Positions 1 through 64,000 of a DNA stretch of 64,000 nucleotides are shown here, in pieces (within the stretch, counting starts at the first letter, position 1; each line of letters begins with the position of its first letter). The stretch is from the NCBI GenBank assembly GCA_015058655.1, contig SVBX01000004.1, positions 62,001 to 126,000 of the forward strand, in the 5' to 3' direction. The translations under genes and the position numbers were made by a program. The DNA is from Pseudoselenomonas ruminantium (GTDB lineage: Bacteria > Bacillota > Negativicutes > Selenomonadales > Selenomonadaceae). The notes beneath the pieces were generated by a model that was not told the DNA's origin, did not search any database, and was given only the letters and a program-made list of their open reading frames with translations.

Positions 1-487
1 CGCCGGCGCCGCTGCTTTGGAAGTACTTGTTGTCCAGGTGGTCGATGATATGGGGGTAGTCCAGCCGCATCTTCTGCTCGGCGGCAAAAACCTCATCGGC
101 CAGCTCCGGACGGCTGGCGCTGAGGGTGAGGTGCAGGGGCTGGAGGAAGTTCTTCTGGGTCATGCTCATGGAAAGGGGAGAGAGGGAAAAGCTCTTTCCC
201 TGTCCCTGGGGCAGCCCCGCTATGACATCGATAGTGCCGCTCAAAAGCTTGCTGCGGCACTCGTCCACCGTACCCGGTATGAAGATCAGCTGCCAGTCCC
301 GGTACTGGGACAGGAGCTGCATGTATTCGAAGGCGTAGCCGCTGGGGTACTCATCATCCTGCATGGAAAAGAACTGGGGGTCGTTCATCATGACTCCCAC
401 TCGAAGTTCCCTGGCGGACAGGTGGGAAAGGGGCAGGCACAGGAGAAGGCAGCACAGGGCGGTGCACAGCCAGTTTCTAATTTTCAT
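1..487 (-). CDS. periplasmic substrate-binding domain protein (partial)
   Basis: The start codon is at 485-487 behind an AGGAGG ribosome site, and the reading frame runs off the left edge, leaving 162 residues. A short signal peptide (positive MKIRNW start, then a Cys/Leu-rich core ending near LSA) is followed by RELRVGVMMND and GYAFEYMQLLS, which resemble the first lobe of bacterial extracellular solute-binding family 3 domains. The start overlaps the stop of the upstream binding-protein gene by 11 bp, so the two are translationally coupled. The missing C-terminus could be a plain binding protein or, as is common for this domain in such bacteria, the sensor part of a kinase or GGDEF protein. 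Its ligand cannot be told. Confidence 0.6.
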   Translation of the reverse strand, partial: MKIRNWLCTALCCLLLCLPLSHLSARELRVGVMMNDPQFFSMQDDEYPSGYAFEYMQLLSQYRDWQLIFIPGTVDECRSKLLSGTIDVIAGLPQGQGKSFSLSPLSMSMTQKNFLQPLHLTLSASRPELADEVFAAEQKMRLDYPHIIDHLDNKYFQSSGAG

Positions 488-1547
488 GGCTCTGGACCTC
501 CTTTGCCGCTTGATGCTTCTTGCAAAGCTGGTGGAAATGGTCAACCCATTCCTGGCGGGAATTGCTCACCAAGGCCCTGTCCTGCCTGATGAGGGGCAGC
601 TGTTCCTTGGGCCGCAGGGGAGTCATGGGCGGCAGGGGCAAATCCAGCCGCACCGGGCGGCGGTAAAGCTGCTCGCTGAGCTGCCGCTGGGCAGAGGCTC
701 CCGTGAGGAAATTCACCAGTTTTTCTGCATTCACCCTATGCTCGGTTCCTTTCACGATGTAAAGGCCGTCCTGGTCAGACACCAGCCCTTCCTGGGGATA
801 GATGAGGTCAACCGGCGCCCCTTCTGACACATATTTGGCGGCGGCTTCTTCAAAGGTCAGGGCCACTGTCATGGGCCCCAGGTCTGCCACAGATTTGTAA
901 GCCACCGTGGAGCTGGGCACCAGGGTACCCTCTATCTGGGCGCAGAAAGCATCCACATAGTCCCAACCCGCCTCGGGATTCCCCCCGCCCATGGCGTAGA
1001 GCATGCCCATGAGGTGGGCGTAGGCAGCCGAGGATTTACCGGGGTCGCTCATGGCGATGTGGCCCTTCAGCTCCGGGGCCAGCAGGGACGCGTAGCCTGT
1101 GATAGGCGGCCCTTGGTATTTTTCATGGTTCACCATCAGCACCGCCGGCAGGTCCGAAAACAAGACCGTGCCCACGGCCCCCTGCCGGAAATCAGGAATC
1201 AGGGCATCGTCGTTGGAACTGGTATATTCCTCGAAGAGATCCATGTGGGGGCCGACTGTGCTGAGCATGCCTCCCCACAGCACATCGCACACCGGCGCAT
1301 CCTTCTCCGCCTCCAGTCTCTCCACCAGCTCGCCCGAACCTCCCTGTATCACCTTCACGGAAATCCCTGTCTCCCCCTCGAACTGAGTCAGGAGGGGGCG
1401 GACGATGGAGAGGGGATGGGGGCTGTAGACCACCAGCCTGTCCTTCTTCGGCGGCGGTGTCGGAATGGCTTCCTGCTGGTTGCACCCGGCAAAGAGCGCC
1501 AGGGCAAAGATTATCACAAGGGCGATGGGGAATGTGCTATTCTTCAT
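477..1547 (-). CDS. extracellular solute-binding lipoprotein (iron/PgtC-type)
   Basis: 356 residues. The N-terminus is a lipoprotein signal with lipobox LFAGC (Cys at about 21), so the mature protein should be lipid-anchored outside the inner membrane. The body begins LVVYSPHPLSIVRPLL and continues with GGSGELVERLEAEK, typical of the family 1/AfuA-like periplasmic binding fold that binds ferric iron or phosphorylated organic acids. It overlaps the next binding-domain gene, and no permease or ATPase is next to it in the window, so it may work as a signal-input protein for a sensor, like PgtC with PgtB, rather than in transport. That role is inference; the fold call is firmer. Confidence 0.75.
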   Translation of the reverse strand: MKNSTFPIALVIIFALALFAGCNQQEAIPTPPPKKDRLVVYSPHPLSIVRPLLTQFEGETGISVKVIQGGSGELVERLEAEKDAPVCDVLWGGMLSTVGPHMDLFEEYTSSNDDALIPDFRQGAVGTVLFSDLPAVLMVNHEKYQGPPITGYASLLAPELKGHIAMSDPGKSSAAYAHLMGMLYAMGGGNPEAGWDYVDAFCAQIEGTLVPSSTVAYKSVADLGPMTVALTFEEAAAKYVSEGAPVDLIYPQEGLVSDQDGLYIVKGTEHRVNAEKLVNFLTGASAQRQLSEQLYRRPVRLDLPLPPMTPLRPKEQLPLIRQDRALVSNSRQEWVDHFHQLCKKHQAAKEVQSHEN

Positions 1548-1734
1548 CTTGTATCCTTCCTTATAGGGGCAAAACGCTGCCCATATTCAAGCCAAAGGCA
1601 TCTGTTTCGAAAGTCACAGCCTGACTATTCGAGAAATGGGAGCGAAAATCCTGCTTTTTCCTACAGGTTGCTTCAGAGGTGATGAGATGTATTCTTTTGT
1701 GTTCGCATAGAAAAACTACCTCAGCAAAGCAAAA

Positions 1735-1764
1735 GACACGCCGTCCCTTTTGGGGTGGCGTGTC
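1735..1764 (-). terminator. rho-independent terminator after the PRC-barrel gene
   Basis: An 8-bp stem GACACGCC/GGCGTGTC, followed on the minus strand by TTTTGC, lies just beyond the stop codon at 1777. Confidence 0.8.
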
Positions 1765-1776
1765 CTTTGCCGTTAT

Positions 1777-2679
1777 TTACTGCACATTCATAGACAGCTC
1801 GATGAACTTGTTGGCGAGCTTGGCCTTCTGGAGCACTTCTTCGGTGATGTCCGCACCGGCTTCGACGATGACGATGCCGTTATCCATCTTGATAGTGCGG
1901 GCAGCCTTCTTGCCCAGGAGGAAGCGGCGATGGCGTTCCTCGGTGGCCTTGTCAGCTGCGGCCTGCTTGGGGTCGGCAGCTTTGGGGGCTGCTTTCGGTG
2001 CCTCTTTGGCAGGCTCGGCTTTCTTGGGCTCGGGCTTGGCTTCGGCTTTAGGAGCCGGAGCTTCTTCCTTGGGTCCTTCGGCTTTTTCAGGCTCCGGGGC
2101 AGGCTCTGCTGCCTTGGGCTCTTCGGCAGGTGCTTCAGCCTTGGGGGCTTCTGCAGGTGTTGTCGGAGCAGGTGCCGGAGTCGGTGCGCTTACGGGTTTA
2201 GTTTTTTTTTCCTCTGCGCCGTTGGGGTCGATGACGGTGACCTGCTTGCCGAAGATGGAAATCTGGTCGCAGGTCACATCGGAGGTGGTGCCATCGGGAG
2301 CGGTGATCTCGCATTTCTCAATCTTGCCGTCGTCGCCGATGTAGACTTCGGTAATCTGGCCCTGGATGGTGCCGGATTTGGTGATGGCTTTGGTGCCGAT
2401 GACGCGGATGTTGTCATCCAGCAGGGCTTCGTAATCGCCGGCATCGTCCAGTTTCAGTATGTTTTCGCTGTTGGTGATGGTGACGGCATCGTCACCGATG
2501 GCGATGACGGATTCGTAGGGGATGAGCTTCACCCCGCGGTACCAGTCTTCGTCCTCAATGGTGATAGCGGCCACCAGGCCGTTGCGGGCATCCATGAGCA
2601 GGGTCTTGCTCATGCCCAGTTCCCGGCCCTCGGTGATGCTGATGACCGGCAGGCCCAGGATTTCTACGCTTTTCTTCAT
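1777..2679 (-). CDS. PRC-barrel domain protein with Ala/Pro/Glu linker
   Basis: 300 residues. Residues 1-75 (MKKSVEILGLPVISI, then GLVAAITIEDEDWYRGVKLIPYE) and about 80-150 look like two PRC-barrel modules, the small beta-barrel seen in RimM and YlmC-type proteins. Residues about 155-245 form a low-complexity linker of A, P, E and K. The C-terminal 50 residues (RRFLLGKKAARTIKM, then GADITEEVLQKAKLAN) form a separate small domain. It starts 24 bp after the upstream TPR gene, which has the same style of linker, so the two are probably co-transcribed and may act together at the membrane. A run of nine A residues (coding strand) sits at the start of the linker. Function is unknown. Confidence 0.7.
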   Translation of the reverse strand: MKKSVEILGLPVISITEGRELGMSKTLLMDARNGLVAAITIEDEDWYRGVKLIPYESVIAIGDDAVTITNSENILKLDDAGDYEALLDDNIRVIGTKAITKSGTIQGQITEVYIGDDGKIEKCEITAPDGTTSDVTCDQISIFGKQVTVIDPNGAEEKKTKPVSAPTPAPAPTTPAEAPKAEAPAEEPKAAEPAPEPEKAEGPKEEAPAPKAEAKPEPKKAEPAKEAPKAAPKAADPKQAAADKATEERHRRFLLGKKAARTIKMDNGIVIVEAGADITEEVLQKAKLANKFIELSMNVQ

Positions 2680-2703
2680 GAATTATTCCCCCAGTTACAT
2701 GCT

Positions 2704-4080
2704 TTACTTAGCCTGCCTGCTGGCAAACTCTGCTTCTATTTCCTGCATTATCTCAGGCGTGAGCTTGCTGAAAGGCGTGGCCAGGGCGTGGTGTTTCCTT
2801 AGGATATCTTGAACGGTGCCAAGATAGCGCAGGGTCTTGGAGAATTCCTGCTTCATGGCATCGTCGTTGGCAATGATGGGCAGCCCCATGGACTCGGCGT
2901 AAAGGTTGATGGCTTCGTTGTAGGAAGCCCGTTCCTTATACAGCCCCGCCAGCTCGATGATGAGGAAGGGGGTGTAGCTGTCCTCGGGGTAGCGGTCGAT
3001 GGCCGCCTGATAGGCTGTGATGGCAGCATCGACATTTTTTTCCTTGTTGGCATAGGCGAAATCCAGTATTTCGTCCAGAGTGGCAAGCTCTGCCACGGCA
3101 GCTTCGGCTGCATCCGGTTCTTCCAGGCTGAGGGAGAAGGGCGCAGGGGCTGCTTCCGGGACAGGCACTTCCTCCGGGAGCGGCTGGGGGGAGGGTTCTT
3201 CCTCCGGCTGAGGTGCCGGGGAACCTTCCTCTGCAGGCTCCGGTTCTGTCTTGGCTTCTGGCTCCGATTTTGCTGCAGCTGCTTCCTGTGCCGGCTCTGG
3301 CTCTGGTGTCGGTACAGGCTCTGATGCAGGTTCTTCGGGTACTTCCGGTTCCATTGCATCCTGTACTTCCGGCGTCGGTTCTGCTGCAGGAGTTTCCACT
3401 GCTGCTGGTTCGGCTGCGGGAGTTTCCTCTGCGACAGGAGTTTCCTCCGCTGTGGGTTCGGTTACGGGAGCATCCTCTGCTGCAGGCTCCATAATTGCTG
3501 GGGAGGATGCTGCAGGTCCTTCCGGCAGGGTGGTTGCTTCTATCGCAGGTGCTTCTTCTGCGGGGAGCTCTGGTGTCGGCTCTGGAGTGTCTTTCTCTTC
3601 GCCGTCGTTTTCCTTCTGCGCTCCGGCAGGCTCGGCTGCCGGTTCTGCTGCGGGGTGGTTGGCTTTCATGGCCTCCTGGAGACGCTGGCTGAGGTCTTCC
3701 TCTGCTTCGGCCTGGCTGCTATCTTCGGCAGCGGCCATGAGCAGGTCTGCCTTTGGCTCTATGTCCTCTTCTTCTACCGTCAGCACCTCGCCTTCGGCAG
3801 TCGCCAGCTGCCTTTTCTCCCTTTTCAGCAGGTATTCGTTGAAAAGAGTTACCAGGGCGGCAGCGAACAGCACCAGGGCGGTGAGCTTGAAGTAGTGGCT
3901 TTGGTCAAGGAAGGGAGAGAGGATGATGGTGGCTCCGTTGACACCGAAGGCCATCACGGCGCAGAGCACCAGGGAAATCCATTTGAGCTCTAGCCCATAG
4001 TAGAGACATAACTTGTATATGAGCAGTATGCTGACAGCCATGACAGCGGCTGTGACAACAAAAAAAGTCATAGGGCTCAC
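2704..4080 (-). CDS. membrane-anchored TPR-repeat protein with acidic Pro-rich linker
   Basis: 458 residues. Three hydrophobic segments occupy about residues 5-25, 33-55 and 63-80. A very long P/E/A-rich region (about 115-325) with repeated PVAEETP-like units follows. The last 130 residues contain TPR-like helical pairs (DAAITAYQAAIDRYPEDS and SYNEAINLYAESMGLP). The long linker would let a protein-interaction domain reach away from the membrane. It is the first gene of a two-gene unit with the PRC-barrel gene. I do not recognise a specific function. Confidence 0.65.
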   Translation of the reverse strand: MSPMTFFVVTAAVMAVSILLIYKLCLYYGLELKWISLVLCAVMAFGVNGATIILSPFLDQSHYFKLTALVLFAAALVTLFNEYLLKREKRQLATAEGEVLTVEEEDIEPKADLLMAAAEDSSQAEAEEDLSQRLQEAMKANHPAAEPAAEPAGAQKENDGEEKDTPEPTPELPAEEAPAIEATTLPEGPAASSPAIMEPAAEDAPVTEPTAEETPVAEETPAAEPAAVETPAAEPTPEVQDAMEPEVPEEPASEPVPTPEPEPAQEAAAAKSEPEAKTEPEPAEEGSPAPQPEEEPSPQPLPEEVPVPEAAPAPFSLSLEEPDAAEAAVAELATLDEILDFAYANKEKNVDAAITAYQAAIDRYPEDSYTPFLIIELAGLYKERASYNEAINLYAESMGLPIIANDDAMKQEFSKTLRYLGTVQDILRKHHALATPFSKLTPEIMQEIEAEFASRQAK

Positions 4081-4281
4081 TTCATTCCTTTTTTTTGATT
4101 CCGGCGGTCAATATAAACCGCTTGAGTTATAATGCAACTCAACAATATTGTAGCGTTTTCAAGGGAGAATTGCAAGTCTGAGAAGGTGTCTGGGCAGGAG
4201 TCTCAAGAAATTTGAAATTTTCTTTCATATGGGAGGGATTTTCCCCTGTTTTATAGTATAATAATAGGGAGAGAAAGGAAG

Positions 4282-6015
4282 ATGAACATGACAGTGGAAA
4301 GGGAGGCGCTCCTCAAAAGCGAGGACGGCCTGCATGTGCGGGTGGCTGCCATGCTGGTGCAGCGGGCGGAGGAGCTGGGACGCCGCTTTGGCGTGCGGCT
4401 CTTCTTGCGCACGGAGCGCTCCGGCCCAAGGGAGATGAGCAACCTGATGAAGCTCATTGCCTTGAGGGCCGCATCAGGGGACAAGGTTTTCGTGTCTGCC
4501 GAGGGCCTTTCGCCGGAGACCCCCCTTGAGCATATAGAGCAGGCGGCGGACTCCATGAAGGAGCTTCTGGAAAGCAATTTTGAGGAGCATGGAGCCGAGA
4601 GAATCCATCAGGTGGACAGGCTCCTGCATGAGAATGCCTTGATGCAGCAGCGGCTCCAGATGATACTGGAGGCGGTGCAGGACGGCATCTGCGTGGTGGA
4701 CAGGAGCGGCGTGGTCACTTATGTGAATCCCGCTTATCTGCGCATCGTCCACAAGACCCCGGAGATGGTGGTGGGCACCAATGTCCATGAGACTGCTCCC
4801 GATGGCAACCGCTGCGGGGTGCTGAACTCAGGCATCGCCCGCATCGGCAGCATCAGCCACAAGAGGGACGGCACCACGCTGGTGGCCAATGTGACCCCTA
4901 TCTTCGTGGAGGGGGAGATTGCCGGAGTGGTGTCCGTGTCCAAGGACATCACGGAGCTGCAGACCATGATGGAGCGCCTTTCCCAGGTGTCTGCCCGGGC
5001 AGAGTATCTGGAGCAGGAGCTGCTCCGCACCAAAAAGACTGCCCAGGCTTTTGCCAATTACATAGGCAGGAGCGGCAAGGTGGTGGATGTGCTGGCCCTG
5101 GCCACGAAGGCTGCCGCTTCTTCTGCTACCGTCCTCATCCAAGGCGAGAGCGGCACCGGCAAGGAGGTCATTGCCGAGGGCATTCACTATGCCAGCAGCC
5201 GCCGCCGCGCCCCTTATATTCGGGTGAACTGCGGCGCCATCCCGGGGGCGCTCCTTGAGTCGGAGCTTTTCGGCCACGAAAAGGGCTCTTTCACCGGCGC
5301 GGTGAAGAAGAAGCTGGGGAAGTTCGAGCTGGCAGATGGTGGCACTATTTTCCTGGATGAGATCGGGGAAATGGACAAGAATATGCAGGTGAAGCTCCTG
5401 CGTGTGCTGCAGCAGAGGGAGTTCTACCGGGTGGGCGGCGAGGAGAATGTCCATGTGGATGTGCGCATCATCGCCGCTACGAACCGTAATCTGGAGCAGC
5501 TGGTGAAGGAGGGGGGATTCCGCGAGGATCTCTTCTACCGCCTGAATGTCATACCGTTGGTGCTGCCGCCCCTCAGGGACAGGGTAGATGATATACCCCT
5601 GCTGGTGGAGCATTTCATAGAGAAAATCAGCAAGGACACGGGGCGGCCCGTGCAGGGCATCACGCCTGAGGCCATGAGCCTCTTGATGCACTACCGCTGG
5701 CCCGGCAATGTGAGGGAGCTGGAGAATGTTATCGAGCGGGTCATCACGCTGATGGATGGGAACAGGATAGAGACTGCGGCGTTGCCTTCCTATATAAAAG
5801 GAGAGCTGGCAGAAAGCGCGCAGGAACCTGCCGCAGCCATGAAGGTGGCAGCTGAGCCTGCTGCCGGCGGTCAAGTCCGTACTTGGGAAGAGTATGAGAA
5901 GGAAATCATCGCCCATGCGCTCAAGCAGGCAGGCAGCTTCAATGCAGCAGGGAAACTGTTGCGGCTTAGTCACAAGACCGTAGCGGCCAAGGCCAGGAAG
6001 TATGGTTTGGTATAA
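4282..6015 (+). CDS. sigma-54 enhancer-binding activator with HPr-like and PAS domains
   Basis: 577 residues. Residues 1-95 align with HPr: GLHVRVA keeps the phosphorylatable His (His18) and Arg20 but has Val where HPr has Pro, and Ser53 in MSNLM sits where regulatory Ser46 sits in HPr. Residues about 125-235 are a PAS domain ([21 protein letters not shown]). Residues about 255-485 are the AAA+ sigma-54 interaction domain with Walker A GESGTGKE, a GSFTGA loop and Walker [11 protein letters not shown]. The last 40 residues form a Fis-type HTH. It sits directly upstream of ptsH, whose promoter is sigma-54 type, so it most likely activates ptsHI in response to PTS phosphorylation state. The start follows GAGAAAGGAAG, with a TATAAT at 4257-4262. 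Confidence 0.9.
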
Positions 6016-6072
6016 TTTACCATATTGGTGAAAATTACCAACAGTAATTTCCTCTGATGGGTAAAATTTACC
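6016..6072. promoter_or_regulatory. palindromic upstream activator sites for the ptsH promoter
   Basis: Several TTACCA-type half sites lie 90-145 bp before the sigma-54 core. They include the near-palindrome TTTACCATATTGGTGAA (6016-6032), TTACCAACAG (twice), and a perfect 13-bp palindrome GGTAAAATTTACC (6060-6072). Position and symmetry fit binding sites for the Fis-type HTH of the activator encoded immediately upstream; that link is inference. Confidence 0.65.
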
Positions 6073-6159
6073 AACAGGTCGCTATATTGCAGAGGTGTTT
6101 TTATCGCCCGCGTATGTATGGGCGGTGGAAATAGAGGAATTTTCGGCATTTCGGAGAAG

Positions 6160-6175
6160 TTGGCACGATGCTTGC
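6160..6175 (+). promoter_or_regulatory. sigma-54 (-24/-12) promoter of ptsH
   Basis: TTGGCACGATGCTTGCA matches the sigma-54 consensus (TGGCAC, five bases, TTGCA) at every key position. It lies about 95 bp before the ptsH start codon, with a long leader between. Confidence 0.9.
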
Positions 6176-6268
6176 ATATTTATTAGGCAAATGCTTCGGT
6201 GCGGGCAATCTGCGGAGAGCCGAAAAGAAGCAGCAAACTGTAAGTTTTAAGAATGGAGAGATTTCAAA

Positions 6269-6535
6269 ATGACTGAAGCAACTATCATGATCGAGAACAA
6301 GACTGGTATCCATGCACGCCCTGCATCCATCTTCGTGCAGACTGCAACCAAGTTCAAGTCCAAGGTTCAGATCAAGGCTAAGGGCAAGACTGTAGATGCC
6401 AAGAGCATTCTCATGATCATGAGCATGGGCCTGGTGAAGGGCACCGAGATGACCATCCTGGCTGATGGCCCGGATGAGGCTGAGGCAGTGAAGGCTCTGA
6501 CTGACCTGGTGGCTTCCAAGTTCGGCGAGGAGTAA
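6269..6535 (+). CDS. ptsH: phosphocarrier protein HPr
   Basis: 88 residues, normal length. It carries phosphate from enzyme I to the sugar-specific EII complexes of the PTS in the cytoplasm. The active-site motif GIHARPAS places the phosphorylated His at residue 15, and Ser46 in AKSILM is the HPr-kinase target position in Firmicutes. It starts behind GGAGAG. Transcription is likely from the sigma-54 promoter at 6160-6175, and a terminator-like hairpin separates it from ptsI, which would give more HPr than enzyme I. Confidence 0.97.
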   Translation: MTEATIMIENKTGIHARPASIFVQTATKFKSKVQIKAKGKTVDAKSILMIMSMGLVKGTEMTILADGPDEAEAVKALTDLVASKFGEE

Positions 6536-6554
6536 TTCGAGAGATTGCTTCTGA

Positions 6555-6604
6555 GGCTCTCCCCAGAGATCCCGAGAGAAGGGGCTCGGGGAGGGCTTTT
6601 TCTT
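6555..6604 (+). terminator. ptsH-ptsI intercistronic terminator/attenuator
   Basis: GGCTCTCCCC (6555-6564) can pair with GGGGAGGGCT (6588-6597, two G-U pairs), followed by TTTTTCTTT. It lies inside the operon, so it probably reduces rather than abolishes read-through into ptsI. Confidence 0.65.
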
Positions 6605-6669
6605 TGCCTTGCCTTGCAAGGGGGCAGGCTATGGAAATGTTCGTTTATAGAAAACAGGGGGAAAAGAAA

Positions 6670-8379
6670 ATGGCAGTAACGATTCGCGGTAAGGGCGTTA
6701 TCTCCGGTATCGCAGTGGGCAAGATCATGCTGGCAGGGCAGAACCTGGACGGCTATCTGGTGAGCTATCAGCCGGGTTCGGTGGATGAAGAGAAGAACAA
6801 AGCCGAAGGTGCCCTCACTGCTGTGGCGGATATCCTCAGCGAGAGCGTGGAGCGCATGCAGAAGAATGAGGACCAGAAGGAGCAGGCTGCCATCATGGAG
6901 GCCCATCGCATGATGGTTCAGGACCCTGCCCTCCGTGACAGCATCATGGGCAAAATCGAGGAGCTCAAGAATGCTCCCCAGTCCGTGCTGAAGGCTGCTG
7001 AGGAGCAGGCTGCTATGTTCGAGTCCATGGAGGATGAGTACTTCGCAGCCCGCGCCGTTGACCTCCGTGATGTGGGCAAGCGCATTGCCAAGTACATCCT
7101 GGGTGTCAAGGAGCCTGAGATTGGCGACGAGAAAGTCATTCTCTGCGGCCAGGAGGTTGAGCCTTCCGTTATCGCAGGCATGCCTACCGAGCAGATTGCA
7201 GGCGTGCTGCTGGGCGCTGGCTCCACTACTGCTCATGCCGTCATCATCGCCAAGGCTCGCGCTATCCCCACCGTGGTTGGCTTGGGCGAGAAGCTGGAGG
7301 CTATCTCCGATGGCGACCAGGTCATCGTGGACGGCGAGCAGGGCGAGATTGTCATCAACCCCAACGAGGCTGAGCGCGCTAGCTACAACGAGAAGATCCA
7401 GAAGCAGAAGGAACTGGCTGCTCACTATGCGCAGCTGAAAGATCTTGAGGCTGTCACCACCGATGGCGTGAAGGTGGAGCTCATGGCCAACATCGGTTCC
7501 CATATGGATGTGGACAATGCTCTCACCTATGGCGCGCAGGGCGTGGGCCTCTTCCGCTCTGAGTTCGTGTTCATGGGCCGTGAGGATATCCCCAATGAGG
7601 AAGACCAGTTCAAGGCTTATAAGGAAGCCATCGAGAAGTGCAATGGCGGTCTCTGCGTCATCCGCACCATGGATATCGGCGGCGACAAGCCCTTGCCGTA
7701 CCTGAACATCCCCAAGGAGGAGAACCCCTTCCTGGGCTATCGCGCAGTGCGTATCTCCCTGCAGCGCCGCGACCTCTTCCTGCCCCAACTGAAGGCTATC
7801 CTGCGCGCAGGCGTCTACGGCAAGGCAGCCATCATGGTGCCTATGGTCATCAATGTGTCCGAGTTCAAGAAGGTCAAGGAGTTCATCGAGGAGGCCAAGC
7901 TGGAACTGGAGCATGAGGGCAAGGCTTACTCCAACAGCGTGCAGGTCGGTATCATGGTAGAGACTCCGGCTGCTGCTGTCATGACCCCGGTACTGGCCAA
8001 GTATGTGGACTTCTTCTCCATCGGCACCAACGACCTGGTGCAGTACACCCTGGCCTGCGACCGCGGCAACGCCAGCATCTCCTATCTCTACAACCACTTC
8101 AACCCCGCTGTGCTCAGCCTCATCCAGCGCACCATCACCAGCGCCCGGGAGAATGGCATCTGGGCCGGCATGTGCGGCGAAATGGCCAGCGACCCCAACG
8201 CCGCTGTGCTCCTCATGGCTATGGGCATCAACGAGCTCTCCATGAGCGCTCCGTCCATTCCCCGCGTGAAGGAGAAGATTCGCTCCATTTCCTCCATCAA
8301 GGCCAAGGAAATCCTGGCTGATGTCATGAAGATGGAAGACGGCGACGAGATCAAGGCATACCTCTCTAAGGTGCTCTAA
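6670..8379 (+). CDS. ptsI: PTS enzyme I (phosphoenolpyruvate-protein phosphotransferase)
   Basis: 569 residues from the ATG at 6670, which follows AGGGGGAAAAGAAA; longer in-frame starts add residues that the family lacks. It transfers phosphate from PEP to its own His and then to HPr. The phosphohistidine domain has GAGSTTAHAVI with His189, the canonical position. The PEP-binding TIM barrel shows VGLFRSEFVFMGR, IRTMDIGGDKPLPYL and SIGTNDLVQYTLACDRGN. It is downstream of ptsH and ends 22 bp before a strong terminator. Confidence 0.97.
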   Translation: MAVTIRGKGVISGIAVGKIMLAGQNLDGYLVSYQPGSVDEEKNKAEGALTAVADILSESVERMQKNEDQKEQAAIMEAHRMMVQDPALRDSIMGKIEELKNAPQSVLKAAEEQAAMFESMEDEYFAARAVDLRDVGKRIAKYILGVKEPEIGDEKVILCGQEVEPSVIAGMPTEQIAGVLLGAGSTTAHAVIIAKARAIPTVVGLGEKLEAISDGDQVIVDGEQGEIVINPNEAERASYNEKIQKQKELAAHYAQLKDLEAVTTDGVKVELMANIGSHMDVDNALTYGAQGVGLFRSEFVFMGREDIPNEEDQFKAYKEAIEKCNGGLCVIRTMDIGGDKPLPYLNIPKEENPFLGYRAVRISLQRRDLFLPQLKAILRAGVYGKAAIMVPMVINVSEFKKVKEFIEEAKLELEHEGKAYSNSVQVGIMVETPAAAVMTPVLAKYVDFFSIGTNDLVQYTLACDRGNASISYLYNHFNPAVLSLIQRTITSARENGIWAGMCGEMASDPNAAVLLMAMGINELSMSAPSIPRVKEKIRSISSIKAKEILADVMKMEDGDEIKAYLSKVL

Positions 8380-8401
8380 GAAAATATCTTTCCATATAGC
8401 G

Positions 8402-8443
8402 AATCCCGCCCGAAGCCGTTGCTGCTTCGGGCGGGATTTGTCT
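8402..8443 (+). terminator. terminator of the pts operon
   Basis: Perfect 15-bp stem AATCCCGCCCGAAGC/GCTTCGGGCGGGATT with a 7-nt loop, followed by TGTCTTT. Confidence 0.9.
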
Positions 8444-8455
8444 TTGGGGGCGTTG

Positions 8456-8483
8456 TTGACATACGGCAGGGTTCTGCTAGAAT
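8456..8483 (+). promoter_or_regulatory. sigma-70-type promoter
   Basis: TTGACA, 16-bp spacer, TAGAAT. It lies 43 bp before the AAA/PD-(D/E)XK gene. Confidence 0.7.
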
Positions 8484-8525
8484 TGAAGAAAAGAAACGGT
8501 TTCGACCTGGAACGGGGGGAGAAGG

Positions 8526-10202
8526 ATGAAGCAGCATTATGTGATGTCTGTGGGGGTGGATGACTTCCGGGAGGTGCGGGAGCAGTATTACTATGTGGAC
8601 AAGACAGATTTCATCAGGCGGCTGATTGACGGTCATGCCAAGGCCACGCTGATTACCCGACCACGGCGTTTTGGCAAGACTTTGGCCATGAGCATGTTGT
8701 ACTACTTCTTTTCCAACAAGGATGCAGAAGCTAATCGAGTGCTGTTCGAGGGCAGCAAGATAGAGCAAGCCGGAGAGCAGTATATGGCAGAGCAGGGCTC
8801 ACGGCCTGTGGTGTTCCTCAGTTTGAAGGATATCAAAGAGGATACTCTGGAAGGTATGCTGGCTTCCTTTGGCGAGGCCATGAAAAATGTCTACTATGAC
8901 TTCAGATTCTTGCTGGAAGGCACAACGCTGATTCCTGTGGAGAAAGAGGTTTTTGAAGCGGTGCTGTCCGGCAAAGCCTCACGCAATGACCTGCAGTATT
9001 CCCTCAAGAACCTGACGGTCTATCTGGAAAGGTACTATGGCAAGCAGGTGCTGGTGCTGATAGACGAGTACGATGCTCCCATCCAGTATGCCTGGGATTA
9101 CGGCTATTATGACGAGGCCATCGTCTTCGTGAGGAACTACCTCAGCTCCGTGCTGAAGACCAACCCGGCGCTGGATTTTGCAGTGCTTACGGGAGTGCTG
9201 AGGATTGCCAAGGAGAGCATCTTCAGCTCCTTGAACAATCTGGAAATGGCAAGTGTAGCTTTTGGCGAATATAAGGATGTCATGGGCTTTACCTATGAGG
9301 AGATACAGAAGATGACAGCGGATTTCCAAGTGGAAGATAAGCTGCCGGAAATCAAGGCCTGGTATGATGGTTACAATTTTGATGGGCAGGAGATTTACAA
9401 TCCCTGGTCGGTCATAAACTATTTCAAGCATAAATGCCGCCCTGCCGCCTATTGGGTGAATACCTCAGGCAATGCCATCCTGCGGCATATGCTGCAACAT
9501 GCTACTGCTGCCCAGAGCAGAAGCCTGGCGGAACTGTTGCGGGGGAAAAAGGTTTCTGCTGGCCTAGAGGAAGGCGTCATCTATGATGAAATCTATCAAA
9601 ACAGCGATGCCCTGTATTCCATGCTGCTGACTACCGGTTACCTTACCATGGTGGATTATCCTGACCCTTATATGGACGAGGAAGGCGCTACCATGAGGAT
9701 TCCCAATCGTGAAATCCGCACCCTGTTCAAGAAAGAGGTCATGCGCCATCTGGCCAATCTGGAAGGGGACTCGGAGCTTCTGCGCAATCTCCTGCATAGT
9801 TTGCTAGGCGGCAATGCCGCTGATTTTGAGGAGGCGTTGTCAAATTACCTGCGCCTGCTGGCCAGCTTCTACGATACGGCAGCCAGGGAAAGCTTCTACC
9901 ACGGCTTGGTGCTGGGGCTTTTGGCCACTCTCATGCCGCGCTTTGAGGTAGTGTCAAACCGCGAAAGCGGCTATGGCAGGTTCGATGTAGCCATTTTCCC
10001 CGGCAAAGGCCAGACCGCAGGTGCCCTGCTTGAGTTCAAGGTGGCAGATAGCGAAGCAGAGATGCCAGAGCGGGCGCAGGAAGCCTTGGCGCAGATAGAA
10101 GCCAATCAGTATGCGGCTGAATTCGAGCGGCGCGGGGTGAAGGATTTCTGGCAGTACGGCATTGCCTTTTGGGGCAAGAAATGCCATATTGAGGCCAGAT
10201 GA
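8526..10202 (+). CDS. AAA-ATPase-like / PD-(D/E)XK nuclease domain protein
   Basis: 558 residues. The N-terminal half matches the AAA-ATPase-like family common in anaerobe genomes: YYYVDKTDFIRRLID, a variant P-loop TRPRRFGKTLA (residues about 45-56) and LVLIDEYDAPI as the Walker B segment. The C-terminal 100 residues hold a PD-(D/E)XK-type core, GYGRFDVAIFPG then GALLEFKVA. Such proteins are usually multi-copy; their role (defence, mobile elements) is not settled. It is monocistronic, with its own promoter, and ends about 125 bp before hisC. A 38-codon piece resembling the C-terminus of this family is at 24057-24173. Confidence 0.8.
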   Translation: MKQHYVMSVGVDDFREVREQYYYVDKTDFIRRLIDGHAKATLITRPRRFGKTLAMSMLYYFFSNKDAEANRVLFEGSKIEQAGEQYMAEQGSRPVVFLSLKDIKEDTLEGMLASFGEAMKNVYYDFRFLLEGTTLIPVEKEVFEAVLSGKASRNDLQYSLKNLTVYLERYYGKQVLVLIDEYDAPIQYAWDYGYYDEAIVFVRNYLSSVLKTNPALDFAVLTGVLRIAKESIFSSLNNLEMASVAFGEYKDVMGFTYEEIQKMTADFQVEDKLPEIKAWYDGYNFDGQEIYNPWSVINYFKHKCRPAAYWVNTSGNAILRHMLQHATAAQSRSLAELLRGKKVSAGLEEGVIYDEIYQNSDALYSMLLTTGYLTMVDYPDPYMDEEGATMRIPNREIRTLFKKEVMRHLANLEGDSELLRNLLHSLLGGNAADFEEALSNYLRLLASFYDTAARESFYHGLVLGLLATLMPRFEVVSNRESGYGRFDVAIFPGKGQTAGALLEFKVADSEAEMPERAQEALAQIEANQYAAEFERRGVKDFWQYGIAFWGKKCHIEAR

Positions 10203-10258
10203 GTTTTTCGCAGGCAGGAATTTTCTCTGCAAAAATAGAAATTGTGCCGTGCATATCC

Positions 10259-10287
10259 ATGACAAATGGAGGGTAAATTGCTACAAT
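10259..10287 (+). promoter_or_regulatory. promoter of hisC
   Basis: ATGACA, 17-bp spacer, TACAAT, about 48 bp before the chosen start. Confidence 0.6.
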
Positions 10288-10334
10288 AGAAACAGTTGTA
10301 AACTTGTAATCAAAAAGCCGGGAGGTATTTGTAT

Positions 10335-11384
10335 ATGAGCTTTAGCGATAATATCCGCCGTGTCACACCCTATACCCCTGGGGAGCAGCCCCAGCGCAAG
10401 GTCATCAAGCTGAATACCAATGAGTCGCCCTATCCCCCCTCTCCCCAGGTGGTGGAGGCTATCCGGGCTATCAAGGCTTCCAAGCTGCGGCTATACCCTG
10501 ACCCGGATTGCCGTGAGCTGCGGGAGACGTTGGCAGAGGAGTACGGCCTTGAGCCCGAGGAGGTCTTCGTGGGAGTCGGCTCTGACGATGTGCTGTCCAT
10601 GTGTTTTTTGACTTTCTTTGCGGGAAAGAAGCCGGTGCTCTTCAATGATGTTACCTATTCCTTTTATGAGGTCTGGGCAGATGTGTACCGCATTCCCTAT
10701 GAGACCGTGCCCTTGAGGGAAGATTTCTCCTTTGGCCCGGAAGGCTTTTTGAAGGAGAATGGGGGCATAGTCATCTGCAACCCCAATGCGCCTACCAGTT
10801 TGGAAGCTGATATGGCGGATATTGAAAGAGTGGTGGCGGAGAATCAGGATTCGGTGGTGCTCATTGACGAGGCCTATGTTGACTTCGGTGGCCGCACTGC
10901 CCTGCCGCTGCTGAAGAAATATCCCAATGTGGTCATCGTCCGCACCATGTCCAAGTCCCGGGCCCTGGCAGGGATGCGGGTGGGCTATGCCTTCGGCAGC
11001 AAGGAGCTCATCAAGGCCCTGCACGATGTGAAGTTCTCCGTGAATTCCTACACTCTCAATATGCCAGCTCTGGCAGCCGGCGTGGCGGCGGCAAATGACA
11101 GGGAGTATTTCGAGGAAACTGTGGACAGGGTGCTGGTGACCAGGGAAAAGACCAAGGAGGCGTTGAGGAGCTTTGGCTTCACGGTGCTGGAATCCCGCAC
11201 AAATTTCCTCTTTGCCAAGCCCCCTGCCGGGAACTCGGCAGCAGAGCTTTTTGCAAAGCTGAAGGAGAAGGACATCTATGTGAGGTATTTTGGCAAGCCG
11301 CGGCTTTCTGACTACCTGCGCATCACCATTGGCACAGATGCGGAGATGGAGCAGTTCATCAAGGCCCTGCAGGATATTTTATGA
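10335..11384 (+). CDS. hisC: histidinol-phosphate aminotransferase
   Basis: 349 residues. Fold-type I PLP aminotransferase that converts imidazole acetol phosphate to histidinol phosphate in histidine synthesis. Visible motifs: KLNTNESPYPPSP at the N-terminus, VIDEAYVDF with the cofactor Asp, and the PLP-lysine region TMSKSRALAGMRVGYA. The ATG at 10335 is chosen because GGGAGGT lies 9 bp before it; a TTG at 10329 is too close. It stands alone, away from other his genes. Related enzymes acting on aromatic or other amino acids look similar, so substrate is by family. Confidence 0.88.
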   Translation: MSFSDNIRRVTPYTPGEQPQRKVIKLNTNESPYPPSPQVVEAIRAIKASKLRLYPDPDCRELRETLAEEYGLEPEEVFVGVGSDDVLSMCFLTFFAGKKPVLFNDVTYSFYEVWADVYRIPYETVPLREDFSFGPEGFLKENGGIVICNPNAPTSLEADMADIERVVAENQDSVVLIDEAYVDFGGRTALPLLKKYPNVVIVRTMSKSRALAGMRVGYAFGSKELIKALHDVKFSVNSYTLNMPALAAGVAAANDREYFEETVDRVLVTREKTKEALRSFGFTVLESRTNFLFAKPPAGNSAAELFAKLKEKDIYVRYFGKPRLSDYLRITIGTDAEMEQFIKALQDIL

Positions 11385-11403
11385 GCGGATTATATTGATA
11401 GCA

Positions 11404-11439
11404 AAAAAAGGCTTCGGCGCGATGCCGAAGCCTTTTGCG
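11404..11439. terminator. bidirectional terminator between hisC and ldh
   Basis: AAAAGGCTTCGGC/GCCGAAGCCTTTT with a 5-nt loop; A and T runs on both sides allow it to act on both converging genes. Confidence 0.9.
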
Positions 11440-11469
11440 TATGGTTTTGAGTTTGGGTGGTTGTGGTTC

Positions 11470-12426
11470 TTACTTGATGCCTGCACCATCCAGAGCGCTG
11501 CGGACGCTCTTGGCAGCTGCGTGCATCTTCTCCAGCTCTTCGTCGGTGAGATGGATCTCGAAGGAGCGCATGATACCAGTGGAGCAGATCATGCGGGGGA
11601 TGGAGAGGGCCACATCGTGGAGGCCATACTCGCCGTCCAGCACTGCGGAGCAGGGCAGGATGGTGTGCTCATCGTAGAGCACAGCCTTGATGAAGCGGCA
11701 AGCAGCCATGGCGATACCGGTGTTGGTGAAGCCCTTCTTGTTGATGACATCGTAAGCGACCTGCACCAGCTCGTTCTCGACAGCGGTCTTGTCCAGCTTG
11801 TCGGTGTGGTGGAAGTACTCATCCAGGTGCTCGAGAGCGAAGCCTGCGCAGCCGGTGGTGGACCATGCTACGAAAGCGCTGTTGCCGTGCTCGCCGAGAA
11901 CATAGCCGTTGATGTTCTTCGGATCCACCTGGTACTTGTCAGCCAGGATGCGACGGAAACGATAGGTCTCCAGCATGGTGCCGGTGCCCAGGATGAGGTT
12001 GCGGGGGTAGTCGAACTGAGTGGAAACAACATAGGTTGCCACATCCAGCGGGTTGGTGATCATGATGATCATGGCCTCTTTCGTGTACTTCACGATTTCG
12101 CCCATGACGGAGCTCATGATCTTGGCGTTGGTGCCAGCCAGCTTCAGGCGGTCAGGAGTCTCGCCCGGGCGGATGGAGGGGCCAGCGGTGATGACGATGA
12201 TGTTGGCATCGCGGCAATCCTCATAGGTGCCCAGATGGAACTTGATGTTGGTGCTGTAAACGCAGGAAGTAGCATGGCTGGAGTCCTTGGCCTCGCCCCA
12301 AGCCTTGTCTTCATTGAGGTCGATGAGAGCCACCTCAGTAGCCAGCTGGAAATCAGCGATCTTGTTGGCTACGGCGGAACCTACATTGCTGGCACCGATG
12401 ACAACGATTTTTCTTCTGTTGTTCAT
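11470..12426 (-). CDS. ldh: L-lactate / L-2-hydroxyacid dehydrogenase
   Basis: 318 residues, usual length. NAD-dependent reduction of pyruvate (or another 2-oxoacid). GASNVGSAVA (about 11-20) is the nucleotide-binding loop, NPLDVATYV the Asp/Arg proton relay region, and GEHGNSAFVAWST holds the catalytic His. The substrate loop reads GPSIRPGET where classical lactate dehydrogenases have a Gln followed by KPGET, so the specificity residue differs; the GEHGNS-FVAWST stretch recalls L-2-hydroxyisocaproate dehydrogenase. In this lactate-rich context a lactate dehydrogenase role is most likely but not proven. It is expressed from a promoter at 12562-12590 through a leader of about 130 nt with two hairpins. 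Confidence 0.85.
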   Translation of the reverse strand: MNNRRKIVVIGASNVGSAVANKIADFQLATEVALIDLNEDKAWGEAKDSSHATSCVYSTNIKFHLGTYEDCRDANIIVITAGPSIRPGETPDRLKLAGTNAKIMSSVMGEIVKYTKEAMIIMITNPLDVATYVVSTQFDYPRNLILGTGTMLETYRFRRILADKYQVDPKNINGYVLGEHGNSAFVAWSTTGCAGFALEHLDEYFHHTDKLDKTAVENELVQVAYDVINKKGFTNTGIAMAACRFIKAVLYDEHTILPCSAVLDGEYGLHDVALSIPRMICSTGIMRSFEIHLTDEELEKMHAAAKSVRSALDGAGIK

Positions 12427-12439
12427 TTTTCAAAAACCC

Positions 12440-12535
12440 CCTGTAAATCATAGAAGCTTATACCATGGGAACATTTCCCCGCGGTACATGGCAAAACCGA
12501 CCTGGTGATTTCAGTGGTGAACCGGGTCGGTTTGT
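12440..12535 (-). promoter_or_regulatory. structured 5' leader of ldh
   Basis: Two hairpins lie between promoter and start: one pairing AAACCGACC with GGTCGGTTTT, which ends in a short U run, and a second pairing TACC-GGGGAA with TTCCC-GGTA. This could be an attenuator or an mRNA-stabilising leader; no known riboswitch class was recognised. Confidence 0.45.
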
Positions 12536-12561
12536 AAAGTATATCTTTAGGAATCAATTCA

Positions 12562-12590
12562 ATCCTACCATTGTGGGGAATAGTTGTCAA
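12562..12590 (-). promoter_or_regulatory. promoter of ldh
   Basis: TTGACA, 17-bp spacer, TAGGAT on the minus strand. Confidence 0.7.
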
Positions 12591-12683
12591 TGCAGCTGAA
12601 AATAGAAATTAAAGCGGTTTTTTTTTGACGATTCAGATTAGGGCGCGAAAGGATTTTTTTCCGTGAAGTTTTGCTGAAAAGTG

Positions 12684-12712
12684 TTGTGCCCGCAGGGGTT
12701 TTGGGGTATTAT
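12684..12712 (+). promoter_or_regulatory. promoter of mreB/mbl
   Basis: TTGTGC, 17-bp spacer, TATTAT. The predicted transcript starts near 12719, which rules out the in-frame ATG at 12718 as the real start. Confidence 0.65.
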
Positions 12713-12774
12713 ATACCATGTCTAATGACCTAGTATTAAATACGAAAGTTTTACATAGAATGAGAGGGCTTCAT

Positions 12775-13797
12775 ATGTTTGGCATGAATATGGATATCGG
12801 CATTGATTTGGGCACTGCGAATGTGCTGGTTTATGTGAAGGGCAAGGGCATTGTGCTGCGGGAGCCATCTGTGGTGGCAGTGGACAAGGACACCAACCGG
12901 GTGCTGGCTATCGGTGAGGAGGCTCGCCGCATGATTGGCCGCACTCCCGGCAATATCGTGGCTATCCGCCCCCTGCGGGAGGGCGTGATTGCAGATTACG
13001 ATATCACGGAGACCATGCTGCGCCATTTCATCGAGAAAGTGGTGGGCAGGAGCTTCGTGTTCCGTCCCCGCATCATGATCTGCATTCCCTCCGGCGTCAC
13101 CATGGTGGAGCAGAGGGCTGTGCAGGAGGCTGCCGAGCAGGCAGGGGCGCGACATACCCAGCTCATAGAGGAGCCTTTGGCAGCAGCCCTGGGCGCAAAC
13201 CTGGATATTTCTGAGCCTTATGGCTCCATGGTGGTGGATATCGGCGGCGGCACCACGGATATTGCCGTGATTTCCCTGGGAGGCATTGTCCAGAGCGCCA
13301 GCCTGCGCATTGCCGGCGACCGCTTCGACTCTGATATCATCGCCTATGTGAAGAAGACCTTCAACCTGATGATTGGCGAGCGCACGGCAGAGAATATCAA
13401 GATGGAAGTGGGAGCGGCCTTTGCCGATGCCAGGAATGAAGTCATGGACATCCGGGGCAGGGATCTCCTGTCCGGCTTGCCCAAGACCGTGCAGATTACC
13501 ACGGCGCAGGCCAATGAGGCGGTTTATACCTCTGTCCATGCCATCGTGGACTGCGTGAAGAAGGTCCTGGAGGATACGCCGCCTGAGCTGTCGGCAGATA
13601 TCATGGACAGGGGAATCGTCCTGACCGGCGGCGGTGCCCTCATCTATGGCCTTGATGAGCTGATTCGCCGCGAGACGCAGATTCCCACGGTCGTGGCTAC
13701 AGATGCCATGAGCTGCGTGGCCCTGGGCTGCGGCAAGGCGCTGGATGCCTTCTCGCGTTTCGATGGCAAGGCCATGAATACAAGGTTCTCAAAATAA
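12775..13797 (+). CDS. mbl: rod-shape protein MreB/Mbl
   Basis: 340 residues from the ATG at 12775, which follows GAGAGGG; the upstream in-frame ATG would lie at the transcription start. Bacterial actin that organises cell-wall synthesis. Actin-fold motifs: IGIDLGTANVLVYVKGKGIV (phosphate 1), SMVVDIGGGTTDIAVISLGG (phosphate 2) and GIVLTGGGALIYGLDELI (adenosine). It is followed by two rod-protein genes, the same order as mbl-flhO-flhP in Bacillus, so it is probably the Mbl paralogue rather than the mreBCD member. It ends in its own terminator. Confidence 0.93.
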   Translation: MFGMNMDIGIDLGTANVLVYVKGKGIVLREPSVVAVDKDTNRVLAIGEEARRMIGRTPGNIVAIRPLREGVIADYDITETMLRHFIEKVVGRSFVFRPRIMICIPSGVTMVEQRAVQEAAEQAGARHTQLIEEPLAAALGANLDISEPYGSMVVDIGGGTTDIAVISLGGIVQSASLRIAGDRFDSDIIAYVKKTFNLMIGERTAENIKMEVGAAFADARNEVMDIRGRDLLSGLPKTVQITTAQANEAVYTSVHAIVDCVKKVLEDTPPELSADIMDRGIVLTGGGALIYGLDELIRRETQIPTVVATDAMSCVALGCGKALDAFSRFDGKAMNTRFSK

Positions 13798-13804
13798 ATT
13801 TTTG

Positions 13805-13827
13805 CCCTCTCGCAAGAGAGGGTTTTT
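13805..13827 (+). terminator. terminator of mbl
   Basis: CCCTCTC-GCAA-GAGAGGG followed by TTTTTCT. Confidence 0.9.
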
Positions 13828-13924
13828 CTGTTTCATGGCGAAGTATAGAAGTAAGTTGAGGTATCGACAAAATCAATTTGCATGATTTTGCTGAAAAAAT
13901 GATAGATTTTGGGGAGGAAAAGCT

Positions 13925-14743
13925 ATGTGGCGTGGTTTATATACGGCAGCGTCAGGCATGATCACCGAAATGAAGCGCACCGATACTCTGGCCAACAACT
14001 TGGCCAATGCCAATACAGCAGGGTTCAAGCGGGATGAAGCTATCAACAGGGAGTTCGAGCCCATGCTCATTCGCCGCATCAATGACGGCACGGACAGGGG
14101 CAATGTCACTACCTTCAAAGGGTTCCATGTGGGGGATGACCTTCCCCGGGTGGGCACCTTGGGGCTGGGCTCATATATCGACGAGATTGCTACCGACCAC
14201 AGCCAGGGAGGCTTCCAGACCACGGGAAATCCGCTGGATCTTGGGATTTCCGGGGACGGCTATTTCGCCGTGGACACCCCCCAGGGGGTGCGCTATACCC
14301 GCAACGGCAGCTTTTTCCGCAGCAGGACAGGGGAGATCCAGACGGTGAACGGCCAGCGGGTGCGTGGCCGCAACGGGCAGGGCATCACCATTCCCCGCAA
14401 CGCCGTCCAGCTCAATGTCAGCCCCGAAGGGGAGGTCTCTGCCATGGTGGAGGGACAGAGGCAGGTGCTGGGGCAGCTGGCGCTGGTGAGCTTCGGCCCT
14501 GACCCCAGAGCGGTGCTGAAGCAGGGGGAGAGCCTTTACTATCCCCAGGAAGGGGCCCAGCCCCAGCCTGCCCGGGGCACCATCGAGCAGGGGGTGCTGG
14601 AGGTTTCCAATACCAATGTGGTGTCGGAGATGGTATCCCTCATCAACAATCATCGGGTTTATGAGGCTGGCTCGAAGGCAGTGACTACCCAGGATACCAT
14701 GCTGGACAAGGCCGTGAATGAAATCGCGCCTGTATCCGGCTGA
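13925..14743 (+). CDS. flgF: flagellar basal-body rod protein FlgF (FlhO-type)
   Basis: 272 residues. Proximal/distal rod protein of the flagellum. N-terminal MWRGLYTAASGMITEMKRTD and TLANNLANANTAGFKRDE form the conserved rod/hook signature; GNPLDLGISGDGYFAVDTP and the C-terminal EMVSLINNHRVYEAGSKAV complete it. The closest pattern is the FlgF/FlgG family; the order after mbl and before flgG points to FlgF/FlhO. It starts behind GGGGAGG and is separated from flgG by 94 bp that hold a second, sigma-28-type promoter. Confidence 0.88.
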   Translation: MWRGLYTAASGMITEMKRTDTLANNLANANTAGFKRDEAINREFEPMLIRRINDGTDRGNVTTFKGFHVGDDLPRVGTLGLGSYIDEIATDHSQGGFQTTGNPLDLGISGDGYFAVDTPQGVRYTRNGSFFRSRTGEIQTVNGQRVRGRNGQGITIPRNAVQLNVSPEGEVSAMVEGQRQVLGQLALVSFGPDPRAVLKQGESLYYPQEGAQPQPARGTIEQGVLEVSNTNVVSEMVSLINNHRVYEAGSKAVTTQDTMLDKAVNEIAPVSG

Positions 14744-14772
14744 GTGCCAGGCCTGAGATGAATATATTTATT

Positions 14773-14801
14773 TAAGAAAAACGCAGTTCCTTTCGATATA
14801 A
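14773..14801 (+). promoter_or_regulatory. sigma-28 (SigD/FliA-type) promoter of flgG
   Basis: TAAG, 15 bp, then TTCGATATAA; the box spacing equals that of sigma-28 promoters (TAAA-N15-GCCGATAA). It is 37 bp before the flgG start. The same CGATATA box occurs before the flagellin gene. Confidence 0.7.
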
Positions 14802-14837
14802 TCCATAGGAGCTAGTTTAAGATGGAGGGATGTTCCT

Positions 14838-15629
14838 ATGATGAGATCGCTTTGGTCGGCTGCCTCAGGCATGATCGCCCAACAGACAAATATGGATGTT
14901 ATTTCCAACAATATCGCCAATGTCAATGACTACGGCGGCAAGAAGGTAAGGGCTGAGTTCCAGGATTTGCTTTATCAGACTGTCCGTGAGGCAGGGGCAA
15001 CTTCCGGTGCAGATGCCCAGTATCCCACGGGCAAGCAGATTGGCTTGGGCACCAGGGTGGCTGCCACCCAGCGTGTCTTCACCCAGGGGCCGCTGCAGAC
15101 TACGGATGTCCCCACAGATGTGGGCATCCAGGGGGAGGGTTTCTTCCGCATCACCCTGCCGGATGGCACCACAGCCTACACTCGTGACGGCACCTTCAAG
15201 CTTGATTCCAACCGCCGCATGGTGACTACGGACGGCTACCCCCTGGCAGACGGCATCACCTTTGACCAGACTTCTCCGGCTGATTCCATCGTCATTGCGG
15301 GAGATGGCACCGTCAGCGAGACGCCTGCCGGGGGCACTACCCAGCAGGTAGGCCAGATTACCCTGGCCAGGTTCGTGAATCCTGCGGGCCTTACCGCTAT
15401 CGGCAAGAACCTCTTCATTGTCTCCGAGGCCTCCGGGGAGGCTATCGAGAGCAATCCCGGGGAGCAGGGGGCAGGCACCCTCACCCAGGGGACTCTGGAG
15501 ATGAGCAATGTGCAGATCGTAGAGGAAATGGTGCATATGATCATTTCCCAGCGTGCCTATGAATCCAATTCCAAGGCGGTCACCACTTCCGACTCCATGC
15601 TGGAGATCGCCAATGGCCTGAAGCGTTGA
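14838..15629 (+). CDS. flgG: flagellar basal-body rod protein FlgG
   Basis: 263 residues, typical for the distal rod protein. MMRSLWSAASGMIAQQTNMD and NNIANVNDYGGKKVRAEFQD at the N-terminus, IGLGTRVAATQRVFTQG and VGIQGEGFFRITLPDGT centrally, and EEMVHMIISQRAYESNSKAV at the C-terminus are diagnostic. It starts behind GATGGAGGG. The stop overlaps the TTG start of flgA. Confidence 0.95.
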   Translation: MMRSLWSAASGMIAQQTNMDVISNNIANVNDYGGKKVRAEFQDLLYQTVREAGATSGADAQYPTGKQIGLGTRVAATQRVFTQGPLQTTDVPTDVGIQGEGFFRITLPDGTTAYTRDGTFKLDSNRRMVTTDGYPLADGITFDQTSPADSIVIAGDGTVSETPAGGTTQQVGQITLARFVNPAGLTAIGKNLFIVSEASGEAIESNPGEQGAGTLTQGTLEMSNVQIVEEMVHMIISQRAYESNSKAVTTSDSMLEIANGLKR

Positions 15630-16411
15630 TAAAGCATGATGTGAGGAGAGCCTTCGGGACTCTCCTCTTAGGTTTCTTTTTGGCTCTGGCATCCTGGGTT
15701 ATGGCAGGCTGGTCGGAACCTGCCAGGACAGAGGCTTATGGCGCGGGGCTGCAGGCAGATGCCTTCCCCCAGATGCTGCCCTCGGAGCAGTTCGCGGCTC
15801 TGGCGGCGGAGAAGCTGGAGGAGAGGCTGGCTGGGAATGGGGAGACGCGCCGCCATGAGCTGAAGCTGCTGCGGGCGCCACAGCCCATGCGGCTGCCTGA
15901 GGGGGAGGTCACCTGCGAGGTGCAGCTGCCCAAAATCATCAATTACGGTCTCAGCACGCCGGTGAATATGCTGGTCTATGTGAATGGCAGCCTCTTTCGC
16001 CGTACGGTCTGCTATTACAAGGTGCTGGTGTACGAGCAGGTGCTGCTGGTGACCCATGACCTGGGGCTGGAGCATCCCTTCACTGCCGCTGATGTGCGCT
16101 CGGAGGAACGGCAGGTGGAAGCTGCTTCCGTAGATTACTTCCACAGCCCTGACGAGGTCATAGGCAAGGTGCCAGCCCGGGTGCTGAAAGCCGGCCAGGT
16201 GCTGCGCCGCAATATGGTGCAGATGCCCGTGGCGGTGGAGGTGGGCACTCCTGTGGACATCCTGGTGGATGTGAACGGCATCAAGGTCAAGGCCGAGGGC
16301 ATTTCCCTGCAGAAGGGGCGCATCGGCGCCTATATCCGGGTGAAGAATGCCCGCTCCGGCAAATTCCTCCGGGGCAAGGTGATAGATGGCCATACGGTGC
16401 AGATAGAGTGA
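15626..16411 (+). CDS. flgA: flagella basal-body P-ring formation protein FlgA
   Basis: 261 residues. Periplasmic chaperone for P-ring (FlgI) assembly. A hydrophobic signal segment (GTLLLGFFLALASWVMAG) precedes a long N-terminal region, and the C-terminal 120 residues contain the SAF-like domain (RVLKAGQVLRRNMVQMP, then VGTPVDILVDVNGIKVKAEG). The TTG at 15626 overlaps the flgG stop; a GTG at 15641 is an alternative start. Its position before flgH and flgI matches its job. Confidence 0.88.
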   Translation: MIKHDVRRAFGTLLLGFFLALASWVMAGWSEPARTEAYGAGLQADAFPQMLPSEQFAALAAEKLEERLAGNGETRRHELKLLRAPQPMRLPEGEVTCEVQLPKIINYGLSTPVNMLVYVNGSLFRRTVCYYKVLVYEQVLLVTHDLGLEHPFTAADVRSEERQVEAASVDYFHSPDEVIGKVPARVLKAGQVLRRNMVQMPVAVEVGTPVDILVDVNGIKVKAEGISLQKGRIGAYIRVKNARSGKFLRGKVIDGHTVQIE

Positions 16412-16427
16412 TGAAAGGGGAAGGCAG

Positions 16428-17045
16428 ATGAAGAACAAGCCTTTGCTATACAGATGGGGGATTTTTGCTTTGGTGCTCAGCCTGGTGGGGCTTTCCTGCC
16501 TGTGGCCGGGGGGAAGGGCGGAAGCCAAGTCCCTGTGGGTGGAACCAGGCGGCTCTGAGCGGAGCATCTTCGCAGACCGCAAGGCCAGTGGCGTGGGGGA
16601 CATTGTGACCATTGTCATCAGCGAGTCCACTACCCTCAGCACCGCCAAGAATACGGACAATTCCAAGAATGGCTCCACTTCCCTGAATGCAGGCGTGGGC
16701 ATCTTTGACTTCTTGAAAGCAGCCTCGGCCGGTGGTTCCGATTCTTTCTCGGCCAAGGGCAGCGCTACCGCCACCAACAGGGCTATAGCCAATGTGACGG
16801 TGACGGTGACGGAGGTGTTCCCCAACGGGAATATGGTGCTGGAGGGCACTCAGTCCATCTGGCAGAACAAGGATGAGCACAAGATCACCTTCCGGGGCAT
16901 CTGCCGCATGGATGATATACTGTCCAACAACACCATCCCTTCCACTAAGATAGCAGATGCCACCGTGCGCTTTGACGGCAAGGGCCCCTTGAACGCCAAG
17001 CAGCGCCAGGGCATCCTCACCCAGATTTTCAATATCCTCTTCTGA
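16428..17045 (+). CDS. flgH: flagellar L-ring protein FlgH
   Basis: 205 residues. Outer-membrane ring of the basal body. The signal region ends GLSCLWPGGRAEA, so cleavage after AEA by signal peptidase I is plausible; the only Cys lies in a poor lipobox. Family signatures: SIFADRKASGVGDIVTIVISE, ATNRAIANVTVTVTEVFPNG and GICRMDDILSNNTIPSTKIA. An L-ring only makes sense in a cell with an outer membrane, so this gene is direct evidence for a diderm envelope. Confidence 0.93.
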   Translation: MKNKPLLYRWGIFALVLSLVGLSCLWPGGRAEAKSLWVEPGGSERSIFADRKASGVGDIVTIVISESTTLSTAKNTDNSKNGSTSLNAGVGIFDFLKAASAGGSDSFSAKGSATATNRAIANVTVTVTEVFPNGNMVLEGTQSIWQNKDEHKITFRGICRMDDILSNNTIPSTKIADATVRFDGKGPLNAKQRQGILTQIFNILF

Positions 17046-17065
17046 TGAGGGATGGAGGTTTTTCG

Positions 17066-18175
17066 ATGAAAAGAATCTTAGCTTCGGTCTTAGCCGTGTT
17101 CATGCTGGTGCTGGCCTTGCCTCAGGAGGCCGGCGCCGAATCTGCCCCCACCCGCATCAAGGATATCGCCAAGGTCCAGGGAGTCCGCTCCAACCAGCTG
17201 GTGGGCTATGGCATTGTCGTGGGCCTGCCTGGCACCGGGGACAGCAAGGAGGATGTCAGGCAGTCCATCCGCAATATGCTGCTCACCTTCGGCATCACTA
17301 TACCGGCGGAGGATTTCAAGCTGAAGAACTCCGCTGCTGTCATGGTGACGGCCACCCTGCCGCCCTTCGTGCGGGAGGGGGACACCATAGATGTCACTTC
17401 CTCTTCCATCGGTGATGCCAAAAGCCTGCAGGGCGGCACTTTGCTGCAGACGCCTTTGAAGGCTGCCAACGGCCAGGTCTATGCCGTGGCCCAGGGGGCT
17501 GTCTCCACCGGCGGCTTCGTAGCCGGCACAGGCGGGGGCGGCACGGCCCAGAAGAACTTCCCTACGGTGGGCATCACCCCTAACGGGGCCATTGTGGAAA
17601 AGTCCGTGGAGGACGAGCTGGGAACCGGGGGCAAGATTTCCCTGTCCCTTTCTCAGCCGGACTTCACTACTGCTGCCCGCATGGCAGCGTCCATCAATGC
17701 CCAGTATGGCGGCATTGCCACCGCAGCCAACCCCGGGCGCATAGATATCAATGTTCCCGCTTACTTCCGGGGGAATGTGGTGGGCTTCGTGGCCACTATC
17801 GAGGACCTGCCCATCGTGCCGGACAACAGGGCGCGGGTAGTGCTGAACGAGCGCACAGGCACCATTGTCATGGGCGGTGACATCTCCGTAGATGAATGCG
17901 CCATCACCCAGGGGGGCATTTCCATCCGGGTCACCAAGGACCAGCAGGCCGTCCAGCCCGATCCGCTGTCCTACGGCACCACCATCGTCACCAATAACGC
18001 CAATGTGGAAGCAGAGGAAGACCTGGCCAACACCGTAGTGGTGCCAGCCACCGCCAATATCAGCGATATCGTAGGTGCCCTGAATGCGGTGGGGGCTACG
18101 GCCCGTGACACCATCTCCATCCTGCAGGCCATGAAGGCGGCAGGGGCTATCCACGCTGACCTGGAGATTATCTAA
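17066..18175 (+). CDS. flgI: flagellar P-ring protein FlgI
   Basis: 369 residues from the ATG at 17066 (GGAGG 8 bp before); an upstream in-frame ATG at 17045 overlaps the flgH stop. Periplasmic P-ring subunit. Signal peptide ends near AGA; then RIKDIAKVQGVRSNQLVGYG, GLPGTGDSKED, and VDVTSS-type strands. Further family segments are RVVLNERTGTIVMGGD and the C-terminal DIVGALNAVGATARDTISIL. It is in tight series with flgH and flgJ. Confidence 0.95.
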   Translation: MKRILASVLAVFMLVLALPQEAGAESAPTRIKDIAKVQGVRSNQLVGYGIVVGLPGTGDSKEDVRQSIRNMLLTFGITIPAEDFKLKNSAAVMVTATLPPFVREGDTIDVTSSSIGDAKSLQGGTLLQTPLKAANGQVYAVAQGAVSTGGFVAGTGGGGTAQKNFPTVGITPNGAIVEKSVEDELGTGGKISLSLSQPDFTTAARMAASINAQYGGIATAANPGRIDINVPAYFRGNVVGFVATIEDLPIVPDNRARVVLNERTGTIVMGGDISVDECAITQGGISIRVTKDQQAVQPDPLSYGTTIVTNNANVEAEEDLANTVVVPATANISDIVGALNAVGATARDTISILQAMKAAGAIHADLEII

Positions 18176-18185
18176 GGAGGAGCTT

Positions 18186-18629
18186 ATGGACATTTCAGCT
18201 ATCAACTCCGGCCTGTCTGCGGGAGGGCTGCTCAAAGGCCGCGGCCCTGCCAACAACAGCTTCAGCTCTGCTACTGCTGCAGCCGAGGCTGCCAGCTTCG
18301 AGGCAGTGCTGAAGGATTTGCAGAAAAAGGCCAAGGTCACCGCCAGCCATGTGGTGAATGAGGCGGCCAAGAGCCAGCAGGACAAGGAACTGAAGGAAGC
18401 CTGCAAGGGCTTTGAGGCCATGTTCCTCAATATGATGTACAAGGAAATGCGGGCCACCGTGCCGGAGAATTCCCTCTTCGGTGAGTCCAACGCCCAGAAG
18501 ATTTTCCGTGACATGCACGACGAGAAGCTCATGGAAAATGTGGCGGATGGCGGCGGCGTGGGCCTTGCTGACCTCCTGTACCGCCAGCTTTCGCCCCAGG
18601 TCAACGGGAGAATTGACAAAGGTGTCTGA
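18186..18629 (+). CDS. flgJ: rod-binding protein (FlgJ N-terminal domain)
   Basis: 147 residues. Matches only the rod-capping part of FlgJ: LKEACKGFEAMFLNMMYKEM then DMHDEKLMENVADGGGVGLAD. The C-terminal peptidoglycan hydrolase of enterobacterial FlgJ is absent, as usual in this group. It starts 10 bp after flgI behind AAGGAGG and is the last gene of the rod/ring operon. Confidence 0.9.
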   Translation: MDISAINSGLSAGGLLKGRGPANNSFSSATAAAEAASFEAVLKDLQKKAKVTASHVVNEAAKSQQDKELKEACKGFEAMFLNMMYKEMRATVPENSLFGESNAQKIFRDMHDEKLMENVADGGGVGLADLLYRQLSPQVNGRIDKGV

Positions 18630-18641
18630 TTGTGACATTAT
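18613..18641 (+). promoter_or_regulatory. possible promoter inside the end of flgJ
   Basis: TTGACA, 17 bp, CATTAT. A transcript from here would meet the operon terminator about 25 nt later, so it may be fortuitous or subject to attenuation. Confidence 0.35.
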
Positions 18642-18667
18642 ATGGTAAGCACGGAGAAGTAATATTT

Positions 18668-18698
18668 ACGCCCCTGCCAAGGGGCGTTTTCTTTTTTA
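18668..18698 (+). terminator. terminator of the flagellar rod/ring operon
   Basis: ACGCCCC-TGCCAA-GGGGCGT followed by TTTCTTTTTT. Confidence 0.85.
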
Positions 18699-18727
18699 GG
18701 AATTGTTCCTTATTAGGAGGTATGCTG

Positions 18728-20191
18728 ATGAAAAGTGCAAGTCGTATTTCTGTGCTGCTTCTGGCCCTGATGATTATGTTTGAGAGCTTTGCCCTGGCAG
18801 CCGGGGTCCGGCTTTCAGGTATCCGCTTCCACAGCGGCAGCAAGCATGACCGGGTGGTCTTTGACCTTTCGAAGCTGCCCAAGTATGAGGCGAACCTAAG
18901 CGCTGACGGGCGGGAACTGACCCTTGACCTCGCCGATGTGTCTGCCACGGGCCTTGCCCGGGCCAATTTCCACGGTTCCCGCATCCAGTCGGTGAAGTAC
19001 CAGGTGGAGGGGGACAGAGTCAAGGTGACCTTCGCCCTCAAGGAAGGCATGACCTACAAGGTTGACACATTGAAAAATCCCAGCCGCCTGCTGGTTGATG
19101 TGCTGCCGGGGAAGGCTGCTTCAACGAAAAATGACGCCATAAAGCTGAATCCCATCAGGGTGAAGCCTGCCAATCCCTCAGGCAGCTCCGGTCTGGAGAA
19201 AACCGAAATGGCTCCCGGCCTTACCCGCATCAAGTACAGCTATCATGACAAGGATGGCAAGGTCACGGCTTATTTCGTGGAGGCGGACAATACCAAATAT
19301 ACGGTGAAGCCGGCCCTGGCTCGTGGCCAGGTGCCGGGCCGCGAGACGGTCAGCGGCATCTCTGACCGCTATCAGGCGCTGGCGGCGGTGAATGCCTCCT
19401 ACTTCGCCCTCTCAGGCGACATCCTTGGCGTGACGAAGATCGATGGACTGGTGACGGGGACGACCTACATCACCCGCAGCGCCTTCGGCACCACGGCTCA
19501 GGGCAAGCCTGTCTTTGGCACCATCAATTACGATGGCCAGGTGAAGCTGGGAAACATTTCCCAGGGCGTGTCCGGCGTGGACTGCGAGCGCGGGGAGAAC
19601 AACCTCATCATCTACAACAGGGCCTATGGCAGCCGCACCGGGACCAATGAGTACGGCGTGGAGTATGTGGTGCGCGGCGGCAAGGTGACAGCCATCAATG
19701 AGAGGGGCAACAGCGCCATCCCCACCGACGGCTGTGTCATTTCCGTACACGGCACGGCAGCCAGCTACTTCGCTCCCGTGCGGGTAGGGGACCCCGCCGT
19801 GATTACGGAAAATCTGGGGCAGCAGTGGAATAATTGCCCCAATATCCTGGGAGTAGGCCCCCGCCTCCTGACCTCCGGCAAGGTCACCGTCACCGCTGCC
19901 GAGGAGCAGTTCCCCGGTGATATCCGCTACGGCAGGGCACCCAGGAGCGCTGTGGGCGTCACCAAGGAGGGCCACTTCCTGCTGGGAGTGGTGGACGGCC
20001 GCCAGGCTGTAAGCCACGGCCTGACCCTTACGGAATGGGCCAATCTCATGAAGAAGATGGGCGCCGTGGATGCCATCAACTTCGATGGCGGCGGCTCCAG
20101 CGAACTGGTCATCGGCGGGCAGATACAGAACTCGCCCTCTGACGGCAGCGAAAGGCCCGTGGGTACTGCGTTGATGGTGATGAAGAAGTAA
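18728..20191 (+). CDS. AMIN-domain phosphodiester glycosidase family protein
   Basis: 487 residues from ATG 18728, which is 7 bp behind TAGGAGG; an ATG 6 bp earlier is too close. A signal peptide (residues 1-25) leads to an AMIN-like domain (about 30-130, RVVFDLSKLPKYEANLS and RVKVTFALKEGMTYKV) that commonly binds peptidoglycan. The C-terminal 280 residues match the NAGPA/YigE-type phosphodiester glycosidase domain: VNASYFALSGDILG, GVGPRLLTSGKV, APRSAVGVTKEGHFLLGVVD and AINFDGGGSSELV. Predicted to be periplasmic and to act on the cell envelope; substrate unknown. Confidence 0.85.
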   Translation: MKSASRISVLLLALMIMFESFALAAGVRLSGIRFHSGSKHDRVVFDLSKLPKYEANLSADGRELTLDLADVSATGLARANFHGSRIQSVKYQVEGDRVKVTFALKEGMTYKVDTLKNPSRLLVDVLPGKAASTKNDAIKLNPIRVKPANPSGSSGLEKTEMAPGLTRIKYSYHDKDGKVTAYFVEADNTKYTVKPALARGQVPGRETVSGISDRYQALAAVNASYFALSGDILGVTKIDGLVTGTTYITRSAFGTTAQGKPVFGTINYDGQVKLGNISQGVSGVDCERGENNLIIYNRAYGSRTGTNEYGVEYVVRGGKVTAINERGNSAIPTDGCVISVHGTAASYFAPVRVGDPAVITENLGQQWNNCPNILGVGPRLLTSGKVTVTAAEEQFPGDIRYGRAPRSAVGVTKEGHFLLGVVDGRQAVSHGLTLTEWANLMKKMGAVDAINFDGGGSSELVIGGQIQNSPSDGSERPVGTALMVMKK

Positions 20192-20220
20192 GGCGATGAA
20201 CGCATAAATAAACAAAATGA

Positions 20221-20262
20221 AAATCGCTTCTGCAAGCTACGGACTTGCAGAAGCGATTTTTT
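20221..20262. terminator. bidirectional terminator
   Basis: Perfect 16-bp stem AAATCGCTTCTGCAAG/CTTGCAGAAGCGATTT with flanking A and T runs, between the convergent glycosidase and HTH genes. Confidence 0.9.
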
Positions 20263-20601
20263 ATTTCTTGGTGTTGTTATGAGACAGATTGATGATGGCC
20301 TCGATGATTTCCTTTGATTTTTCGTCCAGGTGCGGATAGGCGCAGATCAGGGATTCGAGGCGAGTGTCTGGCAATGTTTCGCGCACGCAATCTGACCGCA
20401 CCTTGTATGTGCTCCTGTTGGGCATGGAATATTCCTTGGCAACGGGGAGGAAAAACTGCACGCTGGTATTCAAGGCATCGGCTAGTTGTCGCAAGTCATC
20501 TGCGGCGATGCCGGTGGTATAGCCACGCTCCCAGTTGGAGATAACCTGGGAGCCTGGCTGCCAAGTTCTGCGTATGTGTCAAGTTCTTCTCGATAAGGCA
20601 T
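20261..20601 (-). pseudogene. broken Xre-type HTH regulator (possible R-M controller remnant)
   Basis: A start (MPYREELDTYAEL) at 20601 reads out of frame with a downstream stretch that clearly encodes the recognition helix and end of an HTH_3 domain (QVISNWERGYTTGIAADDLR, then LADALNTSVQFFLP) plus a 50-residue tail. There is a frameshift, and about 25 residues covering helices 1 and 2 appear to be missing. It is divergent from the probable endonuclease gene, the position of a controller protein in many R-M systems. A truncated ORF from 20494 may still be translated. Confidence 0.6.
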
Positions 20602-20730
20602 CTTGGCTTTTCTCCCTAATACAGTAATACTTTAGCAAGAATTGACCTAGTTACTGTAGATTTTTGTTATCTCCTGTGGTATACTGATTTTTTAAAATTA
20701 GTTTGTTATCTGTTGGTGGGAGGTAATAAA

Positions 20731-21573
20731 ATGGCGGAACACAGGAATCGATCATCAGGCTGGAAACATGCTAAACTGACCGGGCACATGAACGAGGATC
20801 AGGTCAAACTGCTTCTTGATATGGATGAAGGGTACAGGTCGGAATTTCTTGAACGAGTAGGATACCCCGACGATACTATTCTTCGTTGCACGATAGGTGG
20901 TTTGCATGAAACAAATGTCCCTGGTGTATTAGGGCGTAAAACAAAGTCAAAAACAGACTTGAAAGTTTACTGTAGTAGTGGTAAACAGATCAATGTTTCA
21001 ATAAAGAAAAGTCTCGGTGGACAGGTTTATTTTGTTCGTGTAGACTTATTTTTCCAGGTTTTTGAAAAGCAGTTTGGCAAGTGCATACCTGAACATGTAA
21101 AACGGGCAATGAAGCTTTTCTGGGCTGCAGCAGATGATGCAGTAAGCATTATCGAGCGTTATTCTGACAAAAACGATGTAAAAAACTATAATCTGCAAAT
21201 CCGCCATAGAAGTCTCAATGCAACAACCCTGAAAAACTATGACAGTAGCCTTTATGATGCAATGTTAAGGTGGTTCAGAGAAAATGCATATGAACTGACG
21301 AAATTATCATTTACAATGGGGGCTGCACTGGACCCAAACGAGTGGTCTGAGTATGTTTGGTATATTAACACTTTGGGCGAGAACCAGGTGGACGATATTT
21401 TCCATATTGAGGAGATATGCGAAGCAGCAAGAGATAATGCCATAGAGCAAACGATTTATGGTGATAGCAATGGAGGAACCACCGTTCAGCTGCCATTTGG
21501 TTTCGTACAGTGGCACCAAGCGCAAATGCAATTCCATCATGGATACTGGAAAGTTAAGGCACTTTGTGATTGA
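20731..21573 (+). CDS. probable type II restriction endonuclease
   Basis: 280 residues from ATG 20731 behind GGGAGGT. No family is recognised with certainty, but the segment KTDLKVYCSSGKQINVSIKK has the spacing of a PD-(D/E)XK-type core (acidic residue, then a strand ending in I-K-K), and LGGQVYFVRVDLFFQVFEKQ follows, as in restriction enzymes of that fold. It lies next to two cytosine-5 methyltransferase genes in a patch of clearly lower GC than its neighbours, which supports a horizontally acquired R-M island. Recognition sequence cannot be predicted. It converges on the methyltransferases with a shared terminator between. Confidence 0.7.
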   Translation: MAEHRNRSSGWKHAKLTGHMNEDQVKLLLDMDEGYRSEFLERVGYPDDTILRCTIGGLHETNVPGVLGRKTKSKTDLKVYCSSGKQINVSIKKSLGGQVYFVRVDLFFQVFEKQFGKCIPEHVKRAMKLFWAAADDAVSIIERYSDKNDVKNYNLQIRHRSLNATTLKNYDSSLYDAMLRWFRENAYELTKLSFTMGAALDPNEWSEYVWYINTLGENQVDDIFHIEEICEAARDNAIEQTIYGDSNGGTTVQLPFGFVQWHQAQMQFHHGYWKVKALCD

Positions 21574-21576
21574 TTT

Positions 21577-21613
21577 ATAGGCACCAGCCCTCAAGGGATG
21601 GTGCCTATTTTTT
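21577..21613. terminator. bidirectional terminator between endonuclease and methyltransferase
   Basis: ATAGGCACCA/TGGTGCCTAT stem with T6 on the plus side; its right side touches the methyltransferase stop codon at 21612. Confidence 0.85.
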
Positions 21614-22689
21614 ATTCAAGCGATTGCATCGCTTTGAGCATCTGCTTCGCTATAGCTTTGGAAAGAAGAGGAGGAACGGCGTTTCCAATTTCCAATCGCT
21701 TCATTCCATCGCCTCCATAGAACTTGTAGTCATCTGGAAAGCTTTGAAGTCGCGCACCTTCTCGGATTGACATAGCTCTTGAATCGCGCGGATGAACGCA
21801 TCTTGATGAAGAAGGGCATGCAAAATTGCGCGTCACAGTGGTTGAGGGACGATCCCACCATAGTTTTGCATAAGTGTTGGGGTAGCCGCTCTTGGGGCGA
21901 AGCTCCTCCGGTAAATCATCCTTGCTCTGTCCATCACCTAACGCCTGCATTAGTCTTACAAGATGTTCGCCATTTTTCGGGGCAGCGTGTTCGGTTAATG
22001 CGTCGCAATTTTTTCTAACGAATTTGAGGAATGCATTGGATGGTGCTCCAGAATAATGTGATGCGCTTTCGCCACTTTTTAAAGAAGGCAAATCTGCAAA
22101 AGCATCTTTCAATGCTACATAGGGGAGCAGTCCCTCTCCGTGTGTCGGTGCTGGATATTCAAAAGGATTGCACTCCTTGAATCCTACAAGGATGACTCTT
22201 TCACGATGCTGAGGCACCCCATAATTCACGGCATCTAGAACTTGATATTTCAGCGAATACCCAATTTCCTCGAATTCCTTTTGGATTCTAACGAACAAAC
22301 GCCCTTTGTCCATACTTAGCATGCCAACAACATTTTCAAAAACAAACGCTTTCGGCTTTAAGATTTGAAGAACACGCTTATACTGCAGGAATAGATTAGC
22401 TCGGTCGTCCATTTGACGCTTGCCTACCGTAGAATATGATTGGCATGGGGGGGCCGCCAACTACGATGTCAACCTGCCGTCCATTGAGAACTTCCAAGAG
22501 GATTTCCTCCGTAAGGCTTGCAATATCATAGTTCAACATTTTGACTTCCGGATGGTTTAGTGTATAAGCGATAGATATATCCTTTTCTATTTCATTTGCA
22601 GCTATTATATTGAACTCCGGTAGTTTGGAAAAACCATAACTTAATCCGCCGACGCCTGCAAATAAATCTATTACATTGTAGCGTATCAT
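21612..22689 (-). pseudogene. frameshifted DNA cytosine-5 methyltransferase (possible phase-variable gene)
   Basis: The first frame (from ATG 22689) carries motif I, IDLFAGVGGLSYGF, and runs to VDIVVGGPP; the second frame resumes with PPCQSYSTVGKRQ (motif IV with the catalytic Cys), ENVVGML (motif VI), PQHRERVILVG (motif VIII) and EIGNAVPPLLSKAIA (motif X). The break falls in a run of seven G (22447-22453, plus strand); with six the frame is open over 358 residues. So the gene is off in this sequence, but a one-base slip would restore it. The ATG overlaps the stop of the upstream methyltransferase (ATGA). Confidence 0.85.
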
Positions 22690-23663
22690 ATTTCGTTTCT
22701 TCCCTCATCCTCATCTATGTTGGGCAGAGCGGTCAATATGTTCCGTACGATTCTCGAAACGACGGGAACTGCAACTGAATTGCCAATCTGCTTATATACT
22801 TGTTTCTCGTTCTCTTTTGGTAGGATAAACGATTCTGGAAATCCTTGCAGCCTGGCTGCTTCTCGTGGCGTTATTAGTCGAACAGAATAATCGTCATAGA
22901 AAAACGGGATTCGCTCAAAACGACTGCCCATTGCGGCAAGGAGCGTAGGGCAGATGCCTTCCATTCCGCGTGATAGACCCCAGTCGGTAAATCTGTATAT
23001 TCTGTTGCGGTCATCCATGTATTCCATCATACGATCCCATATTCGATGACCATCCATATAGTACTTGCTATCTTGACGATTTTTATCAAAAAGATCGAAT
23101 GCGGTTTGAGTTAGGGGGATTGGCTTTGGAAACTGAAATTTGCTTAAGTATTTTTTGTTCCGAAACGCAACGATGTATATTCTGTTTCGTTGTTGCGGCA
23201 AATTGCCATACTCTTTCGCATTCATTACTTTGTAAGTCATATGATAATTCAGATCGGAAATGGTTTGACAAATGATGTCAAAGGTCTTTCCGTCATCATG
23301 TTTTATTAAATTCGCCACATTTTCAAGAAAAACAACCTGTGGGTGAACCGCATGAATAATTCGTGCGGTTTCAAAAAACAAATTCCCTCTAGGGTCATTA
23401 AAACCCTGTAGAAGTCCGACAGAAGAGAATGTTTGACACGGAAAACCTGCGGTCAGAATATCAAACTTCGGTACGCTGTGAGCGTCAATCTGTTGAATAT
23501 CTCCTTCGACAAGATAATCATTTCCAAAATTTAGACGATAAGTCTTGCAGGCGTATCTATCAATTTCGTTTGCCCATATTAGTTTGCAACCATTCTCTTT
23601 GAACGCCAAGCAAATCCCGCCGATTCCGGCAAACATGCTGCCTACAGTATATGAATTGCTCAT
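22686..23663 (-). CDS. DNA cytosine-5 methyltransferase
   Basis: 325 residues, intact. It transfers a methyl group from SAM to C5 of cytosine in a specific DNA site. Motif I SMFAGIGGICLAFKENG, motif IV AGFPCQTFSSVG with the catalytic Cys, motif VI FLENVANL, motif VIII LPQQRNRIYIVAF, and motif X QIGNSVAVPVV are all present, with a target-recognition region of about 80 residues between VIII and IX. It overlaps its upstream and downstream neighbours by 4 bp each (ATGA), so the three genes form one operon. Paired methyltransferases often modify the two strands of an asymmetric site. Confidence 0.95.
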   Translation of the reverse strand: MSNSYTVGSMFAGIGGICLAFKENGCKLIWANEIDRYACKTYRLNFGNDYLVEGDIQQIDAHSVPKFDILTAGFPCQTFSSVGLLQGFNDPRGNLFFETARIIHAVHPQVVFLENVANLIKHDDGKTFDIICQTISDLNYHMTYKVMNAKEYGNLPQQRNRIYIVAFRNKKYLSKFQFPKPIPLTQTAFDLFDKNRQDSKYYMDGHRIWDRMMEYMDDRNRIYRFTDWGLSRGMEGICPTLLAAMGSRFERIPFFYDDYSVRLITPREAARLQGFPESFILPKENEKQVYKQIGNSVAVPVVSRIVRNILTALPNIDEDEGRNEI

Positions 23664-23899
23664 TTTTCCTCCTGGTATTCGGAAATCAACGCCACGGATC
23701 TCCTTAATTGAGATTTTACATATTTTGAGCAGCTTTTGAATTCTTCATTAGAATTGAGAAGGGCTAAAGCGTCATAAGAGAGATTATCTAATGCAATCAT
23801 TCTTTTGACTCTGTTACATCTTGAAATCGTATCTTTGGCGGCAAAATGAGAAAAGTGTTTCTCGTTGATAAGCCATTCGTAAAATGTAGCCTCGCCCAT
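23660..23899 (-). CDS. small protein at the head of the methyltransferase operon
   Basis: 79 residues from ATG 23899, 6 bp behind GGAGGTG. It contains FYEWLINEKHFSHFAAKDT and RCNRVKRM, then LRRSVALISEYQEEK; predicted all-helical and rather basic. It has no HTH I can define. The pattern vaguely recalls the helical N-terminal (SAM-like) domain of tyrosine recombinases. Translational coupling to the methyltransferase suggests a role in the R-M system, for example as an accessory or regulatory subunit. Unrecognised. Confidence 0.65.
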   Translation of the reverse strand: MGEATFYEWLINEKHFSHFAAKDTISRCNRVKRMIALDNLSYDALALLNSNEEFKSCSKYVKSQLRRSVALISEYQEEK

Positions 23900-23976
23900 T
23901 GCGACACCTCCATTCATTGGTAATTCAGCATACCACAGAATCACGTCAACGTCAACTCCGAATTATTCTTGTCTTC

Positions 23977-24020
23977 AAATGAAAAAGCATGGCCGTGTTC
24001 GTGGCCATGTTTTTTCATTT
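23977..24020. terminator. long inverted repeat, bidirectional terminator
   Basis: AAATGAAAAA-CATGGCC pairs with GGCCATG-TTTTTTCATTT around a GTGTTCG-type loop; A and T runs on each side. Confidence 0.75.
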
Positions 24021-24056
24021 GCGGTTATTCCGGACTCCTTCATTCCGTTGAGGGGC

Positions 24057-24173
24057 TTATTTTTCCTGTCTCTCAATCAGGCATTCATGCTTTTTGCTGC
24101 CTTTGTCGTAGTTCACTCCCACTAGCAGGAGCTCGCCTGCGTAATATTCAGTTGTTGCTTGTTTATTCCCCAT
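24057..24173 (-). pseudogene. C-terminal remnant of an AAA/PD-(D/E)XK family gene
   Basis: A 38-codon frame ending EYYAGELLLVGVNYDKGSKK then HECLIERQEK resembles the end of the AAA-ATPase-like/PD-(D/E)XK family (compare YGIAFWGKKCHIEAR in the gene at 8526-10202). No upstream part is present, and the frame overlaps the diguanylate cyclase 3' end, so this is probably what was left after a deletion or insertion that joined the R-M island to the cyclase gene. Confidence 0.5.
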
Positions 24174-26394
24174 AGATTCTATAACCGTTCCGTCCCCCTT
24201 CTTTCACAGCATAGAGTGCCTTGTCTGCCCGGCTGAAAATCTCGTCGTAGGTCAGGTCGGCGCTGTTTATCAGGGCGATGCCGATGCTGGCAGACAGCGG
24301 TGGGCGTTGCACCGGATCTAGTTCATGGGCGGCATTGAGCAGCCTTTGGGCGAAGGCGTGGAGGGCGTTTTCGGGGATGTTCCTGAGATACAGCACGAAC
24401 TCGTCCCCGCCGAAGCGTCCCACGCCGTCACGGTGGCGGGTGAGGCGGATGAGGGCGTGGGCGAAGTCTTTCAGTATGTCATCGCCGTACTGATGGCCCT
24501 GGGTGTCATTGGCTTCTTTGAAATGGTCCAGGTCTGCGATGATGAAGGCATCGGAGACCGGCTGGTCAGGCTTCAGCAGGCTGAGGTTCTTTTTCACGAA
24601 GGCTTCCATGGCAGCCTTGTTCAGCACGCCGGTGAGGGCATCTGTTTCTGCCTGTTCCTTGTAGGCATCACGGGATTTCTGGGCTTCACGGAGCTCCTGC
24701 AGGGTTTCTCCCAGTTCATGGTTGGTCTGGGTGAGCGCCTTTCTCTGGCGTATTACCTGCCTGTTGTGATGGATGGAAAAGATCAGGGTGGTGAGGAGCA
24801 GCAGGAAGACGCCTACGGCGAATCCTGACTGAAGGGGGTAGTGGCTGAAGAGGTAGGCGGTGGAGATGCTGGGGTGGGTGTCAAGGCCACGGCTCCGCAC
24901 CAGCCGATCTACCTGTTCGGTGGAAATCCGCAGGATGGATTTGTTGAGCACGGTCTTAAGGACTGGGGGCAGGTTTTTGCTGATGACGATGCATACGGGG
25001 ATTTTCACGGAGATGGTAGGCACTGCTGTGAGAGTGGGGTACATGAGCAGGGCGCGCTCTGCCTGCAGATGCATGGTATCGATGAGGGCGTAGTCAGCAT
25101 CTCCCCGTCGCACTGCCTCCAGGCAGTCATGCATATCATCGTATTGGTAAAAGCTCCAGCCGATCAGCTCATTCTGCAGATACACCAGCCCCGAAGGGGA
25201 TTGGCGGGTTATCATGGCCAGCCGGTGGGGCTCGGTGGTGAGCTTGGAGAAATCCTCGGAGGTGGGGCCGATGAAGGTCATTTCCTGGGCAAAGAGGGGG
25301 TTGCTGTAGGCAAACTGGCTGTAGTTTTGGGTATGGGCGGAGTAGGTGTCGATGATGAGGTCAGCCTTTCCCTCTTTCAAGGCCTCAGCGGCATCCTCAT
25401 AGTTGGCGTAATGGTTGAATTCAAAGGAAAAGCCTGAGGTATTGGCGAGGAGCCGGAAGAGGTCCGGATAGATGCCCTGCACCTTGTCAAGGGCGGTGGT
25501 GTGCTCTACATAGGGGGGCAGGCTGCTGAAAAAGGCTACTTTCAGTGGGGCGCTGCGCCTGATATAAGTGCTTTCCTCCGGTGTGTAGGTAGTGATGAGG
25601 GGGCGCAGGTAGGTCCGGAAGCGCTCATGCATCTGCAGCACATATTCAGGGTCATCCTGTCGGAGCTGGTCGTCTGCCCGGTCAAGGTCATCCAGCAGGT
25701 GCTTGTTCTCTTTCAGGGCTGCGATGTTGGTAGGTATCAGGTCAAAGGCCAGCAGGAAGGTTTCCTCGCCAGCGAAATTGGTAGTGCTGTCCAGCACCAG
25801 GTTGATTTCCTGGGCGTGCAGGGCTCTCAGCATCTCCTCCTGATTGGCATAGATGCGCGGCTGCAGGTTCAGCTTGTTATCCTGGCAGAACTTCATGAAG
25901 GCTTCATTGATAGGGCGGTTTTCGTACAGCCCCACAGAGACGCCGTCCAGATTGGACAGGTCACGGGAATGATAGTGTTTTTCCCCTTCCCGGGTATAGA
26001 GGGCTATGGTGTCCAGAAAGAAGTTGTGCTTGGTATATGACAGTTCCTCCTGCCGGGCAGGATTAGGCTCCATGGGCAGAAGCAGGTCAATATCGCCCTG
26101 CCGGAGCCGGTTTAGCCCCTCCTGGGGGGGGACTTCTACCAGTTCGTAGGTCCAGTCAAGGTATTTTGCCAGCTCTGTCAGATGCTGGCCGTAGAAGTGG
26201 CGCACATCCAGAGAACTGGCCACGGAGGGATCCGGGCGCAGGTAGCCTATGCGCACAGTGATGGGGGCGGCCTCATGCGGGGCAGGGGGCGGTGGTGCCA
26301 GGGTACCATCCGGGCCGCGCTGATCCTGCCAGAGCACGCTGCAGAGCAGGAGCACGACAGCCAGAATGGGCACCAGGAAGAGTTTGTATGACAT
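24163..26394 (-). CDS. membrane diguanylate cyclase with two periplasmic binding domains
   Basis: 743 residues from ATG 26394 (AGGAGTG 8 bp before); longer frames upstream run through the DnaA-box region and are unlikely. An N-terminal membrane segment (KLFLVPILAVVLLLCSVLW) precedes two tandem PBP family 3 sensor domains (ITVRIGYLRPDPSVASS and APLKVAFFSSLPPYVEHT). A membrane helix near residues 560-585 and a short coiled coil lead to a GGDEF domain: DALTGVLNKAAMEAF, DLDHFKEANDTQGHQYGDD and the intact signature RFGGDEFVLYL. It should make cyclic di-GMP in response to a small periplasmic ligand. Confidence 0.9.
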   Translation of the reverse strand: MSYKLFLVPILAVVLLLCSVLWQDQRGPDGTLAPPPPAPHEAAPITVRIGYLRPDPSVASSLDVRHFYGQHLTELAKYLDWTYELVEVPPQEGLNRLRQGDIDLLLPMEPNPARQEELSYTKHNFFLDTIALYTREGEKHYHSRDLSNLDGVSVGLYENRPINEAFMKFCQDNKLNLQPRIYANQEEMLRALHAQEINLVLDSTTNFAGEETFLLAFDLIPTNIAALKENKHLLDDLDRADDQLRQDDPEYVLQMHERFRTYLRPLITTYTPEESTYIRRSAPLKVAFFSSLPPYVEHTTALDKVQGIYPDLFRLLANTSGFSFEFNHYANYEDAAEALKEGKADLIIDTYSAHTQNYSQFAYSNPLFAQEMTFIGPTSEDFSKLTTEPHRLAMITRQSPSGLVYLQNELIGWSFYQYDDMHDCLEAVRRGDADYALIDTMHLQAERALLMYPTLTAVPTISVKIPVCIVISKNLPPVLKTVLNKSILRISTEQVDRLVRSRGLDTHPSISTAYLFSHYPLQSGFAVGVFLLLLTTLIFSIHHNRQVIRQRKALTQTNHELGETLQELREAQKSRDAYKEQAETDALTGVLNKAAMEAFVKKNLSLLKPDQPVSDAFIIADLDHFKEANDTQGHQYGDDILKDFAHALIRLTRHRDGVGRFGGDEFVLYLRNIPENALHAFAQRLLNAAHELDPVQRPPLSASIGIALINSADLTYDEIFSRADKALYAVKEGGRNGYRIYGE

Positions 26395-26476
26395 GGTGAA
26401 AACACTCCTGATAGTCAAGGTTCTTTTCTGGATATATTTGCCAAAGATAGTGAAATTCCTCCCTGCAGGCAGAGTT

Positions 26477-26670
26477 TTATCCACAAGGGAACAAATGCAC
26501 GAAAGTCCTATACTGTGGATAATTACGCCATCGGGGCAGTATTTTTTGCGACTTATCCACACTTTCCACAGGATAAACTGTGCACAGTGTGGATAAGTTG
26601 TGTTTTTGATGGCTATAATCTGAAAGTTGTATGTAAGGGACATATGTCTGCCTTGTTGCCCTGTGGATAG
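26477..26670. other. cluster of DnaA boxes
   Basis: Four perfect 9-mers TTATCCACA: 26477-26485 (+), 26514-26522 (-), 26553-26561 (+), 26588-26596 (-), plus CTATCCACA at 26662-26670 (-). The first four start 35-39 bp apart and alternate in orientation. An AT-rich stretch follows. No dnaA or dnaN gene is nearby. Likely a DnaA-binding control site; oriC itself cannot be excluded from the sequence alone. Confidence 0.8.
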
Positions 26671-26683
26671 TTATGATATATTA
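26655..26683 (+). promoter_or_regulatory. possible ung promoter overlapping a DnaA box
   Basis: TTGCCC, about 17 bp, TATTAA; the last DnaA box lies in the spacer, so DnaA could affect this promoter. Confidence 0.4.
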
Positions 26684-26798
26684 AATAAGGTTAATGGACC
26701 AGGGCAGCGGTGGCGAAATCTTCAAATAAAATCTTTGCCGCTGGAAGGAATTTTGCCCTTTGACGGTTAAATATCGAATGTAGAAAGAGGCGCTTGCG

Positions 26799-27473
26799 AT
26801 GGAAATTTTCAAGAATGACTGGCAGGAACTTCTGGCACCTGAGATGCAGAAACCTTATTACAGGGAACTGCGTCAATTCCTCATAGGGGAGTATCGGACG
26901 CGCCGCATTTATCCGGATATGTATTCGATCTTCAATGCGCTGCATTATACAGCCTATGCAGATGCCAAGGTGGTTATCCTGGGGCAGGACCCCTATCATG
27001 GGCCGGGGCAGGCTCACGGCCTGTCCTTTTCTGTCCTGCCGGGAGTGCCTGCGCCGCCGTCTCTCATCAATATTTTCAAAGAACTCCAGGATGATCTGGG
27101 CTGCGCTGTGCCCAACAACGGCTGCCTGAAGCCCTGGGCAGAGCAGGGGGTATTGCTCCTCAATGCGGTGCTGACGGTGCGGGAGCATCAGGCGGCCTCC
27201 CATCAGGGACACGGCTGGGAGCAGTTCACCGACCATATCATCGAGCTGCTGAATGAGAGAGAGAAGCCCCTGGCGTTCATCCTCTGGGGCAGCCCTGCCC
27301 GCAGGAAAAAGTCCATGATCACGAATCCCCATCATTTCATCGTGGAAAGCCCGCATCCGAGTCCTTTGTCAGCTTTCCGCGGCTTTTTTGGCAGCAAGCC
27401 TTTTTCGAGGGTGAATGAGTTCCTGGTAAAGACAGGGCAGGAACCCATTGATTGGCAGCTGCCAAATATCTAG
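26799..27473 (+). CDS. ung: uracil-DNA glycosylase
   Basis: 224 residues, typical family 1 UDG. It removes uracil from DNA to start base-excision repair. The water-activating loop [18 protein letters not shown] places the catalytic Asp at residue 64, and [13 protein letters not shown] contains the catalytic His and the DNA-intercalating Leu loop. It starts behind AGAGGCG. It is transcribed away from the DnaA-box cluster and is followed by a MITE-like element. Confidence 0.96.
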
Positions 27474-27479
27474 TCAGGC

Positions 27480-27645
27480 TAGGGCGTGTTGATTAATTCA
27501 CTCAGCCCATCTTCACGGGTCTTGACTGTCCCTGCTTCGTTGACAAATCCTCGACATAGCACCACTATGCCTGCGGTTTGTCGCCTAGCAATGGACAGCC
27601 AATCCCCGCAAATCTGGGCCAAGTTCATTTAATCAACACGCCCTA
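27480..27645. mobile_element. MITE-like element with 17-bp terminal inverted repeats
   Basis: Perfect inverted ends TAGGGCGTGTTGATTAA (27480-27496) and its complement (27629-27645). TA at each end may be the target duplication. The interior has CATAGCACCACTATGCCT, also found in the element at 46677-46836. There is no coding capacity. Confidence 0.75.
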
Positions 27646-27691
27646 AGGCCATGCCCTGAGCGCTTTGGCAATGATATTCTATTGAAGAGAG

Positions 27692-29242
27692 GTGACCCTC
27701 ATGACCTTGCTGTTTTTTGCCATCCTCCCTATCCTCTGGCTCATTGTGGCCCTGTCCGGGCTGAAGATGGCTGCCTGGAAGGCCTGCCCCGTGGCGCTGG
27801 TGCTTTCCTTCTTTGCCAGCGTGCTTTACTTCGGCATGCCCTGGGAGTACACAGCCAGCGCCATGCTGGAGGGGACGGCGCTGGCCTGCTGGCCCATCCT
27901 GCTCATCATTACGGCTACTATCTATACTTATCATTTGTCTGTGCACACAGGGGGCATGGAGGTCATCAAGGCCATGCTCACCTCCGTCAGCTCGGACTAT
28001 CGGGTGCTGATACTGCTCATCGCTTTTGGCTTTGGGGGCTTTCTGGAGGGCATGGCAGGCTTTGGCACTGCCGTGGCCATTCCTGCCAGCATGCTGGCGG
28101 GCATGGGCATCAATCCCGTCAGTGCTGTAGGAGTGTGCCTGGTGGCGAATTTCGTGCCTTCGGCCTATGGCTCCATCGGTATTCCGCTGGTGACTACCGC
28201 AGGCATCATGGGCACCAGCGCTGTGCAGCTGGCTACCTATGTGGCCCTGCAGACGGCGGTGCTGGGGCTTTTCTGCCCCCTGCTCATGGTGGTCATTGCC
28301 GGAGGGGGGACGAAGGCCTTGAAGGGCATGCTGCCCATCTGTTTTGCGGCAGGCCTGAGCTATGTGCTGGCCCAGCTGGGAGTTTCTTACTTCCTGGGGC
28401 CGGAGCTGGCAGGTGTCACCGGCGCTATCTGCACCATGGGGGCCATCATCGGCACCGTGAAGCTCTTTCCGCCCCAGGACGAAGAATATGTCATGAAGCG
28501 GTCAGCGCAGGAGCAGATTGACAGCCGCACGGCCTTCATGGCCTGGTTGCCCTTCCTGCTGATTTTCGTCCTGCTGCTGCTCACCAGCAAGCTGGTGCCT
28601 TCGGTGTATGACTCTATCTCCCAGGTCCGCACCTCTGTGCTGATTTACAAGGGCGAAGGTGGCACGCCTTATACCTTCCAATGGATAGCCACTCCGGGCA
28701 TGGTGATCTTCTTTGCCACCTTCCTCAGCGGCTTCATCCAGAAGACGCCTTTGGCAGATATGCTGAAGGTGCTGAAGTCCACTTTCTTCAGCTTGAAGCC
28801 TACCTTCATCACCCTCATCAGCATCATCGCCACTGCCAAGGTCATGGGCTACAGCGGCATGACCACTACCATTGCTGACCACACGGTGGATGCAACGGGG
28901 CTTATGTACCCGGCCATTGCCGCCTTCATCGGCTCCGTGGGCGGCTTCATCACCGGTTCCTGCACCAGCACTTGCATCCTTTTGGGCAAGCTGCAGCTTG
29001 ATGCAGCCGTGGCCGTGGGGGCAGGAGCCAATACCCAGGTGTGGATTGCGGCCGCCAACGCAGTAGGGGCCTGCGCAGGCAAGCTCATCGCCCCCCAGAG
29101 CATAGCCATAGGCGTGGCCGCCATCGGCGCGGCGGGCAAGGGGAGTGAAAGCAGGATACTATCTGTGTCCATGAAGGTATATATACCCTTTATGATTGTG
29201 CTGGGGTTGCTGGTGTACTTCGGTGCCGGGGTGCTGGATTAG
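27692..29242 (+). CDS. lldP: L-lactate permease family transporter
   Basis: 516 residues, mostly hydrophobic with 12-14 predicted membrane helices. Proton-coupled lactate/glycolate uptake. Family signatures: FGFGGFLEGMAGFGTAVAIP, VANFVPSAYGSIGIPLVT, and late VGGFITGSCTSTCILLGKLQ and VWIAAANAVGACAGKLIAPQ. It starts 7 bp behind AGAGGTG and is followed 10 bp later by larB, giving a two-gene lactate unit. Confidence 0.93.
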   Translation: MTLMTLLFFAILPILWLIVALSGLKMAAWKACPVALVLSFFASVLYFGMPWEYTASAMLEGTALACWPILLIITATIYTYHLSVHTGGMEVIKAMLTSVSSDYRVLILLIAFGFGGFLEGMAGFGTAVAIPASMLAGMGINPVSAVGVCLVANFVPSAYGSIGIPLVTTAGIMGTSAVQLATYVALQTAVLGLFCPLLMVVIAGGGTKALKGMLPICFAAGLSYVLAQLGVSYFLGPELAGVTGAICTMGAIIGTVKLFPPQDEEYVMKRSAQEQIDSRTAFMAWLPFLLIFVLLLLTSKLVPSVYDSISQVRTSVLIYKGEGGTPYTFQWIATPGMVIFFATFLSGFIQKTPLADMLKVLKSTFFSLKPTFITLISIIATAKVMGYSGMTTTIADHTVDATGLMYPAIAAFIGSVGGFITGSCTSTCILLGKLQLDAAVAVGAGANTQVWIAAANAVGACAGKLIAPQSIAIGVAAIGAAGKGSESRILSVSMKVYIPFMIVLGLLVYFGAGVLD

Positions 29243-29252
29243 TGGAGGATGT

Positions 29253-29999
29253 ATGGATTCTTATAGAAGCGTTTTGGAAGCAGTGAGAGAGGGGAAGACA
29301 AGCGTAGAGGAGGCTTTGCTGCAGCTGCAGAAGGAGCCTTTTGCAGATATCGGCCTGGCCAAGATAGATTTTCACCGCAGGCTGCGTAAAGGTGCCCAGG
29401 AGGTTGTTTACGGGGCGGGCAAGACGGCAGGGCAGATAGCCGCCATCCTGCAGGCCATGGAAGCAAGAAATGCCCTGCCGGTGCTTATTACCCGCCTGGA
29501 GGAGGAAAAGGCGCTGAAGGTGCAGGAAGCCGTGCCGGCTCTGACATATCATCCTGAGGGAAGAATTGGCATCTTAGGAGAGGTGCCGGAGCCCGATGGC
29601 AAGGGCAAAGTGCTGGTGCTCACCGCCGGCACCAGCGACATTCCCGTGGCAGAGGAAGCGGCTCTCACGGCTGAGTTCCTGGGCAATGAGGTGGTGCGCT
29701 GCTATGATGCAGGGGTAGCAGGCCTGCACAGGCTGCTGGCCCATCTGGATGAGATCATGGAAGCCCGGGTCATCATTGCCATTGCCGGCATGGAGGGGGC
29801 GCTGCCCAGCGTGGTAGGGGGTCTTGCTTCCTGCCCGGTGCTGGCAGTGCCCACCAGCGTGGGCTACGGCGCTTCCCTGGGAGGGATTTCAGCCCTGCTG
29901 TCCATGCTGAATTCCTGCGCCAGCGGCGTGTCGGTGGTGAATATAGACAATGGCTTCGGGGCGGCTTTTCAGGCCAGCCTCATCAATCATCTGGCATGA
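29253..29999 (+). CDS. larB: pyridinium-3,5-biscarboxylic acid mononucleotide synthase LarB
   Basis: 248 residues from ATG 29253 (GGAGG before it). LarB carboxylates and hydrolyses nicotinic acid adenine dinucleotide, the first step to the nickel-pincer cofactor of lactate racemase. Its PurE-like C-terminal half has LTAGTSDIPVAEEA, YDAGVAGLHRLL, IAGMEGALPSVVGGL and PTSVGYGASLGGI, with VVNIDNGFGAA at the end; these are specific to LarB. The gene is coupled to the lactate permease. LarC, LarE and the racemase LarA are not in the window. Confidence 0.9.
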   Translation: MDSYRSVLEAVREGKTSVEEALLQLQKEPFADIGLAKIDFHRRLRKGAQEVVYGAGKTAGQIAAILQAMEARNALPVLITRLEEEKALKVQEAVPALTYHPEGRIGILGEVPEPDGKGKVLVLTAGTSDIPVAEEAALTAEFLGNEVVRCYDAGVAGLHRLLAHLDEIMEARVIIAIAGMEGALPSVVGGLASCPVLAVPTSVGYGASLGGISALLSMLNSCASGVSVVNIDNGFGAAFQASLINHLA

Positions 30000-30026
30000 A
30001 AAAAGCAGCCCTCGGGCTGCTTTTTA
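30000..30026. terminator. bidirectional terminator
   Basis: AAAAAGCAGCC/GGCTGCTTTTT between the convergent larB and VanW genes. Confidence 0.85.
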
Positions 30027-31265
30027 CTCTGTTTCTTCGCTGTAATGGTCGGTATGGAGGAATTCATTGCTGATGCCTTGGCCGTTTTTCGTCCACACCC
30101 TGTATAGGGAGGGGTGCAGATGGCTGCCCTCGGTGTAGAGGGAAATCTGGCATCCATCCAGGTCTGCTCCCACGCCTGCCACATAGATGGTGATGCTGCT
30201 GCCAGTGCAGCTGGAGAAGAGGTAGACATTGTGGGGGAGCTGGTTGCGGAATGTGAAGTCCAGCAGGCCGTCCGCTACCGTGGCATCGCGCCCTGCAGGG
30301 ACATAGGACGAGGGGTAGAAGTGGGCGGTGCGCTCCACTGGGGTCAGGCCTGCCAGCAAGATGGCGTTGTAGAGAGTGGAACTGACCTGGCAGACTCCGC
30401 CGCCGCTGTCCATAGCGTGCTTCCCATCGATGATGACACCTGCATCCAGGAAGCCATTGGCTTTGGAGCGGGGGCCCACTGCGTTGTTGAAGGAGAAGAC
30501 TTCCCCGCTGCGTACCAACTGCTGGTTCAGCTTCCCTGCGGCCAACTCGATGTTATGCCCCCTGTCCCCGGGGTAGTAGCTGGTGGTGTAGCTGGCCAGG
30601 ATAGTGTTCAGCGGGGAGAGGTCTGAGGTCTTCACTGCCGGGGCTGTGACTGCGGGGGCCAGGGCCAGCTTCAGGGGCAGATGCAGTTCCTTGAGGTAGA
30701 GCCCAATCTTTTCCAGCAGTTCTTCCTTGGGCAGGGCGGAGCCGTTGCGTCCCGGCAGGAGCTTCAGGCTGCCGTCTGCCTGCAGGGTGAGGGCGGCGTC
30801 CTGGGGCTGCACATCTATTTCCCGGGCAATGGCGTTGATTTTTTCCTCGACGGCTTTTTCGTCATAGGTGACAGCAAGCTCGATATTCCTTTTCACAGAT
30901 GCGCTGGCCATCTGGTCAGCAACATTGGCGGCAAAAGTTTTCTCCGGGTCATGGCCTACCCGCCAGGCTTCTGCGGCGGCTTCTTCCGCATGGATTTCCA
31001 GCTTGATATCTGCGGGGCTGTATTTCCATGTCTTGTCCTGGTAAGTGAGTATCAGAGCGTCGTTGCTCAGTTTCTTCTCAGCCAGCTGGCGGAAAAAATC
31101 CTGTACCTGCTCCCGGCTCATGCCTGACAGGCGCTCCGTCCCATAGTACACGCCCATGGCCACGCGATTCTGGTTCACCACGGCCATGACAGAGGCAGGG
31201 ATGGCCACTATCAGGGCTAGGCAGGTGGCGAGGGCGAGAAGTATGTATTTTGTATTGGTGCTCAA
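30024..31265 (-). CDS. VanW family protein with peptidoglycan-binding-type repeats
   Basis: 413 residues from a TTG at 31265, about 9 bp behind GAGGTG; an in-frame GTG at 31277 overlaps that ribosome site and is less likely. One N-terminal membrane helix (ILLALATCLALIVAIPASVM), then about 200 residues resembling the putative peptidoglycan-binding domains that precede VanW in Firmicutes. The VanW domain is at the C-terminus: GEVFSFNNAVGPRSKANGF, DSGGGVCQVSSTLYNAILLA and RDATVADGLLDFTFRN. Exported, envelope-associated; exact function of VanW domains is unknown. Confidence 0.88.
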   Translation of the reverse strand: MSTNTKYILLALATCLALIVAIPASVMAVVNQNRVAMGVYYGTERLSGMSREQVQDFFRQLAEKKLSNDALILTYQDKTWKYSPADIKLEIHAEEAAAEAWRVGHDPEKTFAANVADQMASASVKRNIELAVTYDEKAVEEKINAIAREIDVQPQDAALTLQADGSLKLLPGRNGSALPKEELLEKIGLYLKELHLPLKLALAPAVTAPAVKTSDLSPLNTILASYTTSYYPGDRGHNIELAAGKLNQQLVRSGEVFSFNNAVGPRSKANGFLDAGVIIDGKHAMDSGGGVCQVSSTLYNAILLAGLTPVERTAHFYPSSYVPAGRDATVADGLLDFTFRNQLPHNVYLFSSCTGSSITIYVAGVGADLDGCQISLYTEGSHLHPSLYRVWTKNGQGISNEFLHTDHYSEETE

Positions 31266-31386
31266 GGTGCTTTTCACCTCTTTTTCATATAGTCTCAAGA
31301 AATCATAGCACACGGATAGGAGAAAAACAACGCCTTTTGACGGCAGGCGTGAGAGAAGGTAAACTTATCTCAGGGGAGGTGAGCAC

Positions 31387-31731
31387 ATGGAAGAAAAAAT
31401 CATCAAGCTCTCCTTTGGCAGGCTGAAAATCGCGGTCAGGCCGGTGGGGGCGGATTATCTGCTGCTGATAACAGGGGGGAGGGAGCATCTGGGCTGCACG
31501 GTGATGGCAGAGCCACGCCCTTCCTTGACAGGCGCAGGCATCAGCGCCACATCCTCCGTCCTGAATGCTTCCGGCCACAAGGATGAGTTCATCTGCCGGC
31601 CCTTGGCGGAAAAGCTTTCTGCCCAAAAGAATGCCCGGGTGATCTGCGCCGGCGGTTTCCATATAGACAACATAAGCCCCGCCCAGCTGAAGGAACTGAG
31701 CGAGGCCTTGGAACAGGTGGTCTGGAATTAG
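31387..31731 (+). CDS. LpdD-like prenylated-flavin chaperone family protein
   Basis: 114 residues behind GGGAGGTG. The pattern DYLLLITGGREHLGCTVMAE, SSVLNASGHKDEF and AGGFHIDNIS matches the small proteasome-assembly-chaperone-like family that includes LpdD, an accessory of UbiD-type decarboxylases. No UbiD or UbiX gene is visible in this window, so its partner must be elsewhere or its role is different. The stop codon overlaps that of the convergent UPF0291 gene. Confidence 0.65.
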   Translation: MEEKIIKLSFGRLKIAVRPVGADYLLLITGGREHLGCTVMAEPRPSLTGAGISATSSVLNASGHKDEFICRPLAEKLSAQKNARVICAGGFHIDNISPAQLKELSEALEQVVWN

Positions 31732-31919
31732 TGCTTGGGAGCCTTGGGGTCATCTACGAATTCGATGGCGTCCAGCATATTTTTCATCTGGCCCCGGATA
31801 TTGCCCAGGTACTGGGCATAGAGTTCTTTCTGCTCGGCAGTTTCCTCAGGGGAAAGGCCTTCGCTGCGCTTCTTGCGGGCCAATTCATTTATGCGGCTGA
31901 TCATTTCTTTGGTAATCAT
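31728..31919 (-). CDS. UPF0291/DUF896 (YnzC-type) protein
   Basis: 63 residues from ATG 31919 behind GAAAGGA. MISRINELARKKRSEGLSPE and EQKELYAQYLGNIRGQM are the family hallmarks: a short helical hairpin protein, regulated by LexA in Bacillus. No LexA box was looked for beyond the promoter. It overlaps the convergent LpdD-like gene by 4 bp with no terminator between. Confidence 0.9.
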   Translation of the reverse strand: MITKEMISRINELARKKRSEGLSPEETAEQKELYAQYLGNIRGQMKNMLDAIEFVDDPKAPKH

Positions 31920-31942
31920 AAATGTCCTTTCTCTGGCAAAAC

Positions 31943-31972
31943 TTGATAAAACTCGAATGATGGCTGTATAAT
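31943..31972 (+). promoter_or_regulatory. promoter of the Lys/Ala-rich tail gene
   Basis: TTGATA, 18 bp, TATAAT, about 60 bp before the start. Confidence 0.65.
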
Positions 31973-32036
31973 ATACTTGCAGCATGAATCAATGGGAATG
32001 ATAAGACAAAGTTTATTTTAGCAGGGGGAAATATTT

Positions 32037-32375
32037 ATGGCAACTAAAAAGAGCGAGACTGCAACTACCAAGAAAAAGGCAGAGACCAAGACTGCAGCCA
32101 AGGCACCGGCCAAGAAGACCTATGCCTATGTGTTCTTCAACTGTGATGATGGCAAGAACCAGACTTCTATGAATATACGCTATAACAATGAGATTTTCGC
32201 GGACAAGGTTACCTCTCGCAAGGCACTCTTGGAGAAGGTGCTTTCTGAGGTAAAGGCAGGCCGGGTAAACCTTGCGGATAAGGACCTGGTCAGTGAGGCT
32301 ATCCTCAAGGGCGAGCCCCAGGAGGCAAGCAAGTACATGCAGTATGGCACCATTGAGCGGGTTATCATGCACTGA
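32037..32375 (+). CDS. hypothetical protein with histone H1-like Lys/Ala tail
   Basis: 112 residues behind GCAGGGGGAAA. Residues 1-28 are a K/A/T tail (TKKKAETKTAAKAPAKKT) like the basic tails of histone H1-type bacterial proteins. Residues 29-112 form a compact domain (TYAYVFFNCDDGKNQTSMN, then LLEKVLSEVKAGRVNLADK). The tail suggests nucleic-acid binding; the domain is not recognised. Its last ten codons are duplicated downstream as part of a 158-bp tandem repeat. Confidence 0.65.
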   Translation: MATKKSETATTKKKAETKTAAKAPAKKTYAYVFFNCDDGKNQTSMNIRYNNEIFADKVTSRKALLEKVLSEVKAGRVNLADKDLVSEAILKGEPQEASKYMQYGTIERVIMH

Positions 32376-32661
32376 GGCATGCTAAGGCGTTCCGGACATG
32401 GGCATGGCAACGCTCCACTTGAGATTTTTCCTGCGGAAAAATTTCACACATTCCGCTTATGCCATGCCCATGCCCCTCACTTACGGCAGCTAAATTGAAA
32501 TTTGGCACCATAGAGTTGGTTATTATGCGCTGAGGCATGCTGAGGCGCTCCGGACATGGGCATGGCAACGCTCCACTTGAGATTTTTCCTGCGGAAAAAT
32601 TTCACATGTTCCGCTTATGCCACACCCATGTCCCTCACTTACGGCAGCTAAATCAAAACCG
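32346..32661. repeat. tandem duplication of a 158-bp unit carrying a palindromic element
   Basis: Unit 1 (32346-32503) and unit 2 (32504-32661) are near-identical. Each starts with the last codons of the upstream gene, continues with GGACATGGGCATGGCAACGC, a TTTTTCCTGCGGAAAAA hairpin and the inverse TATGCCATGCCCATG segment, and ends CTCACTTACGGCAGCTAAA. Related sequence lies at 51279-51473. Confidence 0.85.
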
Positions 32662-32687
32662 GGCAGAACGAACTGCCCGGTTTTTTC
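32655..32687. terminator. bidirectional terminator
   Basis: AAAACCGGGCAG/CTGCCCGGTTTT followed by TT, just before the AEC transporter stop codon on the other strand. Confidence 0.9.
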
Positions 32688-32698
32688 ATTGTGCAATT

Positions 32699-33643
32699 TC
32701 AGAACAGCCCCAGGGTCTTGGTCACCAGTATCCACCCGAAGATAGTGAAACAGGACAGCCCCGTGGTGAAGATGACGCAGTTGCCTGCCAGCTCCGCATC
32801 GCTGCCCATCTGCTGGGCCATGGCGAAGGAGGCCACGGCGCAGGGAGTGGCGAAGATGGCGATGAGGGTCACGAAGTCCACCCCTGTAAAGCCAAGCCAC
32901 GCGGCCAGGGTCAGCAGTAGGGCGGGGGCTAGGACCAAGCGAGTGGCAGAGCAGAAGATCAGCTCCCAGCGGTGATGGCTGGTGGTGCCCAGGCGGAAGC
33001 TGGCCCCCAGGATGATGAGGGCCACGGGGGTGGTGGCGGCGGCTACCTCCCCCAGAGGCTTCAGCACGGAGGCGGGCAGGTGCAGGTCTATGAGCCGAGC
33101 CAGTCCTGCGGCGATGGCGCCCAGGATCATGGGATTTTTCAAGATGTCCTTGCAAGTGGGCCAGAGATCCAGCTTGCCTCCCCGGCAAGTCTCCAGCGCC
33201 ACCACGGCCAGCACATTGTACATGGGCACGATGAAGGCGATCATCATGGTGGGCACAGCCAGTCCCTCGCTGCCGAAGATGTTGCCCACCAAGGGGATGC
33301 CATAGAGGACGAAGTTGCTGCGGAAAATAGCCTGGGCTATGGCTCCCCGGCGGATAGGCAATTTCTTCTCAAAGGCGTAGGCGGCGCCCATGCCCAGCAG
33401 GAAGAGGAAAAGCACTCCCAGGCACCCGAAGACGATGAGCTTCGGCCTGAAGGCGGCGGCATAGTCTGCCATATAGAGGTTGTAGAACATCATGATGCAG
33501 AAGAAAACCTTGAAAACCATGCGGTTCACATGATTCAGCTCTTCTTCGGTCAGGAGTTTCAACTGCTTCACCATGGCGCCGATGCCCATGAGAATGAACA
33601 TGGGCACCACGGCGCTCACGGCAATGAAAAAATTACTGGTCAT
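32699..33643 (-). CDS. AEC family (auxin efflux carrier-type) transporter
   Basis: 314 residues with about ten hydrophobic segments. FFIAVSAVVPMFILMGIGAM and VNRMVFKVFFCIMMFYNLY open the N-terminal repeat, and the second repeat begins near NPMILGAIAAGLARLIDLHL. Bacterial members export or import organic acids such as malate. Substrate unknown. It is monocistronic and shares a terminator with the repeat region. Confidence 0.85.
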   Translation of the reverse strand: MTSNFFIAVSAVVPMFILMGIGAMVKQLKLLTEEELNHVNRMVFKVFFCIMMFYNLYMADYAAAFRPKLIVFGCLGVLFLFLLGMGAAYAFEKKLPIRRGAIAQAIFRSNFVLYGIPLVGNIFGSEGLAVPTMMIAFIVPMYNVLAVVALETCRGGKLDLWPTCKDILKNPMILGAIAAGLARLIDLHLPASVLKPLGEVAAATTPVALIILGASFRLGTTSHHRWELIFCSATRLVLAPALLLTLAAWLGFTGVDFVTLIAIFATPCAVASFAMAQQMGSDAELAGNCVIFTTGLSCFTIFGWILVTKTLGLF

Positions 33644-33744
33644 ACTGGTTACTTCCTTTGTTTTAGTCTGCCAACATTATGACACAGATGGGGAGAGAAG
33701 GGAAGATTGACGGTCAGGGATTTTGCAGAAAAGAGCAGGGATGA

Positions 33745-33774
33745 TTGACAGCTGTCAGCAATAATTGTTAGAAT
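33745..33774 (+). promoter_or_regulatory. promoter of the PIN toxin-antitoxin pair
   Basis: TTGACA, 18 bp, TAGAAT; the spacer begins with the palindrome-like GCTGTCAGC. Confidence 0.7.
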
Positions 33775-33816
33775 AAAGTAGGAATTGTTTGAAAATCATA
33801 GCGGGGGGTGTGTTTT

Positions 33817-34062
33817 ATGTCTCCATTAAGACAAGAAGCAATTTCGATGGTGACGGCCATGCCGGAGATGGGATTGGCAGCATTGATGCAGTATATAAGG
33901 GAATACCAATCCAAGTTCAGCGAAAACGAAGATGAAGTGACCGTCAAGATGAAAGAACATGACCCTTTTTTAATGGCGCTGGGTGATGATAGGCTGGTTA
34001 CACATACAGGGATAGATGTAGAAGCATATTTGAAGGAGCTAAGGGAAGATGATCGAATGTAA
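33817..34062 (+). CDS. probable antitoxin partner of PIN toxin
   Basis: 81 residues from ATG 33817 behind GGGGGG. Sequence MVTAMPEMGLAALMQYIREY followed by an acidic region and KMKEHDPFLMALGDDR. No standard DNA-binding antitoxin fold is obvious, but the gene overlaps the PIN-domain gene by 14 bp, which is the usual coupling of antitoxin and toxin. Confidence 0.65.
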   Translation: MSPLRQEAISMVTAMPEMGLAALMQYIREYQSKFSENEDEVTVKMKEHDPFLMALGDDRLVTHTGIDVEAYLKELREDDRM

Positions 34063-34477
34063 GCGTGTTTTTCTGGATACAGCTCCTGTAATCTATTATT
34101 TGCAGCAAGACGAAAAGTATTTTAAAAAAGTCAAGAATATTTTCTACAATTTGCGAACATCAAAAGCGTCATTTGTGTCTTCTGACATTATGTTGGCCGA
34201 ATACAGTGTCTTTCCCTTGCGAACAGGTAAAGAGAATTTGCTTCGAGCTTTGAATGAATTCGTTGTTCTGGCTGATGTGGAAATCGTACACACATCGAAT
34301 GAAATTGCCATGCAGACTGCCAGGATACGGGCTGATTATAAGGGGTTCAAGAGTATGGATGCATTTCAGATTGCGACGGCTGTGATTAGTGGTTGTGACC
34401 TGTTCTTGACTAATGATAAACAGTTAAGGCAATATCGGGATATGAAGTGTACTACAGTTGAAGACTTTGATATTTGA
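34049..34477 (+). CDS. PIN-domain ribonuclease toxin (VapC-like)
   Basis: 142 residues. All four PIN acidic positions are visible: FLDTAPVIYYL, SSDIMLAEYSV, SMDAFQIATAV and LFLTNDKQLRQY. Predicted Mg-dependent RNA nuclease inhibited by the overlapping upstream product. The low-GC pair sits between core genes, suggesting transfer. Confidence 0.85.
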   Translation: MIECKRVFLDTAPVIYYLQQDEKYFKKVKNIFYNLRTSKASFVSSDIMLAEYSVFPLRTGKENLLRALNEFVVLADVEIVHTSNEIAMQTARIRADYKGFKSMDAFQIATAVISGCDLFLTNDKQLRQYRDMKCTTVEDFDI

Positions 34478-34500
34478 TAGAAAATTGGGGTGGAAAGCAT

Positions 34501-35301
34501 ATGGGAGATATTAAAATTGTCTTTTCGGATATAGATGGAACCTTTTTGAATGGCAACAGCCAGGTGAATCCCAGGACGGGGCAGGCGGCCAGGGCTTTGG
34601 TTGCGAAAATGCCCTTTGTGCTGGTGTCGGCCAGGATGCCGGAGGCCATCTATCCTATCACTGAGGAAATCGGCATCAAGATTCCTATTATCAGCTACAG
34701 CGGCGCCCTGGTGCTGACGGAAAAAGAGGAAGTCCTCTTCGACAAGCGCATGGAGGGTACGGACACGGGCATGGTGCTGGGGGTCATCCAGCGGGATTTC
34801 CCTCAGGTAACTTTGAACTACTACGCAGGACGCCACTGGTATGTGGAGGGCATTGACCAGCGGGTGCAGCGGGAAATGGACATCACCCAGGCTCAGGCCG
34901 AAGTCAGGGACTTTGAGGAAATCCTCCTGACTGAGGAAATGCCCAACAAGATTCTGGTGATGGCAGAGCCGGAGGATTGCGAGCGCATGGAGAAAGAGCT
35001 GTCAGCGCAGTTCCCCTCCCTGCACATCGTGCGCTCCTCGGATATCCTGCTGGAAATCATGGACAAGAGCGTCAGCAAGGCTGCGGGCATCGAGGTGATG
35101 CTGCAGCACTTCGGCCTCACGGCAGAGGAATCGCTGGCCTTCGGGGACAATTACAACGATGTGGAAATGCTGAAATACTGCGGCAGGAGCGTAGCCATGG
35201 GGAACGCCCCGGAGGATATCAAGGCCCTTGCCAGTGCGGTGACCCTCAGCAATGAGGAGGACGGGCTGGCTGAGTATCTGGAGAAGAATGGGATTATCTA
35301 A
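34501..35301 (+). CDS. Cof-type HAD-superfamily phosphatase
   Basis: 266 residues from ATG 34501. Motif I FSDIDGTFLN with the nucleophile Asp, motif II ISYSGA, the Lys of motif III near SVSKAAGIEVML, and motif IV FGDNYNDVEMLKYCG are all present, with the C2B-type cap between. Such cytosolic enzymes dephosphorylate sugar phosphates or flavin nucleotides. It is close behind the PIN toxin gene, but its function is likely unrelated. Confidence 0.9.
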   Translation: MGDIKIVFSDIDGTFLNGNSQVNPRTGQAARALVAKMPFVLVSARMPEAIYPITEEIGIKIPIISYSGALVLTEKEEVLFDKRMEGTDTGMVLGVIQRDFPQVTLNYYAGRHWYVEGIDQRVQREMDITQAQAEVRDFEEILLTEEMPNKILVMAEPEDCERMEKELSAQFPSLHIVRSSDILLEIMDKSVSKAAGIEVMLQHFGLTAEESLAFGDNYNDVEMLKYCGRSVAMGNAPEDIKALASAVTLSNEEDGLAEYLEKNGII

Positions 35302-35311
35302 ATAAAAACTG

Positions 35312-35345
35312 CCCGCAAGGCTTCTGATGCCTTGCGGGTAATTCT
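35312..35345. terminator. bidirectional terminator
   Basis: CCCGCAAGGC/GCCTTGCGGG; on the minus strand followed by CAGTTTTTATTT, so it mainly ends the asparaginase transcript. Confidence 0.75.
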
Positions 35346-35356
35346 TTATGGCTTGA

Positions 35357-36358
35357 TCAGTATTCGTAGAACATCTGCTGTATCTGCTGGCGGTCGCTGG
35401 TCTTCGTGAGGGCCAGCTGCAGCAGGATGCGGCATTTCTGCGGGGTCAGGGAGTCGCCATTCAGGAAGCCTGCCTCTGTGTAGGACTGCTCCGCAGGAAT
35501 GACGGTGCCGCTGCCTGTGCGGGTGCTGCGGACTATGATGATGCCTGCCTGAGCGGCGCGGGCGAGGGCTTCTTCGGCATCTTTGTGGATGCTGCCGTTG
35601 CCGGTACCGGCGTAGACGAGGCCCCGCGCGCCTGCTTTGATGGCTGCGTCTACGAAGAGGGCATCGTCACCGGCGTGGCCGTAGATGACCTTCACATAGG
35701 GGAGCCTGTCAGCGTCTTTCAGGTCGAACTCCGTGTGGCCTGCGTGGCGGCGGTCAACCCTGTTGTAGAAAGTTGGGTGGCCATCGTTCATGCAGCCCAG
35801 GGGGCCTAAGGGGGATTTGAAGGTATCCAGGGAAGTGGTATGGCTCTTGGTGACATGGCGGGCGCTGTCAATCTGGTCGTTCAGGCACACCAGCACCCCG
35901 CGGTCATAGGCCTGAGGGGAAGCTGCCAGGCGGACGGCGTTCAGGAGGTTCATGGGGCCGTCGGCGCTGATGGCGGTAGCCGGGCGCATGGCACCGGTGA
36001 TGACCACGGGCTTCTTGCTGTGTACGGTGAGGTTCAGGAAATAAGCAGTTTCCTCCAAAGTGTCTGTGCCGTGGGTGATGACGATGCCATCTGCATCGTC
36101 ACGGGCGAGAAGCTCATTGACCCGCCTGGCAAGCTTCAGCCAGACCTCATCGCTCATGTCCTTGCTGTCCAGGGAGGCAATCTGCTCGCCTGTGACATGG
36201 GCGTAGTCCTTGACTTCGGGCACGGCCTTGATGAGCGTCTCTACGCTGAGAGCACCGGCCTGGTAGCCGGTGACAGCAGTGCCTTCGGCTGCGCTGCCAG
36301 CAATGGTACCGCCGGTGGCGAGGATTATCACATTTGGTTTTTCAGCTGTGCCGGTCAA
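35357..36358 (-). CDS. ansA: L-asparaginase
   Basis: 333 residues. Hydrolyses asparagine to aspartate and ammonia. ILATGGTIAGSAAEGTAVTG carries the first catalytic Thr (residue 15), GIVITHGTDTLEETAYFL the second, and MRPATAISADGPMNL the conserved central motif. No signal peptide is visible, so it should be cytoplasmic although the motif pattern is close to type II enzymes. Monocistronic. Confidence 0.92.
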   Translation of the reverse strand: MTGTAEKPNVIILATGGTIAGSAAEGTAVTGYQAGALSVETLIKAVPEVKDYAHVTGEQIASLDSKDMSDEVWLKLARRVNELLARDDADGIVITHGTDTLEETAYFLNLTVHSKKPVVITGAMRPATAISADGPMNLLNAVRLAASPQAYDRGVLVCLNDQIDSARHVTKSHTTSLDTFKSPLGPLGCMNDGHPTFYNRVDRRHAGHTEFDLKDADRLPYVKVIYGHAGDDALFVDAAIKAGARGLVYAGTGNGSIHKDAEEALARAAQAGIIIVRSTRTGSGTVIPAEQSYTEAGFLNGDSLTPQKCRILLQLALTKTSDRQQIQQMFYEY

Positions 36359-36493
36359 ACTGCATCGTCCTTTCTGAAGCGCGACATATCGAGGAAGAAG
36401 ATGTCCCCCATATCTTCAGCTGGGGGCTCTTACCATAAAAACTAAAGGATTCAGGGCATTTGCATTGAATTAAGAAGGAAGGGAGGTGTGAGT

Positions 36494-37840
36494 GTGTCTA
36501 TTATAAACAAATTCATACATAAGCACAAGCGCTGGCTGAAGGTGGGGCTGGTTCTCTTCCTGGCTGTGCCTGTGATAGCATATGGTTTTCTCGTCTTTTT
36601 GAGCTACCGCGCCGCTGGCATCTTCAACTATGTGGCGGAGCACCGCCGGCTTTTTCCCGGCACTGTGACGGTGGAGCGCATTTCTGCCACGCCATTGGGG
36701 GAGGTCAGCTTCGAAAATCTCATCTGGAAGAACCCGGAAGGAGTGATCTTGGCGGATATTCCCCAGGGGGAGTTCCATGTCAAGCCGCTGGATGTCCTGT
36801 TGCGCCGCTTGGGCAGTCGCAGCGTTACTTATGTGAGGATGGAGGGGGCTTATCTGCACCTCATCTTTGATGAAAACATGGAACTGACGGGTTTCCGGCC
36901 GGCAGAAGAGCCGAAGCAGGAAAAGAAGAAAGGGCCGGGGCTTTCCATCGTGGGACTGAAGGGAGAGCGTCCCTTTGAGTGCCAGGTGGAATTCAAGAGC
37001 GGCACTATTGAAGCGGAGGCTCCTGGCAATAAGAAAACCTCTCCCCGCCGTCATGTCGTCATCGGCCATGCGGATCTTGTGGGGAAAATCAATACCAAAA
37101 GCAAGGCCAATCTCAATATCACCGGAGGACAGTTTTCCGGCACCGTGGAGGCTGATGCCTTCTACTTGTCGGGGAATCTGGACTTCACTCATGAAGTGCC
37201 CACCTATGACTTATATATCAAGCTGAAGGACTGCAATCCAGAGTCCCTGGATGTGGGCATGAAACTCAAGGACCTTGCCACAGTGGAGGGAAGGCTCCTG
37301 GGGCATTTGCCCAATCCTGTCTTTGACGGCAGGATAAGTTTTGCGGAGCTAAACCTGCCGGCTTTGAAATTCACCGAGGTGTCGGGGAACTGCCACTATG
37401 AGAACGGCCGCTTCACTGCCAATGAGGTGGGGGCAAAGATTTTTGGCGGCACGGTGGATGCCAAGGGATATTTTGACTTGGAGGAGAAGGCCTGGGGGCT
37501 CATCCTGCAGGGCAAAGATCTGAAAGCCGGGCCGGCGGTGCACAATTCTTCCCTCAAGTGCCGGGTAGTGCTGAATCTGGAAATGGAGGAGAACCGCCTG
37601 CGCCAGACCAAGTTGGTCAGGGGGAACTTCAAATCCGGCCCAGGCAGCTACCACCTGCTGCCCTTCAACAGCCTGTCGGGAAAATTTGAGCAGGTGGGCA
37701 AGACCATCACCTTCCGGGATGCTGTGATAAGCCTGGCCACAGGAGATGTGACCACTGATGCCTTCAGCATAGAGAACGGGCGGCTAAAGCTGGGGCCCAT
37801 CTATCTTCGCGAAGGGGAAAACACAACCAGAATAAGGTGA
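36494..37840 (+). CDS. AsmA-like envelope protein
   Basis: 448 residues from GTG 36494, 7 bp behind GGGAGGTG (a GTG at 36488 is too close). One N-terminal helix (WLKVGLVLFLAVPVIAYGFL), then a long beta-rich periplasmic region with repeated AsmA/TamB-like strands (EVSFENLIWKNPEGVILADI, then IFGGTVDAKGYFDLEEKAWG). Such proteins are proposed to move lipids between inner and outer membranes. A Negativicute-type diderm envelope explains its presence. Confidence 0.7.
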   Translation: MSIINKFIHKHKRWLKVGLVLFLAVPVIAYGFLVFLSYRAAGIFNYVAEHRRLFPGTVTVERISATPLGEVSFENLIWKNPEGVILADIPQGEFHVKPLDVLLRRLGSRSVTYVRMEGAYLHLIFDENMELTGFRPAEEPKQEKKKGPGLSIVGLKGERPFECQVEFKSGTIEAEAPGNKKTSPRRHVVIGHADLVGKINTKSKANLNITGGQFSGTVEADAFYLSGNLDFTHEVPTYDLYIKLKDCNPESLDVGMKLKDLATVEGRLLGHLPNPVFDGRISFAELNLPALKFTEVSGNCHYENGRFTANEVGAKIFGGTVDAKGYFDLEEKAWGLILQGKDLKAGPAVHNSSLKCRVVLNLEMEENRLRQTKLVRGNFKSGPGSYHLLPFNSLSGKFEQVGKTITFRDAVISLATGDVTTDAFSIENGRLKLGPIYLREGENTTRIR

Positions 37841-37847
37841 AGCAAGG

Positions 37848-37873
37848 CCTTCCTCTCAGGAGGAAGGTTTTTG
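37848..37873 (+). terminator. terminator of the AsmA-like gene
   Basis: CCTTCCTC-TCAG-GAGGAAGG then TTTTTG. Confidence 0.85.
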
Positions 37874-37885
37874 TTCATGCATGTA

Positions 37886-37935
37886 TTGCAAATGATAATT
37901 GATTGCATTATAATAGTAAAAGATAACAGTTATCA
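37886..37935 (+). promoter_or_regulatory. Fur-type promoter of DUF3793-flavodoxin operon
   Basis: TTGCAA (37886-37891), 17 bp, TATAAT (37909-37914). The spacer holds AATGATAATTGATTGCATT and the start region holds AGATAACAGTTATCA (37921-37935), an 11/14 match to the 7-1-7 Fur box. Iron-repressed expression is the inference. Confidence 0.65.
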
Positions 37936-37961
37936 TTTATCTTGGCAATGGTGGTGATGAG

Positions 37962-38528
37962 TTGGGAAAAGAAGGATTTGAACATCTGATGGGCTTTCAT
38001 GGAGCTCCTTTTCTGATGGGGCTGAGGCCTGCCTGCCTGCTGTCCTTTCAGAAGAGCAGGTTTGAGGATTTTGAGGGGCTGCTCTCATCTTATCTGCCTT
38101 GCTTCGAGTGCAAGGGGATTTCGGTGTTCCGCCTGTCGGAGGGGGCGGAGTTCGTGCTATTGCTGTTTTACAGGAAGAAAGAACTGGAGCTTGCGCTGCG
38201 GCAGCCGGAGGCAAAGGAACTGCTGCTGGAGCAGGGTTACCGGGAGCAGGAACCTCTGGAGGAGATGCTGGAGTATTTGCGCTCCCGCATGCAGGTAAGG
38301 AAGTCCTTTCCCCATGAGGTAGGGCTTTTCTTGGGCTATCCTCCCGCAGATGTGCGGGGCTTTATTGAGCATCGGGGCCAGGGAGCCCGCTTTGCAGGGT
38401 ATTGGAAGGTCTATAGCCAGGTGGAACGGGCCAGAGAGCTTTTTGCCCTGTATTCTGAGTGCAGCCACGCTTTCTGTACCAGGCTGGATAAGGGAGAGCC
38501 CTTTCCGGAATTGGTGCAGGCAGTATAG
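37962..38528 (+). CDS. DUF3793 family protein
   Basis: 188 residues from a TTG preceded by GGTGGTGATG; an internal ATG at 37989 is the alternative. The family signature EVGLFLGYPPADVRGFIEHR followed by GYWKVYSQVERARELF is clear. Function is unknown. It is 26 bp ahead of a flavodoxin gene and behind a Fur-type promoter, so a role in iron-limited metabolism is likely. Confidence 0.8.
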   Translation: MGKEGFEHLMGFHGAPFLMGLRPACLLSFQKSRFEDFEGLLSSYLPCFECKGISVFRLSEGAEFVLLLFYRKKELELALRQPEAKELLLEQGYREQEPLEEMLEYLRSRMQVRKSFPHEVGLFLGYPPADVRGFIEHRGQGARFAGYWKVYSQVERARELFALYSECSHAFCTRLDKGEPFPELVQAV

Positions 38529-38554
38529 ATTGTTTTTGATGGAGGTTTTGGCAT

Positions 38555-38986
38555 ATGAGCAAGATTGCAGTGGTTTATTGGTCTGGCACAGGCAACACGG
38601 AACAGATGGCAAAGGCCGTCCAGGAGGGAGCGAAAAAGGCCGGCGGGGAAGCAAGCCTTTTTGAAGTGGAGCAGTTCGGCGTAGAGGATATGGATGCTTT
38701 TGATGGCTTCGCCTTCGGCTGCCCTGCCATGGGGGATGAGGTGCTGGAGGAAGGGAGCTTCGAGCCCTTCTTTGCAGAGGCCGAAGGGAAGCTGGCCGGA
38801 GTGCCTGTGGCCCTTTTCGGCTCCTACGGCTGGGGAGGCGGCGCCTGGATGGAGTCCTGGGCGGAGCGCACCAAGAAGGATGGGGCAAAACTTATAGGCG
38901 ATGGCCTGGCCATTGAGAACGGCCCCACGGATGAGGGAATCGCCCAGTGTGAGAAACTGGGGGCAGACCTGGTGGCAGCCCTTTGA
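38555..38986 (+). CDS. flavodoxin
   Basis: 143 residues. Short-chain FMN electron carrier that replaces ferredoxin when iron is scarce. The FMN phosphate loop VVYWSGTGNTEQMA is at residues 6-19; FGCPAMGDEVLEEGSFEPF and FGSYGWGGGAWMESW are the isoalloxazine-binding loops. Starts behind GATGGAGG. Co-transcribed with the DUF3793 gene. Confidence 0.95.
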   Translation: MSKIAVVYWSGTGNTEQMAKAVQEGAKKAGGEASLFEVEQFGVEDMDAFDGFAFGCPAMGDEVLEEGSFEPFFAEAEGKLAGVPVALFGSYGWGGGAWMESWAERTKKDGAKLIGDGLAIENGPTDEGIAQCEKLGADLVAAL

Positions 38987-39029
38987 AGACGATCGCTTCC
39001 ATGTGAGCAGAAAAAATGGGATAGGATAT

Positions 39030-39076
39030 GCTTCCCCCATGAAAGGCAAAATTGCCTTCATGGGGGAAGCTTTTTC
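39030..39076 (+). terminator. terminator of flavodoxin operon
   Basis: GCTTCCCCCATGAA pairs with TTCATGGGGGAAGC, inner GGCAA/TTGCC, then TTTTTCTG. Confidence 0.9.
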
Positions 39077-39160
39077 TGTCTGTAGGCAGGATTATGGCTG
39101 AATATGGAGAATGAATGCAGCAGAGAAATGCTCAGAATGAATTATTGGGGAGGTTTTAGC

Positions 39161-39532
39161 ATGAGGTTTTTCAAGACTGTCAGGCTGTTTTGCCTGACCC
39201 TGATGATGGCGCTGGCCTTCAGCGGCATCGCTTTCGCAGGGAGCCAGGACTTTGACCTGGAGAATGGCACAGGGCGGACCATAGCTTATATTTACCTGAG
39301 CCCCACCAAGGAGGCAAATTGGATTTACCAGGACGAATTGGGGCCCAATGATGTGCTCAGGCCCGGCGAGTCGATCTTCATCACCTTTGACCCCAGGGAC
39401 AATGTGCGCTACTGGGATATCAAGGTGGTCTATGACAATGGCAAGGAAGATTATTGGGTAGGCTTGGATCTCTACCGTATTTTCAACATCACCATCCGCC
39501 CCGGCGGCACGATGACCTTTGAAAGCACCTGA
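39161..39532 (+). CDS. small secreted/periplasmic beta protein
   Basis: 123 residues from ATG 39161 behind GGGGAGG. A clear signal peptide (residues 1-26, ending SGIAFAG). Mature part DFDLENGTGRTIAYIYLSPT, LRPGESIFITFDPRDNVRYW and ITIRPGGTMTFEST resembles a widespread family of small beta-sandwich exported proteins of unknown function. Stands alone with its own terminator. Confidence 0.7.
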   Translation: MRFFKTVRLFCLTLMMALAFSGIAFAGSQDFDLENGTGRTIAYIYLSPTKEANWIYQDELGPNDVLRPGESIFITFDPRDNVRYWDIKVVYDNGKEDYWVGLDLYRIFNITIRPGGTMTFEST

Positions 39533-39553
39533 CAAAAGAATCCGGAATCGGCA

Positions 39554-39580
39554 GGCGGGCAGATGGATGCCCGCCTTTTC
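39554..39580 (+). terminator. terminator
   Basis: GGCGGGCA-GATGGA-TGCCCGCC then TTTTCT, 21 bp after the secreted protein gene. Confidence 0.85.
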
Positions 39581-39766
39581 TGATGGTCGTTTGGCGGCAT
39601 TTGCATAAGATGATGTCTTTCGCCATGAATGGGAAAATCTCAATAGCGGTGAAAATGTATATTTGGAATAAGCGGGAATATCTTAGTTTTTCCTGCGGAA
39701 TATTTTTGATGATTATAGAAAAAACAACGGAATGGATATTTTCATTAAAAGAAAATTAAGCTTAAA

Positions 39767-39823
39767 TTAAAATAAAGTTAAAATAAAATTAAAGTAAAAT
39801 TAAAATCAAAATGAAATAAAAAA
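39767..39823. repeat. phased A-tract repeat (11-bp period)
   Basis: Five successive units near TTAAAATAAAA, most exactly 11 bp long. A-tracts repeated close to the helical period should bend DNA strongly. It sits between the secreted-protein terminator (39580) and the terminator of the 46-codon gene; the rest of 39581-39766 shows no gene. Confidence 0.7.
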
Positions 39824-39824
39824 T

Positions 39825-39864
39825 AATGAGGATTACGGATGATGAATCATCCGTAATCCTCATT
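39825..39864. terminator. long perfect inverted repeat, terminator of the 46-codon gene
   Basis: 19-bp perfect stem AATGAGGATTACGGATGAT and its complement around GA, followed on the minus strand by ATTTTTTATTT. Confidence 0.85.
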
Positions 39865-39872
39865 TTGATTGC

Positions 39873-40013
39873 TTAGAAAGCAAACAGGAAAATAGAAGAA
39901 ACAGCGATGAAGAACAGGTTGATTTTTATACATTCGCGTGAAAGTGAATATACAAAGTCAGAGAAAATATCAGATTCAGTAGGCAGTCTTTTGATGTCAT
40001 TGTTGTTATGCAT
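39873..40013 (-). CDS. 46-residue putative small membrane protein
   Basis: ATG at 40013, 7 bp behind GAGAGG; stop at 39873 directly before a strong terminator. The N-terminal half is polar (MHNNNDIKRLPTESDIFSDF) and the C-terminal 16 residues, INLFFIAVSSIFLFAF, form one membrane segment. Not recognised. A sigma-28-like box lies 56-83 bp upstream, so it may belong to the motility regulon. The ribosome site, terminator and promoter together make it credible despite its size. The 160 bp further upstream are AT-rich with no gene. Confidence 0.6.
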   Translation of the reverse strand: MHNNNDIKRLPTESDIFSDFVYSLSRECIKINLFFIAVSSIFLFAF

Positions 40014-40068
40014 GTTGCATCCTCTCTTTCAAGAATATTGTTTTATATGTTGTATGTTCTTCTGCAAT

Positions 40069-40096
40069 ATATATCGTTTGTTTTGATGAAAACTTA
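40069..40096 (-). promoter_or_regulatory. sigma-28-like promoter of the 46-codon gene
   Basis: TAAG, 14 bp, AACGATATAT on the minus strand; one base shorter spacing than the flgG and flagellin boxes. Confidence 0.45.
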
Positions 40097-40252
40097 AATT
40101 GTTTTTGAAAAAATTTGATGGTTATTTTTCCTTTTTTTACAAGAGAAATAACAAAATCACAAGTTATTTATCGAATGAGTTCGAAAAAACTTAAGCGTTT
40201 TTTTCTTATTGATGCTCAAAAATTTTAAGGATAAATAAGAATAGTATAGGAA

Positions 40253-40284
40253 AAAAGTCCCGCTTTATTGCGGGACTTTTGCTT
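40253..40284 (-). terminator. terminator of the bglA transcript
   Basis: AAAAGTCCCGC/GCGGGACTTTT; T-rich on the minus side. Confidence 0.85.
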
Positions 40285-40328
40285 TTAAAGGATATTGATT
40301 TTTTATGCGAAAGCGCTGTGCTTGGGCG

Positions 40329-41838
<1,510 letters not shown>

Positions 41839-41860
41839 GCTTTTCACAGCCTTTTGAATT

Positions 41861-42184
41861 TTACTTCCCGAGTTCTTTGAATTTCTTATAGACTTCGATG
41901 AACTCCTGGGCGATGGTCTTGAAGCCCTCGGCGCTCATGAGCTGGTCCTCGGCGTGGAGAATCAGCAGGGAAAGGGTGCTGCCGGGGCCGCCTTCGGCCT
42001 CCTGCTGCAGCAGGCCTGCGTGGGCATTGTGCCCCTCCACGAATACCTCGTCACCCTCCTTGATGAGAGCTTCGGCGGCTTCGAAGTCTCCCTCCTTGGC
42101 CTTCTGGATGGCCTCGATGTAGGAGCTGCGGGCAGTGCCTACGGAGGAGATGATGTTGAATGCTATAAGTTCCAAACCTTCCAC
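41861..42184 (-). CDS. PTS lactose/cellobiose-family IIA component
   Basis: 107 residues, all-helical IIA. Phosphorylated by HPr on His77 in LLILHAEDQLM; the trimeric-helix signature IAFNIISSVGTARSSYIEAI is at the N-terminus. It passes phosphate to the IIB encoded 18 bp upstream in the operon. Confidence 0.95.
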   Translation of the reverse strand: MEGLELIAFNIISSVGTARSSYIEAIQKAKEGDFEAAEALIKEGDEVFVEGHNAHAGLLQQEAEGGPGSTLSLLILHAEDQLMSAEGFKTIAQEFIEVYKKFKELGK

Positions 42185-42202
42185 GGTGAGATTTCCTCCT
42201 TC

Positions 42203-42502
42203 TTAGCCGATGAGCTTCTTGGCAGTTTCCAGTACGCCCTTGCCGTCCATGCGGCCGTAGAGCTTCATGTCGATGGCTTCCACGGGAATGCCCGGGCAGG
42301 CAGCCTCGACCTTGGCCTTGGCAAAGCGCACCTGGGGACCAAGGAGGATGACATCAGCATCGGAAGCCTTGTCTTTGGCTTCGGCGGTGGGGTAAGCGGC
42401 AATCTCGCACTCGAAGTTCTCAGCGGCAGCAGCCTCCTGCATTTTCTTCACCAGCATAGAGGTGGACATACCAGCGGCGCAGAGAAGAATGATTTTTTTC
42501 AT
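42203..42502 (-). CDS. PTS cellobiose-family IIB component
   Basis: 99 residues from ATG 42502. The phosphorylated Cys is residue 8 in ILLCAAGMSTSML, and VILLGPQVRF is the second conserved segment. A longer start is possible but adds residues unlike the family. Confidence 0.95.
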   Translation of the reverse strand: MKKIILLCAAGMSTSMLVKKMQEAAAAENFECEIAAYPTAEAKDKASDADVILLGPQVRFAKAKVEAACPGIPVEAIDMKLYGRMDGKGVLETAKKLIG

Positions 42503-42565
42503 GATGATGCACTCCTTTTTTATGTAACAGAAATCAACTTTCATTTTATGGTTGCGATGGTTTTA

Positions 42566-43876
42566 TCAGCCTTCGGCCTCTGCTTCTTTTTCCTCTTTAT
42601 AGAAAGCATTATCCTGAGCCTTCACGAAGGGGAAGTAGATGGCGGTGGCGGCGGCCAGGCCCAGGATCTGCACTACTGCGCCCTGCCAGCCGTTCATGAG
42701 GAAGCCGGCGATGATGGGCGGGGTGGTCCAGGGCACCTGGATGGCGCTGAAGGGAGCCATGAAGCCGATGGCGATGGCAGCGTAGCAGATCAGCATGACA
42801 GCCAGCTGAGCCAGGCAGAAGGGAACCAGCATATAGGGGTTGAAGACGATAGGCAGACCGAAGATGATAGGCTCATTGATGTTGAAGAGACCAGGGACGG
42901 TGCCCAGGCGGGTGATGGTTTTCATCTGCTGTGAACGGGCCACCAGGTAGCTGGCGATGAGCAGGCCGAAGGTTGCACCGCAGCCGCCCGGTTTCATCAT
43001 GGTATCGGTGATCTGGATGGTGAGGATATGAGCATCGGGGTTGCCGATCAGGCTCAGGCCGGCATCCAGGATCTTCTGGTTGTCCAGAGAGTTGGCAATC
43101 ATCAACGGGGTCAGGATACCACCCACCACATTCGGGCCGTGGATGCCTGCCCAGAAGAGGACAGTCATCAGGAGTGAGAAGACGGAACCGCCGATGACCG
43201 TATCAGACAAGCCCTGCAGCGGGGTCTGGATAACGGCGAAGATGAGTTCGGGGAAAGTAGTGGCTCCCATGAAGTGGCAGAGACCATAAATCACGGAAGC
43301 GGTGGTGAAGAGGATGACGCCGGGGGTCAGGGCTTCGAAGGCTCTGGCCACGCCGCCGGGAACCGCGTCCGGCATCTTGATGCCGACATGGTTCTTTTCG
43401 CACCAGCAGCAGATGAAGGAGGTGTAGAAAGCCACCAGGATGGCGGTGATGACACCGTTGCTGCCCGCCCAGAGCTTGGGCATGACATTCTCAGCCATGC
43501 CGCCGCCTTCCACGGCGACAGAAGCGGGCATGATGACGACGAACATGGCAAGGGCCAGGATGGAAGCCATGATGGCATCGCAGCCTTCGGCCTCTACATA
43601 TTTGTAGGTGATGGCCAGCACTGCGATGAAGCCCAGGATGTTGAAGGTACCGCCGGCTACGGCGTTCAAGGGGTCAGTCCAATGGGGGCCGAACATGCTG
43701 GCCATGAGCTCCGGATAGCCCGGGATAGGCAAATTGGCAATCAGCAGGAACAGGGAGCCGCAGATGGTGAAGGGGGTGGTCATGATAAAACCGTCCCTCA
43801 AGGCGGCTACCGCTTTGTACTCGGCGAAGCGAGCCATGAATTCGACAAATTTGTCGAACATCTCTTGTTTCGTCAT
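42566..43876 (-). CDS. PTS cellobiose-family IIC permease
   Basis: 436 residues, about ten membrane helices. Takes up and phosphorylates a beta-glucoside such as cellobiose with IIA and IIB. Family segments: ALRDGFIMTTPFTICGSLFL, FWAGIHGPNVVGGILTPLM and NINEPIIFGLPIVFNPYMLV. First gene of the IIC-IIB-IIA-bglA operon, transcribed from a promoter at 43983-44011. Confidence 0.95.
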   Translation of the reverse strand: MTKQEMFDKFVEFMARFAEYKAVAALRDGFIMTTPFTICGSLFLLIANLPIPGYPELMASMFGPHWTDPLNAVAGGTFNILGFIAVLAITYKYVEAEGCDAIMASILALAMFVVIMPASVAVEGGGMAENVMPKLWAGSNGVITAILVAFYTSFICCWCEKNHVGIKMPDAVPGGVARAFEALTPGVILFTTASVIYGLCHFMGATTFPELIFAVIQTPLQGLSDTVIGGSVFSLLMTVLFWAGIHGPNVVGGILTPLMIANSLDNQKILDAGLSLIGNPDAHILTIQITDTMMKPGGCGATFGLLIASYLVARSQQMKTITRLGTVPGLFNINEPIIFGLPIVFNPYMLVPFCLAQLAVMLICYAAIAIGFMAPFSAIQVPWTTPPIIAGFLMNGWQGAVVQILGLAAATAIYFPFVKAQDNAFYKEEKEAEAEG

Positions 43877-43982
43877 GAGTGAAGCCTCTCTTTCTCAAAA
43901 GCTAAAAATAAAATCCTGAATCTTAAACTTATGATTTCCTGCTCCCCTGCGCGCCGGGGAGTGTTTTCCTTGGAACGCCTTT

Positions 43983-44011
43983 AATATAGCATGCCTATTC
44001 TGCGTGTTCAA
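43983..44011 (-). promoter_or_regulatory. promoter of the cellobiose PTS operon
   Basis: TTGAAC, 17 bp, TATATT on the minus strand, about 105 bp before the IIC start. Confidence 0.75.
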
Positions 44012-44049
44012 GGGATTCAGACAGTTCTGGAATGGTGTTTCAAAAGTAA

Positions 44050-44086
44050 TGAAAAAATCCGAAACAGAATAAAACACTGTTTCGGA
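44050..44086 (-). terminator. terminator of rpiR
   Basis: TCCGAAACAG/CTGTTTCGGA stem with a 9-nt loop, then TTTTTTC on the minus strand. Confidence 0.8.
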
Positions 44087-44116
44087 AAGCGTTTTCTTTA
44101 TTGTTTTAATCGCATT

Positions 44117-44986
44117 TTACCACAGGCGGTCTTTTTCGTCGGGATGGCCGATGCTGGCTTCAAAGACATCGTAGAATTCCTCGATTTCCTGGAAGTTCCG
44201 GGAGAGGAAGATGCCAAAGAGCACATCCAGATAGTAGCGCACCCCCACGCTGAAGATGTTGCCGCCGCAGTCCAGGTAGTCAAGGGTGTTGGCCACATAG
44301 AGAAATTCGTCGCAGAGCTTGGCCAGGGGGGCATCCTTCTGGCAGGAGAGGAGGGCAGTGGGCACACGGCGCTCCTTCAGTATCCTGGCTGTGCGCATCA
44401 GCCGCCGGTTCTCTCCGGAGCGGCTGATGAGGAGAGCGAAGTGGGTCTTGTCGGAGATGAGGGCCTGGGAGAACTGGCTGTTCATGGCATTGTGGGCCAC
44501 CGCTGCCCGCTTCACCTGCAGCAGATTATACACCGCTGTTTCGGCAATGGCGTAGTTCTGGTCATAGGCGTAGAGGTCGATGACGGTGGCCTTGGCCATG
44601 CGTCTGGCTATGCGCTCCAGCTGCGCAAGATCCATCTCATTCTTGGTTTCCTCGATGGCCTCCACTTCCAGCGCCGCCATCTTGCGCACGATGTCCCCGA
44701 TGGAATCCTTGTCCGTGATGGGGCGGCGTATGATGGCGGACACGGAGCCGTCCTGCACCGCCCGGCTCATCTCGCTCATGAAGCGTATCTTAAACTCGTT
44801 GTATCCCTTCAGACCAAACTTCTGGCACAGGCGGAACACCGCCGCCGGGCTGGTGAAGGTGCGTTCCGCCAACTCCCGGATGGAAAGGCTGGCGATTTCC
44901 GTAGGATTCTTCAGCATGTAGTCAATGACGGATTGCTCCGTAGGGGAGAAGCGCTCCGCCTCCCGCATGGCTTTCAATAGTCGCAT
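44117..44986 (-). CDS. RpiR-family transcriptional regulator
   Basis: 289 residues from ATG 44986 behind AAGGAGG. N-terminal HTH (SIRELAERTFTSPAAVFRLC, then GYNEFKIRFMSEM) and a C-terminal SIS domain (ALLISRSGENRRLMRTARIL) that binds a phosphosugar. Directly upstream of, and co-oriented with, the cellobiose PTS operon, which it most likely controls in response to a phosphorylated sugar. Confidence 0.92.
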   Translation of the reverse strand: MRLLKAMREAERFSPTEQSVIDYMLKNPTEIASLSIRELAERTFTSPAAVFRLCQKFGLKGYNEFKIRFMSEMSRAVQDGSVSAIIRRPITDKDSIGDIVRKMAALEVEAIEETKNEMDLAQLERIARRMAKATVIDLYAYDQNYAIAETAVYNLLQVKRAAVAHNAMNSQFSQALISDKTHFALLISRSGENRRLMRTARILKERRVPTALLSCQKDAPLAKLCDEFLYVANTLDYLDCGGNIFSVGVRYYLDVLFGIFLSRNFQEIEEFYDVFEASIGHPDEKDRLW

Positions 44987-45027
44987 GGATGGGGCCTCCT
45001 TGTGGGTGTCGAGCTTATGAATATGGC

Positions 45028-45429
45028 CTATTCTCCCCAAAGCGTGATGGGGAGGACTGTTTGATAGTGTTCAAAATCCTTGTCAACTGTGTATATGATG
45101 AAATTATTTCTGACGGCAACGGCGCAAATCAGAAAATCAACAGATGAGCCTTGTATTCCTCTGCGCCTGCACATATTAGCGTATTGGGCGGCCAATTCGT
45201 AGTCTTCGGTTGCTATGTCTGCATCCGGCAGGCAGGAAAGCAGTTTTTTCAGCTTGATGAATTTTTCTTCGTCAGTAAGGCCTGATAATATTTCCTGCCT
45301 CACCGGGCCGATGAGTACAGCCCGCAAATCACGCAGCATTTTTGCAAGCGTGGCAGCTATGGCAGGGGAGGGCTCTTTCCTTCTCAGCACTTCTGACCAG
45401 ATGCAAGTGTCGACCAGAACTTTAGACAT
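45028..45429 (-). CDS. vapC: VapC-type PIN toxin
   Basis: 133 residues. VLVDTCIWSEVLRR, PVRQEILSGL, SSVDFLICAVAVRN and YTVDKDFEHYQ give the PIN acidic residues. Predicted site-specific RNase. It overlaps the antitoxin gene by 8 bp. Confidence 0.9.
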   Translation of the reverse strand: MSKVLVDTCIWSEVLRRKEPSPAIAATLAKMLRDLRAVLIGPVRQEILSGLTDEEKFIKLKKLLSCLPDADIATEDYELAAQYANMCRRRGIQGSSVDFLICAVAVRNNFIIYTVDKDFEHYQTVLPITLWGE

Positions 45430-45625
45430 GGCGATTCCTTTCAGCTTTGTAGTCGTAGCTTTCATCGAAATCAAAAGTACCAAAGGCATCAATCAGATCT
45501 TCGGCTTTACGGCGCTGAATGAATTCCGTCAGCGCCAGGGTGACAGTATCTTTTTTTGTCTTCAGGCCGCCGATGCTGACCGCCTGATTCAGCAGGTTGT
45601 CGTCAAGAGCCAAATTAGTTGCCAT
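45422..45625 (-). CDS. vapB: VapB-type antitoxin
   Basis: 67 residues from ATG 45625 behind AAGGAGGTG. MATNLALDDNLLNQAVSIGG then KKDTVTLALTEFIQRRK is the ribbon-helix-helix DNA-binding part of the DUF2191/VapB group; the acidic tail (DAFGTFDFDESYDY) binds the toxin. A 20-bp palindrome in its promoter is the likely autoregulatory operator. Confidence 0.9.
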   Translation of the reverse strand: MATNLALDDNLLNQAVSIGGLKTKKDTVTLALTEFIQRRKAEDLIDAFGTFDFDESYDYKAERNRHV

Positions 45626-45647
45626 AATAAGCACCTCCTTTGTATTC

Positions 45648-45673
45648 ATTATATCACACATTGCAATGTGTGA
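45648..45673 (-). promoter_or_regulatory. vapBC promoter with 20-bp palindromic operator
   Basis: Perfect palindrome with half site TCACACATTG at 45654-45673, directly abutting TATAAT (-10, minus strand). The palindrome fills the promoter spacer. Confidence 0.75.
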
Positions 45674-45741
45674 GTAGTAAGCAAAAAGACAGCCTCGCAA
45701 TGGTACGGGGCTGTCTGTATCAAGATATGTTATTTTCCTTT

Positions 45742-45817
45742 TGGTGGAGACGAAGGGGATCGAACCCTCGACCCTCAGATTGCGAACCTGATGCTCTCCC
45801 AGCTGAGCTACGCCCCC
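45742..45817 (-). tRNA. tRNA-Ala (anticodon CGC)
   Basis: 76 nt with encoded CCA. Cloverleaf: acceptor GGGGGCG/CGTCTCC, D arm GCTC-GAGC, anticodon stem TCAGG/TCTGA with loop TTCGCAA (anticodon CGC, reads GCG), T arm GAGGG-TTCGATC-CCCTT. G3:U70, the alanine identity pair, is present. Promoter TTGCCA, 17 bp, TAAAAT lies at 45838-45866. Confidence 0.97.
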
Positions 45818-45837
45818 ATGTGCTGCGCACAAATGCT

Positions 45838-45866
45838 ATTTTAGCACTGCGGGGCATGGATGGCAA
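45838..45866 (-). promoter_or_regulatory. promoter of tRNA-Ala
   Basis: TTGCCA, 17 bp, TAAAAT, about 20 bp before the tRNA. Confidence 0.75.
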
Positions 45867-45981
45867 GGATTTGTTGCCAAAGTGGGTGATTTTTCTAAAT
45901 TTTTTATTTGAAGATGGAGGCCTTTATATGGTAAAATTTTCTTAAAGGATTGAGTCAATATCTTAGGGAAAGGGCGTGGGC

Positions 45982-46548
45982 ATGATGTCGGGCATGGGTA
46001 TTGCTGCTGGGGGCGGCTTTGGTTCGCCTTATGGCATTTATGGCGGCTATAGTGATTATGGTCACGGAAATGAGGCTGGCTACGGCGAGGAGAACATCAA
46101 TGGCGGCGTGAAGGGCTATGGTGAGGAAGAAACCGGCGGTGGGTATAGCGGCGCCGAAAGTACCGAGGGAGAGGAAAAGGCTGCAGACACCGGCGAGTGC
46201 GAGACCTGCAAGAATCGCAAATATCAGGACGGCTCGGATGAGATGGTGTCCTTCAAGGCAGCGGGGCATATCGACCCGGACAGTGCTGCCTCGGTGGTCA
46301 TGAGCCATGAGCAGGAGCATGTGTCCAATGCCTACCAGAAAGCCGACCTGGAGGGCGGCGAAGTGGTGCGGGCCAGTGTGCGGCTCAAGACCGACATCTG
46401 CCCGGAGTGTGGCCGCACTTTCATCTCCGGTGGCGTCACCAGCACCCAGATACGCTATGTGAATGAAGAAAATCCCTACCAGCAGGAGCTGAAGTCTGCT
46501 GATGTGAGCAAATACCTTGGGGCTAATGTGGATGTGGCCGCAGGGTGA
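45982..46548 (+). CDS. SprA-related putative metalloprotease
   Basis: 188 residues from ATG 45982, about 8 bp behind AGGGAAAGGG. Residues 1-70 are Gly/Tyr-rich and probably disordered. The rest, CETCKNRKYQDGSDE, VSFKAAGHIDPDSAASVV, MSHEQEHVSNAYQKAD and DICPECGRTFISGG, matches the SprA-related family, with two CxxC pairs and a zincin-like HEQEH. Biological role is unknown. Confidence 0.75.
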   Translation: MMSGMGIAAGGGFGSPYGIYGGYSDYGHGNEAGYGEENINGGVKGYGEEETGGGYSGAESTEGEEKAADTGECETCKNRKYQDGSDEMVSFKAAGHIDPDSAASVVMSHEQEHVSNAYQKADLEGGEVVRASVRLKTDICPECGRTFISGGVTSTQIRYVNEENPYQQELKSADVSKYLGANVDVAAG

Positions 46549-46558
46549 AGGCCGTTTG

Positions 46559-46586
46559 AGCCTTCCCACTTTGGGAGGGCTTTTTC
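46559..46586 (+). terminator. terminator of the metalloprotease gene
   Basis: AGCCTTCCCA/TGGGAGGGCT followed by TTTTCCC. Confidence 0.85.
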
Positions 46587-46676
46587 CCATGTGGAAAACA
46601 ATTTTTCATGTGAAGCAGGAAAATCTCTTGTTATGGCGAAGAAAGTAAAATCCCCCTTAGGGGCTTATTTTGGCCT

Positions 46677-46836
46677 TAGGAACTGTTCATAAATAAATTT
46701 TAGATTTGACTTGCCTAAATCTCCATATGCGTCGTTGTCGTCAGTCGGCATAGCACCACTATGCCTCCTTCCTCCGCCTAGCCTATGAAGATTTATCCTG
46801 CGTCCTATCTTAAAATTTATTTATTGCCAGTTCCCT
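46677..46836. mobile_element. MITE-like element
   Basis: Imperfect inverted ends of about 30 bp (TAGGAACTG then AAATAAATTTTAGAT; right end AAAATTTATTTATTGCCAGTTCC). The interior shares CATAGCACCACTATGCCT with the element at 27480-27645. There is no coding capacity. The following 210 bp (46837-47049) are AT-rich leader/promoter sequence for the hydrogenase operon, with TATAAT near 46936 but no good -35. Confidence 0.65.
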
Positions 46837-47049
46837 ATCGGGAAAGCGTCAGCACTCGATGGTTATTGTGATATAAGAAGAATTTATAATAATATTCTTT
46901 TTACATTATCTATAGCTATTTTGAAATTTTCAGTGTATAATGGAAACTAATAAGCAATATGTTGTCATGACAGCGTATTCAGCAACATGGTCTCTTTCTG
47001 ATTTGAGCCATCGGTGTGGGGATCTGGTAATGTGTAAGGAGGTAACAAA

Positions 47050-48135
47050 GTGGACAAAAGGGAGAGTTTGTGGGATCTTTATCTCAGAAAAGGCATGAGC
47101 CGCCGCAGCTTCCTGAAAGCCTGCGTGGCTCTCACTACCCTGATGGGCCTGACCACTGATCAGGTTTCGAAGGTGGTAGAGGCTGCCGAAACGAAGCCGC
47201 TTCCTGTGGTGGTGTGGATCCATGGTCATGAGTGTACGGGGTGCGATGAGTCTTTCATCCGCTCGGCTGCGCCGCTGGCCAGCGATGTGGTGCTTTCCCA
47301 TATCGATTTGGAGTACGACCACCTGCTTTCTGCTGCCTGCGGAGAGCCCTTTGAGCGTCATCTGGATGAGGTCATCCAGAAGTACAAGGGACAGTACATC
47401 CTGGCAGTGGAGGGCGCTGCCTGCACTAAGGACAATGGCGTTTACTGCATGTCCGGCGGGCATACTTTCACCCATCTCTTGAAGAAGGCCAGCGCAAATG
47501 CTGCTGCCGTAATAGCCTATGGCACCTGCGCTGCCTATGGCGGCATCCAGGCTGCCAAGCCCAATCCCACCGGTTCTTCCGGCATTGGGCCTTTCTGCGG
47601 CTCCACCCCGGTGGTGAATGTGCCGGGCTGCCCGCCTATCCCGGAGGTCATGACCGGCGTCATCATGCATGTGGCTATGTTTGGCACCGTTCCTCCCCTT
47701 GATGGCGAGGGCCGTCCCAAGCAGTTCTTTGGCAACCGCATCCATGATACCTGCTATCGTCGTCCCTTCTTCGATGCCGCCATGTTCGCCGACTCCTACG
47801 ATGATGCAGGAGCCAAGGCCGGCTGGTGCCTCTACAAGCTGGGCTGCCGCGGCCCGGAGACCTACAACTCCTGCGGCAATATCCGCTGGTTTGAGGGACT
47901 TTCCTATCCCATCCAGTCCGGTGCGGCCTGCATCGGCTGCTCCAATGCCACCTTCTGGGACGACGGACCCTTCAGCGACCGCCTGCCCAAGTACGGCAAG
48001 CTGGGCAATGCGGACAAGATCGGCGCTGCCATGGGCGCAGCAGCCGTGGTGGGCGTCGCCGCCCATGCGGCAGCCTCCGTGGTGCAGAAGAGCCAGCGTG
48101 AAGCGGCTGAGGCCGAGAAGAAAGAGAGCAGGTGA
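47050..48135 (+). CDS. hyaA: [NiFe] uptake hydrogenase small subunit, Tat-exported
   Basis: 361 residues from GTG 47050, 8 bp behind AAGGAGGT. Carries the electron-relaying Fe-S clusters. Tat signal SRRSFLKAC at residues 17-25; proximal cluster ligands begin with HGHECTGCDESF; further Cys in AVEGAACTKDNG, VPGCPPIPEV and the C-terminal LGCRGPETYNSCG / AACIGCSNATFW. A C-terminal hydrophobic stretch (DKIGAAMGAAAVVGVAAHAA) anchors it to the membrane. First gene of the hydrogenase operon. Confidence 0.95.
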   Translation: MDKRESLWDLYLRKGMSRRSFLKACVALTTLMGLTTDQVSKVVEAAETKPLPVVVWIHGHECTGCDESFIRSAAPLASDVVLSHIDLEYDHLLSAACGEPFERHLDEVIQKYKGQYILAVEGAACTKDNGVYCMSGGHTFTHLLKKASANAAAVIAYGTCAAYGGIQAAKPNPTGSSGIGPFCGSTPVVNVPGCPPIPEVMTGVIMHVAMFGTVPPLDGEGRPKQFFGNRIHDTCYRRPFFDAAMFADSYDDAGAKAGWCLYKLGCRGPETYNSCGNIRWFEGLSYPIQSGAACIGCSNATFWDDGPFSDRLPKYGKLGNADKIGAAMGAAAVVGVAAHAAASVVQKSQREAAEAEKKESR

Positions 48136-48141
48136 GAGTGA

Positions 48142-50055
48142 ATGAAACGTGTAGTAGTAGATCCAATTACTCGTATAGAAGGTCATCTCCGAGTGGAAGT
48201 CAATGTAGATGAAGGCAGCGGCAAGGTGACAGATGCCCTGTCCTCCGGCACTGCCTGGCGCGGCCTGGAGCTGGTGATGAAAGACCGCGACCCCCGTGAT
48301 GCCTGGGCCTATATCCAGCGCATCTGCGGCGTGTGCACCACCGCCCATGCGGTGTGCTCCGTCCGGGCGGTAGAGGATGCCCTGGGCATCCGCATTCCCC
48401 GCAATGCCAACTACATCCGCAATATCATGGCGGCAACACTCACGGTGCAGGATCATATCGTGCACTTCTATCACCTCCACGCTTTGGACTGGGTAAGCCC
48501 CGTGGATGCCCTGGCGGCAGATCCTGTGGCTACGGCTAACCTGCAGAATACCATCCTGCAGACTTACAAGCTGCCCTTCCGCTGCCCTGGCGCCTCCCAG
48601 ACCGAGGCTTATGAGCATGATTATCCGGCAGCTACGCCCCAGTATTTCCAGCAGATCAAGGACAAGGTGAAGTCCATCGTGGACAGCGGCCAGCTGGGCA
48701 TCTTTGCTGCCCAGTGGTGGGATCATCCCGATTACAAGCTGCTGCCGCCTGAGGTACATCTCCTGGCAGTGGCTCACTATCTGGAAATGCTGGACAAGCA
48801 GCGCGAGCTGGTGACTCCCCATGTCATCTTCGGCGGCAAGAACCCGCATCCTCACTATGTGGTGGGCGGCATGCCCTGCTCCATTTCCATGAATGACGGC
48901 AATGCTCCCGTGAACGCTGCCCGTCTGGCAGTGGTGGACCGCGCCATCAATCTGGGACGCACGCTGGTGAACAACTACTATCTGCCTGACCTCCTGGCTA
49001 TCGGCCAGATTTATGTGAAGGCCGGCAGGGTAGATGGTGGCGGCCTGGCCAAGACCCGCGTCATGAGCTTTGGCTGCTATCCCCAGGAGAGTTATACCGG
49101 CACCAGCAATGGCGGCTACTTCGAAAGCCTCCTGGTGCGCTCCAACGGCGTGGTGGAGAACTTCGGCGCAGGCGCAGCAGGTGCCAAGTTCTACGAAATC
49201 AAGGCAGAGGATCTCACGGCTCCCGAGACTATCACCGAGGGCGTGGAGCACGCTTGGTACGAATATCCCGAGGCAGAGGGCAAGGACCTGCATCCCTGGG
49301 AAGGCGTCACCAAGGCCAAGTACACCGGCCCGAAGGAAGGCACCGGCACCGAGTGGAAGACTCTGGATGAAAACGGCAAGTATTCCTGGCTCAAGACGCC
49401 GAAATGGAAGGGCAAGGTCTGCGAGGTCGGTCCTTTGGCCAAGTATATCATCGTCTACACCAAGGCCAAGCAGGGCCTCTTGGGCGAGCTGACCTGGGCT
49501 GAGAAGATGATGGTTGACCAGATCGAGGCAGTTTCCCAGGTGCTGGGGCTGGCTCCCGAGGTCTGGATGCCTACCATGGTGGGCCGCACCGCTTGCCGCG
49601 CCCTGGATTGCCAGGTGGCAGCAGAGATCAACAAGTTCTTCTTTGACAAGCTCATTGCCAATCTCAAGGCCGGTGATACCCAGGTGGCCAATATGGAGAA
49701 ATGGGATCCCGAGAGCTGGCCGAAGGAATGCAAGGGCGTGGGCCTTTACGAGGCACCCCGTGGGGCACTTTCCCACTGGATCCACATCAAGGATGGCAAG
49801 ACGGAGAACTATCAGTGCCTGGTGCCCACCACCTGGAACTCCTGCCCCCGTGACAGCAAGGCCGGACAGGGCGCCTATGAGCTGGCTATGATGGACACTC
49901 ATGTGGCCATCCCGGACAAGCCCTTGGAAATTGCCAAGGTCATCCGCTCCTTTGACCCCTGCATGGCTTGCGCTACCCATATGTACAACAGCAAGGGAGA
50001 GCGCATCGCCACCATGACCACAGACCCCTATTCCGGCACTAAAGTCGAGAACTGA
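48142..50055 (+). CDS. hyaB: [NiFe] uptake hydrogenase large subunit
   Basis: 637 residues. Holds the NiFe(CN)2CO site that oxidises hydrogen on the periplasmic side. L1 motif RICGVCTTAH gives Cys62 and Cys65; L2 motif DPCMACATH gives Cys607 and Cys610. Cleavage after His613 by the maturation protease encoded downstream would remove a 24-residue tail. It rides on the Tat signal of the small subunit. Starts 6 bp after hyaA. Confidence 0.97.
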   Translation: MKRVVVDPITRIEGHLRVEVNVDEGSGKVTDALSSGTAWRGLELVMKDRDPRDAWAYIQRICGVCTTAHAVCSVRAVEDALGIRIPRNANYIRNIMAATLTVQDHIVHFYHLHALDWVSPVDALAADPVATANLQNTILQTYKLPFRCPGASQTEAYEHDYPAATPQYFQQIKDKVKSIVDSGQLGIFAAQWWDHPDYKLLPPEVHLLAVAHYLEMLDKQRELVTPHVIFGGKNPHPHYVVGGMPCSISMNDGNAPVNAARLAVVDRAINLGRTLVNNYYLPDLLAIGQIYVKAGRVDGGGLAKTRVMSFGCYPQESYTGTSNGGYFESLLVRSNGVVENFGAGAAGAKFYEIKAEDLTAPETITEGVEHAWYEYPEAEGKDLHPWEGVTKAKYTGPKEGTGTEWKTLDENGKYSWLKTPKWKGKVCEVGPLAKYIIVYTKAKQGLLGELTWAEKMMVDQIEAVSQVLGLAPEVWMPTMVGRTACRALDCQVAAEINKFFFDKLIANLKAGDTQVANMEKWDPESWPKECKGVGLYEAPRGALSHWIHIKDGKTENYQCLVPTTWNSCPRDSKAGQGAYELAMMDTHVAIPDKPLEIAKVIRSFDPCMACATHMYNSKGERIATMTTDPYSGTKVEN

Positions 50056-50094
50056 TTTGCTTGACGAGATAAGACCGGAGAAAGGAGTTGTGAC

Positions 50095-50802
50095 ATGAAA
50101 GAAGTAAAGCGCAAAGAGTTCTATGTCTTCAGTCCCTTCTTGCGCATATTCCATTGGATTATGGTCGTGATGATCGTGGTCCTGTTCTGCACGGGCATCA
50201 TCATCGCTACGCCCCTGCAGTCCGTGAATCTGGAGCCCACCTACTCCGTGACTTACATGGATTTGGTGAGGGACATCCACTTCGTGGCAGCCTTTATCTT
50301 CGCAGCTTCCTTTGTGCTGAGGATATATGGCTTCATCATCAACAAGGGTGACAGGCTCTTCCCCCACTTCTGGAAAGGTTATTTCTACCGCCAGACCGTG
50401 GAAGTGGCCATGCACTACATGTTCCTGAAGTTTGAGCACTCCTCCTTCCTGAGGAATCCGCTGGCGCGTGGCTCCTATGCCTTCCTCTATGTGCTGGTGG
50501 CCATCGAGTTCATCACCGGCTTTGCCATGTACTACCTGGTGAACCCCAACAGTGTTTTGGGGTCTATCAGCAACTGGGTGCTGATTTGGTGCGGCGGTGA
50601 GATGATGATGCACCTTATCCACCACTATGTGGCCTGGGCCATCATCCTCTTTGCGGTAGGCCATATGTACATGGTCATCCGCGCAGAGTTCATGGAAGGG
50701 GAGTCTGAGGTCAGCTCCATGTTCTCAGGCTACAAGTTCCTGATCCACAATCCTAAGGATGCCAGCGACTCTGACCAGAGCGGCGAGAAGCATCTGATTT
50801 AA
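50095..50802 (+). CDS. hyaC: hydrogenase cytochrome b subunit
   Basis: 235 residues, four or five membrane helices. Passes electrons from the small subunit to the quinone pool. Heme-ligand histidines appear in LRIFHWIMVVMIVVLF, RDIHFVAAFIF, and MMHLIHHYVAWAIILFAVGH. Its presence shows an energy-conserving, quinone-linked uptake hydrogenase. Confidence 0.93.
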   Translation: MKEVKRKEFYVFSPFLRIFHWIMVVMIVVLFCTGIIIATPLQSVNLEPTYSVTYMDLVRDIHFVAAFIFAASFVLRIYGFIINKGDRLFPHFWKGYFYRQTVEVAMHYMFLKFEHSSFLRNPLARGSYAFLYVLVAIEFITGFAMYYLVNPNSVLGSISNWVLIWCGGEMMMHLIHHYVAWAIILFAVGHMYMVIRAEFMEGESEVSSMFSGYKFLIHNPKDASDSDQSGEKHLI

Positions 50803-50849
50803 GACTGCACATGCCCCTAGGGGGGTCGCATTTACGAAACCAGACATGG

Positions 50850-50855
50850 TATAAT
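50850..50855 (+). promoter_or_regulatory. extended -10 promoter before the hyp genes
   Basis: TGGTATAAT, a TG-extended -10, with no clear -35. It is followed by a CCTTCCCCTTGAGGGGAAGG hairpin (50871-50890) and a GGCACCC/GGGTGCC stem. Confidence 0.45.
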
Positions 50856-50981
50856 GGGCGCAGACCATAGCCTTCCCCTTGAGGGGAAGGTGGCACCCGT
50901 ATGGGTGCCGGATGAGGTGGAAACGCTCAAGTTGAATTAGCGAATGCATTATATTGCTGACAGAGATTGGAGTTGATACCC

Positions 50982-51224
50982 ATGTGCAAAGAATGCGGCT
51001 GCGGTGAGGCAAACGGCAACACCAGAATGCAGTTCACCGTCCATGGCTATACGGAGGACAGTGCCAAGGAGTGCGAGAAGGCACTTTTAGGCCTGCCAGG
51101 CGTCATGTATGTCCATATCCACGCCCACGACGGGGAAACCACGGTGGACTATGCACCTAGCAAGACCAAGCTCAAGGACATCCTCAAGGTCTTTGAGGAG
51201 AGAAGCCTGGAAGCTGACATCTAA
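50982..51224 (+). CDS. HypB-type Cys motif fused to an HMA-like metal-binding domain
   Basis: 80 residues from ATG 50982. The N-terminus MCKECGCGEANGN reproduces the CxxCGC high-affinity nickel site that normally opens HypB, while the HypB encoded at 51841 lacks it. Residues 17-80 (MQFTVHGYTEDSAKECEKAL, then GVMYVHIHAHDGETTVDYAP) look like a beta-alpha-beta-beta-alpha-beta HMA domain with extra His. Located between the hydrogenase structural genes and hypA, it is probably a free-standing nickel carrier for hydrogenase maturation. That role is inference. Confidence 0.75.
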   Translation: MCKECGCGEANGNTRMQFTVHGYTEDSAKECEKALLGLPGVMYVHIHAHDGETTVDYAPSKTKLKDILKVFEERSLEADI

Positions 51225-51278
51225 AATTAAAGGAGAGCGCCTTCCTGCCAAGCGTTGGCGGGGAGGCGCTTCTTTCAT

Positions 51279-51473
51279 TGCTCGGGTGAGCGTGCTAAGG
51301 CGTTCGGGGCACAGGCATAGCAGCGCTTCACTTGGGAATTTACCATAGAATCTAAGCTTCCGCTGCGCGGTGCTTTGCTTCGCATAGCGCCGCTTGCGCT
51401 CGCTAAGATTTATGGTAAATTTCCAAACGCTCAGCTTATGCTATGCCTGTGTCCCTCACTCACTGTAGCATAA
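51279..51473. repeat. palindromic repeat element
   Basis: Shares CTAAGGCGTTC, GGCATAGCAGCGCTTCACTT and the inverse CTTATGCTATGCC-CCCTCACTCAC with the tandem units at 32346-32661; a different AAATTTACCAT inner stem occupies the middle. No coding capacity seen. Confidence 0.7.
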
Positions 51474-51498
51474 ACTATGATAAACTGGAGGGGTGGAC

Positions 51499-51840
51499 AT
51501 GCACGAGATGTCCCTGGCAGAAGGGATTCTGAAGATTGCGCTGGAATATGCCGAAGATAATGAAGCAAAAAAAGTGGAGGAAATCGGACTGCTGATTGGG
51601 GAAATGAGCGGTGTGGTGGTGGACTCTCTGGACTTTGGCTTCAAGATGCTGGCCAAGGGCACCATCGCCGAAGGGGCCAAGCTCGTGGTAAAGGAGATAC
51701 CCCTCATAGGCCGCTGCACCAAGTGCGGTGAGGAAATGCATGTGGACCACTACGATTTCTGGTGCAAGAAATGCGGTGACGGGGTGCTGGAGATCATCTC
51801 CGGACGGGAGATGCAGGTGGAATATCTGGAGGTAGAATAG
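51499..51840 (+). CDS. hypA: hydrogenase nickel-insertion protein HypA
   Basis: 113 residues from ATG 51499 behind GGAGGGG; a GTG 6 bp earlier falls within that site. Delivers nickel with HypB. MHEMSLAEGI has the essential His2, and the zinc site is CTKC...CKKC near residues 74-93. Its stop codon is immediately followed by the hypB start. Confidence 0.95.
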   Translation: MHEMSLAEGILKIALEYAEDNEAKKVEEIGLLIGEMSGVVVDSLDFGFKMLAKGTIAEGAKLVVKEIPLIGRCTKCGEEMHVDHYDFWCKKCGDGVLEIISGREMQVEYLEVE

Positions 51841-52488
51841 ATGGAAATACAGGTCATGAAGAATATCCTGGGAGAAAATGACCGGGTGGCGGCAGAAAAT
51901 CAGGCCATGTTTGCTGAAAAGGGGATTTTCGTGCTGAACCTCATGGGTTCGCCGGGGGCAGGGAAAACTTCCCTGCTGGAGAAGACCATGGAAAAGCTCC
52001 GGGACAAGGTGAAGATGGCGGTTATTGAAGGCGACCTCTACACCAGCAAGGATGCAGAGCGCATCGACAAGTATGGGGTGCCGGTCATACAGATAAATAC
52101 CGCTGGTGGCTGCCATCTGGATGCACCCATGGTGCAGAAGGTGGCAAAGAAGCTGGACCTTGATGAGCTGGAGCTCCTGATTGTGGAAAATGTGGGCAAT
52201 CTGGTCTGCCCGGCGGAATTTGCCGTGGGGGAGAATGAGAAGGCGGTGGTGCTGTCCATCACCGAGGGGGCGGATAAGCCCATGAAGTACCCGCTGATTT
52301 TCAAGGAGTCGGCTATTGCTTTGCTGAATAAGGTGGATTTGTTGCCATATTGCGACTTCGATATGGCGGGGGCGAAGGAGGATATTGATACGCTTCATCC
52401 CGGGATGCGGGTGATTGAGGTTTCCTGCAGCAAGGGTGATGGGGTGGATGAATGGTGTGAGTGGCTTTTGTCCAAGGTGAAGAAGTAG
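51841..52488 (+). CDS. hypB: hydrogenase maturation GTPase HypB (without N-terminal metal site)
   Basis: 215 residues. P-loop LMGSPGAGKTSLLEKTM at about 32-48, VIEGDLYTSKDAERI, NVGNLVCPAEFAVGE and NKVDLLPYCDFD define the SIMIBI GTPase that drives nickel insertion. The N-terminal CxxCGC motif and His-rich region of many HypB proteins are missing; a CxxCGC motif occurs instead in the small protein at 50982. Confidence 0.95.
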   Translation: MEIQVMKNILGENDRVAAENQAMFAEKGIFVLNLMGSPGAGKTSLLEKTMEKLRDKVKMAVIEGDLYTSKDAERIDKYGVPVIQINTAGGCHLDAPMVQKVAKKLDLDELELLIVENVGNLVCPAEFAVGENEKAVVLSITEGADKPMKYPLIFKESAIALLNKVDLLPYCDFDMAGAKEDIDTLHPGMRVIEVSCSKGDGVDEWCEWLLSKVKK

Positions 52489-52677
52489 GCCCTCTTTGTG
52501 AGGTTACGGCTGTTCATTTTCTCTGGCGCAGAGAAAACGAACCAAAAGAGACAGCGGACTGAAATCACATCGTGTGATTTCCGCGTCCGCGGGGCCCATC
52601 CATGGGCCCTGGGGTTCGGGAGTTCGGCCTCGCTGCCCTGGTGGGCAACATTGGGGATTGTTTTTGGGGGTGGATTT

Positions 52678-53295
52678 ATGGCGGAAGATTTTGGTTTTAG
52701 TGAAGCTGAGATTAAGGCTGAGCTGGATAAAGTCTTGCATCAGTCAGATATAACTGTGCTGGGTATTGGCAATGTGGTGCTCCGGGACGAGGGCTTTGGG
52801 GTTCGCGTGGCGGAGTATCTGGACAAGAATTACATCTTCCCGGAGAATGTGCAGATTGTGGATGGGGGCGTCCTGGGCATAGATCTGATGCAGTTTGTCA
52901 CGGATACGCAGAAGCTCCTGATCATTGATTCCATCAATGGCGGGGCAGAAGCGGGGACAACTTTCAGATTTGCCAATGATGAGGTATTGGCTCATTTCCA
53001 GGATAAGCTTTCTGCCCATGAGGTGGGCATACAGGATGTGCTGGCGGCGTTGGAGGTTACCGGGCGAAAGATACCTGAGGTAGTGGTGATAGGGGCGCAG
53101 CCCTTTGACCTTTCTGCCGGGGTGGAGCTTTCCACCGGCATGGCAGAGCTTTTGGAGCCTATGGCAGAGCAGGCCTTGAAGGAGCTGTCTGCCTGGGGCG
53201 TGGTGCCGGAGGAGCGCTTCGGAGAGATTGAGCAGGATCTGTCTGTAGTGGCAGAAGAATTAGTGAGGAAAGAGGCAGAAAAGCCTTCCCCTTGA
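52678..53295 (+). CDS. hyaD: hydrogenase maturation endopeptidase (HyaD/HupD)
   Basis: 205 residues from ATG 52678 behind GGGGGTGG. Cleaves the C-terminal tail of the large subunit after nickel insertion. LGIGNVVLRDEGFGVRVAEY carries the nickel-sensing Glu/Asp, VDGGVLGIDLM and VIGAQPFDLSAGVELS are the other conserved segments. The 190 bp before it contain several palindromes but no gene. Confidence 0.93.
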   Translation: MAEDFGFSEAEIKAELDKVLHQSDITVLGIGNVVLRDEGFGVRVAEYLDKNYIFPENVQIVDGGVLGIDLMQFVTDTQKLLIIDSINGGAEAGTTFRFANDEVLAHFQDKLSAHEVGIQDVLAALEVTGRKIPEVVVIGAQPFDLSAGVELSTGMAELLEPMAEQALKELSAWGVVPEERFGEIEQDLSVVAEELVRKEAEKPSP

Positions 53296-53331
53296 GGGGA
53301 AGGCAAAACATAAATAATAGGGGGCGTGCGT

Positions 53332-53574
53332 ATGTGTTTAGCTGTTCCTGCTAAACTTTTGGAAGTTGATGGTGCATTGGGCAAGGTGGAGCTTTCCGGG
53401 GTGACCCGGGAGGTGAGCATGATGCTCCTGCCGGAGGCAAAGGTGGGGGACCATGTGCTGGTTCACGCCGGCTTTGCCATGCAGATAGTGGACGAGAAGG
53501 AATTTGAGGAAATGAATGCCCTGCTGGCAGAGATGCACGGGGCGCCGAGGACGGTGAACGAGCTTGGCAGCTGA
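53332..53574 (+). CDS. hypC: hydrogenase maturation chaperone HypC
   Basis: 80 residues. Starts MCLAVPAKLLEVDG with the essential Cys2, and VGDHVLVHAGFAMQIVDEKE is the OB-fold hallmark. Holds the Fe(CN)2CO fragment with HypD. ATG 53332 is preceded by AGGGGGCG. Overlaps hypD by 11 bp. Confidence 0.95.
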   Translation: MCLAVPAKLLEVDGALGKVELSGVTREVSMMLLPEAKVGDHVLVHAGFAMQIVDEKEFEEMNALLAEMHGAPRTVNELGS

Positions 53575-54688
53575 ACTGAGCCGCGCGCAGCAGCGGCAGG
53601 TGGCGGGTGAGCTGGTGGCTGAGATTGGGCGCCTGGGGTCAAAGTGCGGGCGTCATCTGCGCTTCATGGAGGTCTGCGGCACCCATACTGTTTCCATCTT
53701 TAGGGCGGGTATCCGCCAGATGTTGCCGGATACGGTGGAGCTGGTGTCCGGCCCCGGCTGTCCTGTCTGCGTCACCCCGGATGAGTACATGGATAAGGCC
53801 ATCGCCTATGCCCGGCGGGAAGATGTTATCATCACTACCTTTGGTGATATGCTGAAGGTCCCCGGCACCGAGTCCAGTCTGAGCGAAGCCAAGGCAGCGG
53901 GGGCGGATATCCGCATCGTGTATTCCCCCTTGGACAGCCTGCAGGTGGCGAAAGAGAATCCCGACAAAAAGGTTATCTTCCTGGCGGTAGGTTTCGAGAC
54001 TACTGCCCCAACGGCGGCGGCTACGGTGTTGGCGGCAGAGCAGGCAGGGCTGAAGAACCTCTATATGCTCTCGGCTCAGAAACTGGTGCCTCCGGCCCTG
54101 CGGCTGCTCATTGATGACCCGGAGGTGCTGGTGGACGGCTTTATCCTGCCGGGGCATGTGTCCGTGGTGACGGGCACTGAGGTCTTCCGCTTTTTGGAAA
54201 CGGAGTACCATATCCCCGGGGTGGTGACAGGCTTCGAGCCCTTGCAGATACTCCGCTCTCTTTATAGGCTGACCAAGCAGGTGGCAGAGGGAGTGGCAAA
54301 AATAGAAAATGAATACGGCAGTGTGGTGAAGCCAGAGGGCAATCCCACCTCCTTGGCAGTGATGGAAAAGGTCTACGAACCTGTGGCCGCCAAGTGGCGC
54401 GGCATTGGGGAAATTCCCGCCTCGGGGCTGAAGATGCGGGAGACTTACAAGGCCTATGATATCGAGGAAGTCCTGCCCCTGCCGGCGGGGCAGCTGCCGG
54501 CCCCTAAAAAGACGGGCTGCCGTTGCGGTGAGGTGCTGAAGGGTATAGTCACCCCCCATGACTGCCCCCTCTTTGGCAAGGCCTGCGTGCCCACCCACGC
54601 CATCGGCCCTTGCATGGTGTCGGTGGAAGGAGTCTGCGCTGCCTGGTATAAATACGGGAAGGGAATCTTTAGCTATGGCAATCAATAA
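53564..54688 (+). CDS. hypD: hydrogenase maturation protein HypD
   Basis: 374 residues from a TTG overlapping hypC. Fe-S scaffold on which the active-site iron receives CN and CO. FMEVCGTHTVSIFRAGIR, SGPGCPVCVTPDEY and FETTAPTAAA are classic; cluster Cys appear in KKTGCRCGEVLKGI, HDCPLFGKACVP and IGPCMVSVEGVCAAW. Overlaps hypE by 14 bp. Confidence 0.95.
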   Translation: MAAELSRAQQRQVAGELVAEIGRLGSKCGRHLRFMEVCGTHTVSIFRAGIRQMLPDTVELVSGPGCPVCVTPDEYMDKAIAYARREDVIITTFGDMLKVPGTESSLSEAKAAGADIRIVYSPLDSLQVAKENPDKKVIFLAVGFETTAPTAAATVLAAEQAGLKNLYMLSAQKLVPPALRLLIDDPEVLVDGFILPGHVSVVTGTEVFRFLETEYHIPGVVTGFEPLQILRSLYRLTKQVAEGVAKIENEYGSVVKPEGNPTSLAVMEKVYEPVAAKWRGIGEIPASGLKMRETYKAYDIEEVLPLPAGQLPAPKKTGCRCGEVLKGIVTPHDCPLFGKACVPTHAIGPCMVSVEGVCAAWYKYGKGIFSYGNQ

Positions 54689-55694
54689 CGAACATGAATA
54701 TATCACCCTGGCTCACGGGGCAGGGGGAAAAATCAGCCAGGAGCTCATGGAGCAGGTCATCCTGCCGGAGTTTGGCAACCCTATCCTCAACGAAATGCAT
54801 GATGGAGCAAGGCTTTCCCTCTCCGGCAAGCTGGCTTTCACCACGGATTCCTATGTGGTGCAGCCTTTGTTCTTCAACGGGGGAAATATCGGCAAGCTGG
54901 CGGTTTGCGGCACGGTGAATGACCTGGCCATGACCGGGGCGGTGCCCCGCTATATCTCCGCCGGAGTGATTCTGGAGGAAGGCTTCCCCGTGGAGGAATT
55001 GCGGAAAATCGCCCATACCATGAAGGAGATGGCAGAGGAAGCGGGCATTGCCATTGTCACCGGCGACACCAAGGTGGTGGAGCGGGGCAAGTGCGACGGC
55101 ATCTATATCAATACGGCAGGCATCGGCGAGTTGATTGAAGGCGTGGAAATCTCCCCTAAGAAGGTGAAGCCGGGCATGAAAGTGCTGCTCTCGGGCTACC
55201 TGGGCGATCATGCGGCTGCTATCCTGGCGGGCCGCCACGGTCTGGAACTGCCTGACTACATCAAGACGGACTGCGCCCCGCTGGCAGGGCTTACTCAAGC
55301 CCTGCTGCAAGCTGCTCCCCATACGGCAGTACTCCGCGACCCTACCCGCGGCGGCGTGGCGGCAGTGCTGAATGAAATCGCCGCTGCCAGCCAGTGCGGC
55401 ATCATCATCGAAGAAGAAGACATCCCCGTACGGGACGAAGTGCAGGGAGTCTGCGATATTTTAGGCTTTGACCCCCTGTATCTGGCCAACGAGGGCAAGT
55501 GCGTTGCCTTCGTGCCGGAAGAAGAAGCCGAGGCGGCTCTTGAAGCCATGCAGCAAAGCCCCTATGGCAAAGAGGCCCGCATCATCGGCGAGACCACAGA
55601 GAAAGCCCCCGGCCAGGTAGCCCTCCGTACCGCCATCGGCGGCCTGCGGGTGGTGGATATGCCTTTGGGGAATTTGGTGCCGAGGATTTGCTGA
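54675..55694 (+). CDS. hypE: hydrogenase maturation protein HypE
   Basis: 339 residues from ATG 54675. Dehydrates the carbamoyl group, delivered by HypF, to a thiocyanate on its last Cys. AHGAGGKISQELMEQVILPE and TTDSYVV are N-terminal ATP-site motifs, RDPTRGGVAAVLNEIA is central, and the protein ends VPRIC with the working Cys. HypF is not in the window, so it must be elsewhere. Confidence 0.95.
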   Translation: MAINNEHEYITLAHGAGGKISQELMEQVILPEFGNPILNEMHDGARLSLSGKLAFTTDSYVVQPLFFNGGNIGKLAVCGTVNDLAMTGAVPRYISAGVILEEGFPVEELRKIAHTMKEMAEEAGIAIVTGDTKVVERGKCDGIYINTAGIGELIEGVEISPKKVKPGMKVLLSGYLGDHAAAILAGRHGLELPDYIKTDCAPLAGLTQALLQAAPHTAVLRDPTRGGVAAVLNEIAAASQCGIIIEEEDIPVRDEVQGVCDILGFDPLYLANEGKCVAFVPEEEAEAALEAMQQSPYGKEARIIGETTEKAPGQVALRTAIGGLRVVDMPLGNLVPRIC

Positions 55695-55744
55695 GGGGGC
55701 ACTGCAGGGCGAAAGGCAGCGCTTCAAGTTGCAGGGCCTGGTGG

Positions 55745-55776
55745 AGAAAAGCAAAAAATGGTCTTGCTTTTCCTTT
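55745..55776 (+). terminator. terminator of the hyp operon
   Basis: GAAAAGCAA/TTGCTTTTC then CTTTT. Its right arm overlaps the -35 of the next promoter. Confidence 0.65.
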
Positions 55777-55792
55777 TGATTCATTGTATTAT
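55764..55792 (+). promoter_or_regulatory. promoter of a small RNA or leader
   Basis: TTGCTT, 17 bp, TATTAT. Confidence 0.6.
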
Positions 55793-55798
55793 AGGTAA

Positions 55799-55885
55799 GG
55801 GAGGCGCATTGCCCTCGTGGCAATGTGTGGCAGAAGGTATAGAGGCTGCGAAAGCGGGGACGTTCGGTTGTCCCCGCTTTTGTGT
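55799..55885 (+). ncRNA. candidate small RNA / attenuated leader
   Basis: Starting just after the promoter at 55764-55792, about 85 nt fold as GCATTGCC-CTCGT-GGCAATGT, a linker GGCAGAAGGTATAGAGGCTG, then a strong terminator AAAGCGGGGAC/GTCCCCGCTTTT. It ends 48 bp before the guanylate-kinase-like gene, so it is either an independent sRNA or a terminator-controlled leader of that gene. No known riboswitch class is recognised. Confidence 0.5.
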
Positions 55886-55932
55886 GCGTAAAAATGATTT
55901 GTCTGTATTATGAAGTTCGTGCAAGGAGATTT

Positions 55933-56517
55933 ATGAAGACCAGTACCTTATACGCACTGATGGGGCCCCGGGGAGCGGGGGCCACTACTTTGGTAAAGAT
56001 GGCTATGGATATGGGGATAAACTATGTTCCCGTCTACACTACGGAATGGCTACACGGTCGCTCACGCCGGGGGGCACTGCTGAAGCGCATGGAACCTGAG
56101 ACTTTCAATGATGAGCGCTTCTTTGCCCAGACGGGCTGGCGTGGATATCAGTACGGCTGGTACAAAGAGGATATCCTGGAGGCCATGGCTACATATCGCT
56201 GCAACCTCATATTGCTGAACGAGGCTGCCATTCCCACTTTTCGCCAGCTGCTGAGGCGCAATCTGGTGGTCATCCATCTCATGGCAGATTACACCACTCT
56301 GATAGAGCGCATGGGAGCGGATAAGATTCCCCCTGAGCAGATTCAGGAAGAGCTGAAGTACATTGAGGAAAACAAGGTCCTCGATGGCTGGAAGCAGGCA
56401 GATTTCGTCATCAAGAACATGGGGACGAAAGAGACGGCCTTTCAGCAGCTGTTGGCTATTATGGGGCTTACCAGAGCTTTGTCGGCAGAAGAACTGAAAG
56501 AACAATTGAGCACGTAA
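55933..56517 (+). CDS. guanylate kinase-like protein with altered P-loop
   Basis: 194 residues from ATG 55933 behind AAGGAGA. The P-loop region ALMGPRGAGATTLVK has Ala17 where kinases have the catalytic Lys; YTTEWLHGRSRRG and FAQTGWRGYQYGW stand where guanylate kinase has its GMP-binding TTR and E-x-H-G-x-Y-G segments. The overall layout suggests a guanylate kinase relative that may bind nucleotide but be catalytically weak or inactive. Role unknown. Confidence 0.65.
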   Translation: MKTSTLYALMGPRGAGATTLVKMAMDMGINYVPVYTTEWLHGRSRRGALLKRMEPETFNDERFFAQTGWRGYQYGWYKEDILEAMATYRCNLILLNEAAIPTFRQLLRRNLVVIHLMADYTTLIERMGADKIPPEQIQEELKYIEENKVLDGWKQADFVIKNMGTKETAFQQLLAIMGLTRALSAEELKEQLST

Positions 56518-56519
56518 AA

Positions 56520-56555
56520 AACGCTGACCGCTTTTTGGAACGGTCAGCGTTTTTT
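56520..56555. terminator. bidirectional terminator
   Basis: AACGCTGACCG/CGGTCAGCGTT with TTTT following, between the convergent kinase-like gene and pfkA. Confidence 0.9.
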
Positions 56556-56597
56556 GCAACTGCGAAGAGTTTGCTCTTTGCAGTTGCGTATAGATTT

Positions 56598-57560
56598 TTA
56601 GAACAGCACCTTGGCCAGGTGTGTGTACTCGGGGTCGAGTTTTTTCTTGTTGGTCACCGCGTCATGCAGGTTGATGGTCACCACATGGCCCTTGCTGAAG
56701 CCGAAGACGATGTCGGACAGGCCGGAGATAAGAGCCAGCGCGGCCTGCTCGCCCAGCTGGCTGGCGCGGACACGGTCCAGGACCGTGGGGGACCCCCCAC
56801 GCTGGATGTGGCCCAGCACGGACACGCGGGTGTCGATGCCAGTCTTTTCGCCGATGTAGGCGCCTACATCCTGGGCATTGCCGGCACCTTCTGCCAGCAC
56901 CACCAGGATGTAGCGCTTGCCTGCATCATAGGCTGCCTTCATGTCGGTGCAGATCTTGTCCAGGTCGTACTCTTCCTCGGGAATGAGGATGTACTCGGCG
57001 CCGCCGGAGATGCCGGCCACCGTAGCCAGCCAACCGGAATTGCGGCCCATGACCTCCAGCACGATCACGCGGCGGTGGGCGCTGGCGGTGTCACGGAGCT
57101 TGTTGATGGCATCGATGATGGTGTTGGCGGCGGTGTCGCAGCCGATGGTATAGTCAGAGCCCCACACATCGTTGTCGATGGTGCCCGGCAGGCCTACGAT
57201 GGGGATGCCGGTTTCTTCGGACAGCAGGGAGGCACCGCGCAGGGAACCGTCACCGCCGATGACGCAGAGACCCTGGATGCCGCGGTCCACCAGATGCTGG
57301 AAGCCCATCATGCGGCCCTCGGGAGTCTTCCAGCGCTTGCAGCGGGCAGTGCCCAAAAAGGTGCCGCCCCGCTGGATGATGTCGCCCACATCCTTGGACT
57401 CCATCTTGTACATATCCTCTTCCAGCAGGCCATGGTAGCCGTTGTTGATGCCCCAGACCTCGACGCCCTCATAGAGAGCGGTACGGACTACGGCGCGGGC
57501 AGCCGCATTCATGCCAGGGCTGTCGCCGCCGCTGGTCATTACTGCAATACTCTTCAGCAT
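56598..57560 (-). CDS. pfkA: ATP-dependent 6-phosphofructokinase
   Basis: 320 residues, normal length. Phosphorylates fructose 6-phosphate in glycolysis. TSGGDSPGMNAA (ATP loop), VIGGDGSLRGA with the Gly that selects ATP rather than pyrophosphate, and PGTIDNDVWGSDYTIGCDTA with catalytic Asp129 are present; VMGRNSGWLA and LGHIQRGGSPT bind the sugar phosphate and effectors. Starts behind GAGGAGG. Confidence 0.97.
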   Translation of the reverse strand: MLKSIAVMTSGGDSPGMNAAARAVVRTALYEGVEVWGINNGYHGLLEEDMYKMESKDVGDIIQRGGTFLGTARCKRWKTPEGRMMGFQHLVDRGIQGLCVIGGDGSLRGASLLSEETGIPIVGLPGTIDNDVWGSDYTIGCDTAANTIIDAINKLRDTASAHRRVIVLEVMGRNSGWLATVAGISGGAEYILIPEEEYDLDKICTDMKAAYDAGKRYILVVLAEGAGNAQDVGAYIGEKTGIDTRVSVLGHIQRGGSPTVLDRVRASQLGEQAALALISGLSDIVFGFSKGHVVTINLHDAVTNKKKLDPEYTHLAKVLF

Positions 57561-57700
57561 TGATGAATCCTCCTCAGATACTATAGAAATTTATCTTGTA
57601 TGAGCAAATGTGCATAAAGCGCGGGGTAATATTCCCGACAGGTTTATCATATCATAAAGTTGGAGGATTTACTAGAAAATAATTGGCAATCATAGCCCCC

Positions 57701-57730
57701 TTGACAGGGGCGTGTTTCCCGTGATAAATT
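57701..57730 (+). promoter_or_regulatory. promoter of the ZTP riboswitch / purH transcript
   Basis: TTGACA, 18 bp, TAAATT. Confidence 0.7.
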
Positions 57731-57734
57731 CTAG

Positions 57735-57836
57735 GTATCAGCTGTGTGACTGACGGTAGGGGAATACCCCAGGGGAGCACAGCAGCGAGAAGCCGACCGT
57801 CTGGGCAATTGCCTGGATCAGTGTCGGTTTTTTTAT
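57735..57836 (+). promoter_or_regulatory. ZTP (pfl) riboswitch with terminator
   Basis: TATCAGCTGTGTGACTGACG at the 5' side and GCCGACCGTCTGGGCA at the 3' side match the conserved halves of the pfl/ZTP aptamer. The last part can instead form CCGAC...GTCGG followed by seven T, so ZTP/ZMP binding would prevent termination. The gene downstream consumes ZMP (AICAR). Confidence 0.85.
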
Positions 57837-57854
57837 GTAAAAAAGGAGCGTATC

Positions 57855-59030
57855 ATGGCACAGGAAATGGAACTGAAGTATGGCTGCAATCCCAATCAGA
57901 AACCTGCCCGGGTTTTTATGGAGGGCGGGGATTTGCCCTTCAAGGTCTTGAATGGCCGTCCCGGCTATATCAACCTCTTGGATGCTCTGAACAGCTGGCA
58001 GCTGGTGCGGGAGCTGCGCGAGGCCACGGGGCTCCCTGCTGCCGCTTCCTTCAAGCATGTGAGCCCCGCCGGGGCTGCGGTGGCGGTGCCCCTGTCTGAG
58101 AGCCTGCAGAAGGCCTACTTCGTGGAAGGGGTGGAGCTGAGCCCCGTGGCTACGGCCTATATCCGCGCCCGTGGCGCTGACCGCATGTCCTCCTACGGCG
58201 ATTTCGTGGCTCTTTCCGATGAGTGCGATGCCCAGACTGCTTCCTTCCTGAAACGCGAGGTTTCTGATGGCATCATCGCTCCTTCTTACTCCGAGGAGGC
58301 GCTGGAAATCTTGAAGTCCAAGCGCAAGGGGACCTATCTGGTGCTGCAGATGGATGTGGATTACCAGCCTGAGGCCATCGAGCGCAAGCAGGTCTTCGGT
58401 GTGACCTTCGAGCAGCAGCGCAACGATGTGAAGATTACCGCGGAATGCCTTTCTGAGCGCCCTACCCAAAATAAGGAAATATCCGGGGATGCAGAGCGTG
58501 ACCTCCTCATTGCCCTCATCACCCTCAAGTACACCCAGTCCAACTCCGTCTGCTACGCCAAGGACGGCCAGGCCATCGGCATAGGCGCAGGCCAGCAGTC
58601 CCGTGTCCATTGCACCCGCCTGGCGGGCAATAAGGCAGATGTGTGGTATCTGCGCCAGAGCCCCCAGGTCCAGAATCTGCCCTTCCGCGAGGATGTGCGC
58701 CGCCCCGACCGCGATAACGCCATTGATGTCTATGTGGGCGAGGAGTGGCAGGACCTTTTGGAAACCGATGCCTGGAAGAATATCTTCACCGAAAAGCCGC
58801 CTGTCTTTACCCGCGAGGAAAAGGCAGCCTGGCTGAAGACTTTGAAGGGCGTCTCCCTTGGCTCTGATGCCTTCTTCCCCTTCGGCGACAATGTGGAGCG
58901 GGCCCACAAGAGCGGCGTGGAGTACATCGCCCAGGCCGGCGGCTCCATCAGGGATGACAATGTCATCGAAACCTGCGACAAGTACAACATCGCCATGGCT
59001 ATGACCCATATACGCCTTTTCCATCACTAA
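57855..59030 (+). CDS. purH: stand-alone AICAR transformylase (PurH-type, no IMP cyclohydrolase domain)
   Basis: 391 residues. Formylates AICAR with 10-formyl-THF, the penultimate step of purine synthesis. ELKYGCNPNQKPARVFM and SFKHVSPAGAAVAVPL (catalytic Lys-His) are AICARFT signatures, and YTQSNSVCYAKDGQAIGIGAGQQSR and a C-terminal PFGDNVERAHKSGVEYIAQ follow. The MGS-fold cyclohydrolase domain of normal PurH is absent, so a separate enzyme must close the ring. Controlled by the ZTP riboswitch just upstream. Confidence 0.9.
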   Translation: MAQEMELKYGCNPNQKPARVFMEGGDLPFKVLNGRPGYINLLDALNSWQLVRELREATGLPAAASFKHVSPAGAAVAVPLSESLQKAYFVEGVELSPVATAYIRARGADRMSSYGDFVALSDECDAQTASFLKREVSDGIIAPSYSEEALEILKSKRKGTYLVLQMDVDYQPEAIERKQVFGVTFEQQRNDVKITAECLSERPTQNKEISGDAERDLLIALITLKYTQSNSVCYAKDGQAIGIGAGQQSRVHCTRLAGNKADVWYLRQSPQVQNLPFREDVRRPDRDNAIDVYVGEEWQDLLETDAWKNIFTEKPPVFTREEKAAWLKTLKGVSLGSDAFFPFGDNVERAHKSGVEYIAQAGGSIRDDNVIETCDKYNIAMAMTHIRLFHH

Positions 59031-59170
59031 TCAAAACTTTAAGCAGGAAATGTCGATTTCATGACGAAATATACACCTATAGTACAGGATGAGCTACAAG
59101 ATTTATGTCAATATAGCTAGCCGGCTGGCAAGGGGATTGGATTGGCCGGTCGGCGCGGGAGGTGCTTTAG

Positions 59171-60166
59171 ATGTATTTTTACTGCGAAAAATGCAAAAAG
59201 AAATATCCTATCAACAGCCATTCCTATCAGTGCGAATGCGGTGGCATGTTCAAGCTGCACAGGGATATCGGGGAGGATTATTCCGACAAGATTTCCCTGG
59301 GTGAGGTAGTGACGCCTTTGGTGCATTTCCAGTCCGGGAAGCTGGATTTCCTCCTGAAGCTGGAGGGCACCCAGCCAACGGGTTCCTTCAAGGACAGGGG
59401 CGCCCGCAGGCTTATCAACGAGATTCACAATGTGGGCATCGAAAAGATTGCCCTGGATTCGGCGGGCAATGCCGGAGCGGCTATCTCTGCCTATGCGGCA
59501 GCCGCCGGCATGGAGTGCGAGGTTTATGTACCAGATGACACTTCCCAGGAAATCCTGCATCAGATCGAGTCCTATGGGGCATCCATCAAAAAGGTGAAGG
59601 ATGGCCGCATGCGGGCTTGCTCCGTGGTGAAGGAAAACCTGGGCGATGCTTACTACGCTTCCCATGTTTACAACCCCCTCTTTGTGGAAGGGGTCAAGTC
59701 CATGGCCAGGGAGATTTACAAGCAGCTGGGCGAGCATGTGCCTGACTATATTTTTGTGCCCGTGGGCAACGGTACCTTGCTGATGGGGCTTTACTACGGC
59801 TTTTTGGAATTGGGGCGCCTGCCGCAGATTGTTGGCGTCCAGAGCGAGAAGTGCGCGCCCCTTTACGAGGCGTTCCACGGCCTGGAGCCACAGCCCAAGA
59901 CTGCCTCCATCGCCCGCGCCATCCGCATCGAGCGTCCCAAGCGGGGACTGTCCATCCTGAAGGCGCTCAAGAACTGTCACGGCGACATGATGACGGTGAA
60001 GGACGAGGAGATTCTGGAAGCCCAGAAACGCCTGGGCAAGGCGGGCATCTATGTGGAGCTTTCCGCAGCCTGCGCCCTGGCCGCCGCCGAGCGCTTCTTC
60101 CAGGCTGGTAAGCCGGACAACTACCGCGTGGTGGTGCCCCTCACCGCTACGGGCCTCAAGAGGTAA
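59171..60166 (+). CDS. thrC: threonine synthase-like PLP enzyme
   Basis: 331 residues. An N-terminal zinc ribbon (YCEKCKKKY...YQCECGG) precedes a fold-type II PLP domain with Lys74 in QPTGSFKDRGARR, the SAGNAGAAISAYAAAAG phosphate/substrate loop and FVPVGNGTLLMGLYYGF. Threonine synthase is the nearest fit (phosphohomoserine to threonine); a related beta-replacing enzyme cannot be excluded. Starts behind GGGAGGTG and is followed 4 bp later by the phosphatase gene. Confidence 0.75.
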   Translation: MYFYCEKCKKKYPINSHSYQCECGGMFKLHRDIGEDYSDKISLGEVVTPLVHFQSGKLDFLLKLEGTQPTGSFKDRGARRLINEIHNVGIEKIALDSAGNAGAAISAYAAAAGMECEVYVPDDTSQEILHQIESYGASIKKVKDGRMRACSVVKENLGDAYYASHVYNPLFVEGVKSMAREIYKQLGEHVPDYIFVPVGNGTLLMGLYYGFLELGRLPQIVGVQSEKCAPLYEAFHGLEPQPKTASIARAIRIERPKRGLSILKALKNCHGDMMTVKDEEILEAQKRLGKAGIYVELSAACALAAAERFFQAGKPDNYRVVVPLTATGLKR

Positions 60167-60169
60167 GCC

Positions 60170-61096
60170 ATGCTTTACGGTATCATCGACATCGGCTCCA
60201 ACACCATCCGCATGGCCATCTACCTCATAGAGGGGGATCGTATCGAGTTCCTCATGAAGCAGAAGCATACGGTGGGGCTGGCAGCCTATGTCCATGACGG
60301 GGTGATGGCTCCCGAGGGCATAGAGAAAGCCATCGAAGTGCTGCAGGAATTCAAGTCCTTCCTCTACAGCTTCAACATCACCAAGATTTACGCTTTCACC
60401 ACGGCAGCCTTGCGCAACGCCAAGAACAGCGAGGCGGCGGTGGGTGCCATCGAGCACGCCGTGGGCCTGCCTATCCGGGTCATCAGCGGTGATGAGGAGG
60501 CTACCTATGATTTCGTGGGAGCTCTCCATGGCATTCCTGCCGAAGACGGTCTGCTGATTGACATTGGCGGCGGCAGCACGGAGATTGTGGCCTACAAGGC
60601 CAAGGAAATCCGCAAGAAAGTCAGCCTGCCCATTGGCTCCCTGCTCTTTCACTCCAAGTATGTGCAGGGCATCCTGCCCAGCATCACCGAATGCCTGGAG
60701 ATGTACAGGGAAGCTGAAGCTACCATAGGGGCAGTGACGGCTTTTGCAGACGTCAGGGAAGCGGCCCTCATCGGTATCGGCGGTTCCTTCAAAGGGGGCT
60801 GCGCTCTCTACAACGAGCTCTTCAACCAGCCCAAGGTGAACACCCGCATGGAGGCAAGGCGTTTGGCCACCCTCATTGGCACCTTCCGCCGGGATCACGG
60901 CATCACCCAGGAAATGGCCATCATGCTTATGAAGGCGGTGCCCGAGAGGCTGAAGACCGTGATACCGGGCCTGATTATCGCCGACGTGCTGGCCAGGCGC
61001 TTCCAGTGCAGGGGCATTACCTATAGCGACTCAGGAGTCAGGGAAGGGTTTATCTACAGCGAGATAGTGCACAAGGACAGAAGGTTTGAGAAATAG
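60170..61096 (+). CDS. Ppx/GppA family phosphatase
   Basis: 308 residues. Hydrolyses polyphosphate or pppGpp. Actin-like fold motifs: GIIDIGSNTIRMAIYLI (phosphate 1), TTAALRNAKNSEA, ISGDEEATYDFVG, LIDIGGGSTEIV (phosphate 2) and LIGIGGSFKGGC. Lacks the C-terminal extension of long PPX. Close coupling to the preceding PLP-enzyme gene is probably only operonic. Confidence 0.9.
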   Translation: MLYGIIDIGSNTIRMAIYLIEGDRIEFLMKQKHTVGLAAYVHDGVMAPEGIEKAIEVLQEFKSFLYSFNITKIYAFTTAALRNAKNSEAAVGAIEHAVGLPIRVISGDEEATYDFVGALHGIPAEDGLLIDIGGGSTEIVAYKAKEIRKKVSLPIGSLLFHSKYVQGILPSITECLEMYREAEATIGAVTAFADVREAALIGIGGSFKGGCALYNELFNQPKVNTRMEARRLATLIGTFRRDHGITQEMAIMLMKAVPERLKTVIPGLIIADVLARRFQCRGITYSDSGVREGFIYSEIVHKDRRFEK

Positions 61097-61100
61097 TAAA

Positions 61101-61135
61101 GGCGTGCTACCCGAAGATGGGCGGCACGCCTTTTT
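61101..61135 (+). terminator. terminator of the Ppx/GppA gene; left edge of cassette copy 1
   Basis: GGCGTGC/GCACGCC with loop CCGAAGATGG then TTTTT. A diverged copy of this hairpin is also present at 63411-63445, so it belongs to the duplicated cassette. Confidence 0.85.
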
Positions 61136-61138
61136 GAT

Positions 61139-61167
61139 TTGACGAAAGCAATTTGAATCTGTATACT
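61139..61167 (+). promoter_or_regulatory. sense promoter, peptide cassette copy 1
   Basis: TTGACG, 17 bp, TATACT. Identical boxes and spacing in copy 2. Confidence 0.85.
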
Positions 61168-61258
61168 ATCCGTAAGCTACAAAACGGTAGGTGGTTAGCC
61201 CTCTCATCAAAGCTGGCGTTAGAAGCGCGTGGTCGATCGGCAGATGGGAGGTGATGGT

Positions 61259-61327
61259 ATGGACAATTTGACGCTTCAGTTATTGCTGATTCTGCTTATT
61301 ATTCTTGCCGTCAATAAAAAGAAATAA
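61259..61327 (+). CDS. 22-residue hydrophobic peptide (putative type I toxin), copy 1
   Basis: ATG 61259 is 6 bp behind GGGAGGTG. The peptide, MDNLTLQLLLILLIILAV followed by NKKK, is a single membrane segment with a basic end, like holin-like and TxpA-type toxins. It differs from copy 2 at four aligned positions, and copy 2 is one residue longer. The mRNA (about 61174-61438) has an 85-nt leader and is opposed by an antisense promoter at 61448-61476. Toxicity is inference from architecture. Confidence 0.75.
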   Translation: MDNLTLQLLLILLIILAVNKKK

Positions 61328-61441
61328 CCGCCCCTAGCCTCACAAGCAGAGCGGTTTATTTCTATATGAATTTAACCAATCAGCAGAGGGCTAACCGTTT
61401 ACCAGTAGCCCGCCTCCTGTTAGCCGCAGGAGGCTTTTCTT
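61315..61441 (-). ncRNA. predicted antisense RNA, copy 1 (type I antitoxin)
   Basis: Begins just after the promoter at 61448-61476, runs antisense to the 3' UTR and the last codons of the peptide gene, and ends at an AACCGC/GCGGTT hairpin followed by T-rich sequence at about 61315-61330. About 125 nt. Confidence 0.65.
61411..61440 (+). terminator. terminator of peptide mRNA, copy 1
   Basis: GCCTCCTG/CAGGAGGC stem, loop TTAGCCG-like, then TTTTCTT. The left arm is complementary to the ribosome site of the peptide. Confidence 0.85.
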
Positions 61442-61447
61442 GTGCCA

Positions 61448-61476
61448 ATTATACCATGAAATCCCTCTGATTTCAA
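61448..61476 (-). promoter_or_regulatory. antisense promoter, copy 1
   Basis: TTGAAA, 17 bp, TATAAT on the minus strand: near-consensus. Same boxes and spacing as copy 2. Confidence 0.85.
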
Positions 61477-61481
61477 TGGTT

Positions 61482-63158
61482 TCATTGCAGCAGCCCCAGT
61501 ACGCTGCTGCTTTCGCTGTTGGCTTGGGCCAGCATGGATTGGGAGGCTTGGAGCAGGAGGTTGTCCCGGGCGAAGTTTACCATTTCCTTGGCCATGTCCG
61601 CGTCGGAAATGGTGCTTTCTGAGGCCAGGACGTTTTCCTGACTTGTAGTGATGTTGGCGGCGCAGATTTCCATGCGCATCATCTGCGAGCCAAAATCCGT
61701 CTGGACGTGGAGGATGTATTTGATGGCCTGGTCAAGGTCTTTCAGGAAGCCTTCCGCACCCTCACGGGTACGCAGGACTTCGCCCTTGCTTTGTGCACCT
61801 TTCTTGGTAAGGTGCCAGGCATTGTCACGCCAGAGCTGTTGCTTTTTTTGCAAGTCCGTGCCTTGGTAATCCTCATAACGTTCCGGGTAAGCGTCCGAGT
61901 CCGGGAAGTCGCCCCCGTCAAAATCCGTGGGCAGTTTTTCCGGCTCCAGCAGGAATTCGCTGTCAGAAGGAGGGAAAAGAGCCTCAAGAGAAGTGTTCCA
62001 GAGGCGTATCATGGTTTTCTCGCTGGCCTTGGTGCCGGATTGGATGTAATGGTCCTCCCAGGGGTGGTAGCCGGAGGCCACGGTGGTGGTGGTAGTAACC
62101 TCCACACTGGTAGTCACGCCCTTGATGCCGTTGTAGAAAACAGGGGTTGCATTATCTCTGGCGGTGGTGAAATAAACCGTGTTTCCGTTACTATGAACCA
62201 TGAGGGTATGTACCCCAATCTGATTGTTTGGGGCGTTGCTGACACCAGCACCGGTGAAGTTGTTGCTTCCCTTGGCCTGGTTGGCGGCAAGAATGCCATC
62301 ATAGACGGCATTGGCAATATCATCAGCGTTCTGCGCACCCTTGAGGCCGATGATGAACTGGCGGGCATCGGGATAGGTGTCGTTGATGGAATCCTGTCGT
62401 TGCCCCGAGCCAAGGTCTCTGGAGGTGTCAAAGACAATGGTGGCAAACTGCTTGCAACGGTCGCACATTATGGACAATCCTTGCAGGTTGAAATCTTCGA
62501 TGGTGTGTCCTGACAGCGCAGTGGTGAAGTCTAGAATCATGCCGTTGGTGTTGGGCTCGGGACTGGATGTGGAATAGACCCCCATGATACCCCAGGTCGA
62601 CATTATTCCTCTATTGGTGCCGCCCACAACGAAAATATCTCCAATGGTGGTATTGTCTATTTCCGTTATGCCTGGGTCGAAGGGGGCAAACTGGGTGCTT
62701 TCACTGATTTGGGTGACATTCTGTACCGCTTCCGTCCTGTGGTTTAACAACGTCATGCCATTGTAGGTGGTTTCCTCCGCAATCAAATCAAGCTGATTGA
62801 AAAGCTCGTCCGCCTCGATGGCCAGCACATCCCTGTCCTTTTGGGAGTAAGTATCGTCCGAGGCTTTCAGGGTGATTTCCCGCATCTTCTTCAAAATGTC
62901 CAACTGGCACTGCACCGACTCGGAGGCGGTCTTGAGCATATTATAGCCGGTATTCACGTTGGCGGCGCAGGCATCCAGTCCCCGTATCTGTGCCCGCATA
63001 CGCTTGGCAATGCTGTAGCCGGAGGCATCGTCCCCGGCGCCCGTGATTTTCAGCCCGGAGGAAAGCCGCGCCATGTCCTTGGCCAGGCGGCTGTTGTTGG
63101 TGCCAAGGATATTGATGGAGTTCACGGCGGACATATTGTTGACGATTTTCATTGCCAT
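61482..63158 (-). CDS. hag: flagellin
   Basis: 558 residues from ATG 63158 (AGGAAGGGGG before it; a second ATG two codons on is possible). Filament subunit, exported by the flagellar type III system. D0/D1 N-terminus KIVNNMSAVNSINILGTNNS and MARLSSGLKITGAGDDASGY; C-terminus AKEMVNFARDNLLLQASQSM ending SSSVLGLLQ. The central surface region (about 170-440) is unrelated to the common D2/D3 patterns and holds a CDRCKQ pair, unusual since flagellins rarely carry Cys. Expressed from a sigma-28-type promoter; flanked on both sides by the peptide cassettes. Confidence 0.95.
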   Translation of the reverse strand: MAMKIVNNMSAVNSINILGTNNSRLAKDMARLSSGLKITGAGDDASGYSIAKRMRAQIRGLDACAANVNTGYNMLKTASESVQCQLDILKKMREITLKASDDTYSQKDRDVLAIEADELFNQLDLIAEETTYNGMTLLNHRTEAVQNVTQISESTQFAPFDPGITEIDNTTIGDIFVVGGTNRGIMSTWGIMGVYSTSSPEPNTNGMILDFTTALSGHTIEDFNLQGLSIMCDRCKQFATIVFDTSRDLGSGQRQDSINDTYPDARQFIIGLKGAQNADDIANAVYDGILAANQAKGSNNFTGAGVSNAPNNQIGVHTLMVHSNGNTVYFTTARDNATPVFYNGIKGVTTSVEVTTTTTVASGYHPWEDHYIQSGTKASEKTMIRLWNTSLEALFPPSDSEFLLEPEKLPTDFDGGDFPDSDAYPERYEDYQGTDLQKKQQLWRDNAWHLTKKGAQSKGEVLRTREGAEGFLKDLDQAIKYILHVQTDFGSQMMRMEICAANITTSQENVLASESTISDADMAKEMVNFARDNLLLQASQSMLAQANSESSSVLGLLQ

Positions 63159-63363
63159 GCCGGCCACCCCCTTCCTGCGCCTGTAGGCACGACGAAGAGA
63201 GGAGGCCGCAACTCTCCCCTGGAAATGTGCATATTGACTTGGGCGGAGTGGCCTATGCCCCCCCCGAATGGACAAATGCTCTCATGACAATCGCTCCCTG
63301 CTTGTTGTGGCCGCTGCTTCCTTTTCCATAGAAAAGCGGGTTAAGATACTTCCTCTGTTCTAT

Positions 63364-63392
63364 ATATCGTAGAAAAGGGGCAGGGAGTTAAG
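63364..63392 (-). promoter_or_regulatory. sigma-28-type promoter of flagellin
   Basis: TAAC, 15 bp, TACGATATAT on the minus strand, about 205 bp before the start codon, giving a long leader. Confidence 0.6.
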
Positions 63393-63410
63393 AGGAAATT
63401 TTGCAAAAAA

Positions 63411-63445
63411 AGCCTGCCACCCGAAGATGAGGCGGCAGGCCTTTG
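63411..63445. terminator. hairpin at left edge of cassette copy 2
   Basis: GCCTGCC/GGCAGGC around CCGAAGATGA; corresponds to 61101-61135. No plus-strand gene precedes it here, so it came with the duplication and may insulate the cassette from the divergent flagellin promoter. Confidence 0.75.
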
Positions 63446-63449
63446 TGAT

Positions 63450-63478
63450 TTGACGGAAGCAATTTCCATCTGTATACT
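63450..63478 (+). promoter_or_regulatory. sense promoter, peptide cassette copy 2
   Basis: TTGACG, 17 bp, TATACT. Confidence 0.85.
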
Positions 63479-63569
63479 ATTCTTAAGCTACAAAACGGTA
63501 GGCGGTTAGTCCTCTCATCAAAGCTGGCGTTAAAAGCGCGTGGTCGATCGGCAGATGGGAGGTGGTGGT

Positions 63570-63641
63570 ATGGACAATATGACGCTTCAGCTGTTGCTGA
63601 TCCTTCTGATTATCTTTGCCGTCAATAACAGAAAGAAATAA
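63570..63641 (+). CDS. 23-residue hydrophobic peptide (putative type I toxin), copy 2
   Basis: ATG 63570 behind GGGAGGTG. MDNMTLQLLLILLIIFAV followed by NNRKK; the changes from copy 1 keep the membrane segment and the basic tail, which indicates selection for the peptide. Leader, promoter, ribosome site and terminator all match copy 1. Confidence 0.75.
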   Translation: MDNMTLQLLLILLIIFAVNNRKK

Positions 63642-63750
63642 CCGCCCCAGTTCCCCAACTTTGGCGGTTATTCTATGCAATAACTTAAAACCTTGAGGAC
63701 TAACCGTTTACCAGTAGCCCGCCTCCTGTTACAGCAGGAGGCTTTTTCTA
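63625..63750 (-). ncRNA. predicted antisense RNA, copy 2
   Basis: From the promoter at 63757-63785 to a hairpin AATAACCGCC/GGCGGTTATT (10 bp) followed by TCTTTCT, which overlaps the peptide stop codon. Complementary to the mRNA 3' UTR. Confidence 0.65.
63721..63749 (+). terminator. terminator of peptide mRNA, copy 2
   Basis: GCCTCCTG-TTA-CAGCAGGAGGC then TTTTTCT. Confidence 0.85.
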
Positions 63751-63756
63751 ATGCAG

Positions 63757-63785
63757 ATTATACCATGATTTTCATTTGATTTCAA
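63757..63785 (-). promoter_or_regulatory. antisense promoter, copy 2
   Basis: TTGAAA, 17 bp, TATAAT on the minus strand. Confidence 0.85.
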
Positions 63786-63793
63786 CGGGTTCC

Positions 63794-64000
63794 TTACAGG
63801 TGCATGTCTACCAGGGTGCCGCTGGCGCCCTGCGCGCTCTTGTCTGCTTTCGCGGTGTAGGTATGGGCAGAAGCATTGCTTTTCTTTTGCAGGTAGATTT
63901 CTGTAATCCTGGTATCTTCTGAGGTATCGCCAAGCTTTCTGAGCATATCCTGGAAGGAGGTCTTCCCCTCTTCGTAGTCCTTGACGGGGTTCTCCGCTGC
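63794..64000 (-). CDS. hypothetical protein, C-terminal part only
   Basis: The last 68 codons of a minus-strand gene that enters from beyond the right edge. Residues include NPVKDYEEGKTSFQDML and RITEIYLQKKSN, then a Ser/Ala/Lys-rich end. Not recognised. It stops 9 bp before the antisense promoter of cassette copy 2. Confidence 0.6.
   Translation of the reverse strand, partial: AAENPVKDYEEGKTSFQDMLRKLGDTSEDTRITEIYLQKKSNASAHTYTAKADKSAQGASGTLVDMHL

Follow-up and report, generated by a model that had tools for sequence, protein, structure and literature searches.

Putative type I toxin–antitoxin cassettes on both sides of a flagellin gene and at other chromosomal sites in Selenomonas

In the window (i.e., the whole 64,000-nt stretch of DNA analysed here), a flagellin gene lies between two copies of a short cassette, each with an open reading frame (ORF) for a small hydrophobic peptide, which raises the question of what the cassette is and whether its position around this gene has any significance. 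An earlier note on this DNA had read the cassette as duplicated and toxin–antitoxin-like, and the promoters, terminators and ORF recognised by sequence in both copies support that reading. We consider it likely, on modelled RNA architecture, that each copy is a chromosomal type I toxin–antitoxin locus working in the manner of bsrG/SR4, that the cassette has spread, and that the flagellin gene is a bystander.

Two direct copies and their parts

The copies (copy 1 at approximately 61098-61480, copy 2 at approximately 63410-63790) are direct repeats in the same orientation, about 2310 nt apart start-to-start, and they enclose the flagellin gene (PF00669/PF00700) alone, just as had been described. 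Copy 2 is indeed a diverged, collinear version of copy 1: whole-cassette identity is 83% (400 nt), with 90% identity across 198 nt and three more collinear blocks, and the longest exact runs common to both are 32 and 31 nt. All the elements named earlier occur in both copies (Table 1), namely an upstream hairpin, a plus-strand promoter (TTGACG-17-TATACT), a Shine-Dalgarno (SD) segment, a start codon, an ORF of 22 or 23 codons, a central hairpin, a right-hand hairpin with a T-run and a minus-strand promoter (TTGAAA-17-TATAAT). A 3-kb region contained six promoter-like sites against a chance expectation of 2.7, and four of the six are the two cassette promoter pairs. While the leading hairpin is present in both window copies, it does not hold up as a general part of the cassette: when the left flanks of ten full copies were compared, it was found in only three (the two window copies and one in the sister genome G005), and in copy 1 it occupies the position of the ppx terminator in relatives. 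Outside the cassettes, a gene that, judged by appearance, seems purine-related is preceded by a ZMP/ZTP riboswitch (RF01750) at window positions 57736-57813.

Table 1. Features of the two cassette copies and the enclosed gene (window coordinates)
Feature	Position	Strand	Remark
Copy 1 leading hairpin, probably ppx terminator	61098..61131	+	Similar hairpin behind ppx in cassette-free relatives
Copy 1 toxin promoter TTGACG-17-TATACT	61139..61167	+	Promoter scan
Copy 1 closing helix, 5' arm GGTAGGTGGTTAGCCCTC	61186..61203	+	Its CCTC also starts the anti-SD
Copy 1 peptide MDNLTLQLLLILLIILAVNKKK and stop	61259..61327	+	
Copy 1 central hairpin, read as antitoxin terminator	61323..61360	-	Overlaps toxin stop codon; U-tract is complement of toxin Lys codons
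Copy 1 closing helix, 3' arm	61386..61403	+	
Copy 1 toxin mRNA terminator hairpin	61412..61434	+	Also the antitoxin RNA 5' hairpin
Copy 1 antitoxin promoter TTGAAA-17-TATAAT	61448..61476	-	
Flagellin gene	61482..63158	-	Probable bystander outside the system
Copy 2 leading hairpin	63410..63443	+	
Copy 2 toxin promoter TTGACG-17-TATACT	63450..63478	+	
Copy 2 predicted toxin mRNA	63485..63747	+	Closed by 5'/3' end pairing
Copy 2 closing helix, 5' arm GGTAGGCGGTTAGTCCTC	63497..63514	+	
Copy 2 anti-SD CCTCTCATC	63511..63519	+	Partner 63554-63562; overlaps 5' arm
Copy 2 SD segment GATGGGAGG	63554..63562	+	
Copy 2 peptide MDNMTLQLLLILLIIFAVNNRKK and stop	63570..63641	+	
Copy 2 central hairpin (putative antitoxin terminator)	63637..63672	-	Overlaps toxin stop codon
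Copy 2 predicted antitoxin RNA	63630..63750	-	About 115-120 nt
Copy 2 closing helix, 3' arm GAGGACTAACCGTTTACC	63695..63712	+	
Copy 2 toxin mRNA terminator hairpin	63721..63742	+	Also the antitoxin 5' hairpin
Copy 2 antitoxin promoter TTGAAA-17-TATAAT	63757..63785	-	Right border of copy 2

A predicted RNA switch around a conserved peptide

Folding predictions paired the first 30 nt of the RNA with the 3' part of the full-length transcript in all ten genus copies, giving a closing helix of 18+5 bp whose inner end shares the motif CCUC with the anti-SD (target GAUGGGAGG). By sequence, a minus-strand promoter and a region complementary to the 3' part of the mRNA are present, and the antitoxin RNA predicted from that strand opens with the toxin terminator hairpin followed by a near-copy of the toxin mRNA 5' end. 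The predicted accessibility of the SD depended on the 3' arm: with this arm absent or blocked, the mean probability of the SD being unpaired was 0.03-0.21 and its opening cost 7.4-14.0 kcal/mol, compared with 0.09-0.54 and 4.2-7.8 kcal/mol in the full-length RNA. The shift ran this way in all ten genus copies, being marginal in the one on contig C46 (7.0 vs 7.5 kcal/mol), and in copy 2 the SD was mostly paired even in the full-length RNA (probability unpaired 0.18).

These parts can be assembled into the following model. Transcription from the plus-strand sigma-70 promoter would yield an mRNA for a membrane peptide of 22-23 amino acids, presumably toxic, whose 5' end and 3' part would form the closing helix in competition with an anti-SD hairpin; with CCUC taken up by the closing helix, the SD of the closed, full-length mRNA would be partly open. 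The convergent minus-strand promoter would produce an antitoxin RNA complementary to the 3' part of the mRNA and, since it carries a copy of the mRNA 5' sequence, this RNA would compete with the mRNA 5' arm for the 3' arm and displace it. The freed 5' arm would then allow the anti-SD to close on the SD, switching translation off, and the mRNA:antitoxin duplex, by analogy with bsrG/SR4, may be a substrate of RNase III. The antitoxin would end at the central hairpin, with a U-tract that is the complement of the toxin Lys codons and stop.

Comparison with more distant cassettes gave a similar but less uniform picture. For 20 cassettes from other genera and families, the mean SD opening cost was 10.5 in the short RNA, 8.5 in the long RNA and 10.5 in the long RNA with a shuffled tail (Wilcoxon p = 2.6e-4 for the difference in opening cost), with the effect missing, reversed or no larger than 1 kcal/mol in seven of the 20. 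Within the genus, covariation was weak because the stems are almost invariant, and z-scores of the duplex between whole leader and tail against shuffles were uninformative for these copies, so that cognate and non-cognate arms were compared instead. In 23 cassettes with divergent arms, cognate pairs had a dG of -36 to -55, as opposed to non-cognate medians of -22 to -34, and the arms of 25 Hol_Tox loci (see below) likewise paired with their cognates. As comparative evidence, we give this cognate pairing of divergent arms more weight than the few compensatory changes seen within the genus. Rfam covariance models, run at gathering and relaxed thresholds, gave no credible match to the cassette; matches to RNAI, SurA and other Rfam families were at chance level, far under the cut-offs.

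The peptides themselves (MDNLTLQLLLILLIILAVNKKK in copy 1 and MDNMTLQLLLILLIIFAVNNRKK in copy 2; 22-23 aa) are hydrophobic with a Lys/Arg tail. Across ten copies, pN/pS was 0.20 and JC dN/dS about 0.12, indicating purifying selection and bearing out the earlier description of the peptide as conserved in its hydrophobic, basic-tailed character; a short peptide of this type under selection is as would be expected of a type I toxin. The basic tail and stop codon may be so fixed because the antitoxin U-tract (UUAUUUCUUU) on the complementary strand is their complement. Pfam and NCBIfam profiles gave no credible family match to the window peptides, DIM (E 0.13) and TatA (E 0.04-0.15) being rejected as far under the cut-off.

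A different reading would make the cassette a structured regulatory RNA or a mobile repeat with an incidental small ORF. Although the RNA stems are its most conserved part, and although copies are dispersed and form tandem arrays in relatives, this is improbable in our assessment: apart from the low dN/dS, the ORF varies in length by whole codons and has a strong SD, other genera place different peptides of the same hydrophobic, basic-tailed plan in the same cassette position, and the two halves of the cassette are lost asymmetrically (see next section).

Dispersal, loss of halves and the flagellin gene

The genome containing the window (G000) has further full copies on contigs C9 (beside hydF/hydG) and C46 (an unrelated locus), and eight more cassette sites were found in three sister Selenomonas genomes (G001, G004 and G005), while G002 has a right half only and G003 no cassette. 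On C9, the copies lie on either side of hydF and a gene with radical-SAM and BATS domains that we read as hydG; the C46 copy and one on contig C8 of G001 occupy a common locus in the two species. A census of the six genus genomes counted 15 antitoxin elements and 12 toxin leaders, i.e., 12 copies with both halves (one G004 pairing being inferred, since the contigs break at an inserted element that separates the two halves), three antitoxin-only copies and no toxin-only copy. The leader pattern was matched by 11 of the 12, the twelfth (in G001) having a 1-nt insertion. At both G000 sites with a solo antitoxin half, relatives have full cassettes, toxin half included, and such one-way loss of the toxin half is as a harmful toxin predicts, short of proof.

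The solo halves in G000 are at C9:80812 and C9:84110 (L007 6813-6975 and 10111-10250) and that in G002 at L035 2985-3091; their promoter and 5' hairpin are intact and a terminator is present, G002 having lost the central hairpin and having another terminator in its place. They could be selected immunity genes, i.e., trans-acting RNA antitoxins that shield against paralogous cassettes via the near-invariant 3' arm, and hence make up a type I RNA anti-addiction network moving among ordinary Selenomonas chromosomal genes, a tentative idea to which we give rather little credence. The cassette DNA matched nothing in the plasmid and phage collections searched, and an exact scan of genome and viral contigs for the antitoxin element matched only Selenomonas contigs, apart from coding-sequence coincidences in L092 and L095.

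Several insertions and arrangements were also observed. Both cassettes of G004 have a short repeat inserted in the toxin leader after GGTTAG (L033 1-140; L034 1-140 and 3168-3246; L036 140-345); it has inverted ends, GGGCGTGTTGATTAA, and is possibly a MITE with the target duplication TAG. A cassette of another peptide type in G005 (C8, L031 2900-3250) has an ORF apparently interrupted near the basic tail by a repeat-like insert. Elsewhere in the Selenomonadaceae, related small-peptide cassettes form close tandems with a spacing of about 290-350 nt (G023:C1:224369-228151, G077:C11:249-567 (L103) and G202:C43:9030-9405).

The earlier note had tied the cassette to the flagellin gene, suggesting that recombination between the copies could delete or amplify the gene, with the cassette punishing its loss. 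An addiction or recombination device of this kind, protecting or amplifying the gene, would suit two same-orientation copies with exact runs of 31-32 nt around a single gene, and hydF and hydG are also flanked by cassette copies, their order differing in G002. Most cassette copies, however, lie away from flagellin: occurrence at unrelated places, named in advance as evidence against the link, was looked for and found beside hydF/hydG on C9, at C46 and at other unrelated sites in G001, G004 and G005. Moreover, none of the four readable sister ppx-gyrA spacers (G001, G002, G003 and G004; only about 150 nt in G001 and G004) has either flagellin or cassette and, because both are absent there, the flagellin–cassette block is, judging by these spacers, an insertion specific to G000 among the genomes compared. 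The supposed punishment also fails, since the product of a crossover between the direct copies is a single complete hybrid cassette with mRNA and antisense RNA still cognate, and flagellin loss would therefore not unleash the toxin. The G000 genome has many other flagellin genes. We regard such a device as very improbable and the association of the cassettes with flagellin as probably accidental.

Recombination between the copies is a separate matter: it is possible, given the 31-32 nt exact runs and the hydF/hydG order, whereas neither deletion nor amplification was seen among genomes that number one per species. In G002 the hydF-hydG order is reversed and a cassette remnant separates the two genes (L007, L029, L034 and L035 compared), an arrangement that may reflect recombination between flanking cassettes. 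In a tree of cassette cores, copy 1 and copy 2 were not mutual nearest relatives; a clade of the two, as a tandem duplication would give, was not favoured (p-AU 0.054), other clades being weakly supported. Common flanks combined with cores that are not nearest kin suggest exchange or gene conversion between copies, as far as such weak trees can indicate.

Relation to known systems and meaning

The closest likeness is to bsrG/SR4 of the Bacillus subtilis prophage SPbeta, in the TxpA/BsrG group, where SR4 binds the 3' end of bsrG mRNA and lengthens the SD helix from 4 to 8 bp (PMC7430163). The SPbeta (SPBc2) bsrG locus, used as a control, has its parts in the same order, and its SD helix likewise became longer when the 3' arm was blocked in silico. 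As read from the DNA, both systems have mRNA 5'-3' end pairing with an SD hairpin, a terminator hairpin behind the 3' arm, an antisense RNA that opens with this hairpin and continues with a copy of the mRNA 5' end, and an antitoxin terminator with a U-tract complementary to the Lys codons and stop. The features of TxpA/BsrG-type architecture (closing helix, SD hairpin and antitoxin complementarity to the 3' end) were thus found by prediction, and it is on predicted architecture that the likeness rests: the window peptide has 22-23 aa compared with 38 in BsrG, with no recognised sequence similarity, and the Selenomonas cassette is multi-copy and located between ordinary chromosomal genes.

Hol_Tox (PF16935) cassettes of other Negativicutes also combine a short hydrophobic peptide with a cognate 5'-3' closing helix, and in some of them the stop codon is overlapped by the same AATAACCGCC central hairpin; the window peptide, by contrast, does not match the Pfam Hol_Tox profile, which found no match in the G000 genome either. 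In Hol_Tox loci from across Negativicutes (L126-L155), the toxin gene is enclosed by a cognate 5'-3' inverted repeat, and a T-run often comes after it. Type I systems of Clostridioides difficile (CD2517.1-RCd8 and others), as described in the sections of the source consulted (PMC6563280), resemble the cassette in their convergent overlapping RNAs, Lys-rich tail and several copies per genome, but their toxins have 34-59 aa and several lie in prophages; those sections make no mention of antitoxin-only loci. That the cassette is instead an Fst/par-type type I module, with convergent RNAs sharing a bidirectional terminator and 5' ends complementary via direct repeats, is most improbable: the convergent promoters, central terminator-like hairpin and small hydrophobic peptide do recall the Fst architecture (PMC7472228) and Fst/Ldr or par of pAD1, but the cassette end repeats are inverted where those of par are direct, identity between the sense leader and the 5' part of the antisense RNA reaches 12 nt but complementarity does not exceed 7 nt, leader:antisense duplex energies are close to those of shuffles, and the peptide has a different motif, matching no Fst or Ldr profile and lacking PXXXG.

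In the open-access literature searched, we found no type I toxin–antitoxin system described in Selenomonas or other Negativicutes. If the bsrG/SR4-like reading is correct, the cassettes carry a putative family of very small toxins missed by the profile libraries tested. Their common RNA plan (closing helix, antitoxin copying the mRNA 5' end, U-tract over Lys codons) may allow such loci to be found independently of peptide sequence; taken by itself, the central-hairpin pattern was present in 55 of 189 Selenomonadaceae genomes, an upper bound that includes some ordinary terminators. Finally, the antitoxin-only copies would offer a natural test of whether an RNA antitoxin protects in trans.
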